Both the position numbers and the translations under genes were made by a program. A stretch of 64,000 nucleotides of DNA from Serratia marcescens subsp. marcescens ATCC 13880 (GTDB taxonomy: Bacteria > Pseudomonadota > Gammaproteobacteria > Enterobacterales > Enterobacteriaceae), in the NCBI RefSeq assembly GCF_017299535.1, contig NZ_CP071238.1:3844001-3908000 (forward strand), in the 5' to 3' direction. Shown in pieces: positions 1 through 64,000 of this stretch (the first letter of the stretch is position 1; the number at the start of each line of letters is the position of its first letter). The notes under the pieces are model-generated. The model worked only from the letters and a program-made list of their open reading frames with translations, was not told where the DNA came from and made no database searches.

Positions 1-140
1 GCCTTGCTCGGCGTAAACTGATTTTCAACTTTCGGCAACGGCGACATGGTAACCACGTCTTCTTCGCTGTTAAACAGCGAGCAACCACTCAGCAAGGCAG
101 CGGAAACCAGTCCGACCAAGAGTGTTTTACGCAATTGCAT
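1..140 (-). CDS. bamB: Outer membrane assembly lipoprotein BamB, N-terminal fragment
   Basis: Only the first 46 codons lie in the window; the gene runs off the left edge. BamB is the beta-propeller lipoprotein of the BAM complex that inserts beta-barrel proteins into the outer membrane. The fragment shows a lipoprotein signal: basic start MQLRK, hydrophobic core, then lipobox LLSGC with the lipidated cysteine at residue 20. It starts 11 bases after the yfgM stop, matching the conserved yfgM-bamB order in enterobacteria. The propeller itself is outside the window. Confidence 0.9.
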   Translation of the reverse strand, partial: MQLRKTLLVGLVSAALLSGCSLFNSEEDVVTMSPLPKVENQFTPSK

Positions 141-151
141 GGGAATTCCCC

Positions 152-772
152 TTAGCTGGACAAGTTATTCAATTTCATGCGCAGCAGAACCTGCAGCGCC
201 TGAGAAGCATTGGACTCAATGCCTTTGCTGTAAGCTTCGCGCGCGCCCTTGGCGTCGCCCTTGGCCAGCAATACATCGCCGCGCACATCCTGCATCATCG
301 CCGCCCAGCCTTCGCCTTTCACGCCATCCAGCGTTTTCAGCGCTTCATCCAGCTTTTTCTCCTGCAGCTGGACGCGAGCCAGACGCAGGTCGATCATCGC
401 CAACAGGTTGTCGTCTTTGGTCTGGCCCTGCGCCAGCGCCAGCTGCTGTTCCGCCTTGGCGAAATCATTCTGTTCGACAAAGTGCTTGGCCAACTGCAGC
501 GCGGCCAGTACGCCGTAGCTGTTGCCGTTGGCCTGGACAAATTTCTCCGCGGCAGCCACGTCATCCGGCTTGCCGGCCGCCAGACGATCGCTGGCTTCCT
601 GATAGGATTGCGATGCCGCCATCATGTTGGAGTTTTCATGGCTCTGCCAGTAACGCCAGCCAACCAGGGCACCAATTCCGAGCACCACGCCCACCGCCAG
701 CGCTTTGCCGTTCTCGGCAAAGAACCGACGCAGTGCGTCGACTTGTTCGTTTTCAGTGGTATAGACTTCCAC
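152..772 (-). CDS. yfgM: Ancillary SecYEG translocon subunit YfgM
   Basis: 206 residues. YfgM is an inner-membrane protein with a periplasmic TPR-like domain that associates with SecYEG and the chaperone PpiD during protein export. The sequence has the expected short cytoplasmic N-terminus (MEVYTTENEQVDALRRFF), one membrane segment around residues 23-42 (GKALAVGVVLGIGALVGWRYW), then alpha-helical repeats rich in Ala, Leu and Gln. Length matches the family. It lies between hisS (13 bases upstream) and bamB (11 bases downstream), so the three genes probably share a transcript. Confidence 0.93.
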   Translation of the reverse strand: MEVYTTENEQVDALRRFFAENGKALAVGVVLGIGALVGWRYWQSHENSNMMAASQSYQEASDRLAAGKPDDVAAAEKFVQANGNSYGVLAALQLAKHFVEQNDFAKAEQQLALAQGQTKDDNLLAMIDLRLARVQLQEKKLDEALKTLDGVKGEGWAAMMQDVRGDVLLAKGDAKGAREAYSKGIESNASQALQVLLRMKLNNLSS

Positions 773-785
773 GGTGTCCTTCTCC

Positions 786-2060
786 TTAACCTAACATCAA
801 AGCCAGACGCGCAGCGACTTCGCTTTGCGCCAGCGTTTCTTGTTCACCACTGCGCAGGTCTTTCACCACCACCTGCTGCGCCGCCACTTCGCTCTCACCC
901 AGGATCAGCGCGATGCGCGCGCCCCATTTGTCCGCACGGGTGATCTGCTTCTTGAAGTTGCCGCCGCCGTAATTGGTCATCAGCTTCAGCTGCGGCGCCT
1001 CGTCGCGCACCTGTTCAGCCAGCCGCATCGCCGCGCTCTGGGTGCCCGCGCCGGAAGAGATGACGTACACGTCGATAGCCGACGGCGCCTTGAATTCCGG
1101 GTTGACCGCCTGTACCAGCAGCACCAGACGCTCAAGGCCCATGGCGAAACCGACCGCCGGGGTGGCACGGCCGCCCAGTTGCTCGACCAGGCCGTCGTAA
1201 CGGCCGCCCGCGCAGACGGTGCCCTGCGCGCCCAGGCTGGTGGTCACCCACTCAAACACGGTGCGGTTGTAGTAATCCAGACCGCGCACCAGGCGCTCGT
1301 TAACGGTATATGGGATACCTGCCTGCGCCAAAAGTTCACACAGACCGGCGAAGTGAGCACGGGATTCTTCATCCAGGTACTCGGACAGGCGCGGCGCGTC
1401 GTTCAGCAGCGCCTGCACCTCAGGATTTTTGGAGTCCAGCACGCGCAGCGGGTTGCTGTACATGCGGCGTTTGCAGTCTTCGTCCAGCACCTCGACGTGC
1501 TGCTCCAGGAACGCCACCAGCGCGTCGCGGTAGTTGGCGCGCGCCTCCAGCGAACCGATGGAGTTCAGCTCCAGCTTGACGTGCTCGGCGATGCCCAGCG
1601 CTTTCCACCAGCGGGCGGTCAGCAGGATCAGCTCGGCGTCGATATCCGGGCCTTGCAGGCCGAACACTTCCGCGCCCAGCTGATGGAACTGGCGATAGCG
1701 GCCCTTTTGCGGGCGCTCGTAGCGGAACATCGGGCCGATGTACCACAGACGCTGTTCCTGATTGTACAGCAGACCATGTTCGATGCCGGCGCGCACGCAG
1801 CCGGCCGTCCCTTCCGGACGCAGCGTCAGGCTTTCGCCGTTGCGGTCTTCGAAGGTATACATCTCTTTTTCCACGACGTCGGTCACTTCGCCGATCGCGC
1901 GTTTGAATAACGGGGTCTGCTCTACAATCGGCAACCGGATTTCGCTGTAACCGTAGCCGCCCAGCACCTGCTTGAGGGTGCCTTCAATACGCTGCCATAA
2001 TGCCGTTTCTTCCGGCAGGTAGTCGTTCATGCCGCGGATGGCTTGAATGTTCTTTGCCAC
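786..2060 (-). CDS. hisS: Histidine--tRNA ligase
   Basis: 424 residues, the usual length for bacterial HisRS. It charges tRNA-His with histidine in the cytoplasm. Class II synthetase signatures are visible: motif 2 around [13 protein letters not shown], and the histidine-specific motifs [15 protein letters not shown] and AGGRYDGL. The C-terminal anticodon-binding domain begins after about residue 325. The start [16 protein letters not shown] matches the conserved family N-terminus. It lies downstream of ispG and upstream of yfgM on the same strand, the standard enterobacterial order. Confidence 0.97.
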
Positions 2061-2160
2061 GTGAGTTCTCTGTCCGTTGTCTGTAAAAATGAACCTGATT
2101 ATAGGGACTTTGCCGCCCGGTATTCAACGCGGATGCGGTTTTCCGCCCTTCAGGTGCATA

Positions 2161-2183
2161 AACAAGCGGGCCAACAGGCCCGC
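2161..2183 (-). terminator. Hairpin between ispG and hisS
   Basis: On the minus strand a 7-bp GC stem (GCGGGCC / GGCCCGC, 4-base loop) follows the ispG stop by 16 bases and is followed by TTGTTTAT. It could act as a partial terminator or attenuator between ispG and hisS. The T-run is imperfect, so full termination is not certain. Confidence 0.5.
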
Positions 2184-2199
2184 CGTGTAGCGATAACGC

Positions 2200-3321
2200 T
2201 TATTTTTCCAGCAGATTGACCGTGATACGGTTGCTTTCGTCCATCATCGCGGCCTTGGCGCGAATCTTCGCTTCCAGCTGGTCGATCATCTGTTCGTTGT
2301 CGAAACGCTCTTTCTGGCGCACGCCGTCTTCGTAGAAGCCGCTCTTCTTGTGGCCGCCGGTCACGCCCATGGTGGACACCAGCGCTTCGCCCGGGCCGTT
2401 CACCACGCAACCGATGATCGAGACGTCCATCGGCGTGATGATGTCTTCCAGGCGCTGCTCCAGCGCGTTCACCGTGCCGATCACGTCGAACTCCTGACGC
2501 GAGCAGGTCGGGCAGGCGATGAAGTTGATGCCGCGCGCGCGGATGCGCAACGACTTCAGGATGTCGAAACCGACCTTCACCTCTTCGACCGGATCCGCCG
2601 CCAGCGAGATGCGCAGGGTATCGCCGATGCCTTCAGACAGCAGCATGCCCAGGCCGATGGCCGATTTGACCGACCCGCTGCGCGCGCCGCCGGCTTCGGT
2701 GATGCCCAGGTGCAGCGGCTGATCGATGCGCGACGCCAGCAAGCGGTAGGATTGCACCGCCAGGAACACGTCCGACGCCTTGACGCTGACCTTAAACTGG
2801 TCGAAGTTGAGGCGATCGAGGATGTCCACATGGCGCATGGCGGATTCCAGCAGCGCTTCCGGCGTAGGTTCGCCGTACTTCTCCTGCAGGTCTTTCTCCA
2901 GCGAGCCGCCGTTGACGCCGATGCGAATCGGGATGTTCTTGTCGCGGGCGCAGTCCACCACCGATCGAATGCGCGATTCGTTGCCGATGTTGCCCGGGTT
3001 GATGCGCAGGCAGTCTACGCCATATTCGGCAACCTGCAGCGCGATGCGATAATCGAAGTGGATATCGGCGACCAGCGGCACGTTGACCTGCTGCTTGATC
3101 AGCTTGAACGCCTCGGCGGCGTCCATGGTAGGAACCGAAACGCGGACGATGTCGACGCCCACGCGCTCCAGCGCTTTGATCTGATTAACCGTTGCTTCAA
3201 CATCGGTGGTACGGGTGTTGGTCATCGACTGCACGGCAATCGGCGCGCCATCACCAATAGGCACCTTGCCGACGTAAATGCGTGTAGATTTTCGACGGTT
3301 GATGGGCGCTTGGTTATGCAT
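2200..3321 (-). CDS. ispG: 4-hydroxy-3-methylbut-2-en-1-yl diphosphate synthase IspG (GcpE)
   Basis: 373 residues. IspG is the [4Fe-4S] enzyme of the MEP isoprenoid pathway that converts MEcPP to HMBPP. The iron-sulfur ligands are present: the CPTC pair (about residues 270-273) and the later cysteine in [11 protein letters not shown]. The N-terminal TIM-barrel part contains [17 protein letters not shown] and [16 protein letters not shown]. Start [12 protein letters not shown] matches the enterobacterial protein. It sits 45 bases downstream of rodZ on the same strand. Confidence 0.97.
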
Positions 3322-3366
3322 TACTTACTCTCCATTGCTGCTCTGACATCACGACCAGCCGCGCGA

Positions 3367-4338
3367 TTACTGCGCGGCGACGGTCAGGCGAGCAACACGG
3401 TTTGACTTAACGAACCGGCTTAAATCAACCGGTTTACCCTGATACTGGATCTGAACTGCCGCCGGCGCGCCGATGGTCAGTTTATACGGCGCAGTGCCGG
3501 TCAGGTTCAGCTTGCCGCCTTGCTTCTGGGTGCCGCTGAACAGCGTTTTACCGCTCGCGTCGGTCACCTGCAGCCAGCAGTCGGCGGAGAAATCCATCAC
3601 CAGCGCGTTCGGATCGGCCGCCGGCGCAGCCACGCCCGCATCGGCGGTCGGCAACGGCGCTTGTGCCGCCGGCGCGGTTTCCGGCAGGGTGGTCTGGCTT
3701 GGCGACACCACGGCAGGCTGCTGGGCCGCGCTCGGCGCCTGGGCGGTCGCCGCAGGCGCCTGAGCCGCTGCGCCGGTATCAGCCGGCGCGGCGCTGTTGT
3801 CGGTCAACGGCACGTTGGTGCCGGCGTCGGCATTGCCGTCGGTCAGCGGCACGGACTGCCCTTCGTTATTCTGTGAAAGCTGTGCCGAGGATTGATCGGC
3901 CATGGTGGCGATCTCTTCCTGCTGCGCCTTGTGGTTTTGCCACCACCAGGCGCCGGTCAGGCCGATCACCACGAACACGATAAGCCAGGTGAAGCTCATC
4001 AGCCAGCCGTCGCGTTTCTTGCGGCGCTTGCCCAGCGAGAAACTTTGCATCGGCGCCACTTTCGCCATCTTCAACGGCGCCTGCTTGGCCAACATCGGCA
4101 GCAGTTCGTCTTCCGGCAGATGCACCAGCTTGGCGTAGGAACGGATGTAGCCGCGCACGAAGGTGGACGCGAGGTCAGCGGACACGCTGTCTTCCTCGAT
4201 ATCGCGCACGGTGGACATTTTGAGACACAGGCGTTCTGCAACGGTCTGTTGGCTCAGCCCGAGTTGCTCACGGGCCTGACGCAGGCGCTGGCCCGTCGTC
4301 ATGGATACGGTTTTATCTTGGGAGGCTTCAGTATTCAT
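3367..4338 (-). CDS. rodZ: Cytoskeleton protein RodZ
   Basis: 323 residues. RodZ is a bitopic inner-membrane protein that links MreB filaments to the elongasome and maintains rod shape. The cytoplasmic N-terminus holds a helix-turn-helix domain ([20 protein letters not shown] onward, about residues 16-80). One membrane segment follows near residues 112-135 ([20 protein letters not shown]). The periplasmic part has a long Ala/Pro/Gln-rich linker and a C-terminal DUF4115 domain. The start overlaps the end of pilW by 11 bases, suggesting translational coupling. Confidence 0.95.
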
Positions 4339-5089
4339 TAGCTAAGAACTGCTGGTACTGTTTGGATTGTGGAAAACTTCGCGCTAGCTGCTTGCCATAG
4401 CGTTGAACGCTATCCTGGCGGCCGGCTAACGCGGCGAAACGAATCTGTAACCATAAGCTGCTGGCGCTGGCCGGCAGAACATGCTGATAAACATCCAATA
4501 AAAGTTGCGACTGGGCGCGCTTCCCTTCTCCAAATTGCTTTTCGGCCTCCGCCAGCAGCGGAGCGCCTTTGTCCGGATCGACTTTCAGCGCGCGGCTCAA
4601 CAGCGTGCGCGCTTCATCGTTTTGTCCGGCCTTGAGAAAACAGTAACCTGCGTTTTCCAGGCTGTCGGCGACCTGGCCATAATCGGGCGCCAGCGCCGCA
4701 GCGCTAAACTGCTGTTGCGCCGGTACATACTGCCCTAAACCGCAAAGAAACGCACCGTAATTATTCAAGACGGTGCCATTGCCCGGCGCAAGTTTGAGCG
4801 CTTGCCGATAACGCTGTTCGGCCGCGGCATTTTCACCGTTCCGCTGCGCGTAGAGCGCCATGCCCAACTGCGTGCGGTAATCCTGCGGGGCCGCGTCCAG
4901 CGCCTTTTCCAGGTTCTGGCGCGCGGCGTCCATGTCGCCTTGCTGCAGGTACTCCAGGCCCAGTTGCAACCGCGTCTGGCCCGCCTCAGAGACTTGCGCT
5001 TCCTTTTCCGGCGCTGAACCGGAACACCCGGCCAACAGTCCGGCCGCCAGCCACACACCCCACAGTTTCAGCTTCATGCCCGCATTCAT
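4328..5089 (-). CDS. pilW: TPR lipoprotein PilW (PilF-like, type IV pilus biogenesis/stability)
   Basis: 253 residues. A lipoprotein signal ends in the lipobox LLAGC (cysteine about residue 22); start could be Met1 or Met5. The rest is made of TPR repeats (for example [20 protein letters not shown] and [20 protein letters not shown]). In Pseudomonas and Neisseria this family acts as the pilotin for the PilQ secretin. In enterobacteria the gene is kept between rlmN and rodZ even where no complete type IV pilus is evident, so its role here is uncertain. Confidence 0.85.
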
Positions 5090-5176
5090 TTCCTTATCGG
5101 CCGCCAGCTAACGCCCATTAGCGTGAATATTTCACATAACAGGCTGTTAGATAACAAAAAAATGGTGCTATAGGAT

Positions 5177-6373
5177 TCAGACCGCCCGTACGTTGATAGG
5201 TTCCCCGGCCATTTTCTTTTTCAGGGTACGCTTGGTACGGTCGATCACTTCACCCGCCAGTTGCCCGCAGGCGGCGTCGATATCGTCACCGCGGGTTTTA
5301 CGAACAATAGTCGTAAAGCCGTATTCCATCAACACCTTGGAGAAACGATCCACCCGGCTGTTGGAGCTGCGGCCGTACGGAGCGCCCGGGAACGGGTTCC
5401 ATGGGATCAGGTTGATCTTGCACGGCGTGTCTTTCAGCACTTCCGCCAGCTGATGCGCGTCGTCGGTGCTGTCGTTGATATGATCCAGCATCACATACTC
5501 GACGGTGACGCGGCCCTGGTTGGCGTTGGATTTCTCCAGATAGCGACGCACCGCGGACAGGAAGGTCTCGATGTTGTATTTGCGGTTGATCGGCACGATC
5601 TCATCGCGGATGGTGTCGTTCGGCGCGTGCAGCGAGATCGCCAGCGCCACGTCGATCATGTCGCCCAGCTTATCCAGCGCCGGCACTACGCCGGAGGTAG
5701 ACAGGGTCACGCGGCGTTTGGACAGGCCAAAGCCGAAGTCGTCCAGCATGATTTCCATCGCCGGCACCACGTTGTTCAGGTTGAGCAGCGGCTCGCCCAT
5801 GCCCATCATCACCACGTTGGTGATCGGACGCTGGCCGGTCACCTTCAGCGCACCGATGATCTTCGCCGCGCGCCACACCTGGCCAATGATTTCCGACACG
5901 CGCAGGTTGCGGTTGAAGCCCTGCTGCGCCGTCGAACAGAATTTGCACTCCAGCGCGCAACCTACCTGCGAGGAGACGCACAGCGTCGCGCGGTCGGCTT
6001 CCGGGATGTACACGGTTTCGACCTGCTGATCGCCGACTTTAATCGCCCACTTGATGGTGCCGTCGGCCGAGCGCTGTTCTTCCGCCACTTCCGGCGCGCG
6101 GATTTCCGCCACGCGCTGCAGCTTGCCGCGCAGGACTTTGTTGATGTCGGTCATCTGCTCGAAATCGTCGCAGCAGTAGTGATAAATCCACTTCATCACC
6201 TGATCGGCGCGGAACGGTTTCTCGCCCATTTCGGCGAAGAACTCGCGCATTTGCTGGCGGTTCAGATCCAGCAGGTTGATTTTGGCCGCAGCCGGTTGCT
6301 CCACGTTAACGGAGGGGGTAGTCAGCGAATTATTTTCAGACACGGTGTGCTCGGACGTGATGGGTTCTAACAT
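5177..6373 (-). CDS. rlmN: Dual-specificity RNA methyltransferase RlmN
   Basis: 398 residues. A radical-SAM enzyme that methylates C2 of A2503 in 23S rRNA and A37 in some tRNAs. The CxxxCxxC cluster motif is at residues 139-146 (CALECKFC). The catalytic cysteine lies near the C-terminus in [15 protein letters not shown]. The N-terminus ([16 protein letters not shown]) is about 14 residues longer than in E. coli; Met1 is kept but a start further in cannot be excluded. It is downstream of ndk on the same strand. Confidence 0.95.
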
Positions 6374-6465
6374 AATGATCTCTGGCCTCGTTATTACACG
6401 TTATGGCGCTAAAGAATGGACAGTAAGTTGTGCATTTCAGCCCGCGAGATTCGGGTGGCGGCACT

Positions 6466-6502
6466 AAAAACACGCCCCTGACAAGTCGTCTTATCAGGGG
6501 CG
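6466..6502 (-). terminator. Rho-independent terminator after ndk
   Basis: The minus strand reads CGCCCCTGA ... TCAGGGGCG, a 9-bp GC-rich stem, followed by TGTTTTTAG. It lies about 110 bases after the ndk stop and before rlmN, so it would separate the two transcripts. Confidence 0.8.
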
Positions 6503-6610
6503 CGGCATTGTACAAATTTTAGTAGCGGGTTTCTATGGCTGAAAGGCATTCAGGGCATTTTTATTGTTTCAGCCGGTGAATGCCTGGCTATCAGCTCAGA
6601 AACGGCACGA

Positions 6611-7036
6611 TTAACGTGCGCAGATTTCGCTTTCGTTGAAGAAGTAAGCGATTTCACGCTGTGCGGATTCAACGGAGTCGGAACCGTGAACGGCGTTAGC
6701 GGTGAAGCTGTCCGCGTAGTCGGCGCGCAGGGTGCCGGCCAGTGCGTTGTCCGGGTTGGTTGCGCCCATGATGTCGCGGTTGCGCTGCACGGCGTTTTCA
6801 GATTCCAGAACCTGCACCATGATTGGGCCAGAGGTCATGAACTCAACCAGACCGTCGAAGAATGGGCGGCCTTTGTGCTCAGCGTAGAAGCCTTCAGCTT
6901 GTTCGCGAGTCAGACGCAGCATTTTAGCGGCGATGATTTTGAAACCGGCGCGCTCGAAACGCGCGTAGATAGCGCCGATGTCGTTGTTGGCTACAGCGTT
7001 TGGTTTAACGATGGAAAAGGTACGTTCTACGGTCAT
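6611..7036 (-). CDS. ndk: Nucleoside diphosphate kinase
   Basis: 141 residues. Transfers the gamma-phosphate of ATP to nucleoside diphosphates by a ping-pong mechanism through a phosphohistidine. The active-site motif [12 protein letters not shown] contains the catalytic histidine (about residue 117). The N-terminus [15 protein letters not shown] is typical. It is a single gene with its own terminator downstream, located between sseB and rlmN. Confidence 0.97.
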
Positions 7037-7197
7037 GATGGCCTCTGTATGACTTCCAAAACAGGCCGGTCTGCAATGTTGCCGGCCTTCTCAAGTGGCG
7101 CAGATTATATGTGCGCCGTTAACGCTTGCCTACGGGAAAATCAACATTTCATTAAAAAAATATGATCTTCCTGCGGCATTTCCGACCACGCGCCGCG

Positions 7198-8028
7198 TTA
7201 CTGGGTCTTGTCGGTGGACGGGATCAAATTGCGCAGCCAGCTGCCCCAGCGGCGCTGATAAAACGGCTGCGTATGGGCGATCAGATAGTGGCTGATGCCG
7301 CGCTCTTTCTCCGACACCAGACAGAAATCCACCGGTTCGTCGTTTGGCGCCGTTTCGCTGGCGACGCTGCCGGCCTCGTTGATCAACGCCTCGATCTCCG
7401 CCGGTTCTGCATCCACTTCCAGCCCGATCAGCAGATTCGGCTTCTCGTCCGCCGCCTGGTCGTGCATCAGCGCCAGAAACGCGCGGCGCACCGGTTTGCG
7501 CTGGCTGAACAGCGTGGTCAGCGCATCCACCATCGCCGACGGGTACTCTTCGGGCTGCCCCAACAGGATTTGGGTTTCTTTGTCGACGTAATGCTCAACC
7601 GGTTTGACGACGCCGCCGGTCGCCAGCAGCATCGCCACCTCTTCCGGGTAGAACTCTTTGCCGTACTCCGCCTTCGGGTTGAGGAACAGATCCGCGCCCT
7701 GGGTGATTTCGAACAGCACCCGCGCCGGCATGGCGATGAACGGCTGTTCGTCCTCAACGGCCTTCTGCAACGCTTCCAGCGAGGTGAAGAACGGAATGAT
7801 GCTGCCGCCGTCCTGCTTTTCCCAATGCTGGATATTGACCGGCGTATCCGCGTTCAGCGTGATGTCGCCGTCCTGCTGCACCTGCTCGCTGTCGCCGAGG
7901 ATCAGCACCGTGGCCTCGAGCAGTTCACGGAAGAACGCCGGACGGTGGGCCGGCTCCGTCACCGCCAGCTTCAGCAGGCGTTCAAGCTCGTTCTCGCTCG
8001 GGGCGGCATCGTGATGATGGGAACTCAT
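7198..8028 (-). CDS. sseB: Enhanced serine sensitivity protein SseB
   Basis: 276 residues, cytoplasmic, no signal peptide or membrane segment. It carries an SseB N-terminal domain (about residues 13-130) followed by the SseB C-terminal domain. The E. coli homologue was named because overexpression raises sensitivity to serine; the molecular role is not known. It lies directly downstream of pepB, as in E. coli. The N-terminal MSSHHHDAAPSENELERLL is slightly histidine-rich, which I take as incidental. Confidence 0.9.
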   Translation of the reverse strand: MSSHHHDAAPSENELERLLKLAVTEPAHRPAFFRELLEATVLILGDSEQVQQDGDITLNADTPVNIQHWEKQDGGSIIPFFTSLEALQKAVEDEQPFIAMPARVLFEITQGADLFLNPKAEYGKEFYPEEVAMLLATGGVVKPVEHYVDKETQILLGQPEEYPSAMVDALTTLFSQRKPVRRAFLALMHDQAADEKPNLLIGLEVDAEPAEIEALINEAGSVASETAPNDEPVDFCLVSEKERGISHYLIAHTQPFYQRRWGSWLRNLIPSTDKTQ

Positions 8029-8054
8029 GGCAAACTCCAGGGATCAAATAGCGA

Positions 8055-8072
8055 GGCCCAGCATGCTGGGCC
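8055..8072. repeat. Perfect 18-bp palindrome between pepB and sseB
   Basis: GGCCCAGCATGCTGGGCC is fully self-complementary. It lies 45 bases after the pepB stop. No T-run follows on the minus strand, so it is not a classical terminator; it could be a 3'-end stabilising hairpin or a protein-binding site. Confidence 0.7.
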
Positions 8073-8117
8073 CCGAAGATAATGCGCATTCTAGCGCCCG
8101 ACGCGGCGGGCGTTCAA

Positions 8118-9413
8118 TTATTTGGCTTTGCTCAGCAACAGATTGGCCAGGGTGCGCACGCCCAGCCCGGTCGCGCCGGCCGACCACTGCTCCACCGCGC
8201 CTTTGCGGTAAGTGGCGGAACAGTCGATGTGCAGCCAGCCCTGTTGGTAATTCTTGACGAAGTGCGACAGGAAGGCCGCCGCAGTGCTGGCGCCGGCGGT
8301 GTAGGCCGGGCCGGCCACGTTGTTCAATTCGGCGAAGTTGGATGGCAGCTGGCTGCGGTGGAACTCGGCCAGCGGCAGACGCCAGAACGGCTCTTGCTCG
8401 GCGGCGGCGCTGCTGAGCAGCTCTTGCGCCAGCGCATCGTCGAAGCTGAACAGGGCGTGATAGTCGTTGCCCACCGCGGTTTTGGCCGCGCCGGTCAGGG
8501 TCGCGCAGTCGATAATCAGCTGCGGATTCTGCTCAGAAGCGTCGATCAGGCCGTCGGCCAGCACCAGGCGCCCTTCCGCATCGGTGTTCATCACCTCAAC
8601 GGTTTTGCCGTTGCGATAGCGAATGATATCACCCAGTTTGAAGGCGTTGCCGCTGACCATGTTGTCGGCGCAGCACAGGTACAGCTTCACGCGCTGCTTC
8701 AGGCCGCGCGCCGCCGCCAGCGCCAGCGCGCCGGTGATGGTCGCTGCGCCGCCCATGTCAGCCTTCATCGAATCCATAAAGGCGCTCTGTTTCAGGCTAT
8801 AACCGCCGGTATCGAAGGTGATGCCCTTGCCGACCAGGCATGCGAACACCGGCGCATCCGGGTTGCCGGTCGGGTTGAAGTCCAGCGCCAGCAGCACCGG
8901 CGGGCGTTCGGAACCGCGGCCGACGGTGTGGATGCCGGCATAGTTCTGCTCGCGCAGATCTTCGCCCTTGGTGATGCGGTAGCTGACGGCATCGCAGCCG
9001 ACGTCGCACATCAGATCGACGGCGCGGGTCGCCAATTGCTCCGGCCCCAGCTCTTCCGCCGGCATATTGATGGTGTCGCGCACCCAGTCAACGATCTTCA
9101 GGCGCTTATCCAGCTCCTGACGCGCGGCTTCCGGCAGATCGGCCCATTCGACGTTGCGCTGCCCTTTCGGCCCGCGGTAGCCCTGCCAAAACGCCCAGCT
9201 GTTTTCCAAATCCCAACCGTCGCCGGCCAGCTTGACGTTTTTGATGCCCTGGCCGTCAATTTTGCGGCCCGCGCGCTGGATCGCGCCCAGCTTGTCGGCG
9301 CCGGTCAGATGGATGGTCATCCCTTCGCCGTTGGTGCTCAGCAGCGCTTTCTCGCCCCAGCGGGCGTCGGCAGGTTGTTGCGACAGCATGACCTGCATGA
9401 ATTCTGTTGTCAT
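8118..9413 (-). CDS. pepB: Aminopeptidase B (PepB)
   Basis: 431 residues. An M17 (leucyl aminopeptidase family) metallopeptidase that releases N-terminal residues from peptides in the cytoplasm. The family signature [12 protein letters not shown] is present, with the metal-binding region [14 protein letters not shown] upstream. The N-terminus [20 protein letters not shown] matches PepB rather than PepA. It follows iscX on the same strand but is separated by a likely terminator. Confidence 0.94.
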
Positions 9414-9458
9414 AGCCTTCTTACTCCGGATTATTCTTTTATTAATCTTGTCGGATAC

Positions 9459-9490
9459 AAAATAAACGGGCCGCCTATGGCAGCCCGTTA
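9459..9490 (-). terminator. Terminator at the end of the isc operon
   Basis: The minus strand shows AACGGGCTGCC ... GGCGGCCCGTT (about 11 bp with one mismatch, 3-base loop) followed by TATTTTGT, seven bases after the iscX stop. It would end the iscR-iscX transcript before pepB. Confidence 0.75.
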
Positions 9491-9496
9491 CGCTAT

Positions 9497-9697
9497 TTAC
9501 TCCGCTTCATCTAACCAGACCAGCAGGATCGCTTCCAGTACTTTTTCGTTGGAAGCCTGCGGATCGTCATCGAACTCTTCCAGATCGCAGATCCACTGAT
9601 GCATGTCGGTAAAACGCACGGTTTTCGGATCGGTGTCCGGGTATTGGTCGTACAGGGCTTCGCCGATTTCACGGCTGTCGGTCCACTTCAGTCCCAT
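9497..9697 (-). CDS. iscX: Fe-S cluster assembly protein IscX
   Basis: 66 residues, acidic, all-alpha. IscX binds IscS and iron and adjusts the rate of cluster assembly, competing with frataxin (CyaY) for the same IscS surface. The sequence starts [17 protein letters not shown] and is rich in Asp and Glu, as expected. It is the last gene of the isc operon, 32 bases after fdx. Confidence 0.95.
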
Positions 9698-9729
9698 TAT
9701 GATCTCCTGGTTGGCGCCGCGGCTAACAA

Positions 9730-10065
9730 TTAATGCTCACGCGCGTGGTTGACGGTGTAACGCGGCATTTCGACCACCAGATCTTCGTCGGCGACCAGCG
9801 CCTGGCAGCTCAGACGGCTTTCAGGCTCCAGCCCCCAGGCTTTGTCCAGCATGTCGTCTTCCAGCTCGCTGCTCTCTTCCAGCGAATCGAAACCTTCACG
9901 CACGATGCAGTGGCAGGTGGTGCAGGCGCAGGATTTCTCGCAGGCGTGCTCGATTTCAATGCCGTTGCGCAGCGCAACGTTGAGGATCGACTCCCCTTTT
10001 TCGGCTTCCAGAACCGCCCCTTCCGGGCACAGATCTTGATGGGGCAGGAAAACAATTTTAGGCAT
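9730..10065 (-). CDS. fdx: [2Fe-2S] ferredoxin of the ISC system
   Basis: 111 residues. Adrenodoxin-type ferredoxin that supplies electrons for cluster assembly on IscU. Cluster ligands are Cys42, Cys48 and Cys51 in [13 protein letters not shown], plus the later cysteine in ESRLSCQAL. The gene is 2 bases downstream of hscA, so translation is probably coupled. Confidence 0.96.
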
Positions 10066-10067
10066 GG

Positions 10068-11918
10068 TTAAACCTCATCCACAGAATGGCCAGCCAGCGC
10101 GCGGCGAATGGAAGCGTCCATGCGGCGCGCGGCAAAATCTTGCGTTTGTGCATCTAATGTTTTGATGGCGTCTTCGATAGCGGCGGGATCTTCACCCTGC
10201 GCCGCCTGCTGCAACGCCTGGGTCGCGGCGGCGATCGCCTGGCTTTCCGCCTCGCTCAGCAGCGCGGCGTCGGTGGCCAGCGCGCCCTGCAGGCTTTCCA
10301 GCACCCGCGCGGCTTCCACGCGTTGCTCCGCCAGCTTGCGCGCGCCCACGTCGCTTTGCGCGTTGGCCATCGAATCCTTAATCATGCCGGCGATTTCGCT
10401 GTCCGACAGGCCGTACGACGGCTTGACCTGGATCGAGGCTTCCACGCCGGTGGATTTCTCCATCGCGGTGACGCTCAACAGGCCGTCGGCATCCACCTGG
10501 AAGGTGACGCGAATATGCGCGCCCCCGGCAGGCAGCGGCGGCAGGCCGCGCAGCGTGAAACGCGCCAGCGAACGGCAATCCTGCACCAGCTCGCGCTCGC
10601 CCTGCAGCACGTGGATCATCATTGCGCTCTGGCCGTCTTTAAAGGTGGTGAACTCCTGCGCGCGCGCCACCGGAATGGTGGTGTTGCGCGGGATCACTTT
10701 CTCCACCAGGCCACCCATGGTTTCGAGGCCCAGCGACAGCGGGATCACGTCCAGCAGCAGCATGTCGCTGTCCGGCTTGTTGCCCACCAGGATGTCGGCC
10801 TGGATCGCGGCGCCGATGGCGACCACTTTATCCGGATCGATCGACGTCAGCGGCGTGCGGCCGAAGAAGGCCCCCACCTGCTCACGCACCAGAGGCACGC
10901 GGGTGGAGCCGCCGACCATCACCGCTTCCAGCACCTCGTCGGCGGCGACGCCGGCGTCTTTCAGCGCGCGGCGGCAAGCCATCAGCGTACGTTTCACCAG
11001 CGGGGCGATCAGCGCTTCAAACTGGGCGCGGGTCACTTCGCCCTGCCAACCGGCCACCTCAACGCGCACGCTGTCGGCATCGCTTAATGCGATTTTGGCG
11101 GCGATGGCGGCATCCAGCAGTTGGCGCTGCACGCCGTGATCGCTGCGATCGGCCACGCCGGCCTGCTCACGCAGCCAGTCGGCCAACAGATGATCGAAAT
11201 CGTCACCGCCCAGCGCGGAATCGCCGCCGGTGGCCAGCACTTCGAACACGCCGCGGCTGAGGCGCAGAATGGAGATATCAAAGGTGCCGCCGCCCAGATC
11301 GTAAACCGCGATCACCCCTTCCTGGCCGGAATCCAGCCCGTAGGCGATCGCCGCAGCGGTCGGTTCGTTCAGCAGGCGCAGGACATGCAGGCCGGCCAGA
11401 CGCGCCGCGTCTTTGGTGCCCTGGCGCTGCGCGTCGTCGAAGTAAGCGGGAACGGTGATCACGACGCCATCCAGCTCGCCTTCCAGCGCCGCTTGCGCGC
11501 GCGCGGACAGAGCCCGCAGGATGTCGGCGGAAACGCCGACCGGGTTAACCGGGCCGGCGGCGGTGACGATCAGCGGCAGGCCGTTGTCGCTGGCTTGGAA
11601 TTGGTACGGCAGGTTCGGGTAACGTTGCTGCACGTCCGCCAACGAGCGGCCCATCATGCGTTTGATGGAGCTGACGGTATTGGCCGGATCCTGCGCCGCC
11701 TGTTGGTGCGCCTCCCAGCCGACGCGCTGCGCGTCCGCCTGATAATGCACCACCGAAGGCAGCAAATGGCGCCCCTGATCGTCGGCCAGCGTTTCCGCTT
11801 GCCCGCTGCGCACCGTGGCGACCAGCGAGTTGGTGGTGCCTAAGTCGATGCCGGCGGCCAGACGTCGCTGGTGCGGCGCGGCGCTGAGGCCAGGCTCACT
11901 AATTTGTAATAAGGCCAT
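10068..11918 (-). CDS. hscA: Fe-S protein maturation chaperone HscA
   Basis: 616 residues, Hsp70 family. It works with HscB to release the [2Fe-2S] cluster from IscU to acceptor proteins. Hsp70 signatures are visible: [31 protein letters not shown] and the [13 protein letters not shown] segment. The substrate-binding domain follows from about residue 390. It lies between hscB and fdx in the isc operon. Confidence 0.97.
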
Positions 11919-11950
11919 GTTGAAGCTTCCACAATCAGAATCAGAAGGTG

Positions 11951-12472
11951 TTACTCAAAACCCAGCAGTTTTTCTTCGAGTTGTTCAACCTGTTGCTGGA
12001 GTTTGTCCAAAAAGCGCAGCTTGCGCACGGTGTCGGCGGCATCCGCCCACTGTTCACTGTCCAACTGCTGCAGCATCAGCGCGCTGCGCTGCTTGAGGGA
12101 GGTGGCCAGCCGCGCGCCGAAATCGGCCAGCAGGCTTTCCGCATCCGGTTTGCGCTCAATGGCGTCAAGCTCTTCACGCAGCTCCAGCTGTTCCATCAGA
12201 AACGCGGTGTCGCGCATCGTATGCTGTTCGTTGCCCAGATCGAAGCCGTGCAAAGATAGCATATACTCCGCGCGTTTTAACGGGTGCTTCAGCGCCTGGT
12301 AGGCTTCATTGATGGTCGCCGCCTGCTGCAACGCCATCAGGCGTTCGCGCTCCGGCTGGTTGGCGAAACGATCGGGGTGGAATTGGCGCTGCAGATCCTG
12401 GAAGCGGGACGCAAGCAGGCTGCCGTCCACGGTGTAGCGAACTGGCAGCCCGAATAAAGTAAAGTAATCCAT
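11951..12472 (-). CDS. hscB: Co-chaperone HscB
   Basis: 173 residues. J-domain protein that brings IscU to HscA and stimulates its ATPase. The HPD motif of the J-domain is at [11 protein letters not shown]; the C-terminal three-helix bundle binds IscU. Start [13 protein letters not shown] is conserved. It sits 32 bases upstream of hscA. Confidence 0.96.
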
Positions 12473-12534
12473 AGCGTGCTCTGGGCGTTAGCGGATGAAG
12501 TTCCCCCGCCGAAACGGGGGAGCACGATGGACTG

Positions 12535-12858
12535 TCAGACGTTGAAACTCTCGCCGCAGCCGCACTCGCTTGAGACGTTCGGGTTGTTGAACTTGAAGCC
12601 TTCGTTCAGGCCTTCCTTAACGAAATCAAGCTCGGTGCCGTCAAGGTAGACCAGGCTCTTGCCGTCGATGATCACCTTGATGCCTTTGTCTTCAAATACG
12701 ATGTCGTCATCGTTGGCTTCGTCAACAAATTCCAGCACGTACGCCATCCCAGAACAGCCGGAAGTTCGCACTCCCAGACGCAGGCCGAGACCTTTGCCGC
12801 GGTTCGTCAAAAACGCCTGAACACGCTGCGCAGCGCTGTCGCTCATGGTAATAGACAT
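12535..12858 (-). CDS. iscA: A-type Fe-S carrier IscA
   Basis: 107 residues from the start at 12858 ([16 protein letters not shown]), which matches the E. coli protein; an in-frame ATG six codons upstream is available but not conserved. IscA carries Fe-S clusters or iron to target enzymes. The three conserved cysteines are present in [10 protein letters not shown] and in the C-terminal CGCGESF. It lies 62 bases upstream of hscB and 54 bases downstream of iscU. Confidence 0.96.
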
Positions 12859-12912
12859 CACAACCTCACACTTCACATCAAAGCCCGGCGCGGCCGGGCC
12901 GACTCAGACAAA

Positions 12913-13299
12913 TTACTTGGCGCTATGCTTGCTCTTATAGTCGGCAATCGCTGCTTTGATGGCGTCTTCAGCCAGGATCGAGCAGTGAATTTTGACCGGC
13001 GGCAATTCCAGCTCTTCGGCGATCTGGGTGTTTTTGATCGCTTCAGCCTGATCGAGCGACTTGCCTTTCATCCATTCGGTCACCAGCGAGCTGGAGGCGA
13101 TGGCGGAACCGCAGCCGTAAGTTTTAAAGCGCGCGTCTTCGATGATGCCTTCATCGTTAACCTTGATTTGCAGCTTCATGACGTCGCCACAAGCCGGCGC
13201 CCCTACCATGCCGCTGCCGACGGTTGGATCTTCGTTGTCGAAAGAACCCACGTTGCGCGGGTTTTCATAATGATCGATTACTTTTTCGCTGTAAGCCAT
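12913..13299 (-). CDS. iscU: Fe-S cluster scaffold IscU
   Basis: 128 residues. Scaffold on which IscS-derived sulfur and iron are assembled into clusters. The three cluster cysteines are Cys37 (APACGDV), Cys63 (TYGCGSA) and the one in KIHCSILAED. The LPPVK segment just before the last cysteine is the HscA recognition motif. It follows iscS by 24 bases. Confidence 0.97.
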   Translation of the reverse strand: MAYSEKVIDHYENPRNVGSFDNEDPTVGSGMVGAPACGDVMKLQIKVNDEGIIEDARFKTYGCGSAIASSSLVTEWMKGKSLDQAEAIKNTQIAEELELPPVKIHCSILAEDAIKAAIADYKSKHSAK

Positions 13300-13323
13300 G
13301 ACCTTGCTCCTGAAACCTGAGAA

Positions 13324-14538
13324 TTAATGATGCGCCCATTCGATGCTGTTGATGTCCACGCCCTGCTTGAACATCTCCCACAGTGGGGACAGATCGCGCA
13401 GACGGCCGATGGATTTACGCACCAGTTGAATGGTGTAGTCGATCTCTTCTTCCGTGGTGAAACGCCCCAGGGAGAAACGGATCGAGCTGTGCGCCAATTC
13501 ATCGCTCATGCCCAGCGCGCGCAGCACGTAGGACGGCTCGAGGCTGGCGGAGGTACAGGCTGAACCGGAAGAAACGGCCAGGTCTTTCAGCGCCATGATC
13601 AGCGACTCGCCTTCAACGTAGTTGAAGCTGACGTTCAGGATGTTCGGTGCGCCGTGCTCCAGATCGCCGTTCAGATACACTTCTTCCATATCTTTCACGC
13701 CGTTCCACAGACGGTCACGCAGGGTGCGCAGACGCGCCATCTCTTCGGTCATCTCTTCTTTGGCGATGCGATAAGCTTCGCCCATGCCGACGATCTGGTG
13801 GACAGGCAGGGTGCCGGAACGCATGCCGCGCTCGTGACCGCCGCCGTGTACCTGCGCTTCGATGCGGATGCGCGGCTTGCGACGCACGTACAGCGCGCCG
13901 ATGCCTTTCGGGCCATAGATTTTGTGGCCGGAGAACGACATCAGGTCGACTTTCAGCTTGCTCAGATCGATAGGCAGTTTGCCCACGCTCTGGGTGGCGT
14001 CAACGTGGTAGATGATACCGCGCGCACGGCACATTTCGCCGATCGCTTCGATGTCCTGCACCACGCCGATTTCGTTGTTGACGTGCATGATGGAGACCAG
14101 GATGGTGTCATCGCGCAGCGCCGCTTCGAGATCCTGCAGGCTGATGATGCCGTTGCTCTGCGGCGCCAGGTAGGTGACTTCAAACCCTTCGCGCTCCAGC
14201 TGACGGCAGGTGTCGAGCACGGCTTTGTGTTCGGTTTTGCTGGTGATGATGTGCTTGCCTTTTTTCTGGTAGAAATTGGCAGCGCCTTTGATCGCCAGGT
14301 TGTCGGATTCGGTCGCCCCGGAGGTGAAGACGATTTCGCGCGGGTCGGCGCCCACCAGTTCGGCGATTTGGTTACGGGCGATGTCTACCGCCTCTTCCGC
14401 CTGCCAACCGAAACGGTGGGAACGGGAAGCCGGGTTGCCGAAAGTGCCGTCCAGGGTCAAAAACTGCATCATCTTCTCAGCAACGCGCGGGTCAACCGGC
14501 GTCGTTGCTGAGTAATCCAGATAAATCGGTAATTTCAT
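13324..14538 (-). CDS. iscS: Cysteine desulfurase IscS
   Basis: 404 residues, PLP-dependent class V aminotransferase fold. It takes sulfur from cysteine for Fe-S clusters and for tRNA thiolation. The PLP lysine is in [12 protein letters not shown], and the catalytic loop cysteine is in [14 protein letters not shown]. Start [20 protein letters not shown] is invariant in the family. It is the first assembly gene after the regulator iscR. Confidence 0.97.
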
Positions 14539-14592
14539 TGCTCTTGTGCTCCGTACATCACTTCCAAAAACTAAAATAATTTCGCCAGCTGC

Positions 14593-15087
14593 TTATGCGC
14601 GCAGATTAACGTTGATAGTTTCTTGCGGACGGCCGTTGGCCGTGCGGCGCGTATCGTTGTTTTGACGATCCGCCACCACCAGCACTTCCTGGTTGTTGAC
14701 CAGTTCTGCCAGCGTAATGTTGTTCAGGAACCCGCTGATGCGCTCGCTCAGATCGCGCCACAGGGCGTGGGTCAAGCAGCGATCGCCGCCCTGACAGCCT
14801 TCTTTGCCCTGGCAACGGGTTGCATCTACCGATTCATCGACGGCAGTGATGACAGCGCCAACGGCGATCTCACCCGCGTCTTTACCCAGCAGATAACCAC
14901 CGCCCGGGCCACGCACGCTGGCCACCAGGCCATTCTTGCGCAGACGGGAGAATAATTGTTCCAGATAAGAGAGCGAAATACCCTGGCGTTCGGAAATGTC
15001 CGCCAGTGGCACCGGCCCTTCCTGGGAATGCAGCGCTACGTCGAGCATAGCGGTTACGGCATAACGGCCTTTGGATGTCAGTCTCAT
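14593..15087 (-). CDS. iscR: Fe-S cluster regulator IscR
   Basis: 164 residues, Rrf2 family. It is a [2Fe-2S]-sensing DNA-binding protein that represses the isc operon when clusters are plentiful. The winged helix is in the first 60 residues. The cluster ligands Cys92, Cys98 and Cys104 with His107 are all present ([17 protein letters not shown]). It heads the operon, and two candidate binding sites lie just upstream at 15132-15181. Confidence 0.97.
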
Positions 15088-15131
15088 AGCTCAATGGTTA
15101 CCTGTTGGTCAAATATGGCCGAAAGTCTGAC

Positions 15132-15156
15132 ATTCCTGAGTAAAACAGTCAACTAT
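15132..15156 (-). promoter_or_regulatory. IscR type 1 site A
   Basis: Read on the minus strand, this 25-bp stretch starts ATAGTTGACT and ends ACTCAGGAAT. It agrees with the IscR type 1 consensus at 23 of 25 positions by my alignment. It lies 45-69 bases upstream of the iscR start, where the autoregulatory site is expected. Confidence 0.8.
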
Positions 15157-15181
15157 TTAACCCAGTAATTAACTCAAGTAT
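15157..15181 (-). promoter_or_regulatory. IscR type 1 site B (weaker)
   Basis: It directly abuts site A with the same 25-bp length and orientation. On the minus strand it begins ATACTTGAGT and ends CTGGGTTAA. The match to the consensus is poorer than site A, about five mismatches. Tandem sites upstream of iscR are known in E. coli. Confidence 0.6.
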
Positions 15182-15280
15182 TAGCACGTTTTGAACTTAG
15201 CAAGAACAAAGGTATATAAAATACATGTTATAACCTTTGGATAACTAATACTATTGTCACCCACCGTTATGCCACATCAA

Positions 15281-16015
15281 TTAATTACCTTGATGTTTAT
15301 CCTGTTTCTCGATCGACGTCAGCATGCCGCGCAGGATATTCAGCTCCTGCCCTTCCGGGCGCGCGCGGGTGAACAGCCGACGCAGGCGGTTCATCACCTG
15401 GCCCGGATGCGACGGGCGAATGAAACCGGTGCGCTGCAGCGTCTGCTCCAGATGCTGATAGAAACGCTCGAGGTCGTCCACCAGCGGATACGGCGTCTCT
15501 TCCAACTGCGGCGCGCCCGCCTGTTGGCGATCGAGGTAAGCCACGCGCACTTCGTACGCCAGGATCTGCACCGCCATCGCCAGGTTCAGCGAGCTGTAGT
15601 CCGGGTTGGCCGGAATGGCGACGTGGTAGTGGCACTTTTGCAATTCATCGTTGGTCAGCCCGACGCGTTCGCGGCCGAACACCAGCGCCACCGGCGCGTG
15701 CTCGCCCTCGTGCACCGCGCGCACGCCGCATTCGCGCGGCTCCAGCATCGGCCACGGCAAGGTGCGAGAACGTGCGCTGGTGCCCACCACCAGGCTGCAG
15801 CCGGCGATGGCGTCATCGAGGGTATCGACGATAGTGGCGTTGCCGATCACGTCGCTGGCGCCGGCGGCCAGGGCGATGGCCTGAGAATCGGGTTTGATCA
15901 GCGGATTAACCAGATAAAGGTTGGTTAAACCCATGGTTTTCATGGCTCTGGCGGTCGAGCCCATGTTACCGGTATGTGAAGTCTCTACCAGAACAATGCG
16001 GATATTGTGCAGCAT
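15281..16015 (-). CDS. trmJ: tRNA (cytidine/uridine-2'-O)-methyltransferase TrmJ
   Basis: 244 residues from the start [17 protein letters not shown] at 16015. An ATG 11 codons further upstream is not conserved and would overlap the intergenic region with suhB. TrmJ is a SPOUT-class methyltransferase that 2'-O-methylates position 32 of several tRNAs. The SAM-binding knot motifs are visible: [15 protein letters not shown] and [15 protein letters not shown]. It is divergent from suhB, as in E. coli. Confidence 0.95.
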
Positions 16016-16134
16016 ACAAACTCTGAGCGTGGCGGAAAATCGCAGCATCTTAACACAGCCGTAGGCAATTTGCCGAACAGCTGCTATACTTCGCGCCGTT
16101 TCCTGTTCTTTAACATCCTAGTTGGAAGATACCC

Positions 16135-16938
16135 ATGCATCCGATGCTGACTATCGCCGTGCGCGCTGCGCGCAAGGCCGGTAACCTGATTGCCAAAAAC
16201 TACGAAACCCCGGACGCTGTAGAAGCGAGCCAGAAAGGGACCAATGACTTCGTCACCAACGTCGATCGCGATGCAGAGCATCTGATCATCGACGTCATCC
16301 GCAAGTCTTATCCGCAACACAGTATCGTGAGCGAAGAACGCGGTGAGCTGATCGGCGAAGATCGCGATGTGCAATGGGTGATCGATCCACTGGATGGCAC
16401 TGCAAACTTCATCAAACGTTTCCCTCATTTCTCCGTTTCCATCGCCGTACGCATCAAAGGCCGTACCGAAGTGGCCGTGGTTTACGATCCGATGCGCAAC
16501 GAACTGTTCACCGCCACGCGCGGCCAGGGCGCACAGCTCAACGGTTACCGTCTGCGCGGCACCAACGCCAAAGATCTGGATGGCACCATCCTGGCGACTG
16601 GCTTCCCGTTTAAAGTCAAACAGCACGCCACGCCTTACATCAATATCGTCGGCAAGCTGTTCACCCAGTGCGCGGACTTCCGCCGCACCGGTTCCGCTGC
16701 GCTGGATCTGGCCTATGTCGCCGCCGGCCGCGTGGACGGTTTCTTCGAAATCGGCCTGAAGCCGTGGGACTTCGCCGCAGGCGAACTGCTGGTGCGTGAA
16801 GCCGGCGGCCTGGTCACCGACTTCGTCGGCGGCCACAATCACTTCAGTTCCGGCAACGTGGTCGCAGGCAACCCGCGCGTGGTGAAAGCCATGCTGGCCA
16901 CCATGCGTGAAGAACTGAGCGAAGCGCTGAAGCGTTAA
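16135..16938 (+). CDS. suhB: Inositol-1-monophosphatase / Nus factor SuhB
   Basis: 267 residues. A Mg-dependent inositol monophosphatase that also takes part in ribosomal RNA antitermination complexes. Metal-binding motifs are present: VSEERGE, WVIDPLDGTANF and KPWDFAAGELLVREAGG. Start MHPMLTIAVRAARKAGN matches the family. The gene is divergent from trmJ and ends 17 bases before a strong bidirectional terminator. Confidence 0.97.
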   Translation: MHPMLTIAVRAARKAGNLIAKNYETPDAVEASQKGTNDFVTNVDRDAEHLIIDVIRKSYPQHSIVSEERGELIGEDRDVQWVIDPLDGTANFIKRFPHFSVSIAVRIKGRTEVAVVYDPMRNELFTATRGQGAQLNGYRLRGTNAKDLDGTILATGFPFKVKQHATPYINIVGKLFTQCADFRRTGSAALDLAYVAAGRVDGFFEIGLKPWDFAAGELLVREAGGLVTDFVGGHNHFSSGNVVAGNPRVVKAMLATMREELSEALKR

Positions 16939-16955
16939 TCGCCAGAAGCGAATCG

Positions 16956-16987
16956 AAAAAAAGCGCTGCCGATGCAGCGCTTTTTTT
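16956..16987. terminator. Bidirectional terminator between suhB and zevB
   Basis: Sequence A7-GCGCTGC-CGAT-GCAGCGC-T7: a GC stem with A-run before and T-run after, so it can work on both strands. It serves the convergent suhB (+) and zevB-like gene (-). Confidence 0.92.
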
Positions 16988-16994
16988 ATGCCCG

Positions 16995-18017
16995 TTAGCG
17001 GGAGAAGGGGCGGATGCCGCCGCCGAATTCCGGCTGCGCGCTGACGTACAGCAACAGCCCGGCGGCCAACAGGATCAGACCGCCGGCCAGCGCCAGCGCT
17101 CCCCAGGCCACCGCGCTCCAGGCAGCGGGCGCGCGCGAACGGCTGAGGCGCACCGCCAGCCGGCGGCTGTAATGCACCAGCAGCGCCAGCATGGAGATGG
17201 TCAACGAGGTGCCGAACGCCATCGCCAGCGCGGAGATCACTCCCCAGCCGAACACGCCGATCACCTTGGAAAACAGCAACACCAAAATCGCTCCCGAACA
17301 GGGACGCATGCCCATCGCCAGCACGATGGCGGCCTGAGTGCGCCAATCGCTTCCCGCCTGCAGCTCGCTGTCGCTCGGCAGATGCCGGTGGCCGCAGCCG
17401 CAATTGGCGCTGTGCACATGATCCGCCGCCAGCGGCGTCAGGCTGTTGATGCGCAGCGCCGGCGCCGGGCGCATCGCCTTGATCGCCGCAAACAGGCGTT
17501 TCAGCGCGCGCCAACTCAGCAGCACGCCAAGCAGCATCACCAGGATAAAACTGCCCTTCTCCAGCCAGAAACTGCTTTGATGCAGTTGGCGCGAAGAGAG
17601 CTGTAACACCACCAGCATCAACGTGACCAGCGCGATCGCCACCCCGCCCTGCACCAGTGAAGCGGCGAAGGTCAGCTTCAGGCTGCTTTTCAGCCGCGCC
17701 GGATGGGTGGCCAGATAGGTGGCGATCACCACTTTGCCGTGGCCGGGGCCGAGCGCATGCAAGACGCCATAGCCGAGGCTGAACAGCATCAGCGCCAGCC
17801 CGGCCTGCTGCGGCGCGGCCTTCACCTGCTGCAATAGCCCCGCCATCTGCTGGTGCAGCGCTTTTTGCCATACCACGCTCTGCATCAGCAGCTGCGGCCA
17901 ATAGTGCCACGCCAGCAGCGCGGCGGCCGCCAGCGCCAGCGTAAACGGCAGCAGCGGCCACAGGCCGAAGGCCCAGTGGCGCCGGCTCGTCGTCGGTTGC
18001 GAGAGATTCAGCGACAT
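16995..18017 (-). CDS. zevB: NicO-family metal permease, ZevB-like (zinc, or nickel/cobalt)
   Basis: 340 residues with about six to seven membrane segments. It belongs to the NicO/RcnA-like family: the metal-site motif HALGPGHGK is at residues 87-95 and GMRPCSGAI at 236-244. A short His/Cys-rich loop (about residues 200-212, HVHSANCGCGHRH) could bind metal. The start overlaps the end of the DUF1007 gene by 10 bases. The same gene pair in Haemophilus is the ZevAB zinc importer. The Zur-like box upstream favours zinc; generic annotation would say nickel/cobalt. Confidence 0.8.
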   Translation of the reverse strand: MSLNLSQPTTSRRHWAFGLWPLLPFTLALAAAALLAWHYWPQLLMQSVVWQKALHQQMAGLLQQVKAAPQQAGLALMLFSLGYGVLHALGPGHGKVVIATYLATHPARLKSSLKLTFAASLVQGGVAIALVTLMLVVLQLSSRQLHQSSFWLEKGSFILVMLLGVLLSWRALKRLFAAIKAMRPAPALRINSLTPLAADHVHSANCGCGHRHLPSDSELQAGSDWRTQAAIVLAMGMRPCSGAILVLLFSKVIGVFGWGVISALAMAFGTSLTISMLALLVHYSRRLAVRLSRSRAPAAWSAVAWGALALAGGLILLAAGLLLYVSAQPEFGGGIRPFSR

Positions 18018-18643
18018 TGCAGCGTCACCCGCTGGGCGAACTGCTGCCCCAGCGCCAGGTCTTCACCGGGCGAGTCGTTCTTGTCGAGCGACAGCGCATA
18101 GGCCTGCAGCGACGCATTCGGCTGCGGCGTCATCAGCTTGTAGCTGCACTGCTGCGCCATCTGCGGCGGCAAATGCAGCGCATTTTGATCTTTATAGGTC
18201 ATATCCACGAAATAAGTCGGATCGTAAGTAGAAAGTTCGAACGGCTTGCCCGCCAGCGGCTGCGGTTCGGCCAACGGCAGCACGAACTCCAGCACCGCCT
18301 GGTTGCCCTGGCGCGACAGGTGATATTCGCTGGGCAAGTTCAGGTATTTCACCGGCTTGCCGTCGCGGTAAAGATCGGTGAAATAGTGCTGCCCCAGCAC
18401 ATTGGCCATCACTTCCGCCGCCAGCTTTTTCCATACTTCCGAATCGCTCTTGGCGTTTTTCGCATCGTAGAGCAGATCCGCCGAGGTGATTTCATCCATC
18501 ACCCACACCATTTTCAGGCCGACCAGCCGCTGGTCCTTGGCGACAAAGGTGGTGTTCATGTCGATAAAGCTGTGCGGATGCGCGATTGCACCGGCGCTGA
18601 ACACGGCGCCGAAAGCAGCCAAAAGACGACGTAACTTCATCAT
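18008..18643 (-). CDS. zevA: DUF1007 periplasmic protein, ZevA-like
   Basis: 211 residues. An N-terminal signal peptide (MMKLRRLLAAFGAVFSAGAIA) is followed directly by HPHSFID, a metal-type N-terminus. DUF1007 proteins accompany NicO permeases; in Haemophilus influenzae ZevA with ZevB is needed for growth at low zinc. It is the first gene of the pair and overlaps zevB by 10 bases. The start could be Met1 or Met2. A Zur-like box lies 18-40 bases upstream of the start. Confidence 0.8.
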   Translation of the reverse strand: MMKLRRLLAAFGAVFSAGAIAHPHSFIDMNTTFVAKDQRLVGLKMVWVMDEITSADLLYDAKNAKSDSEVWKKLAAEVMANVLGQHYFTDLYRDGKPVKYLNLPSEYHLSRQGNQAVLEFVLPLAEPQPLAGKPFELSTYDPTYFVDMTYKDQNALHLPPQMAQQCSYKLMTPQPNASLQAYALSLDKNDSPGEDLALGQQFAQRVTLQCR

Positions 18644-18660
18644 TATCCTGTCTTACCTGC

Positions 18661-18683
18661 ATTTGTTATAACGTAACACAAAT
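18661..18683. promoter_or_regulatory. Candidate Zur box upstream of zevA
   Basis: The core GTTATAACGTAAC (18665-18677) sits inside an imperfect inverted repeat with outer arms ATTTGT / ACAAAT. It resembles the enterobacterial Zur operator (GTTATA-nt-ATAAC). It is 18 bases from the zevA start, where bound repressor would block the promoter. Confidence 0.6.
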
Positions 18684-18825
18684 AACTGCCGAACGGCCCG
18701 CCTCTCCCGGCGATATTTGTGACGAAAGTTGTAAGCCGAAGTAAAAGCCGCGCTGTCATCCTGACGTTACAAAGCCTTTTGCTATGCTTAGGCATAATCG
18801 CAACCTTTTATGCCGGAAGGTGATA

Positions 18826-20091
18826 ATGAGCCTGGACACCTCTCCCGTGCCCGCGCTCTCCGGACAACAACGGCGCTGCCATCTGCTGCTGATGCTGTAC
18901 ACGCCGGAGCCCGAGTTACAGCTGGAGACCCTAAGCCGAATCAACGGCGTCGCCCCCCCGATAACCCGGCAAGATATAGCCGAGGTAGCCAGTGAAATCC
19001 AGCGTTTCCATCACCTGGAGATCGCCGTCGATCCCGACCATGGCTACCAACTGCGGGGCAGCGCGCTTGACCAACGCCTGTGCCTGATCCATTGGCTGCG
19101 GCGGGCGCTGCGCTGCAGCCCGCTGTTTGTCGAAAGCGACTTCGCCCCGCGCCTGAGGCAAGCGCTGGCGGCCGATGCCGTCCCGACGTCTGCGCTGGCG
19201 GAGGCGATCGACGCCTGCGGGCCGCTGCTTAACCGCCACTTCGACGCGCGCGACCGCCAATTTCTGCAGCATTACCTGCTCTACTGCGCCTGGCAAAATC
19301 GCCTGCAGCAGCATCCGCGTTTCGACGCCGTTCAACGCGACTGGCTGCGGCAAAAGCCGGAGCAGCAAGCCGCCGCCTGGCTGCATCAGGCCTGCAACCG
19401 GCTGTTTAACCAGCCGCCGCAGGCAGACGAGCGCGATTTTTTGGCGCTGACCTTCACCCTGTTGAAAAATCACAGCTACCACAGCAATGACTCGGCGCAA
19501 GAGCAGCGGTTGATGACGGCGATCGACAGCATGGTCGAGCGTTTCCAGCAGCTTTCCGACATGGCCTTCAGCAACAAGGCGGAGCTGGTCAGCCAGCTGT
19601 TCGCCCACCTGGCGCCGGCGCTGGAGCGCTGCCGTTTCGCCATCGGCATCGACAATATGCTGTTGGAAGACGTGGTGCGCAAATACCCGCGGCTGATGCG
19701 CACCACGCAGGAAGCGCTGAAACCGCTGGAACAGGAGTACGGCGTGCATTTTTCCAACGAGGAGGCGGGCCTGGTGGCCATCAGCTTCGGCGCCTGGCTG
19801 ATGCAGGACAACGCGCTGCAGGAAAAACAGGTGCTGTTGCTGACGCTGGACAACCCGCAGCTGGAAGAGGAGGTGGAATATCAGATCCGCGAGCTCACGC
19901 TGTTGCCGCTGAACATCAAGTACTTACCGCTGAGCGACTATCTGCGCGGCGGAGCGCCGCAGGGCGTCATGCTGGTGATCACTCCTTATGCGGCGGTGCA
20001 CAACGAGCCGCACCCGCCGCTGATCTATACCGAACTGCCGCTGGAAAACCGGCAGCGCCAGGCCATCCGCGCGCTGCTGGAAGCGCCTTAA
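18826..20091 (+). CDS. csiE: Stationary-phase inducible protein CsiE
   Basis: 421 residues from the ATG at 18826 (MSLDTSPVPALSGQQRRC), preceded by GGAAGGTG. An ATG 14 codons upstream lacks a ribosome site. CsiE carries PRD-like regions (for example the segment from about residue 260 to 350), but its target is not established. In E. coli it is induced in stationary phase under sigma-S and cAMP-CRP control. It is convergent with hcaT: the stop codon ends at 20091 and the hcaT stop begins at 20092. Confidence 0.88.
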   Translation: MSLDTSPVPALSGQQRRCHLLLMLYTPEPELQLETLSRINGVAPPITRQDIAEVASEIQRFHHLEIAVDPDHGYQLRGSALDQRLCLIHWLRRALRCSPLFVESDFAPRLRQALAADAVPTSALAEAIDACGPLLNRHFDARDRQFLQHYLLYCAWQNRLQQHPRFDAVQRDWLRQKPEQQAAAWLHQACNRLFNQPPQADERDFLALTFTLLKNHSYHSNDSAQEQRLMTAIDSMVERFQQLSDMAFSNKAELVSQLFAHLAPALERCRFAIGIDNMLLEDVVRKYPRLMRTTQEALKPLEQEYGVHFSNEEAGLVAISFGAWLMQDNALQEKQVLLLTLDNPQLEEEVEYQIRELTLLPLNIKYLPLSDYLRGGAPQGVMLVITPYAAVHNEPHPPLIYTELPLENRQRQAIRALLEAP

Positions 20092-21237
20092 TCAACGGCT
20101 GACGCTGACCGCCGGCGGCCGGATGAACAAGGCCGGCACCGCGACCGCCGCCATCACCCAGAATACCCCGCCCTGCCAATGTTCGAACAGGAACCCGGCA
20201 ATGACCGTCATAACGGCGATGCCGCCGCCCATCGCCAGCGCCGAATACACCGCCTGCAGCCGGATCACCTCTTGCCCCTGACGCGCGGCGATAAAGCGCA
20301 TCGCCGCCAGATGGCAGACGGTGAAGGTGCCGCAGTGCAGGATCTGGATCAGCAGCAGCCAACCCAGCTCGGTGCTGTAGGCCATCAGGCTCCAGCGCAG
20401 CACGCCGCAGCAGGCGGAAAGCAGCAGCAGGTTGCGCGCATTCCAGCGGCGGAACAGCACGTTGCTGCTGGCGAAAATAATCACCTCCGCCACCACGCCA
20501 AGCGACCACAGATAGCCGATGGTCGAGGCCGAATAGCCCGCCTCCTGCCAGTAAATGGAGCCGAAGCTGTAGTAGCCGGCGTGCGCGCCCTGCAGCAGCG
20601 TGACGCACAGCAGGAAGCGCCAGACCGGCCCCTCTTTCAGCAGCGCCCACAGCGAACGCTCGGCCCCGCCGTGCGTGCGCGCTTCGCCCTGCGGCATGAC
20701 GCTCGGCTTCAGCAACATGCCCAGCAGCATCGCCAGCACGCTGAAGATCAGGCTGTAGAGAATGGCGTTATGGCCCCACACCGCCACCAATTGCCCGGTC
20801 AGCGCCGAGCCGATGACGAACGCCAGCGAGCCCCACAACCGCACCCGGCCATAGTCCATGCGGATCTGCTTTTGCCAGGTGGCGGCCAGCGCGTCGGTCA
20901 GCGGCACCAGCGGCGAGAAGAACAGGTTGAACCCCGCTATCACCAGCATCAGCCAGCCCCAACCGTTGCCGAAACAGAAGCCAACCGCGAAGGCCAGGGT
21001 CAGCAGCGCCAGCAGGCGCAGGGCGGAGACCAGATGAGAGGGATCTTTAACGCGGGGAGCAATCAGTAAACTGCCGAGGAAGCGGGCCACCAAACCGGCG
21101 CCGAGCAATATGCCGATGGTTTCGGGCGCGATGCCCTCGCCTTTCAGCCACACGCCCCAGAACGGTAAGAAGATGCCATAGGAAAAGAAGTAGGTGAAAT
21201 AACTGAGCGCGAGCCAACGCGTGGATTGCAGAACCAT
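20092..21237 (-). CDS. hcaT: MFS transporter HcaT (3-phenylpropionate permease family)
   Basis: 381 residues with twelve predicted membrane segments, major facilitator superfamily, LacY/nucleoside-symporter-like group. E. coli HcaT is a probable 3-phenylpropionate:H+ symporter. Start MVLQSTRWLALSYFTYFFSY is characteristic. The E. coli hca catabolic genes are not present next to it here, so the real substrate is open. It abuts csiE tail to tail with no spacer. Confidence 0.88.
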   Translation of the reverse strand: MVLQSTRWLALSYFTYFFSYGIFLPFWGVWLKGEGIAPETIGILLGAGLVARFLGSLLIAPRVKDPSHLVSALRLLALLTLAFAVGFCFGNGWGWLMLVIAGFNLFFSPLVPLTDALAATWQKQIRMDYGRVRLWGSLAFVIGSALTGQLVAVWGHNAILYSLIFSVLAMLLGMLLKPSVMPQGEARTHGGAERSLWALLKEGPVWRFLLCVTLLQGAHAGYYSFGSIYWQEAGYSASTIGYLWSLGVVAEVIIFASSNVLFRRWNARNLLLLSACCGVLRWSLMAYSTELGWLLLIQILHCGTFTVCHLAAMRFIAARQGQEVIRLQAVYSALAMGGGIAVMTVIAGFLFEHWQGGVFWVMAAVAVPALFIRPPAVSVSR

Positions 21238-21351
21238 GATCCCTCCGGAGTGAGGGCAATACTTTGACAGAGCTCACACCGGCCCGCAATCTTCATTCCA
21301 CTTCAATGCGTTAGAGTGCCAGGCAGCTCACAGTTTGCCGCAAGCGGCCAT

Positions 21352-21374
21352 AAAAAAACCCGCCGTAGCGGGTT
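21352..21374 (-). terminator. Rho-independent terminator after glyA
   Basis: On the minus strand AACCCGCTACGGCGGGTT is followed by TTTTTT. It begins 20 bases after the glyA stop codon. Confidence 0.9.
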
Positions 21375-21393
21375 TTGTCAGGCGAAAGCGGGA

Positions 21394-22647
21394 TTAGGCG
21401 TAAACCGGCAGGCGGGCGCAGATATCCAGCACTTTCTTCTTGGTGCGTTCGATGGTGGCTTCATCGTTGATGTTGTCCAGCACATCACAGATCCAACCGG
21501 CCAGTTCGCGCACGTCGGCTTCTTTGAAGCCGCGACGGGTGACGGCCGGGGTGCCGATACGCACGCCGGAGGTGACGAACGGGCTCTTCGGATCGTTCGG
21601 CACGCTGTTTTTGTTGACGGTGATGTTGGCGCGGCCCAGGGCGGCGTCAGCTTCTTTACCGGTCAGGTTTTTGTCGACCAGATCCAGCAGGAACAGGTGG
21701 TTATGGGTGCCGCCGGAGACCACTTTGTAGCCGCGCTGCAGGAACACTTCCACCATCGCCTTGGCGTTGACCGCCACTTGCTGCTGGTAAACCTTGAACT
21801 CAGGCTCCATCGCTTCTTTCAGCGCCACCGCCTTGCCGGCGATCACGTGCATCAGCGGGCCGCCCTGGCCGCCAGGGAACACGGCGGAGTTCAGCTTCTT
21901 GTACAGCTCTTCATCGCCGCCCTTCGCCAGGATCAGGCCGCCGCGCGGGCCCGCCAGGGTTTTGTGGGTGGTGGTGGTGACGATGTGCGCGTGCGGCACC
22001 GGGTTCGGGTACACGCCGGCGGCGATCAGGCCGGCCACGTGCGCCATGTCGACGAACAGGTAAGCGCCGATGCTGTCGGCGATTTCGCGCATTTTGGCCC
22101 AGTCAACCACGCCAGAGTAGGCGGAGAAGCCGCCGATGATCATTTTCGGCTTGTGGGTTTGCGCCTGTTTGGCCAGATCGTCATAGTCGATTTGACCTTT
22201 GTCGTCGATACCGTAAGGCACCACGTTATACAGTTTGCCGGACAGGTTAACCGGGGAACCGTGGGTCAGGTGGCCGCCGTGCGCCAGGTTCATGCCCAGA
22301 ATGGTGTCGCCCGGCTGCAGCAGCGCGGTGTAAACGGCGAAGTTAGCCTGGGAGCCGGAGTGCGGCTGCACGTTGGCGTAATCGGCGCCGAACAATTCTT
22401 TGGCGCGGTCGATAGCCAACTGCTCAACGATATCCACGTATTCGCAGCCGCCGTAGTAACGCTTGCCCGGATAGCCTTCAGCGTATTTGTTGGTCAGCTG
22501 GGAACCCTGAGCCTGCATTACGCGCGGGCTGGTGTAGTTCTCAGACGCGATCAGCTCGATGTGCTCTTCCTGACGCACCACTTCCTGCTCCATGGCACGC
22601 CACAGTTCCGCATCGTAATCGGCAATGTTCATTTCACGCTTTAACAT
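21394..22647 (-). CDS. glyA: Serine hydroxymethyltransferase
   Basis: 417 residues, the E. coli length. A PLP enzyme that interconverts serine plus tetrahydrofolate with glycine plus 5,10-methylene-THF, the main source of one-carbon units. The PLP lysine is in [15 protein letters not shown]. Start [16 protein letters not shown] is conserved. It is divergent from hmp; a PurR-like operator lies about 120 bases upstream, consistent with purine-linked control. Confidence 0.98.
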
Positions 22648-22767
22648 CCGGCATCTCCTGACTTAAATCAGCTAACTAAAAAATCACCAAATAACTACCC
22701 GTTTGGGTTCTGGGCCACAGTGTAAACCGTTTCGCCCCACCGAAGATAGGTCTTGACAGAGGTTTTT

Positions 22768-22783
22768 ACGCAAACGATTGGCA
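22768..22783 (-). promoter_or_regulatory. PurR-like operator of glyA
   Basis: The minus strand reads TGCCAATCGTTTGCGT, close to the PurR consensus ACGCAAACGTTTGCGT in its right half and closely similar to the E. coli glyA operator. It lies about 120 bases upstream of the glyA start. Confidence 0.7.
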
Positions 22784-22942
22784 TAAGGCGGCGCAAGGCT
22801 TTGATCCGCGAAACGCTCCCGTTTATCAACGGACATTTCCTCATGCGAACAATGCGCTTTTTTCATGTTCTGTGAGCGCGATCGACGCCCGAAGAACACC
22901 GCAACGAAAACAAGGGTATTTACAAGCGGCGCGGAACCCAAT

Positions 22943-22966
22943 AAGATGCATTTAAAATACATCATT
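22943..22966 (+). promoter_or_regulatory. NsrR operator of hmp
   Basis: The arms AAGATGCATTT and AAATACATCATT form the near-palindrome typical of NsrR sites (AAGATGYATTT repeats). It lies 39-62 bases upstream of the hmp start. NsrR is the nitric-oxide-sensitive repressor of hmp in enterobacteria. Confidence 0.85.
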
Positions 22967-23004
22967 ACAATTTTCGTCAAGATCCCAACCCAAGGAGCGC
23001 CCCC

Positions 23005-24195
23005 ATGCTGGATAGCCAAACCATCGCCACCGTGAAATCCACCATTCCCCTGCTGGCAGCAACCGGGCCGAAGCTGACCGCCCACTTTTACGATCGCATG
23101 TTCGCCCACAACCCGGAATTGAAAGACATTTTCAATATGAGCAATCAGCGCAACGGCGATCAGCGTCAGGCGCTGTTCGACGCCATCTGCGCCTATGCCG
23201 CCAACATCGAGAACCTGGCGGCGCTGCTGCCGGCGGTGGAGCGCATCGCGCAGAAGCACACCAGCTTCAATATCCAGCCGGAGCAGTACCAAATCGTCGG
23301 CGGTCACCTGCTGGCGACGCTGGACGAAATGTTCAGCCCGGGCCAGGAAGTCTTGGACGCCTGGGGCAAAGCCTACGGCGTGCTGGCCAACGTATTTATC
23401 CAGCGTGAAGAGCAGATTTATCAGCAAAGCGAAACCGACAACGGCGGCTGGCGCGATCTGCGCGCATTCCGCATCCTGAAGAAACAGCCGCAGAGCGACG
23501 TGATCTGCAGCTTCGTGCTGGCGCCGGTGGACGGCGGCCGGGTGGCGGACTTCAAACCGGGGCAATACCTGGCGGTTTACATCAAGCACGACAGCCTGGA
23601 GCATCAGGAAATTCGCCAGTACTCGCTGACCACCTCGCCGAACGGCGAGTTCTACCGCATCGCGGTGAAGCGTGAAGATCAGGGTAAAGTGTCCAACTAC
23701 CTGCACCAGCAGGCGCAGGAAGGCGACGTGATCTACATCGCCCCGCCGCACGGCGACTTCTTCTTCGACGTGACGCCGACTACGCCGGTGGCGCTGATCT
23801 CCGCCGGCGTCGGCCAAACCCCAATGCTCGGCATGCTCAACACCCTGCACGACAGCCAACATCAGGCGCAGGTCCACTGGCTGCACGCGGCGGAAAACGG
23901 CAGCGTGCACGCCTTTGCCGATGAAGTGGCGGATATTGCCGGGCGCATGCCGAATCTGAGTCGCCATGTGTGGTACCGCGAGCCGGGTGCCGATGACGTG
24001 GAAGGCCGCGACTACCACAGCCGCGGATTGATGGATTTGAGCGCGCTGCAAGGCAGCCTGGCCGATCCGCAGATGCACTATTACTTCTGCGGCCCGGTGG
24101 CCTTCATGCAGTTCGTGGGCAAACAGCTGCTGGAGATGGGGGTAGAGGCCGAGCGCATCCACTACGAATGCTTCGGCCCGCATAAAGTGCTGTAA
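23005..24195 (+). CDS. hmp: Flavohemoprotein Hmp (nitric oxide dioxygenase)
   Basis: 396 residues. Hmp converts NO and O2 to nitrate with NAD(P)H and protects against nitrosative stress. It has an N-terminal globin domain with proximal His85 (RIAQKHTSF), an FAD domain with [11 protein letters not shown], and a C-terminal NAD domain with [13 protein letters not shown] good ribosome site (AAGGAG) precedes the ATG. Expression is probably under NsrR, given the site upstream. Confidence 0.97.
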
Positions 24196-24202
24196 TGCGT
24201 GC

Positions 24203-24228
24203 GGAGCGCGGCCGTCAAGCCGCGCTCC
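24203..24228. terminator. Hairpin between hmp and the cytochrome c gene
   Basis: A perfect 10-bp stem GGAGCGCGGC / GCCGCGCTCC with a 6-base loop lies between the two convergent genes. The plus strand continues CTCTTCATTTC, a weak T-run. It probably ends hmp transcription and may serve the opposite strand. Confidence 0.65.
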
Positions 24229-24232
24229 CTCT

Positions 24233-25417
24233 TCATTTCGCCTGCAGTTGGCGCGCGTCCTGGACCTGCAGCGCCGTCACCGGCGCCGCCTGGTTGCCCC
24301 AGCTTCCCCGCAGATAGCTCATCAGATCCGCCGCTTGACGATCGTTCAACGCCCAGCCGTAGGCCGGCATGTCGAACGCCATCGCCTGCTGCGTGATCGG
24401 CGTATGCGCCCCTTCCAGCACCACCCGCAGCGCGGTCAGCGGATTGTCCGCCGTTACCGTGGCGTTGCCCGCCAGCGCCGGAATGGCGAAGTCGGTGCCT
24501 TCACCTTTATTGCCGTGGCAGGTCGAGCAGTACATCGCATAGGTCGCCTTGCCGCCCGAATTATCCGCCTGCACGGCAGGCGCAGCGGCTTTGGCGGCGG
24601 TGTCCGGCGCCAGGCTGCGCAGGTACACCGCGATGGCGTTCAGATCGCCGTCGCTGAGGTACTGCGTGCTGTGGGTCACCACCTCGCTCATCGGCCCGGC
24701 GACCGCCGCATGGCGGCTGCGGCCGGTCTTCAGCAGCGCCGTCACCTCTTCCGGCGGCAGCCCGCGCAGATTGGAGGCGTACCAGCCGTCCAGCTCGGCG
24801 CCGCTCAGGAACACCGGTTCCTTGCCGTCCAGCCCCTTCTCCTGCATCGCCCAGCCGCGCGGCGTATGGCAGCTGCCGCAGTGGCCCGCGCCCTGCACCA
24901 GATAAGCGCCGCGGTTCCACTCGGCGCTTTGCTGCGGATCCGCCTGATACGGCTGGTCGTCGTGGAACAGCTGGTTCCACACCGCCAGCGGCCAACGCAT
25001 CGACAGCGGCCAGCTGATGTCGCTGTCCCGGTTGGCGACGTTCTGCGCCGGCACCTCATTCATCAGATAGTCATACAGCGCGCGCATGTCTTCCGCGCTC
25101 ATTTTGGCGTACGAGGTGTACGGCATCGCCGGGTAGAGCCGGTGGCCGTCTTTGGCCACCCCCTGACGCATGGCGCGATCGAACTCCTCGAACGAATAGG
25201 CGCCGATGCCGTGCAGCTTGTCCGGCGTGATGTTGGTGGCGTAGATAGCCCCGAGCGGCGTCGGAAACTTCATGCCGCCCGCCAATTCTGCGCCGCCCGG
25301 CGCGGTATGGCAGGCGGTGCAGTCACCGGCTTTGGCGACGTATTCACCGGCCGACATCGCCTGGGCCGAGCCGCCGGCGGCCAACAGGCTCAACAGGTAC
25401 AGCGAGCGCAGACTCAT
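24233..25417 (-). CDS. Triheme cytochrome c, likely electron acceptor of spermidine dehydrogenase
   Basis: 394 residues with a Sec signal peptide (MSLRSLYLLSLLAAGGSAQA). Three CxxCH heme sites are visible: CTACH (33-37), CGSCH (180-184) and CSTCH (297-301), one per cytochrome domain. The layout matches the cytochrome subunits of periplasmic alcohol and gluconate dehydrogenases, which pass electrons to ubiquinone or an oxidase. Its ATG overlaps the spermidine dehydrogenase stop by 4 bases (ATGA), so the two are translated together. No C-terminal membrane anchor is evident. The role as partner is inferred from context. Confidence 0.85.
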   Translation of the reverse strand: MSLRSLYLLSLLAAGGSAQAMSAGEYVAKAGDCTACHTAPGGAELAGGMKFPTPLGAIYATNITPDKLHGIGAYSFEEFDRAMRQGVAKDGHRLYPAMPYTSYAKMSAEDMRALYDYLMNEVPAQNVANRDSDISWPLSMRWPLAVWNQLFHDDQPYQADPQQSAEWNRGAYLVQGAGHCGSCHTPRGWAMQEKGLDGKEPVFLSGAELDGWYASNLRGLPPEEVTALLKTGRSRHAAVAGPMSEVVTHSTQYLSDGDLNAIAVYLRSLAPDTAAKAAAPAVQADNSGGKATYAMYCSTCHGNKGEGTDFAIPALAGNATVTADNPLTALRVVLEGAHTPITQQAMAFDMPAYGWALNDRQAADLMSYLRGSWGNQAAPVTALQVQDARQLQAK

Positions 25418-27324
25418 GCTCCCTCCTTGGCGGCAATCTTGCCGTAGGCCAGTTCATTCACCGCACGCCACGCCTGATCGATCGCCGAGTTAGCGTACGG
25501 GCTCCAGTCGGCATCGGAGTTGGCGATAGCGATCTTGCCGATCGGCTGCCGCGCCGTTTCGATGATTTTCTTGGCTTCGTCTTCGTCATCAAACAGCCCG
25601 TTAAGGAAGTAGGAGTAACCGTGTGACCAGCGGTTGACAGTGATCGCCTGAATGTCGCGCTGATGATCGAAACCGGCCTCGCCCAGCATGCCCTGCAGCT
25701 GTTCGCGGATCATCTGTTCGTGCACTTCGAACGGCGTGCCCAGCAGCAGCGCGCGCCCTTTGCGCGACTGTTCGCGCGTGCTGAGGCCGCTGCCCGGCAG
25801 CGTCGGCACATACACCATATGCAGGCCGATCGGCCGATCCGGATCGCGCGGGTGCTGATAGCCGCCCATGCTCACCGGATAGTCCAGCTTCACGCGGCTG
25901 TACGGCGCGGCCGGCGAATAGACCTCGTGCACGCCCAGCTTGATGAACGGCTGCCAGTTGCGGATCACCACCTTGCTGTACACCAGCGGCGCCTTGACGT
26001 TCTGCTTCAGCGCCTCCTGCTGCTCGTGCGCCATCTCCGGCACCAGATACGGGATCATCATGTTGTAGCCGGCCATCACCACCTGTCCGGCGCGCACTTT
26101 GGTCATCTTCTCGCCGGTCATGTAGGTGACTTCCACCTTGTCGCCGACGTTGGCCGCGTGCAGCCCGGTGCTGTTCAAACGCAGCTTCACCGGCGATTCC
26201 GGCCGATCGAGCTGGCTGTAGTCGAATTTGGCCAGCACCACATCGTTCATGTCCTTGCCGGCCGGCGCCACCGCCGGGATCAGTTGGCGCACCATCAGGC
26301 GCGCCAGCGTGGCGTTGCCGTCCGGGAAGTGGAACACGTAAGGATCGTCGAGATCCGCCTGCGACTCTTCGTCCAGCGGCGGCAGATTCATGCCGTTCAG
26401 GCCCGGCAGATCGCAAATGCGCGCATCGCTGCACGACGTGCCGTCGATGCCCACCGCCTGAAAATCGTTGGTGGTCTGCTGGAAATAACGGATCGCCAGT
26501 TCGCTCAGGCCCACCTTCTCGCGCAGGAACTGGGTGTAGCTGTGGCTGTCGAGCCAGTCGACCTTCTGCTCCAGCGTCATCTCCGGCAGATAGTCTTTCT
26601 CCACCGTGTGCAGCGCGATCAGCGCCTGGCGATCGCTTTCCGGCAGCGGGAAATCGCCGATGAACGCTTCATAAGAGCGGCCATTGAGGCGATCGCGCGG
26701 AATGTCGTCCGCCACCGTGCGGCCCGGATCGCCGCTCACCACCTTGTCGACGCCGAAGTTCTTGCGATCGAAGTAAACCCCGCGGCTCAAATTCAAATCC
26801 GGGTAGAAGGTGGTGTCGAAAGCCTGCTCCAGTTGATCGATATCGACGCCGAGCTTGCGCAGCAGCCCCATCGCCACCGGGCTGAAGTTGGAGCGCGGCG
26901 ACTGCAGCGATTCGCTGCCGCCGTAGCCGAGCAGCATGCCGTCGTCGCTGTTGAACTCGTTGCGCTTGGCGTGGCCGCCGAAGTCGTCGTGGTTGTCGAT
27001 CAAAAGAATGCGCTGCCGCTCGCCTTTCAGCTGCTGCCAGAAACAGGCGGCCGCCAGCCCGCTGATGCCGGCGCCCACCACCACCAGATCGAACTCTTCA
27101 ACGGCGGGCACGCTGCCGAAATCAAAGGTTTTGCCGTCGCGCCCCAGCTGGTGCGCATGCTCGAACGAGCCCGGATGATTGCCCCGCAGCCCGGTCAGCG
27201 CCGGCGGATAGTACAGGGTTTGATTGGCGGTTTGCGGCGACGCGCGCAAGATTTGCAGCGGCGTCAACCCGGCGGCGATGGTGATCGCCACTCCGTTGAG
27301 AAAATCTCGTCTGGTGATACCCAT
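25414..27324 (-). CDS. spdH: Spermidine dehydrogenase SpdH-like, Tat-exported flavoprotein
   Basis: 636 residues. The N-terminus MGITRRDFLNGVAITIAAG has a twin-arginine motif (RRDFL, 5-9), so the folded protein is likely exported. An FAD-binding fold follows: VVVGAGISGLAA at 81-92 and the second strand LLIDNHDDFGGHAKRNEF from about 107. Spermidine dehydrogenase from Serratia marcescens is known as an FAD and heme enzyme that yields 1,3-diaminopropane and 4-aminobutyraldehyde; Pseudomonas SpdH is a homologue of this type. No CxxCH is present in this chain, so heme c would come from the neighbour. Identity rests on family recognition plus the polyamine neighbours. Confidence 0.78.
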   Translation of the reverse strand: MGITRRDFLNGVAITIAAGLTPLQILRASPQTANQTLYYPPALTGLRGNHPGSFEHAHQLGRDGKTFDFGSVPAVEEFDLVVVGAGISGLAAACFWQQLKGERQRILLIDNHDDFGGHAKRNEFNSDDGMLLGYGGSESLQSPRSNFSPVAMGLLRKLGVDIDQLEQAFDTTFYPDLNLSRGVYFDRKNFGVDKVVSGDPGRTVADDIPRDRLNGRSYEAFIGDFPLPESDRQALIALHTVEKDYLPEMTLEQKVDWLDSHSYTQFLREKVGLSELAIRYFQQTTNDFQAVGIDGTSCSDARICDLPGLNGMNLPPLDEESQADLDDPYVFHFPDGNATLARLMVRQLIPAVAPAGKDMNDVVLAKFDYSQLDRPESPVKLRLNSTGLHAANVGDKVEVTYMTGEKMTKVRAGQVVMAGYNMMIPYLVPEMAHEQQEALKQNVKAPLVYSKVVIRNWQPFIKLGVHEVYSPAAPYSRVKLDYPVSMGGYQHPRDPDRPIGLHMVYVPTLPGSGLSTREQSRKGRALLLGTPFEVHEQMIREQLQGMLGEAGFDHQRDIQAITVNRWSHGYSYFLNGLFDDEDEAKKIIETARQPIGKIAIANSDADWSPYANSAIDQAWRAVNELAYGKIAAKEGA

Positions 27325-27409
27325 ATAGGCTTCCTTTCAATTTTTATTATCATCAGCCGGCCGGAGCCGGCTCGAAGGCCGCGCTATTGTGCGGATAATT
27401 ACTGTAAAA

Positions 27410-28834
27410 TCAATGTTTGAACATGACATGACGAATAGCCGTGTAATCCTCCAGCCCGTACATCGACATATCCTTGCCGTAGCCGGACAATTTCTGGCCG
27501 CCGTGCGGCATTTCGCTCACCAGCATGAAGTGGGTGTTCACCCAGGTGCAGCCGTATTGCAGGCGGGCGCTTAAGCGATGCGCGCGGCCCACGTCGCGGG
27601 TCCACACGGACGACGCCAGGCCGTAGTTGGATTCGTTCGCCCAGGCCAGCACCTGCTCTTCGTCGTCGAACGGCGTCACCGTCACCACCGGGCCGAACAC
27701 TTCGCGCTGCACGATCTCATCGTCCTGGCGCGCGCCGGCCAACAGCGTCGGCTGGAAGTAATAGCCCGGCCCTTTCACCTTCTCGCCGCCGGTCACCACC
27801 TGCACGTGCGGCAACGCTTTGGCGCGCTCGACAAAACCGGCCACCCGCTCCAGATGCTGGGCGGTAATCAACGGCCCCAGCTCGGTGCTCTCGTCGTCCG
27901 GCGCGCCGATCTTCAGGCTGGCCACCGCCTCGCCCAACCGCTTGACCAGCTCGGGATAAATGTTTTTCTGCGCGTAGATGCGGCAGGCGGCGGTGCAATC
28001 CTGCCCGGCGTTGTAGAAACCGAAGCCGCGAATGCCGTCCACCACCTGCTGCAGATCGGCGTCGTCGAACACCAGCACCGGCGCCTTGCCGCCCAGCTCC
28101 ATATGGGTGCGCTTAATGCCGGCGGCGGTGTGGGCGATAATGTGCTCACCGGTGGCGATCGACCCGGTCAGCGACACCATGCGCACCTTGTCATGCCCGG
28201 TCAGCCGATCGCCAACGCTGGCGCCGCGCCCGAACAGCACGTTGAGCACGCCCGGCGGGAACAGCCCGGCGGCCAATTCGGCCAGTTTGAAGGTGGTCAG
28301 CGGCGTCTGCTCCGACGGCTTGATCACCACGCAGTTGCCCGCCGCCAGCGCCGGCGCCAGTTTCCAGGCCGCCATCATCAGCGGGTAGTTCCACGGGGCG
28401 ATCGAAGCCACCACGCCGAGCGGATCGCGGCGGATCATCGAGGTATGCCCGGCCAGATACTCGCCGGCCGCCATGCCGGTCAGGCAGCGGCTGGCCCCGG
28501 CGAAGAAGCGAAACACGTCGGCCACCGCCGGCAGTTCGTCATTCAATACGCAGTGATAAGGCTTGCCGCAGTTGAGCGACTCCAGCCTGGCGAAGGTCTC
28601 GGCATGCTCGTCGATCAGATCCGCCAGCTTGAGCAGATGCTCGGCGCGCTCCTTCGGCGTGGTTTGCCCCCAGGCGGCGAACGCGGCGTCCGCCGCCAGC
28701 ACCGCGCGATCGACCTGCTCCGGGCTGGCCTCCGCCACCTGCGCGATCACTTCGCCGGTCGCCGGGTTATACACCGGCTGGGTCGCGCCCTGGCCGTTCA
28801 CCAGTTGGCCGTCAATCAACAGTTGGCTTTGCAT
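27410..28834 (-). CDS. patD: 4-aminobutyraldehyde dehydrogenase PatD (YdcW)
   Basis: 474 residues, the length of E. coli PatD. It oxidises 4-aminobutyraldehyde to GABA with NAD+ in putrescine degradation. The general base Glu246 (MELGGKAPV) and catalytic Cys280 ([11 protein letters not shown]) are at the E. coli positions. It lies 35 bases after ydcV, completing a ydcSTUV-patD operon as in E. coli, but spdH follows 85 bases downstream. A second paralogue is at 32922-34385. Confidence 0.9.
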
Positions 28835-28869
28835 AGGGTTATCCTTTTATCAGAGGTCGGGTAAGGAAA

Positions 28870-29676
28870 TTATTTGCCGCTGCCGGCGACGCTTTCCCCA
28901 CCTTTGGTCAGGTAGTAAGCGCCGAGGATCGGCAGCATGGTCAACAGCATCACCGACAGCGCCACCACGTTGGTGATTGGCACGTCGCGCGGGCGGCCGA
29001 GCTGGTTCAGCAGCCACAGCGGCAGCGTGCGCTCGTGGCCGGCGGTAAAGGTGGTCACGATGATTTCATCGAACGACAGCGCAAACGCCAGCATGCCGCC
29101 GGCCAGCAGCGCCGAGCCGAGGTTCGGCAGGATCACATAGCGGAAGGTTTGCCAGCCGTCGGCGCCGAGATCCATCGACGCTTCGATCAGGCTGTACGAG
29201 GTACGGCGGAATCGGGCGATGACGTTGTTGAACACGATCACCACGCAGAACGTCGCATGGCCGACGACGATGGTCAGGATGCCCGGCTCGATGTTCAGCG
29301 CCTTGAACGCCGCCAGCAGCGCCAGGCCGGTGACGATCCCCGGCAGCGCGATCGGCAGCAGCAACAGCAGCGAAATGCTGTCTTTGCCGAAGAAATCGCG
29401 CCGATACAGCGCCGCCGCCGCCAGGGTGCCGAGCACCAGCGCGATGGCGGTCGCCAGGCAGGCGATCTGCGCCGACAGCAGCACCGCATCGAGGATGTCC
29501 TGCCGTCCGGCGGCGACGTTAAACCAGTGCAGCGTGAAGCCCTTCGGCGGGAAGCTGAAGGCCGCGTCCTCGGTGTTGAAGGCGTAGATGGCGATGATCG
29601 CCAACGGGAAATGCAGGAAGACAAGTCCGCCCCAGGCGGCCAGCTTCAGCCCTAAGGGCGCGCGTTCAGAGTGCAT
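28870..29676 (-). CDS. ydcV: ABC transporter permease YdcV
   Basis: 268 residues, six predicted membrane segments, MetI-like permease fold of the PotC type. The EAA loop, which contacts the ATPase, is visible at [20 protein letters not shown]. With YdcU it forms the channel of a polyamine-type importer. The start overlaps ydcU by 11 bases, consistent with coupled translation. Confidence 0.88.
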
Positions 29677-30610
29677 CGAAAGCCCCCAGACGTTTGACGA
29701 TGGAAAGGTAGATGGCGATCAGGACGATCGGCACCAGCGTAAAGGCCGCGGCCATCGGCATATTGCCGATCGCGCCCTGCTGGGCGTAGACCATGCTGCC
29801 GATGAAATAGCCCGGCGGCCCCACCAGCTGCGGCACGATAAAGTCGCCCAGCGTCAGTGAGAAGGTGAAGATCGATCCGGCGGCGATGCCCGGCACCGCC
29901 AGCGGCAAAATGACATGGCGGAAGGTCTGCGCCGGCCGGGCGCCCAGATCCGCCGAGGCGTGCAGCAGCGAGGGCGGCAGGCGCTCCAGCGCCGCCTGGA
30001 TCGGCAGGATCATGAACGGCAGCCAGATATAGACGAACACCAGAAAACGCCCCAGCCCCGAGGTCGACAGCGTGTTGCCGCCGACGCCGGGCACCGTCAA
30101 CAGCGACGCCAACAACGGCTCCAGCCCCAGGTGCTGCAGGAACCACTGCGCCACGCCGTCTTTCGCCAGCAGCAAAGTCCAGGCATAGGCTTTAACGATA
30201 TAGCTGGCCCACATCGGCATCATCACCGCGATGTAAAAGAACGCCTTGACGCGGCCGCTGGTGTAGCGCGCCATGTAATAGGCGATCGGGAACGCCAGCG
30301 CCGCGCTGGCCAGCGACACCAGCACCGCCATGGTCAACGTGCGCAGGATGATGTCGTAGTTGGCCGGGTTGAACAACGCCGCCAGGTTGGCGAAGGTCAG
30401 ATCCGGCGTCACCGCCATGGTGAAATCGTCGAAGGTGTAAAACCCTTGCCACAGCAGCGTCAGCAGCGAACCGAGGTAGACCGCGCCGAACCACAGCAGC
30501 GGCGGCACCAGCAGTAACAGCAGATACAGCGTCGGCCGGCGATAGAGCCAGGTCGACAGCGCGCGCACGGTACCGCCGCGCGCCGGGGGGGAATCGATGC
30601 TCATGTCCAT
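29666..30610 (-). CDS. ydcU: ABC transporter permease YdcU
   Basis: 314 residues, six predicted membrane segments, PotB-type permease. The EAA-like loop reads [20 protein letters not shown]. Start is Met1 or Met3 ([13 protein letters not shown]). It begins one base after the ydcT stop and overlaps ydcV by 11 bases, so T, U and V are made as one unit. Confidence 0.88.
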
Positions 30611-30611
30611 C

Positions 30612-31640
30612 TCACCTCTCCTCCAGCAGCGGCACCATCGCCGCGCGCGGCCAGCAGGCGACGATCGGCTGGCCGATCTGCCGCTGTTGCCCTTCGGCGA
30701 TCCACTGCGGATTGGCCTGGCTGACCAGCAGCTTTTCGCCGCCGTTCAGCGCGATTTCATAGCGCGTGGCCGCGCCCTGGTAATGGATTTCCTGCAGCGT
30801 GCCCTGCACCTGGATCTCGTCCTGCGCCGCGCCGCCTTGCTCCAGCAGGCGGATATGTTCCGGCCGGATCGAGAAGGTTCGGCTTTCGCCGAGCAGGCGC
30901 TGCGCCAGCTCGCTGCGCACCACGTTGGAGGTGCCGACGAACTCGGCGACGAACGGCGTCTTCGGCCGCATGTAAAGCTCGCGCGGCGTATCCACCTGTT
31001 CGATGCGGCCGTTATTGAACACCGCCACCCGATCGGACATCGACAGCGCTTCGCTTTGATCGTGGGTGACGAAGATAAAGGTGATGCCCAGCTGGCGCTG
31101 CAGCTTCTTCAGCTCGCCCTGCATCTGCTCGCGCAGCTTGAGATCCAGCGCGCCGAGCGGTTCGTCCAGCAGCAGCACCCGCGGCCGATTGACCAGCGCG
31201 CGCGCCAGCGCCACGCGCTGCCGCTGGCCGCCCGACAGGTGCGCCGGCTTGCGTTCGGCGACGAAACCGAGCGCCACGCTCTCCAGCGCCTCTTGCGCCC
31301 GCGCCAGCCGCTCGCGTTTGGCGACCCCCTTCACCATCAGGCCGTAGGCGACGTTTTCCAGCACCGACATGTGCGGAAACAGCGCGTAATCCTGAAACAC
31401 GGTGTTCACGTCGCGCTGGTACGGCGGCAGGTTGGCGGCTTCCTGGCCGTGGATGCGAATCGAGCCGGAAGTGAGCTGTTCAAAGCCGGCGATCAGGCGC
31501 AGGCAGGTGGTTTTGCCCGAGCCGGACGGCCCGAGCATGGAGAAGAATTCCCCGTCCTGAATGTCGATGGATACCCGATCCACGGCGCGAACATCGCCGA
31601 AAGTCCGCGAAACATCGATGAATTGCACGGCAATGGTCAT
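30612..31640 (-). CDS. ydcT: ABC transporter ATP-binding protein YdcT
   Basis: 342 residues. PotA-type ATPase that drives the YdcUV channel. Walker A GPSGSGKTT is at 37-45, the signature is LSGGQRQRVALARAL, and Walker B is VLLLDEPLGALD. A C-terminal TOBE domain (from about residue 270) follows. It lies 53 bases after ydcS. Confidence 0.92.
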   Translation of the reverse strand: MTIAVQFIDVSRTFGDVRAVDRVSIDIQDGEFFSMLGPSGSGKTTCLRLIAGFEQLTSGSIRIHGQEAANLPPYQRDVNTVFQDYALFPHMSVLENVAYGLMVKGVAKRERLARAQEALESVALGFVAERKPAHLSGGQRQRVALARALVNRPRVLLLDEPLGALDLKLREQMQGELKKLQRQLGITFIFVTHDQSEALSMSDRVAVFNNGRIEQVDTPRELYMRPKTPFVAEFVGTSNVVRSELAQRLLGESRTFSIRPEHIRLLEQGGAAQDEIQVQGTLQEIHYQGAATRYEIALNGGEKLLVSQANPQWIAEGQQRQIGQPIVACWPRAAMVPLLEER

Positions 31641-31693
31641 TTTCTGTGCTCCATTCTGATGTAATTCGGGCGCAGCGGGCTGCGCCCCGCGGC

Positions 31694-32848
31694 TTAGCGG
31701 CCGCCCATGATGGCGATGTAATCCTGGGTCCAGCGGCTATATGGCACAAACTTGCCGCCCTGCGCCTGCGGCGTTTTCCAGAAGGCGATTTTATCGAACT
31801 GGTTAAAGCCGTTGGTTTCGCAGCCCTTCTCACCCAGCAGCGCGCTGGCCTTACAGCCCGCCGGCGAAGCCGGCACCGACCCGAACCAGGCCGCCACATC
31901 ACCCTGCACCTTCGGCTCCAGCGACCAGTTCATCCACTGGTAGGCGCAGCTCGGGTGTTTGGCGTCGCTGTGCAACATGGTGGTATCCGCCCAGCCGGTC
32001 ACGCCCTCTTTCGGGAACACGGTGGCGATCGGCTGCCCCTCGCCCTTCAGGGCGTTGGCCTGATACGGCCAGGCGCTGGAGGCCACCACGCCTTCGTTTT
32101 TAAAGTCGCTCATCTGCACCGAGGTGTCGTGCCAGTAGCGGTGGATCAGCGCGTGCTGGCTGCGCAGCAGCTTCAGCGCCGCCTGATACTGCTCTTCGTT
32201 GAGCTGGTAAGGATCGCTGATGCCGAGCTGCGGCTGGGTGGCTTTCAGGAACAACGCCGCGTCGGCGATGTAGATCGGGCCGTCGTAAGCCTGCACCCGC
32301 CCCTGGTTGCTCTTGCCGTCCGGCAGGTTCTGCTGCTGGAAGATCACCGCCCAGCTGTCCGGCGGCGTCGGGAAGGTTTTGGTGTTGTACATCAGCAGGT
32401 TCGGCCCCCACTGGTACGGCGTGCCGTAGGTTTTGCCGTCCACGGTGTACCAGGCGCCGTTCAACAGGCGCGGATCGATGTTCTTCCAGTTCGGGATCAG
32501 CGCGGTGTTGATCGGCTGCACCCGCTTGCCGAAGATCAGGCGCAGCGAGGCGTCGCCGGAGGCGGTCACCAGATCGTAGCCGCCCTTGGCCATCAGGCTG
32601 ACCATTTCATCGGAGGTGGCGGCGGTCTTCACGTTCACCGCACAGCCGGTTTGCTTCTCAAACTGGGTGACCCAGTCGTAGTTTTTGTCGGACTGGCCGC
32701 GTTCGATGTAGCCGGGCCAGGCGATGATATCCAGCCGGCCTTCGCCTTTGCCCAGCGACTGCGGCAGATCGGCCGCCTGGGCCAGGCCGCACAGCACGGT
32801 GAGACAGAGCGCGGAGACGGTGGTGGTGACTGCGGTAGTTTTTCCCAT
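31694..32848 (-). CDS. ydcS: Periplasmic polyamine-binding protein YdcS
   Basis: 384 residues. A signal peptide (MGKTTAVTTTVSALCLTVLC ... AQAA) is followed by a mature protein nearly identical in pattern to E. coli YdcS, for example RLDIIAWPGYIERGQSDKNY and the C-terminus YSRWTQDYIAIMGGR. It is the substrate-binding subunit of the YdcSTUV ABC importer, linked to putrescine-type substrates; the E. coli protein has also been linked to polyhydroxybutyrate synthesis. It lies 73 bases downstream of the extra aldehyde dehydrogenase. Confidence 0.92.
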   Translation of the reverse strand: MGKTTAVTTTVSALCLTVLCGLAQAADLPQSLGKGEGRLDIIAWPGYIERGQSDKNYDWVTQFEKQTGCAVNVKTAATSDEMVSLMAKGGYDLVTASGDASLRLIFGKRVQPINTALIPNWKNIDPRLLNGAWYTVDGKTYGTPYQWGPNLLMYNTKTFPTPPDSWAVIFQQQNLPDGKSNQGRVQAYDGPIYIADAALFLKATQPQLGISDPYQLNEEQYQAALKLLRSQHALIHRYWHDTSVQMSDFKNEGVVASSAWPYQANALKGEGQPIATVFPKEGVTGWADTTMLHSDAKHPSCAYQWMNWSLEPKVQGDVAAWFGSVPASPAGCKASALLGEKGCETNGFNQFDKIAFWKTPQAQGGKFVPYSRWTQDYIAIMGGR

Positions 32849-32921
32849 CGTAATTACCCCTGTGTTGCTTATCGGTATGCGGCAGGGAACGGCTGCCGCC
32901 TGATTTTTCTTGATATAACCG

Positions 32922-34385
32922 TTAGAAGCCGGCTTTGAACTTCGCCATTACGTGCCTGACAACGCTGTAATCCTGCAGCGAATCGCTGGACAGATCCTTG
33001 CCGTAGCCGGAGCGTTTCAGGCCGCCGTGCGGCATTTCGCTCGCCAAGGTGAAATGGGTGTTGATCCAGGTGCTGCCGTACTGCAGATGAGCGGCGATGT
33101 GCAGCGCCCGATCGATATTTTGCGTCCACACCGACGAGGCCAGGCCGTATTCCGAGTCGTTGGCCCACGCGACCGCCTGCTCCAGGTGTTCGAAGCGCGT
33201 GACGCTGACCACCGGGCCAAACACCTCACGCTGCACGATCTCGTCGCTTTGCAGGCAACCCGCCAGCAGGGTCGGCTGGTAGTAGAACCCCGGCCCGGAG
33301 TGCGCCGCGGCGCCGGTGATCAATTCGATATGCGGTTGGCTGAGCGCCCGCTCGACAAAGCTGGCGACGCGATCGCGCTGGCGGGCACTGATCAGCGGGC
33401 CGATCTCGTTGTCCTGATCGCGCTTGCGGGCGAAGCGCAGGCTGGCGACCGCCTCGCCCAGCGCGTCCACCAGTTTGGGATAGATGCCGGCCTGCGCGTA
33501 GATGCGGCAGGCGGCGGTGCAGTCCTGGCCGGCGTTGTAATAGCCGTAGGTGCGAATGCCGTTGACCACCTCGTCGAGATCGGCGTCGTCGCAGACGATC
33601 ACCGGCGCTTTGCCCCCCAGCTCCAGATGAGTGCGCTTGACGCTTTTGGCCGCCGCCTGGAGAATTTTTTGCCCGGTGACGATATCGCCGGTGACCGACA
33701 CCAGCCGCACCTGCGGGTGCCCCACCAGCTGGCTGCCGACCCCTTCCCCGCCGCCGTAGACAATATTCAGCACGCCCGGCGGCAGGATCTCCTGCAGCGC
33801 CGGCACCAGCGCCAAAATGGTCAGCGGCGTGTGCTCGGACGGTTTGAACACCACGGTATTGCCCGCCGCCAACGCCGGCGCAATCTTCCACGCCGCCATC
33901 ATCAGCGGATAGTTCCAGGGAGCGATCGAGGCCACCACGCCGATCGGATCGCGGCGGATCATCGAGGTGTGGCCCGGCACATACTCACCGGCCAGTTGCC
34001 CTTGCTGCGTACGCACCGCGCCGGCGAAGAAGCGGAACACGTCGACCGCCGCCGGCAGATCGTCATTGAGCGCCTGATGCAGCGGCTTGCCGCAGTTGAG
34101 GGCTTCCAGCTGCGCCAACTGCGGCGCCTGCCGCTCGATGGCGTCGGCGATGCGCAGCAACAGCGTGGCGCGCTGGGCCGGCGTAGTGCGCGACCAATGG
34201 CCAAACGCCTGCTGCGCGGCTTTCACCGCGCTGCCGACCTGCGCCGCAGAGGCTTCGGTAAGGGCGATCAGCGTCTCGCCGTTGGCCGGATTGACGATGC
34301 ATTCCTGCTGGCCTTCGCCGTCGATAAGCTGACCGTTAATGAACTGCTGACAGGACAAACCTGAGAGAACCTGCACATCCGCCAT
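32922..34385 (-). CDS. Second aminoaldehyde dehydrogenase (PatD paralogue)
   Basis: 487 residues, closely related to the PatD at 27410. Catalytic Glu255 (LELGGKAPV) and Cys289 ([11 protein letters not shown]) are present. Compared with PatD it carries about nine extra N-terminal residues ([20 protein letters not shown]). It is the first structural gene after the LysR regulator. Likely substrates are 4-aminobutyraldehyde or, by inference, 3-aminopropanal from 1,3-diaminopropane; the sequence alone cannot separate these. Confidence 0.85.
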
Positions 34386-34500
34386 CGCCTGACGCCCCTA
34401 AGTGACAAAAACGTTAACCAAATGTGAATAAGTTAGTTTTAATCAGCCTAAGCGAGCCTCTGGCGGGCAACAAATTCTAAATACTGAACGACGCGTTCGA

Positions 34501-35430
34501 TTAAATCGAATGCTTAAGCCCGGCGGCGTGTTTGCTGCCGTTCTCACGCGCGATGGTGAGGAACGGCGTCACCAGCTCCGGCCGCGCGCTACCGCGCCGC
34601 CATGCCAACCCGATATCCAGCGGCTCCAGCAAATCGTCCAGCTTGCGCGCCTCGATCATGTTGCCCTCCAGCGACCAGGCGCGGTACGCCATGTCCGGTT
34701 GGATGGAGACGCCCATCCCCGCCGCCACCAGGCTGCGCACCGCCTCGGTCGAGGCGGTCTTCATGGCGATCTCCGGCTTCAGCCCGGCGCGCGCCCAGAT
34801 GCGCCGCGCGTGCACGTCCATTTCATCGGCGTTGAGCTGGATCAGCGGCTGTTTGGCCACGTCCGCCAGGCTGATGCTCTCGTGCTCCAGCAGCGGGTGC
34901 AGCGGCGGCAGCCACAGACGATACGGCGAGTGCATCAGCACCTCGGTCTGCAACGCGTCGCGGTCTTCGATATTCGACAAGATCAGCACGCCGATATCGA
35001 TCTCGCCGCTGACCAGCAGATGCTCGATGTACGGACGTTCGTCTTCAACCACCTGCACGGTGACGTTGGGATAAGCCGATTTAAAGCGCGTGAGCAACTC
35101 CACCAGGAAATAACCGGCCACCAGGCTGGTGACGCCGATAGTCAGCTTGCCGGTCAGGCTTTCGGTACCGATCTGCAGGCTGCGCTTGGCGTTGTCCACC
35201 GTCGCCAGGATCAGATACGACTGGCGCAAAAATTGGTGCCCCTGATGGGTCAGCGTCATGCCCTTGGCGTGGCGATCGAACAGCCGCACGCCGATCTCGG
35301 TTTCCAGCTGCTGGATAGCGAGCGTCAGCGAAGACTGGGAGACAAACACCGCCTGGGCGCCGGCGGAGATCGACCCGGTTTCCGCCACGGCGATGAAGTG
35401 GCGGATTTGGCGTAACGTCATCATCCCCAT
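34501..35430 (-). CDS. LysR-family transcriptional regulator of the polyamine cluster
   Basis: 309 residues from the first ATG; an ATG at the third codon (35424) has better ribosome-site spacing (GAAAGG) and is a good alternative. The N-terminal winged helix is clear (MTLRQIRHFIAVAETGSIS, then an AVFVSQSSLTLAIQQLE recognition segment). The C-terminal two-lobed effector domain follows. It lies on the same strand 115 bases upstream of the aldehyde dehydrogenase, so it may be co-transcribed with the cluster. The effector is unknown; an aminoaldehyde or polyamine is an inference. Confidence 0.85.
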   Translation of the reverse strand: MGMMTLRQIRHFIAVAETGSISAGAQAVFVSQSSLTLAIQQLETEIGVRLFDRHAKGMTLTHQGHQFLRQSYLILATVDNAKRSLQIGTESLTGKLTIGVTSLVAGYFLVELLTRFKSAYPNVTVQVVEDERPYIEHLLVSGEIDIGVLILSNIEDRDALQTEVLMHSPYRLWLPPLHPLLEHESISLADVAKQPLIQLNADEMDVHARRIWARAGLKPEIAMKTASTEAVRSLVAAGMGVSIQPDMAYRAWSLEGNMIEARKLDDLLEPLDIGLAWRRGSARPELVTPFLTIARENGSKHAAGLKHSI

Positions 35431-35552
35431 CGCCTTTCAAGCCGCTGCGTTGTTGTCTGCGTGCGCTTACCCCAGTCACTTACTTGAGTAAGCTCCTGGG
35501 GATGCACGCCCTTGCCGCCTAGCCGCAACTTGAAATTCATTGGGGATCACCT

Positions 35553-35576
35553 CAATCAAGATAGTTAGATTGATTG
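35553..35576. promoter_or_regulatory. Candidate LysR operator
   Basis: A perfect 7-bp inverted repeat CAATCAA / TTGATTG with a 10-base spacer, 123 bases upstream of the LysR gene start. The form (dyad with T-N11-A-like spacing) is typical of LysR regulator sites. Which promoter it controls is not shown. Confidence 0.5.
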
Positions 35577-35700
35577 TAGATCCCGCGAGAAAAGCGATCG
35601 GGAAAAGTGTCAAAAACGCGATAGCGTTCGCTTTTTTAGAATGCCTACGGACAAAAAGGGGGAAACGGCGAGGCTAAGAAGTGCGATGTGCGGGGGGACA

Positions 35701-35732
35701 AAAATGACAAGGGCGCAGCACGCTGCGCCCTG
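35701..35732 (-). terminator. Rho-independent terminator after glnB
   Basis: On the minus strand AGGGCGCAGC / GCTGCGCCCT (10-bp stem, 2-base gap) is followed by TGTCATTTTTG. It begins 23 bases after the glnB stop. Confidence 0.85.
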
Positions 35733-35755
35733 ATGGCCGATAATCCTGCGGAGGA

Positions 35756-37728
<1,973 letters not shown>

Positions 37729-37858
37729 TTGTGTACGATCCCGCTTAATACGTTCCATGGTGCTCTACGCCGGGGCGCGCCGCGGCAAAGAGAACGGAGT
37801 GTAAATCATTCCGCCGGATTTGTTGAGAACCTGCGTGGCAGGCGCCGGCGGGAAACTG

Positions 37859-39195
<1,337 letters not shown>

Positions 39196-39199
<4 letters not shown>

Positions 39200-40068
39200 T
39201 GCGCGTGGGACTCCTTATTGGCGGGGTGCGGCGTATAGGTGTCTTCCGGTTCAACCGGCAGCGCAGTGCCCTTTTCCGGTTCGTCCTGCGGCTCAGCCCC
39301 TTTGGCGGCCGCGCCGTTTTTACCGGCGGCGTCGCCCTTTTGCGAGCCCGCGCCGTTGTCCGGTATTTCCCCTTGCAACTGCTTGCGCGATGAGAGCTGG
39401 CGCTCGATGTCGGTCAGGTTTTCCAGCTTGCGCGAGGTGTCCTGCAGCTGCGATTGCAAGCGCGCCTGGCTCTGGCGCAGCGAATCGATCTGGCTGTCGC
39501 TGCTCTCCTGCAGATGCTGATAACGCGCTTTCTCATCGAACAGCGTGATCTGCAGCATCTGCTGCTGGCGCCACAGCTGCGTCAGTGGACGCAGCGAACC
39601 GGGAAACTCCATCCGGTAGCTGTTGATCCTGTCGATCATCTGGCGGCGTTCGCCGGAGGTCGGCTGTGCGCTCCCCAGCAGGATGCTCTGTTTGAAAACG
39701 CCGGACCAGCTGTCGCCAGGCACCGTTTTCGCCAGCGCGCGCGCCTGGGTTGAGCCGATGCGATCGGCGCAGTCCATCGCGCGCAGCCAGTAGAGCGCGT
39801 TATCCAGCGCATCCTTGTCGTCCAACTGCCACAGGGTATCGCAAGCCGCGGTGCGGTAATCGATCACCTTGGTATCCGGGATCGCCTCTTGCTGCTGAGC
39901 GCTCAGGCCGCCGCTGACGGCGCGATCGACGCAGCCCGCCAGCAACAGCGGCATAAAGAAAACGGCGCCCAACCAGCTGATCGGGCGTTTGCCGAGCGGC
40001 GCTCTGTGCGTGGCACGCGGTGAACGTTCGGTCTGTGAAAGACGAAGGCGCTTAGACCATGTGTACAT
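39196..40068 (-). CDS. qseG: Outer membrane lipoprotein QseG (YfhG)
   Basis: 290 residues. A long basic leader is followed by a hydrophobic segment ending in the lipobox LLLAGC (cysteine about residue 46). The mature part has a coiled-coil stretch rich in Gln, Ser and Leu (around residues 180-230), then an Ala/Pro/Lys-rich tail. QseG acts with the kinase GlrK (QseE) in E. coli. It lies 3 bases after glrK and overlaps glrR. Confidence 0.88.
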
Positions 40069-40071
40069 TAT

Positions 40072-41508
40072 TTATTCATTCTCGGCGGTTAACGGCAGTT
40101 CAATGCGGAAGCAGACGTCTGCACCGGCGACCGTCGCCAGTTGCAGCTCACCGCGCATGCGACGGATACAGTCCTGAGCGATGCTCAACCCCAGTCCGCT
40201 TCCTTTTACCGCCCCTTTTCGCTGGTGACTACCCTGGAAAAAAGGCTCGAAAATCATGGCTCTTTCAGCCTCGGGGATCGGCGTGCCGGTATTGGCGACG
40301 TCGATTTGCACCCGTTGCCCAACCTGACGGCTGCGGATCCAAATGTTACCGGATTCCTTGCCGTAGTGCACCGCATTGGAGTAGAGATTATCCAGCACGC
40401 GCATTAATAGCGTAGGCTCTGCCCAGCAGATTTCCGCCTCCAGCGCGATTTCGGTGGAAATCATCTTCGCCCGCGCCGGCAAACTGTGCGCGGCGACCAC
40501 CAAATCGACCATCTCGCGCAGCTCGACGTTCTCGTGTTCCGCCGGGCCATCGGCCAGTTTGCGGTTGTAATCCAGCAGCTGTTCAATCAGCTGCTGCAGG
40601 TGGCGACTGCTGTTGTCGAGGATCGCCACCACCTCTTTCTGATCGGAAGTCAGCGGCCCCGCCACCTCGTCGGCCAGCAGCTCGGTGCCTTCGCGCATGC
40701 TGGCCAGCGGCGTTTTCAACTCGTGCGAGATATGGCGCAAGAATTCGTGGCGCTGCGATTCCAGCCACGCCAACCGCTCGCTCAGCCAAATGATGCGCTG
40801 CGCCAGCGAACGCAGCTCGCGCGGCCCTTTGAACGATGCGGTGCTGCCCAGCGCACGCCCCTCCCCCAGGCGGTTGATCATCCGTTCCACGGCCTTGACC
40901 GGCCCGATGATCATGCGGGTAAACAGCACCACCAGCAGCACGCTGACCAGGAACAGCAGCAGCGCCTGCCAGCCGAAGAACTGGCCGCGCTCGGCGATGG
41001 CTTGCTGCAGCTGCTGGCCGCGCGAGAACACCACCGCGCGCGTGGCCTGCACCATTTCGGCGTTGGAACGGGAGAACGATTCGAGCAAGGCCGAAGCCTC
41101 TTGGTCCGGCCCGCTGTTATGGCATTTGATCGCCGCCAGCTGGGTCAACAACTGACGCAGCGTTTGGTAGTAGCGCTCGTCCGGCAGAATCGGCGCATGG
41201 GCGTCCAGCATCTGCGAATACTGTTTGCGCTGGTTCTGGTACAGCTTCTGCAGCGTAGGATCGACCAGCACGCAGTACTGACGATAGCTGCGCTCCATCT
41301 CCAGCGCCACGCTGGTCATCGCCTCGCTGCGCCGCGCGTCCACCAGCGTGGTGCGGTTAATGTCCGCCGCCTGCGCGCTGAGGTGATCCAGGCTCTGGTA
41401 GGCTTGATAGGCCAGCACCAACAGCGGCAGCAGCACCAACAGGAAGGCCAGCAGCACCAATTGCCGCAGCGAACGGGGGAATAAACGCCATTTTTTCAAC
41501 GAAATCAT
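40072..41508 (-). CDS. glrK: Sensor histidine kinase GlrK (QseE)
   Basis: 478 residues. Two membrane segments (about 15-35 and 180-200) flank a periplasmic sensor region. A HAMP linker is followed by the phosphoacceptor His262 in LRHISHELKTPLA, then ATPase motifs NLYSNAVHYG and GSGLGLSIAQDC. It phosphorylates GlrR. The transcript probably begins downstream of glmY, 360 bases or more upstream of this start. Confidence 0.93.
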   Translation of the reverse strand: MISLKKWRLFPRSLRQLVLLAFLLVLLPLLVLAYQAYQSLDHLSAQAADINRTTLVDARRSEAMTSVALEMERSYRQYCVLVDPTLQKLYQNQRKQYSQMLDAHAPILPDERYYQTLRQLLTQLAAIKCHNSGPDQEASALLESFSRSNAEMVQATRAVVFSRGQQLQQAIAERGQFFGWQALLLFLVSVLLVVLFTRMIIGPVKAVERMINRLGEGRALGSTASFKGPRELRSLAQRIIWLSERLAWLESQRHEFLRHISHELKTPLASMREGTELLADEVAGPLTSDQKEVVAILDNSSRHLQQLIEQLLDYNRKLADGPAEHENVELREMVDLVVAAHSLPARAKMISTEIALEAEICWAEPTLLMRVLDNLYSNAVHYGKESGNIWIRSRQVGQRVQIDVANTGTPIPEAERAMIFEPFFQGSHQRKGAVKGSGLGLSIAQDCIRRMRGELQLATVAGADVCFRIELPLTAENE

Positions 41509-41866
41509 CTCATTCTCTCAGCTCTGTCACGATGCTAACTGACTCGCCGGAAAGAGAAAAGCCCGGCAGGGGAGAATCCTGAACGCACAAGGAAAAAGCG
41601 GCAGAATCGGCGAACCGCGCCCATGGACCTGGCCTGCCGACGGCATGCGGCCCCGGTAACATCAACCGGTGCGAAAACGAGCGTGTGGGGATAGCGTCTG
41701 CGTTCGAGGACATAGGCAACGAAACGGGCATAAGCGCAGCGTTGAGAATTGACATCGGGGCAAGAAACTTGCCCCAACGCAAGGAAAGTGTGGATGCCCT
41801 TAAACCTCGTCCCCAGGCTGATGTAGCGCAGCGGCTGGCATCGAACAGGACGAATAGCATCCGTAA
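41509..41866. other. Unassigned segment between glmY and glrK (about 360 bases)
   Basis: It contains a perfect hairpin GGGGCAAG / CTTGCCCC at 41757-41775 without a T-run. The minus strand stays open for 165 codons across this segment and glmY (41510-42007), which I do not accept as a gene. It would hold the glrK leader and promoter. Confidence 0.5.
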
Positions 41867-41867
41867 G

Positions 41868-42074
41868 TATCCAGGATTGATGAACCCTTCATCACAGTTG
41901 GATACAGGCGGTGCCTCACTCCACGTGTCGCCCGATGCTTGATAAAGCCGCTTGCGCGGTCTGTTATCGGTTTGGTTGGACGATAGGCACCATTTCTTTG
42001 GCATCATTCGGAGGCTTATGAGGCGATTTGCCGTCTAATGACGGCGCCGTCATAAAAAGGTGAATGAGCAGCCG
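41868..42074 (-). ncRNA. glmY: Small regulatory RNA GlmY
   Basis: GlmY protects the related GlmZ from degradation by sequestering RapZ, so raising glmS expression when glucosamine-6-phosphate is short. On the minus strand the segment begins GGCGGCTGCTCATTCACC, then CCTCATAAGCCTCCGAATGA and GGTGCCTATCGTCC, which resemble conserved blocks of the GlmY/GlmZ family. Position is as in E. coli, between purL and glrK. The start is predicted from the sigma-54 promoter. The 3' end is uncertain; I placed it near the GTATCCA / TGGATAC stem (41867-41905). No clear T-run terminator follows. Confidence 0.8.
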
Positions 42075-42084
42075 CCGAGAATAA

Positions 42085-42100
42085 TGCACGTAGCGTGCCA
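42085..42100 (-). promoter_or_regulatory. Sigma-54 promoter of glmY
   Basis: Minus strand TGGCACGCTACGTGCA fits TGGCACG-N4-TTGCA with one difference. The -12 C is at 42086, which predicts a start near 42074, at the beginning of the GlmY sequence. Confidence 0.85.
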
Positions 42101-42207
42101 ATTTTGCAATAAAAATCATAACACAATGATTTTATTTGAAAATAAAATAAAATCAGCAAATTCCCTCGTCCATTACACGGTGATGAATGATGAAAAAAAC
42201 GCCGCGC

Positions 42208-42225
42208 TGTCGCCAAATGCAGACA
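42208..42225. promoter_or_regulatory. GlrR binding site 1
   Basis: TGTC-N10-GACA, matching the GlrR activator box described for glmY. It lies about 135 bases upstream of the predicted glmY start. Confidence 0.8.
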
Positions 42226-42255
42226 ACTAAAGTCAAACCTGCTTACCACCAATAA

Positions 42256-42268
42256 AATCAAATAGTTA
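42256..42268 (+). promoter_or_regulatory. IHF site in the glmY control region
   Basis: AATCAAATAGTTA matches the IHF consensus WATCAANNNNTTR at every position. IHF bends DNA so that upstream GlrR can reach sigma-54 RNA polymerase. Confidence 0.65.
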
Positions 42269-42270
42269 AA

Positions 42271-42288
42271 TGTCTCCATTTAGCGACA
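42271..42288. promoter_or_regulatory. GlrR binding site 2
   Basis: TGTC-N10-GACA (TGTCTCCATTTAGCGACA). Second of three boxes upstream of glmY. Confidence 0.8.
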
Positions 42289-42302
42289 CGAAAAATAGCG
42301 CC

Positions 42303-42320
42303 TGTCGCAAAATGCAGACA
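42303..42320. promoter_or_regulatory. GlrR binding site 3
   Basis: TGTC-N10-GACA (TGTCGCAAAATGCAGACA), differing from site 1 at a single position. Confidence 0.8.
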
Positions 42321-42348
42321 CTGCCGCCAGACGGCGAACGCCGGCCAT

Positions 42349-42375
42349 AAAAAAGGGCGCAATTGCTTGCGCCCT
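42349..42375 (-). terminator. Rho-independent terminator after purL
   Basis: Minus strand GGGCGCAAG / AATTGCGCCC stem followed by TTTTTTA. It begins 22 bases after the purL stop and separates purL from glmY. Confidence 0.9.
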
Positions 42376-42395
42376 CTGTACGGTGGTGGCCGTTT

Positions 42396-45300
42396 TTAAC
42401 CCAGTTGCTTACGGGCGTTGCGGAACATGCGCATCCACGGGCTGTCCTCGCCCCACTCTTCCGGGTGCCAGGAGTTGCTGACGGTGCGGAACACGCGTTC
42501 CGGGTGCGGCATCATCACCGTGGCGCGCCCGTTGGCGCTGGTCACGGCGGTAATGCCGTTCGGCGAACCGTTCGGGTTAGCCGGGTAAGCCTCCGTGACC
42601 TGACCGGCGTTATTGACGAAACGCAGCGCCACCAGGCCATGGCTTTCCAGCGCCGCCAGATGCGCCGCATCGCGCACTTCGACGTGCCCTTCACCGTGGG
42701 AAACGGCGATCGGCATGCGCGAACCGGTCATACCTTGCATGAACAACGACGGGCTGGCCGCCACTTCCACCAGGCTGAAGCGCGCCTCGAAGCGATCCGA
42801 CAGGTTACGCACGAAGCGCGGCCAGTGTTCGGCGCCCGGGATCAGCTCGCGCAGGTTGGACATCATCTGGCAGCCGTTGCATACGCCCAGCGCCAGCGTC
42901 TGCGGACGGTGGAAGAACGCCTCGAACTCGTCACGCACCCGCTCGTTGAACAGGATAGACTTCGCCCAGCCTTCGCCGGCGCCCAGTACGTCGCCGTAGG
43001 AGAAGCCGCCGCAGGCCACCAGCGTGTGGAAGTCCTGCAGATCGCGGCGCCCTGCCAGCAGATCGCTCATGTGCACGTCCACCGCGTCAAAGCCGGCGCG
43101 GTGGAACGCCGCCGCCATTTCAACGTGGGAGTTCACCCCCTGCTCGCGCAGCACCGCCACTTTCGGGCGAGCGCCCTTGGCGATGTACGGCGCGGCGATG
43201 TCTTCCTGCGGCGCAAAGGTCAGTTTCACGTTCAGGCCGGGATCTTGTTCATCCTGCTTGGCCTGATGTTCCTGATCGGCGCACGCCGGGTTGTCGCGCA
43301 GACGCTGCATCTGCCAGGTGGTTTCCGCCCACCAGGTGCGCAGCGTATTGCGGCTTTCGCTGTACAGCGCCTTGCCATGTTGGTTGATGACGAAACGATC
43401 GCCGGCCTGCGCGCTGCCGATGTGATGCACGTTGTCGGTCAGCCCGTGCTGCGCGAACGCCCGCTTCACGTCGTCAAGACGTTCGGCGCTCACCTGGATC
43501 ACTGCGCCCAACTCTTCGTTGAACAGCACCGCCAGCGCATCGTCACCGAGGCCATCGAGGTTAACCTCTACGCCGCAGTGACCGGCGAAGGCCATTTCCG
43601 CCAGCGTCACCAGCAGGCCGCCGTCGGCGCGATCGTGGTAAGCCAGCAGCGCGCGATCGGCCACCAACTGCTGCATGGCGTTGAAGAAGCCCGCCAGCTG
43701 CGCGACGTTGCGCACGTCGGCCGGTTTGTCGCCCAGTTGGCGATAAACCTGCGCCAGCGCGGTGGCGCCCAGCGCGTTATGCCCGTTGCCCAGGTCGATC
43801 AACAGCAGCGCGCTGTCGCCCTTATCGGTGCGCAATTGCGGCGTCACGGTATGGCGCACGTCTTCCACACGGGCGAAGGCGGTGATGACCAGCGACAGCG
43901 GCGAGGTCATTTCACGCTGTTCATTGCCTTCCTGCCAGCGGGTTTTCATCGACATGGAGTCTTTACCCACCGGAATGGTGATGCCCAGCGCCGGGCACAG
44001 TTCTTCACCCACCGCTTTTACCGCCTCGTACAGGCCGGCGTCTTCACCCGGGTGGCCGGCGGCGGCCATCCAGTTGGCGGACAGCTTCACGCGCTTCAGG
44101 CTGCCGATTTCCGTAGCGGCCAGGTTGGTCAGCGCTTCCCCGACCGCCAGGCGGCCGGAAGCGGCGAAGTCCAGCAGCGCCACTGGCGCGCGTTCGCCGA
44201 GCGACATCGCCTCGCCGTAATAACTGTCCAGGCTGGCGGTGGTGACCGCGCAGTCGGCCACCGGGATCTGCCACGGGCCGACCATTTGGTCGCGCGCCAC
44301 CATGCCGGTGACGGTGCGGTCGCCGATGGTGATCAGGAAGGTTTTCTCCGCGACGGCCGGCAGATGCAGCACGCGCTTCACCGCGTCGGCCAGCGTGATA
44401 TTCTCACGCTGCACCGCCTGGCCCTGCGCCTGCAGACGGGTCACGTCGCGGGTCATCTTCGGCGTCTTGCCGAGCAGCACGTCCAGCGGCATGTCGATCG
44501 GTTGGTTGTCGAAGTGGCGGTCGTTCAGCGTCAGGTGCTGTTCTTCGGTCGCTTCGCCGATCACCGCGTAAGGCGCGCGCTCGCGGCGGCAGATCTCATC
44601 GAACTGCGCCATCTGCGCCGGGGCGATCGCCATCACGTAACGTTCCTGCGATTCGTTGCACCACACTTCCAGCGGGCTCATGCCCGGCTCGTCGTTGAGG
44701 ATATCGCGCAGCTCGAAGCGGCCGCCGCGGCCGCCGTCGCTCACCAGCTCCGGCATGGCGTTGGACAGGCCGCCGGCGCCGACGTCATGGATAAACAGGA
44801 TCGGGTTCTGGTCGCCCAGCTGCCAGCAGCGGTCGATCACTTCCTGACAGCGGCGTTCCATTTCCGGGTTGTCGCGCTGCACCGACGCGAAATCCAGATC
44901 GGCATCGGACTGGCCTGACGCCATCGATGACGCCGCGCCGCCGCCCAGGCCGATATTCATCGCCGGGCCGCCCAGCACTACCAGCTTGGCGCCGACGGTG
45001 ATTTCCCCTTTCTGGACGTGATCGGCGCGGATGTTGCCGATGCCGCCCGCCAGCATGATCGGTTTGTGGTAGCCGCGCAGCTCGACGCCGTTATGGCTGT
45101 TGACGCGCTCTTCATAGGTGCGGAAGTAGCCCAGCAGCGCCGGACGGCCGAATTCGTTGTTGAACGCCGCGCCGCCCAGCGGGCCTTCGGTCATGATATC
45201 CAGCGCGGTGACGATGCGTTCCGGTTTGCCGAAGTCCTGCTCCCACGGCTGTTCAAAGCCGGGAATGCGCAGGTTGGATACTGAGAAGCCCACCAGGCCC

Positions 45301-46286
45301 GCCTTCGGCTTGGCGCCGCGGCCGGTAGCCCCCTCGTCGCGGATCTCGCCGCCGGAGCCGGTCGCGGCGCCCGGCCACGGCGAGATCGCCGTCGGGTGGT
45401 TGTGAGTTTCCACCTTCATCAGGATGTGCGCGTCTTCCTGATGGTAATCGTACGTGCCGTTGTCCGGCGCGGCGAAGAAGCGGCCGACCTGCGAACCTTC
45501 CATCACGGCGGCGTTATCTTTATACGCCGACAGCACGTAGTCCGGCGTCTGCTCATAGGTGTTCTTGATCATTTTGAACAGCGATTTAGGCTGCTGTTCG
45601 CCGTCGATGATCCAGTCGGCGTTGAAAATCTTGTGGCGGCAATGCTCGGAGTTGGCCTGCGCGAACATATAGAGTTCGATATCCGTCGGGTTGCGCCCCA
45701 AACCGGTAAAGGCATTCAGCAGGTAGTCGATCTCGTCCTGCGCCAGCGCCAGGCCGAGCCGGACGTTGGCCTGCTCCAGCGCGGTGCGCCCTGCGCCCAG
45801 CACGTCGACCGACTGATACGGCGCCGGCTGATGGTGCGCGAACAGCTGTTCGGCCTGTTGCAGCTCGCTGAAGACGGTTTCCATCATGCGATCGTGCAAC
45901 AGCGCGGCGAGTTGGCGCCACTGGGTTTCCGTCAGCTCGGGCGCCTTGACGTAGAACGCCAGGCCGCGCTCCAACCGCAGCACCTGCTGCAAACCGCAGT
46001 TGTGGGCGATGTCGGTGGCTTTGGAAGACCAGGGAGAAATGGTGCCCGGGCGCGGCGTAACCAGCAGCAGCCGGCCTTCGGGAGCGTGTTCGGCGAGAGA
46101 AGGACCGTACTTGAGCAGACGCTGAAGCTTGGCGTGTTCTTCGGCACTTAGCGGTGCGCTGACATCGGCAAAGTGGACGTACTCGGCGTAGATATCACTG
46201 ACGGGCAGGTGAGCGTCCTGGCAGCGGGACAGCAGTTTGGTAATGCGAAAAGCCGATAAAGCGGGCGAACCACGCAGAATTTCCAT
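42396..46286 (-). CDS. purL: Phosphoribosylformylglycinamidine synthase (FGAM synthase)
   Basis: 1296 residues from [18 protein letters not shown] at 46286, the E. coli-type start; the open frame continues 51 codons further up but that part is not conserved. PurL makes FGAM from FGAR, glutamine and ATP in purine synthesis. It has an N-terminal PurS-like domain, ATPase domains (for example [19 protein letters not shown]), and a C-terminal glutaminase domain with the catalytic Cys in [15 protein letters not shown] and the triad end PHPERVFR. A PurR box lies 96 bases upstream. Confidence 0.97.
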
Positions 46287-46381
46287 AATCAAAGTTCTCT
46301 CGTCTTCGAAGCGACGGATAAGACGCTTCATTGGGCGCAACAGGGGAAAACGCGCGTCATTATAGAGAATCCTCGCCGCCG

Positions 46382-46397
46382 ACGAAACCGTTTGCGT
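46382..46397 (-). promoter_or_regulatory. PurR operator of purL
   Basis: Minus strand ACGCAAACGGTTTCGT agrees with the PurR consensus ACGCAAACGTTTnCnT apart from one central base. It lies 96-111 bases upstream of the purL start. Confidence 0.85.
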
Positions 46398-46507
46398 AGG
46401 GATTATTGATAAAAGCATGCCGCACCGTCGAATTGTCATAACGTGTCAATAAAGTTGCACACTGGCGTTTTGTTGCGCAAAATGCCCCCCGCACTGGTGA
46501 TTTAACC

Positions 46508-48025
46508 ATGAGAAAAGTCGCGGTTGTCGTCGCCGGTGCACCTGTGCCACCACTGGATAACTATTTGAAACGTCTTAAAATAAACTACATTCTCATCGGC
46601 GTTGTCACCCTGCTTCTGGCTCTCGCGCTGTGGCCCAATATCACCTGGCGCAGCGGCCAGGGCGGGCAACTCCAGGAGATCATTTCCCGCGGCGAGTTGC
46701 GCATCAGCACGCTGAACTCCCCGCTGACCTATTTCAACACCAAGCAAGGGCCAGGTGGGCTCGACTACGAACTGGCCAAGCGCTTCGCCAACTACCTCGG
46801 GGTGAAGCTGGTGGTGATCCCCCATCAGAACATCAATGACCTGTTCGACGATCTGGACGACGACGACGCCGACCTGCTGGCGGCGGGCCTGATCTACAAC
46901 CAGGAACGCCTCAGCCGTGCGCGCACCGGCCCGGCCTACTACTCTGTTTCCCAACAGCTGGTGTACCGGCTGGGGACCCCGCGGCCGAAAAGCTTCGCCG
47001 ACATCAAAGGCAAGCTGGCGGTCGCCTCCGGTTCCGCGCACGTCAGCACGCTAAAACAGCTCAAGCAGGATAAATACCCGGATCTCGCCTGGGAGTCCTC
47101 CAGCGATCTCACCTCCAAAGAGCTGCTGGAGCGGGTTGCCGACGGCAAGCTGGACTACACCCTCGGCGATTCGGTGACCATCGCGCTGCTGCAGCGCATC
47201 CATCCGCAGCTGGCGGTGGCGTTCGACGTCACCGACGAAGAGCCGGTCACCTGGTATCTGAAACGCGACGGCGACGACAGTCTGTACGCGGCGATGCTGG
47301 ATTTCTACAGCCAGATGGTGGACGACGGCACCCTGGCGCGGCTGGAAGAGAAGTACCTCGGCCACGTCGGCAGCTTCGACTATGTGGACACCAAAACCTT
47401 CCTGTCGGCCATCGACTCGGTGCTGCCCAACTTCCGCCCGCTGTTCGAGAAGCACGCCAACGAGATCGACTGGAAGCTGCTGGCGGCCATCGCCTATCAG
47501 GAATCGCACTGGAATCCGCAGGCCACCTCCCCCACCGGCGTGCGCGGCCTGATGATGCTGACCCGCGCCACCGCCGACGGCCTGGGGGTCAACGACCGCC
47601 TCGATCCGGAAGAGAGCATTCAGGGCGGCGCGCTCTACCTGCAGCGGCTGATGGCCAAGGTGCCGGACAGCGTGCCGGAAGACGAGCGCATCTGGTTCTC
47701 GCTGGCGGCCTACAACATGGGCTGGGGCCACATGCTGGACGCGCGCAAGCTGACCAAGACGCAAAAAGGCAACCCGGACAGCTGGGTCGACGTCAAACAG
47801 CGCCTGCCGATGCTCAGCCAAAAGCGCTACTACCCGCAGTTGACCTACGGCTATGCGCGCGGGCGTGAAGCCTACAACTATGTAGAAAATATCCGCCGCT
47901 ATCAGGTCAGCCTGGTGGGCTATCTGCAGGAAAAAGAGAGAAAGGCGGCGCAAGCGGCCGCCGAGCAGGAAGCGTTGGGAAAAGGCTATCCGACGGTGAT
48001 GCCGGAACTGGCGCTCAACTACTGA
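46508..48025 (+). CDS. mltF: Membrane-bound lytic murein transglycosylase F
   Basis: 505 residues from the ATG given. The E. coli N-terminus (MKKLKINYLF) aligns with codon 20, which is TTG (46565, [10 protein letters not shown]); the true start may be that TTG, giving 486 residues. After a membrane or signal segment come a solute-binding-protein-like domain and a C-terminal lytic transglycosylase domain with catalytic Glu in [20 protein letters not shown]. It cleaves peptidoglycan at the outer membrane inner face. It is divergent from purL. Confidence 0.93.
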
Positions 48026-48565
<540 letters not shown>

Positions 48566-48649
48566 TTATACACACTAGCCTCCCTTTGTCGTAGCCGCCC
48601 GCCAATGGCTATACTGGCCGAATCAGCATGTGATTCAGGGACAAGAAAC

Positions 48650-49702
48650 ATGAAACTCAGTAAAAAGAACGCCGTCGTGGTGCGCAAGGCGCTGGACGGC
48701 TGGGTTGGGGAAGGCGCCATGACGCCCGAACAACGGCAGCAGTTGCTGCTGCATGTGGACGTACAACCTTTCGATTGGCGGCGGCTGGCGCGCTATGCAT
48801 TTCTCGCCGCGCTGGCCTCGCTGCTGATCGCCGTCACCAGCCTGTTCGCCGACAGCGCACTGCTTGCATGGCTGAGCGAACTGTTCCGCTTCGACGCGCC
48901 GGTACGCATGGCGATCGCCGGGGTGTTGGCAGCGCTGGCCTACGTCTGGGCGCTGCGCCGCCGCCAACGGCACCCGGAAAAACGCTACGGCAACGAGGCG
49001 GCATTGTTTGTCGCCGTGTTGCTTACCGCCTGCGCCTTATGGCAGTTGGGGGTCTGGCTGGATAACGGCAGCGGCCGGATTTCCGTACTGCTGCTGGTCG
49101 CCGCGCTGCTGTACGGCGCGATCGGCTGGTTCAGCCGCTCCGGGCTGGTGTGGTGGTTCGCCCTGCTATCGCTCGGCAATGCCTTCGGCGCCGAGACCGG
49201 CTACCTGTCCGGCTGGGGCGCCTACTGGCTCGGCATGAGCTACCCGATCCGCTTTATCGCCTTCGGCGCGGTGCTGATCGCCTCCGCATTGCTGCTGCGG
49301 CCGCTATTGGCGCAACGCGGCCTGCAGCGGGTGTCGCTGGCGATGGGCCTGCTGTACCTGTTCATCGCGCTGTGGCTGCTGTCCATCTTCGGCAACTACG
49401 GCGATCTCGACAGCTGGTACCGCGCGCGCCAGATTGAGCTGTTCCACTGGAGCCTGCTGTTCGGGCTGGCCGCCCTCGCCGCCATCTGGCTGGGGTTGAA
49501 GCATGACGACGCCATGCTGCGCGGTTTCGGACTGACCTTCCTCGGCATCAACCTGTATACCCGCCTGTTCGAGTTTTTCTGGGACAGCATGCCGAAGGCG
49601 ATTTTCTTCGCGCTGCTCGGCCTGAGCCTGTGGGCGTTGGGGCATTATGCGGAGAAGATTTGGCAGCTCGGGCGCAAACCGCACGACGTAACCGACGACT
49701 GA
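48650..49702 (+). CDS. DUF2157-type inner membrane protein
   Basis: 350 residues from the ATG at 48650 (MKLSKKNAVVVRKALDGWVG). The first 45 residues form a soluble alpha-helical start (EGAMTPEQRQQLL) typical of DUF2157, followed by about ten hydrophobic segments. The function is not known. The open frame extends 165 codons upstream but that part overlaps tadA in antisense and is unlikely to be coding. A terminator follows 18 bases after the stop. Confidence 0.75.
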   Translation: MKLSKKNAVVVRKALDGWVGEGAMTPEQRQQLLLHVDVQPFDWRRLARYAFLAALASLLIAVTSLFADSALLAWLSELFRFDAPVRMAIAGVLAALAYVWALRRRQRHPEKRYGNEAALFVAVLLTACALWQLGVWLDNGSGRISVLLLVAALLYGAIGWFSRSGLVWWFALLSLGNAFGAETGYLSGWGAYWLGMSYPIRFIAFGAVLIASALLLRPLLAQRGLQRVSLAMGLLYLFIALWLLSIFGNYGDLDSWYRARQIELFHWSLLFGLAALAAIWLGLKHDDAMLRGFGLTFLGINLYTRLFEFFWDSMPKAIFFALLGLSLWALGHYAEKIWQLGRKPHDVTDD

Positions 49703-49720
49703 TCGCGGCAGCGATAACAG

Positions 49721-49746
49721 CAAAGGGCGGAATTCTCCGCCCTTTG
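49721..49746 (+). terminator. Terminator after the DUF2157 gene
   Basis: Perfect 11-bp inverted repeat CAAAGGGCGGA / TCCGCCCTTTG with a 4-base loop, then TTTATTCC. It stands between convergent genes. Confidence 0.75.
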
Positions 49747-49747
49747 T

Positions 49748-50404
49748 TTATTCCAGCTGCTGCAGCTCGCCCTGCTTGCTTACCCGCCAGCGGTGTTCGC
49801 AAAAAAACAGCAGCGGATTGTCCTGCTTGCTGTCGCTGTAACCGCTGTAAAGCTTCAGCGGCGCGCCGAGCCGCTGTTCCAGCTGCACCACTTTCTGCGC
49901 CCCCAGGCAGCGCAAGGTCAAGACCCAACCGCCGCAGCGTCGCGTGATGCGGCTGCCGATCAACCGCACCCGCGGCAGAAACGCCGAATCCCGATACACC
50001 TGCTCCACCAGTTGCTCCGGCGAGCCGGTAATCAGCCACACCTCGGCATCGTGTTCATCCAAATACTGCCTCAGCCGCATTTGCACCACCGGAAACGCGG
50101 TCACCTTCTGGCGGAAAGCCTCGATAAACTGCCGCTCCAGCGCCTTCAGCGTCGCTTCGGAGCGCCCGAAAGTGATCGCCCACAGCAGCAGGCTCATCGG
50201 CCAACGCGCGGCGCGCCCCAGCAGCAGCAGCGCCAACCCGATCGGCGGCAGCAGCGGTATCACCAGCAACAGGTTCAGCGGTAAGCAGCGCAGCAGAAAG
50301 CGCAAGAAACTGCCGAACATATCCTCCTGATGCAGGGTGCCGTCCAGATCAAAGAAGACCACGCGGCGCCCCTCTGCGGCCGGTTGTTGCTGCTTGTCGC
50401 TCAA
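49748..50404 (-). CDS. pgpC: Phosphatidylglycerophosphatase C (HAD phosphatase YfhB)
   Basis: 218 residues. HAD-family phosphatase that converts phosphatidylglycerol phosphate to phosphatidylglycerol. The nucleophile motif FFDLDGTLHQED is near residues 17-28, motif II is in WLITGSPEQ, and a hydrophobic stretch (about 38-65) suggests membrane association. The start is 3 bases after the murP stop, so it may be transcribed with murQP, an unusual partner. Confidence 0.88.
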   Translation of the reverse strand: MSDKQQQPAAEGRRVVFFDLDGTLHQEDMFGSFLRFLLRCLPLNLLLVIPLLPPIGLALLLLGRAARWPMSLLLWAITFGRSEATLKALERQFIEAFRQKVTAFPVVQMRLRQYLDEHDAEVWLITGSPEQLVEQVYRDSAFLPRVRLIGSRITRRCGGWVLTLRCLGAQKVVQLEQRLGAPLKLYSGYSDSKQDNPLLFFCEHRWRVSKQGELQQLE

Positions 50405-50407
50405 ACG

Positions 50408-51769
50408 CTACTCCTCGGGATCGTTGAACCCCATCATCCAGGTGAAGAGAAAACCGGCGATAATCGTAATCAGCATCCCCGCCAGATACAACATCACCTT
50501 ACCTGAGACGATGGTCAACGCCAAAGGCAGCCCCGAAATGCCGAAGGTAATCACCGTCGCCACTTTCCAGTAGCTGATTAGCGCGCCGCCTACCGCGCCG
50601 CCGAGGCAGGCGCCGATAAACGGCCGGCCCAGCGGCAGCGTCACCCCGAAGATCAGCGGCTCGCCGATGCCGAGAATGCCGACCGGCAACGCCCCTTTGA
50701 TCACCTGCTTCAGCCGCGCGTTGCGGGTTTTCAACAGCACCGCCAGCGCCGCCCCCACCTGCCCGACGCCGGCCATCGCCAGGATCGGCAGCAGCGGGTT
50801 GGAACCGTGCGCCTGCACCAGCTCGACGTGGATCGGCACCAGCCCCTGATGCAGGCCGGAGAGCACCAGCGGCAGGAACAGCCCCGAGAGCAGCGCCCCC
50901 ACCAGCAGCCCGCCCTTGTCGATCGCCAGATTGGCGCCGTGGGCGATGGCATCGGAAATAACCCCCCCGACCGGCTGCAGGATCAGGATCGCCAATGAGG
51001 CGGTGACCAGCGTGGTCAGCAGCGGGTTAAGGATCAGCTCGACCGACTCCGGCAACAGCGTGCGCAGGCGTTTCTCCACCCAGCACATCAACGCCACCAC
51101 CAGCAGCACGGCGATCACCCCGCCGCGCCCCGGCTGCAGCGCCTCCCCGAACAACGTGATCTGCGCCAGCGCCGGGCTGGAGAGAATGCCGGCCATCACG
51201 CCGCCCATCGCCTGCGAGCCGCCGAATACCCGCGCGGCGTTGACCCCGACCAGAATGTTCATGATGGCGAACACCGCGCTGCCGAAGATCGCCAGCAGCC
51301 CCAGCGCGTTCGGGTAGTCCACGGCCAGCTGACCGGCGATGTCGGGCCGTTTCAGCAGGTTGATGATGCCGGTGATCAGGCCCGAGGCGATAAACGCCGG
51401 GATCAGCGGAATAAAAACGTCGGCCAGCTTTTTCAGCGCGCCGCTCATCGGCGCAGCATATTTTTGCTTGGCCTGCGCCTTGGTGCGGGCGGCGTCACCG
51501 ACGGCGGGCTGCGCGCTGCCGCTCAACAGCCCGCGCATGGCGTCCACCACCTTGGCGGCGGCGCCCGGGCCGACGATAAACTGATGCTGCTCACCCTGTT
51601 TGATATAGCCTTTCACGCCGGGCAGCTGCTTGAGGGCGGCCAGGTCCAGACGCTGCTCGTCGCTGACCTCAACGCGCACCCGCGTCATGCAGTTCTCCAG
51701 TTTGAGGATATTGCCCTCGCCCCCCACGCCCGCCAGGATCTGTGTCGCCAATGCCGTTGTCTTGTCCAT
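50408..51769 (-). CDS. murP: PTS N-acetylmuramic acid transporter EIIBC
   Basis: 453 residues from MDKTTALATQILAGVGG at 51769; an ATG four codons upstream is possible. The IIB domain comes first with phosphorylated Cys27 (LENCMTRVRVEV), then the IIC domain with about ten membrane segments. It imports and phosphorylates MurNAc to MurNAc-6-phosphate, the substrate of MurQ, 18 bases upstream. No IIA domain is present; the family uses Crr. Confidence 0.92.
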   Translation of the reverse strand: MDKTTALATQILAGVGGEGNILKLENCMTRVRVEVSDEQRLDLAALKQLPGVKGYIKQGEQHQFIVGPGAAAKVVDAMRGLLSGSAQPAVGDAARTKAQAKQKYAAPMSGALKKLADVFIPLIPAFIASGLITGIINLLKRPDIAGQLAVDYPNALGLLAIFGSAVFAIMNILVGVNAARVFGGSQAMGGVMAGILSSPALAQITLFGEALQPGRGGVIAVLLVVALMCWVEKRLRTLLPESVELILNPLLTTLVTASLAILILQPVGGVISDAIAHGANLAIDKGGLLVGALLSGLFLPLVLSGLHQGLVPIHVELVQAHGSNPLLPILAMAGVGQVGAALAVLLKTRNARLKQVIKGALPVGILGIGEPLIFGVTLPLGRPFIGACLGGAVGGALISYWKVATVITFGISGLPLALTIVSGKVMLYLAGMLITIIAGFLFTWMMGFNDPEE

Positions 51770-51787
51770 CGCCGCCCCCACCGTGAA

Positions 51788-52681
51788 TTAACGCGCCAGC
51801 GCCGCGCGCAGGTAGCCATCGTGCCGCTGCAGCCGCTGCTGCGCCTCTTCGGCGCTGACGCCGGCCAAAAGCATCAGGATCGCCGGTTTAACCTCAAAGC
51901 CGGTCTGCGCCAGCGCCGCTTCCGCCTGAGCGCGTTCGGCGCCGGTGGCCTCAACCACGATGCGGCAGGCGCGATCCACCAGTTTGACGTTGGTGGCCTT
52001 CACGTCCACCATCAGGTTCTGGTAAACCTTGCCCAGTTTGACCATCGCGCCGGTCGACAGCATGTTGAGCACCAGTTTCTGCGCAGTGCCGGATTTCAGG
52101 CGCGTCGAACCGGTCAGCGCCTCCGGCCCTACCACCGGCGAAATCGCCACCTGCGCTTCGTGCGCAATCGGCGAATCCGGGTTGCAGGAGATGGCCGCCG
52201 TCGGGCAGCCCAGTCCGCGCGCATAGCGCAGTGCGCCGATCACGTAGGGCGTGCGCCCCGAGGCCGCCAGCCCCACCACCATATCGATGGCGCTGAGGTT
52301 CAGCGCCCGGAGATCGGCTTCGCCCAGGGTCTCGTCATCTTCCGCCCCCTCCACCGCTTTGAGCAGCGCGCCCGGCCCGCCGGCGATCAGCCCCACCACC
52401 ACGCCGTGCGGCACGCCGAAGGTCGGCGGGCACTCGGAGGCATCCAATACCCCCAGGCGGCCGCTGGTGCCGGCGCCCAAATAAATCAACCGGCCGCCGG
52501 CCTTCAACGCCGCCGCGGCCAAATCGACCGCCTGCGCAATCGCCGGCAGCACCTGTTCAATCGCCTCCGGCACCTTGCGATCTTCCTGGTTAAAGCAACG
52601 GACCATGTCCAGCGTCGACATTTCATCCAGCCCCATGGTGGCCGGGTTGCGGGTTTCCGATACCAGTGCGCCTAAGTTCAT
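51788..52681 (-). CDS. murQ: N-acetylmuramic acid 6-phosphate etherase
   Basis: 297 residues. Cleaves the lactyl ether of MurNAc-6-P to give GlcNAc-6-P and D-lactate in peptidoglycan recycling. SIS domain with the sugar-phosphate loop [19 protein letters not shown]. Start [20 protein letters not shown] fits the family. It is divergent from murR and starts the murQ-murP unit. Confidence 0.94.
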
Positions 52682-52692
52682 CTGTTCACCTT

Positions 52693-52707
52693 TGAATTTT
52701 TAATTCA
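52693..52707. promoter_or_regulatory. Inverted repeat 1, candidate MurR operator
   Basis: TGAATT-TTT-AATTCA, a perfect 6-bp repeat with a 3-base spacer in the murQ/murR intergenic region. Confidence 0.5.
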
Positions 52708-52724
52708 CAAAACTTAATCAATAT

Positions 52725-52741
52725 TTGAATATTTTATTCAA
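52725..52741. promoter_or_regulatory. Inverted repeat 2, candidate MurR operator
   Basis: TTGAATA-TTT-TATTCAA, a perfect 7-bp repeat with the same spacer. Its centre is 33 bases from repeat 1, about three helical turns, so both lie on the same face of the DNA. Confidence 0.55.
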
Positions 52742-52848
52742 CAAAGCGAGCGCTATTTGCTATTTTAACGGTGAGCTCACAAAAATTTTCACCGCGCGTT
52801 TTCGCCCTCTGCATGGCAAAATGGCCGCTGGTTTCCAGGGAAAGAACA

Positions 52849-53697
52849 ATGAGTACCCTTCTGCGCATTCGCCAGATGTATCCGACACTGGCGCAAAACG
52901 ACCGCAAGCTGGCGGACTTTCTGCTGAATAACGCCGAGCAGGCGCGCCATCTCAGCTCGCAAAAGCTGGCCCAGTTGGCCGGCATCAGCCAGTCGAGCGT
53001 GGTGAAGTTCGCCCAAAAACTGGGCTATAAAGGTTTCCCGGCGCTGAAGCTGGCGCTGAGCGAGACGCTGGCTCAGCCACAGGTTGAACCGGTAGTGACC
53101 GTTCACAACCACATCCTCAGCAGCGACACGCTGAAAACCGTCGGTGAAAAGCTGCTGGCGGAAAAGCAGGCGGCGCTGCGCGCGACGCTGGACATCAACA
53201 GCGAAGAACGGCTGCATCAGGCGCTGGACATGCTGCGCCAGGCGCGCCGGGTGATGCTGATCGGCATCGGCGCCTCCGGGCTGGTGGCCAAGGATTTTTC
53301 CTTCAAGCTGCTGAAAATCGGCGTGATGGCGGTGGCCGAAGCGGACATGCACGTCCAGTTGGCGGCGGTGCAGGCGCTGGACAAGCGCGATCTGCTGCTG
53401 GCTATCTCCTTCAGCGGCGAACGGCGTGAAATCAATCTGGCGGCGGAAGAGGCGCGCCAGGCCGGCGCCAGGGTGCTGGCGCTGACCAGCTTCTCGCCCA
53501 ATGGTCTGCAGCAGCGCGCGGACCACTGCCTCTATACCATCGCCGAAGAGCCCCATACCCGCAGCGCGGCCATCTCCTCCAGCACGGCCCAGTTCGCCCT
53601 CACCGACCTGTTGTTTATGGCCCTGATCCAGCACGATCTCGATCATGCCCGCGATCGCATCAAGCACAGCGAACAGTTAATGAAAAAGTTGGTTTGA
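52849..53697 (+). CDS. murR: MurR-type RpiR-family regulator of murQP
   Basis: 282 residues from MSTLLRIRQMYPTLAQND at 52849, preceded by AGGGAAAG. The open frame begins 26 codons earlier but without a ribosome site. An N-terminal RpiR helix-turn-helix (SQKLAQLAGISQSSVVKFAQ) is joined to a SIS sugar-phosphate domain (MLIGIGASGLVAKDFSFKL). It is divergent from murQ and, by analogy with E. coli, represses murQP until MurNAc-6-P binds. Confidence 0.9.
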   Translation: MSTLLRIRQMYPTLAQNDRKLADFLLNNAEQARHLSSQKLAQLAGISQSSVVKFAQKLGYKGFPALKLALSETLAQPQVEPVVTVHNHILSSDTLKTVGEKLLAEKQAALRATLDINSEERLHQALDMLRQARRVMLIGIGASGLVAKDFSFKLLKIGVMAVAEADMHVQLAAVQALDKRDLLLAISFSGERREINLAAEEARQAGARVLALTSFSPNGLQQRADHCLYTIAEEPHTRSAAISSSTAQFALTDLLFMALIQHDLDHARDRIKHSEQLMKKLV

Positions 53698-53706
53698 CGC
53701 GTATAA

Positions 53707-53729
53707 TGGCGGCCGATAAAACGCCGCCA
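53707..53729 (+). terminator. Hairpin after murR
   Basis: TGGCGGC / GCCGCCA stem with a 9-base loop, followed by GTTCAATTATTTC. It is 10 bases after the murR stop; the T-run is weak. Confidence 0.4.
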
Positions 53730-53840
53730 GTTCAATTATTTCCCTTCTCTGCATTCGAAAAATAATGTGCGGGCGGTGACCTGCTCAATTATCGATCAAT
53801 AATTGGGCGTGCATGGACAGCATTATTTAACGATACCATT

Positions 53841-55385
53841 ATGAATACACACACTGTTATTTTAGATAAGTTGCGGCATTCCGTGACGCATCCGATTCTG
53901 CGTACCTTTTTGCTCTATGTCATTACTGCATTGATTCTAATCAAGGCGATGGGATACAGCGGTGGAAAAGGTATTGATATTCTTTTTATTGCGCTTACTT
54001 TGCTATTATTATCTATTCATTCGCTTACCCGATACGGCCTGATTATTCCGTTTATTCTGCTGTGCGCGCTGTATGCGCCGGTCGGGGCCATTTACGGTAC
54101 CCCTTCCGCTGCCGTGATGTCCGCCCTGTTGCAAACCAACCTCATAGAAGCGAGGGAGTTTTTGCAGACCCTGCCGGCCAGTTGTTATCTGCTGCCCGCC
54201 GCCATTCTGGTTATGCTGGCCATTCTCGGCCTATTTATTTGGCGGCAAGCCATTTCAAAAAAAACTATACTTCCCTTGCTAGCCCTGCTGATGGTTATCA
54301 TTATCGCCAGAGCCTTCAATGGCGGTGTGGCGAATCTTAAATTGCCTGACTTCTTTTTATCCCTCTACTCGGCTTACCATCAATACCAACAGCAGGTTGA
54401 TGAATTAAGTGCCGGTGCTACAACACCGGATACTTGGTCAATAACCGCAGGCGCACCGACAAATGGAAACTATGTCATTATCGTCGGCGAAAGTATGCGC
54501 AAAGATCATATGTCATTATTTGGTTATCCGGTGTCCACTACGCCGTTTCTGGATAATGCCAATGGACGATTTTACAGCAATTATATTTCCACTGCGCCAA
54601 ATACGTTCGAATCGCTTCCTCGCACGCTGGCTTTGAGCAACGGCCACAACATTGCCATCGGAGATAATATCATCACCCTGGCAAAAGCCGCCGGTCTCAA
54701 AACCCACTGGCTGTCCAATCAGGGCATGTTCGGACAATTCGATACGCCGGTATCAAAAATCGCCATGTTCAGCGATAGCCATTATTTCCTGAAGAAAGGC
54801 GACTTCCAATCGCGCAATACCGATGACGATGCGCTGCTGCCGATATTTGACCCATTATTGCGTCGCCAAGGACAAGGCAATCTGTATGTGCTGCATCTGA
54901 TGGGCTCGCACGCCGACTTTTGCGAGCGGCTTAACGGCGAACCGCCGAGCGTCGAGTCGCCGAATAAGGAGCTGGCCTGCTATCTCTCTACCTACCGCAA
55001 GACCGACCGTTTTATCGAGCAGGTTTATCACAGCCTGAAACAGAGCGGCGCAACGTTTAAACTGTTCTATTTCTCCGATCACGGCCTTTCCCACAAGGAT
55101 ATCGGCGGTGGGCGTTCTTTACGCCACAGCGGCGATACCCGGCAGAATTACCAGGTGCCGTTGCTGGTGCTGAGCGATCGCGACCAACAGCACCAGATCA
55201 TTGATGATCCCTTAAGCGCGTTCGATTTTATCGGGTTGTTTGCCCAAGAGGCGGGAATACGGATTGCCCATCCCGAAGTGATGCCTACGATACGCATCGC
55301 AGATGCAGATAAACGCTGGGTGTTTGACGGGCAGAGAATGGTTGATTTCGATCAGTTGGCTGACGATCCGCCTGAGTTACCCTAA
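53841..55385 (+). CDS. Phosphoethanolamine transferase, CptA/EptA type
   Basis: 514 residues. About five membrane segments fill residues 18-165, then a periplasmic sulfatase-fold catalytic domain. Metal and nucleophile motif VIIVGESMRKDHMSLFGY begins near 212, with Ser218 where EptA has its catalytic Thr; the later metal motif is FYFSDHGLSHKD. Such enzymes add phosphoethanolamine to lipid A core, heptose or other glycans. The first third is visibly AT-richer than its neighbours, and the gene is absent at this site in E. coli, so it may be acquired. The exact acceptor cannot be told from sequence. Confidence 0.8.
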   Translation: MNTHTVILDKLRHSVTHPILRTFLLYVITALILIKAMGYSGGKGIDILFIALTLLLLSIHSLTRYGLIIPFILLCALYAPVGAIYGTPSAAVMSALLQTNLIEAREFLQTLPASCYLLPAAILVMLAILGLFIWRQAISKKTILPLLALLMVIIIARAFNGGVANLKLPDFFLSLYSAYHQYQQQVDELSAGATTPDTWSITAGAPTNGNYVIIVGESMRKDHMSLFGYPVSTTPFLDNANGRFYSNYISTAPNTFESLPRTLALSNGHNIAIGDNIITLAKAAGLKTHWLSNQGMFGQFDTPVSKIAMFSDSHYFLKKGDFQSRNTDDDALLPIFDPLLRRQGQGNLYVLHLMGSHADFCERLNGEPPSVESPNKELACYLSTYRKTDRFIEQVYHSLKQSGATFKLFYFSDHGLSHKDIGGGRSLRHSGDTRQNYQVPLLVLSDRDQQHQIIDDPLSAFDFIGLFAQEAGIRIAHPEVMPTIRIADADKRWVFDGQRMVDFDQLADDPPELP

Positions 55386-55470
55386 GCGGTAAGATGACGA
55401 AAAAGTGCCCGTTGCGCGGCGATTCTATGATAGATTGCGCGCCAGCCCGAGCACACCGATGGAAAGATAA

Positions 55471-55737
<267 letters not shown>

Positions 55738-55753
55738 TCGCCGCAGGACTGAC

Positions 55754-55785
55754 AAGGGCGCCACAGGCGCCCTTTCTCTTTTCAG
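55754..55785. terminator. Terminator between yfhL and acpS
   Basis: AAGGGCGCC-ACA-GGCGCCCTT (9-bp stem) followed on the plus strand by TCTCTTTTC. It overlaps the acpS stop codon and can serve yfhL. Confidence 0.85.
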
Positions 55786-56162
55786 CTTTCGACGATCACC
55801 GTCGCGCAGGCATAACGCCGTTCATCGGCCAGCGAAACGTGGATCGCGGTGACCCCCATCTCCCCCGCCAGTTCGGCGGCGCGACCGTGCAAACGAATAT
55901 TCGGCTTGCCCAGCGCATCGTTGAACACTTCGAACTGATTGAACGCCAGGCCGTTGCGAATGCCGGTGCCGAACGCCTTGGCGGCGGCCTCTTTCACCGC
56001 GAAACGTTTGGCCAGAAAGCGGATCGGCTGCTGGTGCTGCTGATACAGCGCCCACTCGGCGTCGCTCAGCACCCGGCGCGCCAGACGATCGCCGCTGCGC
56101 TCCACCACCGCTTCGATACGCGCCATCTCGACGATGTCGGTACCCAGCCCGAGCACCGCCAT
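55782..56162 (-). CDS. acpS: Holo-[acyl-carrier-protein] synthase
   Basis: 126 residues. Transfers 4'-phosphopantetheine from CoA to apo-ACP. Mg-binding Asp is in [14 protein letters not shown], and the second motif is [19 protein letters not shown]. The start shares one base with the pdxJ stop (56162), so the two are coupled as in E. coli. Confidence 0.96.
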
Positions 56163-56893
56163 TACCGGCGCGCTTCCCGCATCAACACTTTCATGTCGGC
56201 AACCGCGGCCGGCAGCCCGCTCATCACCGCCTGGCCGATAATCGCATGGCCGATGTTGAGCTCGTGCATTTCCGGCAGCGCGGCGATCGGCTGCACGTTA
56301 TGGTAGGTCAGGCCGTGGCCGGCGTTGACCTTCAGCCCCTTCTCGGCCGCGTAGGCGGCGGCTACCGCGATGCGGCGCAGCTCGGCCTGTACCGCCAGCT
56401 CGCCCTGTGCTTCCGCGTAGGCGCCGGTGTGGATTTCGATGTAAGGGGCGCCCACCGCCACCGCCGCGTCGATCTGGCGATGATCGGGATCGATGAACAG
56501 CGAAACCAGAATGCCAGCCTGCGCCAGGCGCTCGACCGCCACGCTCATTTTGTCCAGCTGGCCGGCGACGTCCAGGCCGCCTTCGGTGGTCACTTCCTCG
56601 CGTTTTTCCGGCACCAGACAGCAGAAATGCGGCTGCAGCTCAATGGCGATGTCCAGCATCTCGTCGGTCACCGCCATCTCCAGGTTCATGCGCGTCTGGA
56701 TGGTCTGGCGCAACAAGCGCACGTCGCGGTCGGTGATATGGCGGCGATCTTCGCGCAGATGCACGGTAATGCCGTCGGCCCCCGCCTGTTCGGCAATGAA
56801 TGCCGCCTGAACCGGATCCGGGTATTGGGTTCCGCGCGCGTTACGTAACGTGGCGATGTGATCGATATTGACGCCCAGCAGCAAATCAGCCAT
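56162..56893 (-). CDS. pdxJ: Pyridoxine 5'-phosphate synthase
   Basis: 243 residues. Condenses 1-deoxy-xylulose-5-phosphate with 3-amino-2-oxopropyl phosphate to PNP in vitamin B6 synthesis. TIM barrel; active-site regions [18 protein letters not shown] and [12 protein letters not shown] with the catalytic His and Glu are seen. It lies 71 bases after recO and overlaps acpS by one base. Confidence 0.97.
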
Positions 56894-56964
56894 GACAACC
56901 TCTAAATACGATTTTCAGTGCCAGCAGTTTACACGCGGGCGCAGGGCGGCAAAAGGGGAAAAGG

Positions 56965-57696
56965 TCAGGCGTCGTCGACCGGCGTATTCGGCTGTTTGCG
57001 CACGAATTGGCGGAACAGTTCGCGGCTCTTCAACGGCTTGCCGCCGAGGTAGGGCTTCAGCGCCATGCGGGTGAAGCGCTTGGCGGCGCGCAGCGTCTCG
57101 GCATCGGGAAAATGCCGCTCCGCCAGCGCGCGCAGTTCGCGCCCGGTGAAGCTGTAATGATCCACCACCAGGCTGGCGATAAAGCCTTTCTCTTCGCGGT
57201 AGCGGTAGGTCATGGCGTCATCCACCGGCAGGCCGCTGCCGGCACAGTGCAGAAAATCGAGGCCGTAGCCGAGATGATGCAACAAAGCCAGCTCGAACTG
57301 GCGCAGCGCCTGTTCCGGCGAACTGTCTTCCGCCGCCAGCGCCTGCAGGCATTGCAAGTAGTCGAAGAACAGCACCGAGTAGTTGGTTTCCTGCTCCAGC
57401 ACGCGCGCCAGCAGTTCGTTCACGTACAGGCCGCTGTAAAGCATCATGCCGCTGAGGGGTAAACCGAGAGAGACCGCTTCGGCGTTGCGCAGCGTTTTCA
57501 CTTCGCCACGCCCGCCCCAGCGCACTAACAGGGGGGTAAAGGGCTGCAGGCAACCCTTCAGATTGGAGCGGCGGCTGCGCGCGCCTTTCGCCAGCAAACG
57601 CACCCGCCCATGACCTTCGGTAAACAGATCCAGCATCAGACTGGTTTCACTGTACGGCCGCCCATGCAGGACGAAAGCGCGCTCCCAGCCGTCCAC
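56965..57696 (-). CDS. recO: DNA repair protein RecO
   Basis: 243 residues. Loads RecA onto SSB-coated single-stranded DNA with RecR in gap repair. An N-terminal OB fold ([20 protein letters not shown]) is followed by an alpha-helical domain. Six bases separate it from era, consistent with the rnc-era-recO operon. Confidence 0.95.
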
Positions 57697-57702
57697 GGAT
57701 CG

Positions 57703-59291
<1,589 letters not shown>

Positions 59292-59470
59292 TTACCAATA
59301 GATCAAGAATGCGTCAAAAACTTGCAGCACACGGAACAGGCCTGCTTCGCCGAAAGCCGATCCAAAGCTGTTTCGTTTGCAGTGGCTCCCAGCAGGAGCC
59401 AACTTTTATCGCTCGAGAAAGTATTCTACAACGAGTGGAAACATAATGCTGTGTTTATATCCCCTTAATC

Positions 59471-59500
59471 TTTCACGCCGCAGTAGGCTGCGGCGTGAAA
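59471..59500 (-). repeat. Strong hairpin between lepB and rnc
   Basis: Perfect 13-bp inverted repeat TTTCACGCCGCAG / CTGCGGCGTGAAA with a 4-base loop, 22 bases after the lepB stop. No T-run follows. It may protect the lepB end or serve as an RNase III-type stem in the rnc leader. Confidence 0.7.
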
Positions 59501-59522
59501 TTGACAGGGAATAAATCAGCGA

Positions 59523-60500
59523 TTAATGAATGCCGCCGATCCGGCTGAAACGCACGCCGGTAGGCCACTCGCCTTCCTGTTTTTCAAAGCTCATCCAGAT
59601 GGCCGTGGCTTTGCCCACCAGATTCTTCTCCGGCACAAAGCCCCAGTAACGGCTGTCCGCGCTGTTGTCACGGTTGTCGCCCATCATGAAGTAATGCCCG
59701 GCCGGCACCACCCACTCCGCCAACGGTTTGCCCGGCTGTTGATAGTAAGCGCCCACCCGATCCTGCGCGTCCGGCACGGTCAGGATGCGATGTGTAACGT
59801 TGCCGAGGCTTTCCTGGCGCTCACGCATGCGAATGCCGCCCGACGGCACGTTATCGTTCAGCGGGATCTGGTAGAAGCCGTTGCTGGCCTCGCCCATGCC
59901 GCTGCGGCTGAACAGCTGCACGAAGTCGCTCGGCTGCGCATCGGCGTAGGTCACGGCCAGCGCGGTATCGCAGGACTGCCCGCTGTTGCAGGACGGCTGC
60001 ACCGTAACGCGCTTATTCACCGGATCGTAAGTAATACGGTCGCCCGGCAGGCCAATCACGCGCTTGATATAATCCAGCTTCGGATCCAGCGGATATTTAA
60101 ATACCGCAATATCGCCACGCTTCGGATGGCCGGTTTCAATGAGCGTCGTCTGGGTAATCGGATCTTTAATGCCGTAGGCATATTTCTCCACCAGAATGAA
60201 ATCGCCAATCAACAGCGTCGGCATCATTGATCCGGACGGGATCTGGAACGGTTCGTAAATAAACGAACGCACCACAAAGACCAGCAGCAGCACCGGGAAC
60301 ACCGATGCGCCAGTCTCTACCCAACCAGGCTGCTTCGCCACTTTCGCCAGCGTTTTATCGTCGACGGCGCCCGCGGTCTGTTCGTTGACCGCCGCGATCT
60401 TCGCGCGGCGGGCCGGCGCCCATTTAAAGCGCTCGAAGCACCAGATGATCCCGGTGACCAGAGTGGCCAACGCCAGGACCAGGGCAAACATATTCGCCAT
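59523..60500 (-). CDS. lepB: Signal peptidase I
   Basis: 325 residues, E. coli length 324. Removes signal peptides at the outer face of the inner membrane. Two N-terminal membrane segments (about 4-22 and 60-80), catalytic Ser in IPSGSMMPTLLIGD and Lys in GDIAVFKYPLDPKLDYIKR. It follows lepA by 32 bases. Confidence 0.97.
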   Translation of the reverse strand: MANMFALVLALATLVTGIIWCFERFKWAPARRAKIAAVNEQTAGAVDDKTLAKVAKQPGWVETGASVFPVLLLVFVVRSFIYEPFQIPSGSMMPTLLIGDFILVEKYAYGIKDPITQTTLIETGHPKRGDIAVFKYPLDPKLDYIKRVIGLPGDRITYDPVNKRVTVQPSCNSGQSCDTALAVTYADAQPSDFVQLFSRSGMGEASNGFYQIPLNDNVPSGGIRMRERQESLGNVTHRILTVPDAQDRVGAYYQQPGKPLAEWVVPAGHYFMMGDNRDNSADSRYWGFVPEKNLVGKATAIWMSFEKQEGEWPTGVRFSRIGGIH

Positions 60501-60532
60501 GCAAACTCCCTCGTTTCGCGAACTCGTCGCGG

Positions 60533-62332
60533 TTACTTGCCGTCTTTACCGACGTGCAGAATGGCCAGGAACGCTTCCTGCGGCAGCTCGACGTTGCCGA
60601 CCTGCTTCATGCGTTTCTTACCGTCTTTCTGTTTCTGCAGCAGCTTTTTCTTACGGCTGACGTCACCGCCGTAGCATTTCGCCAGCACGTTTTTACGCAG
60701 CTGCTTCACGGTGGAGCGCGCGATGATATGCGTGCCGATCGCCGCCTGAATCGCGATGTCGAACTGCTGACGCGGGATCAGATCTTTCATCTTCTCCACC
60801 AGTTCACGGCCGCGATACTGCGAGTTGTCGCGGTGGGTGATCAGCGCCAGCGCATCCACGCGCTCGTTGTTGATCAGCACGTCCACGCGCACCATGTCGG
60901 AGGCCTGGAAGCGCTTGAAGTTGTAATCCAGCGACGCATAACCGCGCGACGTGGACTTCAGGCGGTCGAAGAAGTCGAGCACCACTTCCGCCATCGGGAT
61001 TTCATAAGTCAACGCCACCTGGTTGCCGTGGTAAACCATGTTGGTCTGCACGCCGCGCTTCTCAACGCACAGGGTGATGACGTTGCCCAGGTATTCCTGC
61101 GGCATCAGCATGTGACATTCGGCGATCGGCTCGCGCAGTTCCTGAATGTTGTTCAGCGGCGGCAGCTTGGACGGGCTGTCGACGTAGATCACTTCTTTGC
61201 CGGTGGTTTCCACTTCGTAGACTACCGTCGGCGCGGTGGTGATCAGATCCAGATCGTATTCACGCTCCAGACGCTCCTGAATGATCTCCATGTGCAGCAG
61301 ACCGAGGAAGCCGCAGCGGAAGCCGAAGCCCAACGCGGTGGAGCTTTCCGGCTCGTAGAACAGGGAAGCGTCGTTAAGGCTCAACTTGCCCAGCGCATCA
61401 CGGAAAGATTCATAGTCGTCGGAGCTGATTGGGAACAGACCGGCGTACACCTGCGGCTTCACTTTCTTGAAGCCCGGCAGCGCTTTATCCGCCGGCTGAC
61501 GCGCCTGCGTCAGGGTATCGCCCACCGGCGCGCCGAGGATGTCTTTGATCGCGCAGACCAGCCAACCCACTTCGCCGCAGTTCAGCACGTCGCGATCGAC
61601 CTGCTTCGGCGTGAAGATGCCCAAACGATCGGCGTTATACACCTGACCGGTACTCATGACCTTGATCTTGTCGCCCTTGCGCAGGGTGCCGTTCTTAACG
61701 CGCACCAGAGACACGACGCCCAGGTAGTTATCGAACCAGGAGTCGATGATCAACGCCTGCAGCGGCGCATCCGGATCGCCCTGCGGCGGCGGGATGTCGC
61801 GCACCAGGCGCTCCAGCACGTCGGGCACGCCGACGCCGGTTTTGGCCGAGCAGCGCACGGCATCGGTGGCGTCGATGCCGACGATGTCTTCGATTTCCTG
61901 CGCGGCGCGATCCGGATCGGCGGCCGGCAGGTCGATTTTGTTCAACACCGGCACCACTTCCAGATCCATTTCGATCGCGGTGTAGCAGTTGGCCAGCGTC
62001 TGGGCTTCTACGCCCTGGCCGGCGTCCACCACCAGCAGCGCGCCTTCGCAGGCCGCCAGCGAGCGGGAAACTTCATAGGAGAAGTCAACGTGGCCGGGAG
62101 TGTCGATAAAGTTAAGCTGATAGGTCTGCCCATCCTGCGCTTTATAATCCAGCGTCACGCTCTGCGCCTTGATGGTGATGCCGCGCTCACGCTCCAGATC
62201 CATGGAATCGAGCACCTGCGCAGCCATTTCACGGTCGGTCAAGCCACCGCAGATTTGGATAATGCGGTCAGACAGCGTCGACTTACCGTGGTCAATATGG
62301 GCAATAATGGAGAAATTTCGTATATGCTTCAT
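60533..62332 (-). CDS. lepA: Elongation factor 4 (LepA)
   Basis: 599 residues. Ribosome-associated translational GTPase. G1 [10 protein letters not shown] (about 10-19), G3 DTPGHVDF, G4 NKID, and the unique C-terminal domain with [17 protein letters not shown]. Start [16 protein letters not shown] is invariant. It heads lepA-lepB, with 519 bases of gene-free DNA upstream. Confidence 0.98.
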
Positions 62333-62851
62333 TATAAAAGTTTTTCTGCCTTGGTATTTCTGAATTACTCGCCTATAGAAACCCGCATGGACCTAAAGCG
62401 ACAGTGAATGGGTGAGGCCGTCTTGCACCTGAATCGCTGCATTCTACATGCCACACCACTGAAAACCTAGCGATCGGTGCAGTGAAGGCATTCTATTATG
62501 CGCCGCTAAATGTTACAGGGCGCCCCGGCGGGTGAAAACAGATGTTAACGCGGACGATGCGGCCTGAACCCAAGGCTTGCCGGTGCTTCGTGGCCGTCAA
62601 ACTCCGGCACTAATACATAACCGGCCACAGCGCAATAAACCCTCTCCGAAATTATAAAAAAAGAATATTTGGATCAACCTCTTAGAATTCCATTTTGCCC
62701 CACTTCCTTTAGGAAAAACCCCATATACGCCACCACCGTCCCTCGGATAGAAAGGGCATGAGCTCCGCGACAAAACATTATTCAGGGCACTACATCGGCA
62801 GCCCACCGGGGTTCACCAGCATATCTGCGTACGTTGATTGGAAGGTGCATT
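62333..62851. other. Gene-free region upstream of lepA (519 bases)
   Basis: No gene, terminator or recognisable operator seen. The part 62630-62780 is AT-richer than its surroundings. It must contain the lepA promoter (minus) and that of the gene at 62852 (plus). A 69-codon open frame on the minus strand (62597-62806) has no support. Confidence 0.6.
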
Positions 62852-63688
62852 ATGATCGATAAAGGGCAAATGCTGAGCCGGCACGATTTTTCAAAGGTCA
62901 ACTGGGGCATACTGGCGGCGGCGGCGCTGCTGTTTAGTGTGGGGGCGGCGCTGTTGGTGCTGCCGCTGCTGAGCAGCATTGACGAGAGCCAGGTCATCAC
63001 GCTGTTGCAGGCCGGCGCGGGCACGATTTTACTCGGCTGTACGCTGCTGGCGCTGCGGCATTATCTGCGTCCGGCGCTGACTTATCGTCTGTACGAGCAC
63101 GGCGTGCGGGTCTTTGACAGCCACCATCACAAAGAGCGTTTCATCCCGTTTGAGAAGATCAGCGACATCTATCGCTTTCGCGGCGGCCAGGCTTTCGGCG
63201 GGCTGTTTGACGTTACGGCGTTCCGCGCCGGTGCGGATCAGCCCTGGTGCACGGTTTTCAGCAACGTCGCCCACTCGTGGCGATTGGCCGACGTAATCGT
63301 CGACCAACAGCTGCAGCAGCGCGGGCCGCTGGCGCTGAATGCGCTCTATCAGGGGGGGACGGTGTCGTTTCACACCATAGAGGGCGACGCGCGCTGGCTG
63401 TGGCAGTTGCTGCTCGGCAAGCGGCAAGGCACGCCGGCCGAAACGCTGCGGCTGAGCGCCACCCTGCTGACGACGGAACGGGGAAACGTGCCTATCGAAC
63501 AGATCCGCACGTTGGAAAATCATCCGCAGCGCGGCATCCGCTTATTCGATGGCCAGGGAAATGTGCTGTTCGCGATTAACTACGATTCGCTGCTCAGCGC
63601 CGATCTGTTCATCGCGCTGTTGGAGCATATGATCCACAACCGCATCCCCGCCTATCACAACCCGGCGATGACGCGGCCATCGGTTTAA
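62852..63688 (+). CDS. Two-TM protein of unknown function
   Basis: 278 residues from the ATG at 62852, preceded by GGAAGGTG; an ATG six codons earlier is weaker. Two adjacent membrane segments (about 18-42 and 48-68) are followed by a soluble domain with a possible PH-like start (YRLYEHGVRVFDSHHHKERF). I do not recognise a family. It sits between lepA and rseC, which adjoin in E. coli, and its stop overlaps the rseC stop by 3-4 bases. Confidence 0.7.
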   Translation: MIDKGQMLSRHDFSKVNWGILAAAALLFSVGAALLVLPLLSSIDESQVITLLQAGAGTILLGCTLLALRHYLRPALTYRLYEHGVRVFDSHHHKERFIPFEKISDIYRFRGGQAFGGLFDVTAFRAGADQPWCTVFSNVAHSWRLADVIVDQQLQQRGPLALNALYQGGTVSFHTIEGDARWLWQLLLGKRQGTPAETLRLSATLLTTERGNVPIEQIRTLENHPQRGIRLFDGQGNVLFAINYDSLLSADLFIALLEHMIHNRIPAYHNPAMTRPSV

Positions 63689-64000
63689 ATCAGCGGGGAG
63701 TTTTCCGCCTGCATGCGCATCGCGGTAGGCGGCAACCCAATCTGCAGCACCACCGGCTGGTAATCGGCCTGCTCACCCAGACGTCGAGCCAAGCGGCGAG
63801 CCAGCATAAAGGCCGCACCACCGCCCAATACGGCGCCGACTGCCGCCGAGGCGTCGCTGCCGAAACAATATTGCAGCAACGTGCCGCCCAACATCATGCC
63901 CAGCAGCGGCGTCAGGTAAACCAGCATGGCGGAGCGCAGCAGGCTGCCTTCCGCGATGCCGACCTCGACGCGCTGCCCCGGTTCGAGCGGCTGATCGATA
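63685..64000 (-). CDS. rseC: SoxR-reducing / sigma-E regulatory protein RseC, C-terminal part
   Basis: The last 104 codons; the gene continues beyond the right edge. RseC is an inner-membrane protein of the rpoE-rseABC operon, also a subunit linked to SoxR reduction. The visible part shows LEPGQRVEVGIAEGSLLRSA and two membrane segments (LVYLTPLLGMMLGGTLL; AAVGAVLGGGAAFML). It is convergent with the gene at 62852. Confidence 0.9.
   Translation of the reverse strand, partial: IDQPLEPGQRVEVGIAEGSLLRSAMLVYLTPLLGMMLGGTLLQYCFGSDASAAVGAVLGGGAAFMLARRLARRLGEQADYQPVVLQIGLPPTAMRMQAENSPLI

Follow-up and report, generated by a model that had tools for sequence, protein, structure and literature searches.

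What do a predicted periplasmic spermidine dehydrogenase, an ABC importer and two aldehyde dehydrogenases do together when their genes adjoin one another, as they do in Serratia marcescens subsp. marcescens ATCC 13880? A spermidine dehydrogenase of Serratia was reportedly described by Tabor and Kellogg in 1970. The locus considered here lies within a window of 64,000 nucleotides, meaning the whole stretch of DNA that was analyzed. A first, sequence-only reading of it had seen in nine adjacent genes a single route from spermidine to GABA, and a common pathway for the nine is likely in outline. The form of it favored here is a two-compartment pathway, in which spermidine would be cut in the periplasm, electrons would be passed to quinone, a product would be imported and PatD would form GABA, all under LysR control. 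Built from sequence comparisons, this pathway is proposed as a whole tentatively, with slightly less than even confidence.

Layout of the unit and a candidate operator

On the minus strand, between 24233 and 35430, the nine genes follow one another in the order lysR-aldh2-ydcSTUV-patD-spdH-cytc, with gaps, calculated from their coordinates along that order, of 115, 73, 53, 1, -11, 35, 85 and -4 bp, the last being the overlap by 4 bp of the cytc start with the spdH stop. The description of nine same-strand genes with short gaps or overlaps was borne out for all nine open reading frames, in place and in strand, and the identities given to the genes were upheld by family profiles, equivalog models and PDB matches. 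The cluster is flanked by hmp, which converges on it, on the cytc side and by glnB and nadE on the lysR side. A terminator-like stem of 10 pairs, 9 of them G-C (24203..24228, plus strand), lies 3' of hmp in the convergent gap between hmp and cytc and has a T-rich tail on the hmp strand only. A sigma-70 scan returned 2 sites, both on the other strand, against 2.3 in shuffled sequence, and an Rfam search returned no match. A candidate hairpin in the patD-spdH gap is visible in the alignment and is absent from one locus (L025).

The first gene, lysR (34501..35430, minus strand), encodes a LysR-type regulator of 309 aa (PF00126 and PF03466) that passes no equivalog cut-off among the 25 models listed. 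A LysR gene instead of ydcR had been noted from the sequence, and this is confirmed by the two domains and by ydcR not being beside the core. Orthologs 73-78% identical to it stand beside aldh2 in 10 Pseudomonas loci, and footprinting by sequence conservation revealed a 21-bp motif, TTCAGTATTTAGAATTTGTTG (34468..34488, minus strand), between lysR and aldh2 that is common to Serratia and Pseudomonas. Exact copies of its 19-bp core occur in 20 of 21 loci with lysR and aldh2 among the matches listed, with L054 one base off, and in 24 of the 25 Serratia-like loci with the core among L123-L148, with L133 one base off. The 21-bp site is less well preserved in two further genomes, at 4 differences in G126 and 3 in G035. 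The motif was absent from 100 shuffles of the window, and in the 5.16-Mb genome it has a single match at up to 3 mismatches, as many as the reversed control, which also gave 1. Because matches in the genome fall only between lysR and aldh2, regulation is probably local. The motif is a candidate operator of the adjoining LysR protein, which would control the unit from this one site upstream of aldh2.

The dehydrogenase, its cytochrome and the electron route

The spdH gene (25414..27324, minus strand) encodes a Tat-type FAD/heme-b spermidine dehydrogenase of 636 aa, residues 1-625 of which align with the solved Pseudomonas aeruginosa enzyme (7d9f_A; E 5e-246). In an alignment of this protein with 11 others that are 49-90% identical to it, the Tat motif TRRDFLNG and the histidines H58 and H568 are invariant in 12 of 12 rows, so that the Tat-type N-terminus noted earlier stands. 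The two histidines were assigned as heme-b ligands by offsets in the alignment to 7d9f; in the portions of PMC12564564 that were available, the axial ligands of the P. aeruginosa enzyme (PaSpDH) are given as His54 and His562, and the S. marcescens enzyme is reported to contain heme and to yield 1,3-diaminopropane and 1-pyrroline. Excerpts of other papers note a Tat signal and suggest a periplasmic location for the P. aeruginosa enzyme (PMC11107197), and describe its formation of 3-aminopropanal from spermine as well (PMC7576179, PMC9397018). The SpdH of the window would thus be exported folded by Tat into the periplasm and would be expected to convert spermidine to 1,3-diaminopropane and 4-aminobutyraldehyde/1-pyrroline, a reaction known for the enzyme family. 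Within SpdH, FAD would pass its electrons to heme b, as demonstrated for the P. aeruginosa enzyme.

From SpdH, electrons would pass to the product of the overlapping gene, cytc (24233..25417, minus strand), a protein of 394 aa with a Sec-like N-terminus (by eye), and from there to ubiquinone. This protein has three CxxCH motifs and matches 8hdd_B, 8gy2_B and 7w2j_C at E 1.1e-73 or better; for the triheme subunits of glucose and alcohol dehydrogenases the alignment covers most of the protein, and for the fructose dehydrogenase subunit a part of it. The motifs and the chain-long homology sustain its earlier identification as a triheme cytochrome c and, as far as sequence places it, cytc falls among the triheme subunits known from three kinds of quinone-linked enzyme, the alcohol, glucose and fructose dehydrogenases. 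In the alcohol-dehydrogenase group, the triheme cytochrome reduces ubiquinone directly, and the C-terminal tail of triheme subunits serves for membrane attachment. The alignment of cytc stops at residue 422 of 482 in 8hdd_B and 434 of 478 in 8gy2_B; the protein has 93 residues past its last CxxCH and lacks the hydrophobic C-terminal tail that is present in a paralog (L165) and in the SpdH partner of another locus (L037). Membrane attachment of cytc is therefore hard to explain, which counts against the pathway favored here. Four of the six paralogs in the same genome end much like cytc, so the tail may not be a defining feature.

The host genome contains six further places that match triheme cytochromes and encodes CcmE, for heme c attachment. 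Searched for the cytochrome c1 of bc1 (PF02167) and the CcoO of cbb3 (PF02433) only, it had no match to either. Because neither a bc1 nor a cbb3 match is present, transfer from cytc to ubiquinone would be the simplest exit for the electrons, and we infer this step. One review, in the passage available, groups spermidine dehydrogenase with complexes that are associated with the membrane and contain a c-type cytochrome (PMC6472588).

The distribution of cytc was compared with that of CcoO in 55 genomes, namely those of 48 of the best 80 of 573 spdH loci and seven others. Among those lacking CcoO, cytc stands beside spdH in 24 of 26, the two exceptions being MAG loci (L082 and L094), while among those with CcoO it does so in 5 of 29, the CcoO assignment being marginal in one of these 29 (L088). 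Three Commensalibacter genomes have a c1 match and lack CcoO. On the SpdH tree, a quick tree with long branches for L081, L158, L077 and L074, the cytc label changes just 3 times, and an independent-pair test against cbb3 had too few pairs; the association therefore fits the electron route but is no independent test of it. Furthermore, SpdH and cytc distances in the window and 22 of the 35 spdH-cytc loci (among the best 80 of 573) are correlated with r 0.90, the largest value in 1000 permutations being 0.51, and shared ancestry contributes to this correlation. One of the genome's own paralogs (L160) groups beside the cytochrome of L051 inside the spdH-linked cytochromes, so the latter may not have a single origin. 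The cluster points to a likely acceptor of electrons from spermidine dehydrogenase under physiological conditions, and suggests how a periplasmic amine dehydrogenase may reach quinone in bacteria without a bc1 or cbb3 match.

Distribution and history of the cluster

The occurrence of spdH is patchy: it was found in 13 of 149 genomes of the family, in 2 of 369 genomes of the class, including the window's own, and in 26 of 30 genomes of the same genus, the other four being 1.5 to 3.6 Mb in size. A comparison of neighborhoods across Serratia had been suggested by the sequence-only reading, and 24 of the 26 same-genus loci were compared, leaving out the window itself and a genome (G525) whose spdH is split over two contigs. 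The complete set of nine was found in 23 of these 24, which argues that the arrangement is more than chance; the remaining locus (L141) has spdH-cytc only. Flanks of nadE/glnB and hmp/glyA as in the window accompany 22 of the 23 nine-gene loci, and in the other (L142) hmp and glyA are present and the contig ends before glnB. Two loci from other genera (L147 and L148) also have all nine genes.

A broader sample was provided by the best 80 of 573 confirmed spdH loci, in which some flanks are short, so that locus counts are lower bounds. Directly downstream of spdH, cytc is found in at least 35 of the 80; a PatD-family aldehyde dehydrogenase (45% or more) lies in the flank of at least 34; and the strict, full lysR-aldh2-ydcSTUV-patD core accompanies at least 19, from Serratia (7) and Pseudomonas (12), besides two Pseudomonas loci (L055 and L059) in which the stretch ends within lysR and the rest of the core is present. 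The lysR-aldh2-ydcSTUV-patD module forms a unit in Serratia, in Pseudomonas, where it occurs with spdH and without cytc, and in two further enterobacterial genera. The whole set is present in G126, with no glnB or hmp in the stretches examined. Three Erwinia loci have spdH-cytc at the same glnB-hmp site, with spacers of 159-179 bp, and no patD-type remnant was seen by eye in these three glnB-spdH spacers. In S. inhibens, the corresponding spacer of 368 bp resembles at its start the spacer between glnB and lysR in other Serratia, and its far end consists of the last patD codons (read by eye) and the patD-spdH gap. Because the patD 3' end remains in it, this locus is ruled out as an ancestral empty site, and S. 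inhibens instead lost lysR-patD from this site by deletion and kept spdH-cytc. That the pair stands at this site with no importer beside it counts against the pathway favored here.

The cluster had been interpreted as an E. coli-like core to which a periplasmic step and a different regulator were added. In a tree built from the five core proteins of 23 hand-picked cores, a single 100/100 branch separates the lysR form (18 cores) from the ydcR form (5 cores), the tree being unrooted, so that polarity is unfixed. Derivation of the island from E. coli ydcSTUV-patD by additions is rejected, as the lysR form stands opposite the ydcR rows and spans Pseudomonas and Enterobacterales. Because the lysR-aldh2-ydcSTUV-patD form is common to Pseudomonas, the lysR core is not a Serratia remodeling. 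Judged by gene neighborhoods, spdH-cytc is a separate pair, of wider occurrence than the lysR-patD module, and the importers and aldehyde dehydrogenases with which this enzyme pair is combined differ from one lineage to another.

Were the pair and the module merely neighbors doing unrelated jobs, the least probable of the readings considered here, their frequent separation would be accommodated: 28 of the 35 spdH-cytc loci among the best 80 of 573 have no full lysR-patD core in the examined stretch, 23 of the 32 ydcS genomes among the 149 of the family lack spdH, and in G035 the lysR-type core is on one contig and spdH-cytc on another. However, the two are linked in Serratia and G126, as they are in Pseudomonas, where cytc is missing, and in G108 spdH-cytc lies 4.8 kb downstream of an E. 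coli-type ydcR-ydcSTUV-patD core. In the same 149 genomes, spdH (13) and ydcS (32) occur together in 9 against 2.8 expected (p 1e-4, uncorrected for kinship), and what SpdH releases includes the substrate of PatD.

Cargo of the importer and relation to known systems

Because SpdH would be exported and the aldehyde dehydrogenases would be cytoplasmic, an oxidation product would have to cross the inner membrane, and YdcSTUV is the importer at hand. Its periplasmic solute-binding protein is encoded by ydcS (31694..32848; 384 aa), which passes the YdcS equivalog NF041888 (805.5 vs. a cut-off of 725 bits) and matches PDB 6nlp at E 3e-225; it is followed by ydcT (30612..31640), encoding the ATPase (342 aa; PF00005 and PF08402), and by ydcU (29666..30610) and ydcV (28870..29676), encoding permease subunits of 314 and 268 aa (both PF00528), all on the minus strand. 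YdcT, YdcU and YdcV are 72%, 81% and 84% identical to their E. coli counterparts. The cargo would be an oxidation product, most likely 4-aminobutyraldehyde/1-pyrroline. In the cytoplasm, PatD would convert this to GABA, which would then be taken further by a GABA transaminase whose gene lies elsewhere in the genome.

The product of patD (27410..28834, minus strand; 474 aa) is identified as 4-aminobutyraldehyde dehydrogenase by the ABALDH equivalog TIGR03374 (955 bits vs. a cut-off of 909) and by PDB 1wnb (E 1.5e-258). The second PatD-type aldehyde dehydrogenase, encoded by aldh2 (32922..34385, minus strand; 487 aa), passes the PRK13473 subfamily (787 vs. 615) and fails the ABALDH equivalog (745 vs. 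909), and ALDH2 and PatD form separate clades in a quick tree. ALDH2 may perhaps take a second aldehyde, such as 3-aminopropanal. Family scans found no transaminase gene within the nine-gene unit; elsewhere, 11 places in the genome match the GABA-transaminase model, a single one of which exceeds the cut-off, from which other genes of the class III transaminase type are likely to be present.

The sequence-only reading had assigned spermidine uptake to YdcSTUV. YdcS misses the equivalog cut-offs of PotF (72.6 of 636 bits) and PotD (51.6 of 582 bits). The accessible parts of PMC8666671 describe the PotF pocket as having proximal residues S38, D39 and D247, aromatic residues W37, W244 and F276, and distal residues including E185 and D278, with D247, D278, E185 and D39 conserved in 96% or more of 250 hits. 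According to the same parts, exchange of the three proximal residues for those of PotD abolished putrescine binding (PMC8666671), so that PotD itself has no acid at position 247. Seven YdcS proteins, including those of the window and of E. coli, were aligned to these positions, with residues read from a sequence alignment rather than from structure. All seven keep W37, W244, a tryptophan at 276, as in PotD, and D278 (PotF numbering), and all seven lack S38, D39, E185 and D247, with proline at 38, glycine at 39, a gap at 247 and tyrosine at 185, except for alanine in L203. Of the amine-binding acids of PotF (D39, D247, E185 and D278), YdcS thus keeps only D278. PotF-like and PotD-like proteins, so named by resemblance and by adjoining ABC genes, are encoded elsewhere in the genome and have an acid at both of positions 39 and 185. 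YdcS is entered in the E. coli K-12 record as a putative binding protein only. The importer has a role without SpdH, which counts against the favored pathway, as E. coli K-12 shows no spdH in the stretch around its core and most ydcS genomes of the family lack spdH.

These observations bear on three views of the cargo. That YdcSTUV imports 4-aminobutyraldehyde/1-pyrroline and not polyamines, with spdH-cytc-ydcSTUV-patD oxidizing outside, importing the aldehyde and reducing ubiquinone directly through the triheme cytochrome, is possible, if rather doubtful as a complete statement. Import of another amine, such as putrescine or the 1,3-diaminopropane released by SpdH, with cytoplasmic transaminases making the aldehydes for PatD and ALDH2, comes next in rank and is unlikely, even though two aldehyde dehydrogenases in two clades would suit two diamines, YdcS keeps the full aromatic box with its PotD-like tryptophan, and further transaminases are likely present in the genome; the acids by which both PotF and PotD hold amines are replaced in all seven YdcS rows, and the unit itself has no transaminase gene. 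Spermidine uptake, with import and oxidation forming one spermidine-to-GABA route, is very unlikely and is the weakest part of the earlier model: the kinship of YdcSTUV with polyamine importers, and its position beside spdH, remain in its favor, whereas the PotF/PotD acids are missing from its pocket, the genome has its Pot-like proteins elsewhere and spermidine might already be cut by an exported SpdH before it could be taken up. The cluster makes the cargo of YdcSTUV concretely and cheaply testable.

SpdH, PatD, YdcS and triheme subunits are already known, and their combination here is a variant of known parts; in the text available from an open-access literature search, no paper was found that connects an spdH gene with ydcSTUV or with a gene for a triheme cytochrome. 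The ydcR-ydcSTUV-patD cluster of E. coli shares the five-gene core and its order at 72-84% identity, but it has the MocR-type YdcR instead of LysR and, over the 14.5 kb examined, lacks aldh2, spdH and cytc. Closer in layout are the lysR-aldh2-ydcSTUV-patD-(APC permease)-spdH clusters of Pseudomonas, represented by 14 loci in the range L053-L068, which have eight genes and their order in common with the window and the footprint motif exact in 13 of 14, with one mismatch in L054. They differ in having no triheme cytochrome gene beside spdH and, in some, an amino-acid-permease family gene before spdH. In the spdH clusters of Citrobacter and Buttiauxella, of which L041 is an example, spdH-cytc adjoins a PatD-family aldehyde dehydrogenase, and a GABA transaminase is near in L041. 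However, these clusters have an APC permease, a PDC-sensor protein, a GntR regulator and a SnoaL-like protein, and the examined stretch of L041 has no ydcS, ydcU or ydcV match, the ATPase alone being matched, at 37%.

Like the triheme subunits of the quinone-linked alcohol, glucose and fructose dehydrogenases, cytc has three CxxCH motifs, and it aligns over nearly its whole chain with 8hdd_B and 8gy2_B, but its catalytic neighbor is an SpdH-type flavohemoprotein and its C-terminal tail is shorter. With the spermidine dehydrogenases of P. aeruginosa (7d9f), S. marcescens and C. freundii, the SpdH of the window shares a near full-length match, a Tat-type start and both heme-b histidines. In contrast to those known enzymes, its gene overlaps that of a triheme cytochrome and follows a module of importer and aldehyde dehydrogenase genes.

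Module loss and spacer variation in Serratia

In S. inhibens (locus L021), lysR-aldh2-ydcSTUV-patD has been lost from the site between glnB and spdH. The spacer now separating these two genes (L021 9633-10000) still contains the last codons of patD ahead of spdH, and both spdH and cytc are full-length.

A repeated element containing ATGAATTTCAAG, AAGTGACTGGGG and GGCTTGAAAG, or near variants of these, is found in the glnB-lysR spacer of the window and of Serratia loci L018 and L023, and at a further Serratia locus, L024, it lies in the patD-spdH spacer. It is likely to be a small repeat of the mobile or palindromic kind. The glnB-lysR spacer of Serratia sp. Ag1 (L025) extends to 1101 bp and includes an additional reading frame, in which HPFREGNGR, a Fic-type motif, was recognized by eye.

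Hairpin-like sequences and further triheme cytochrome matches in the host genome

Hairpin-like sequences occupy the patD-spdH gap (window 27325-27409) and the ydcS-ydcT gap (window 31641-31693), where they perhaps serve as mRNA-stabilising or processing sites. Triheme cytochrome matches were found at six more places in the same genome (L160-L165), one of which, L162, was flagged for an internal stop.

spdH and its neighbours in other lineages

In a quick tree, SpdH proteins from Commensalibacter (Acetobacteraceae; L031, L032 and L050) group amid enterobacterial SpdH, a placement that suggests transfer.

Enterobacterial and Pseudomonas clusters alike encode, next to spdH, a SnoaL-like protein of ~158 aa with a signal-like start (L041:9438-9917, Citrobacter/Buttiauxella-type; L047:9495-9971; L054:11950-12426, Pseudomonas). 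Citrobacter-type clusters (L041:4741-6222) and some Pseudomonas clusters (L053:8453-9937) also link spdH to an amino-acid-permease family protein, which is a second candidate importer of SpdH products. In two Aeromonas genomes (L034:4528-9389; L035), spdH lies beside a putative quinol oxidase operon, the genes of which, as named by inspection of their sequences alone, look like those of a cyo-type operon.
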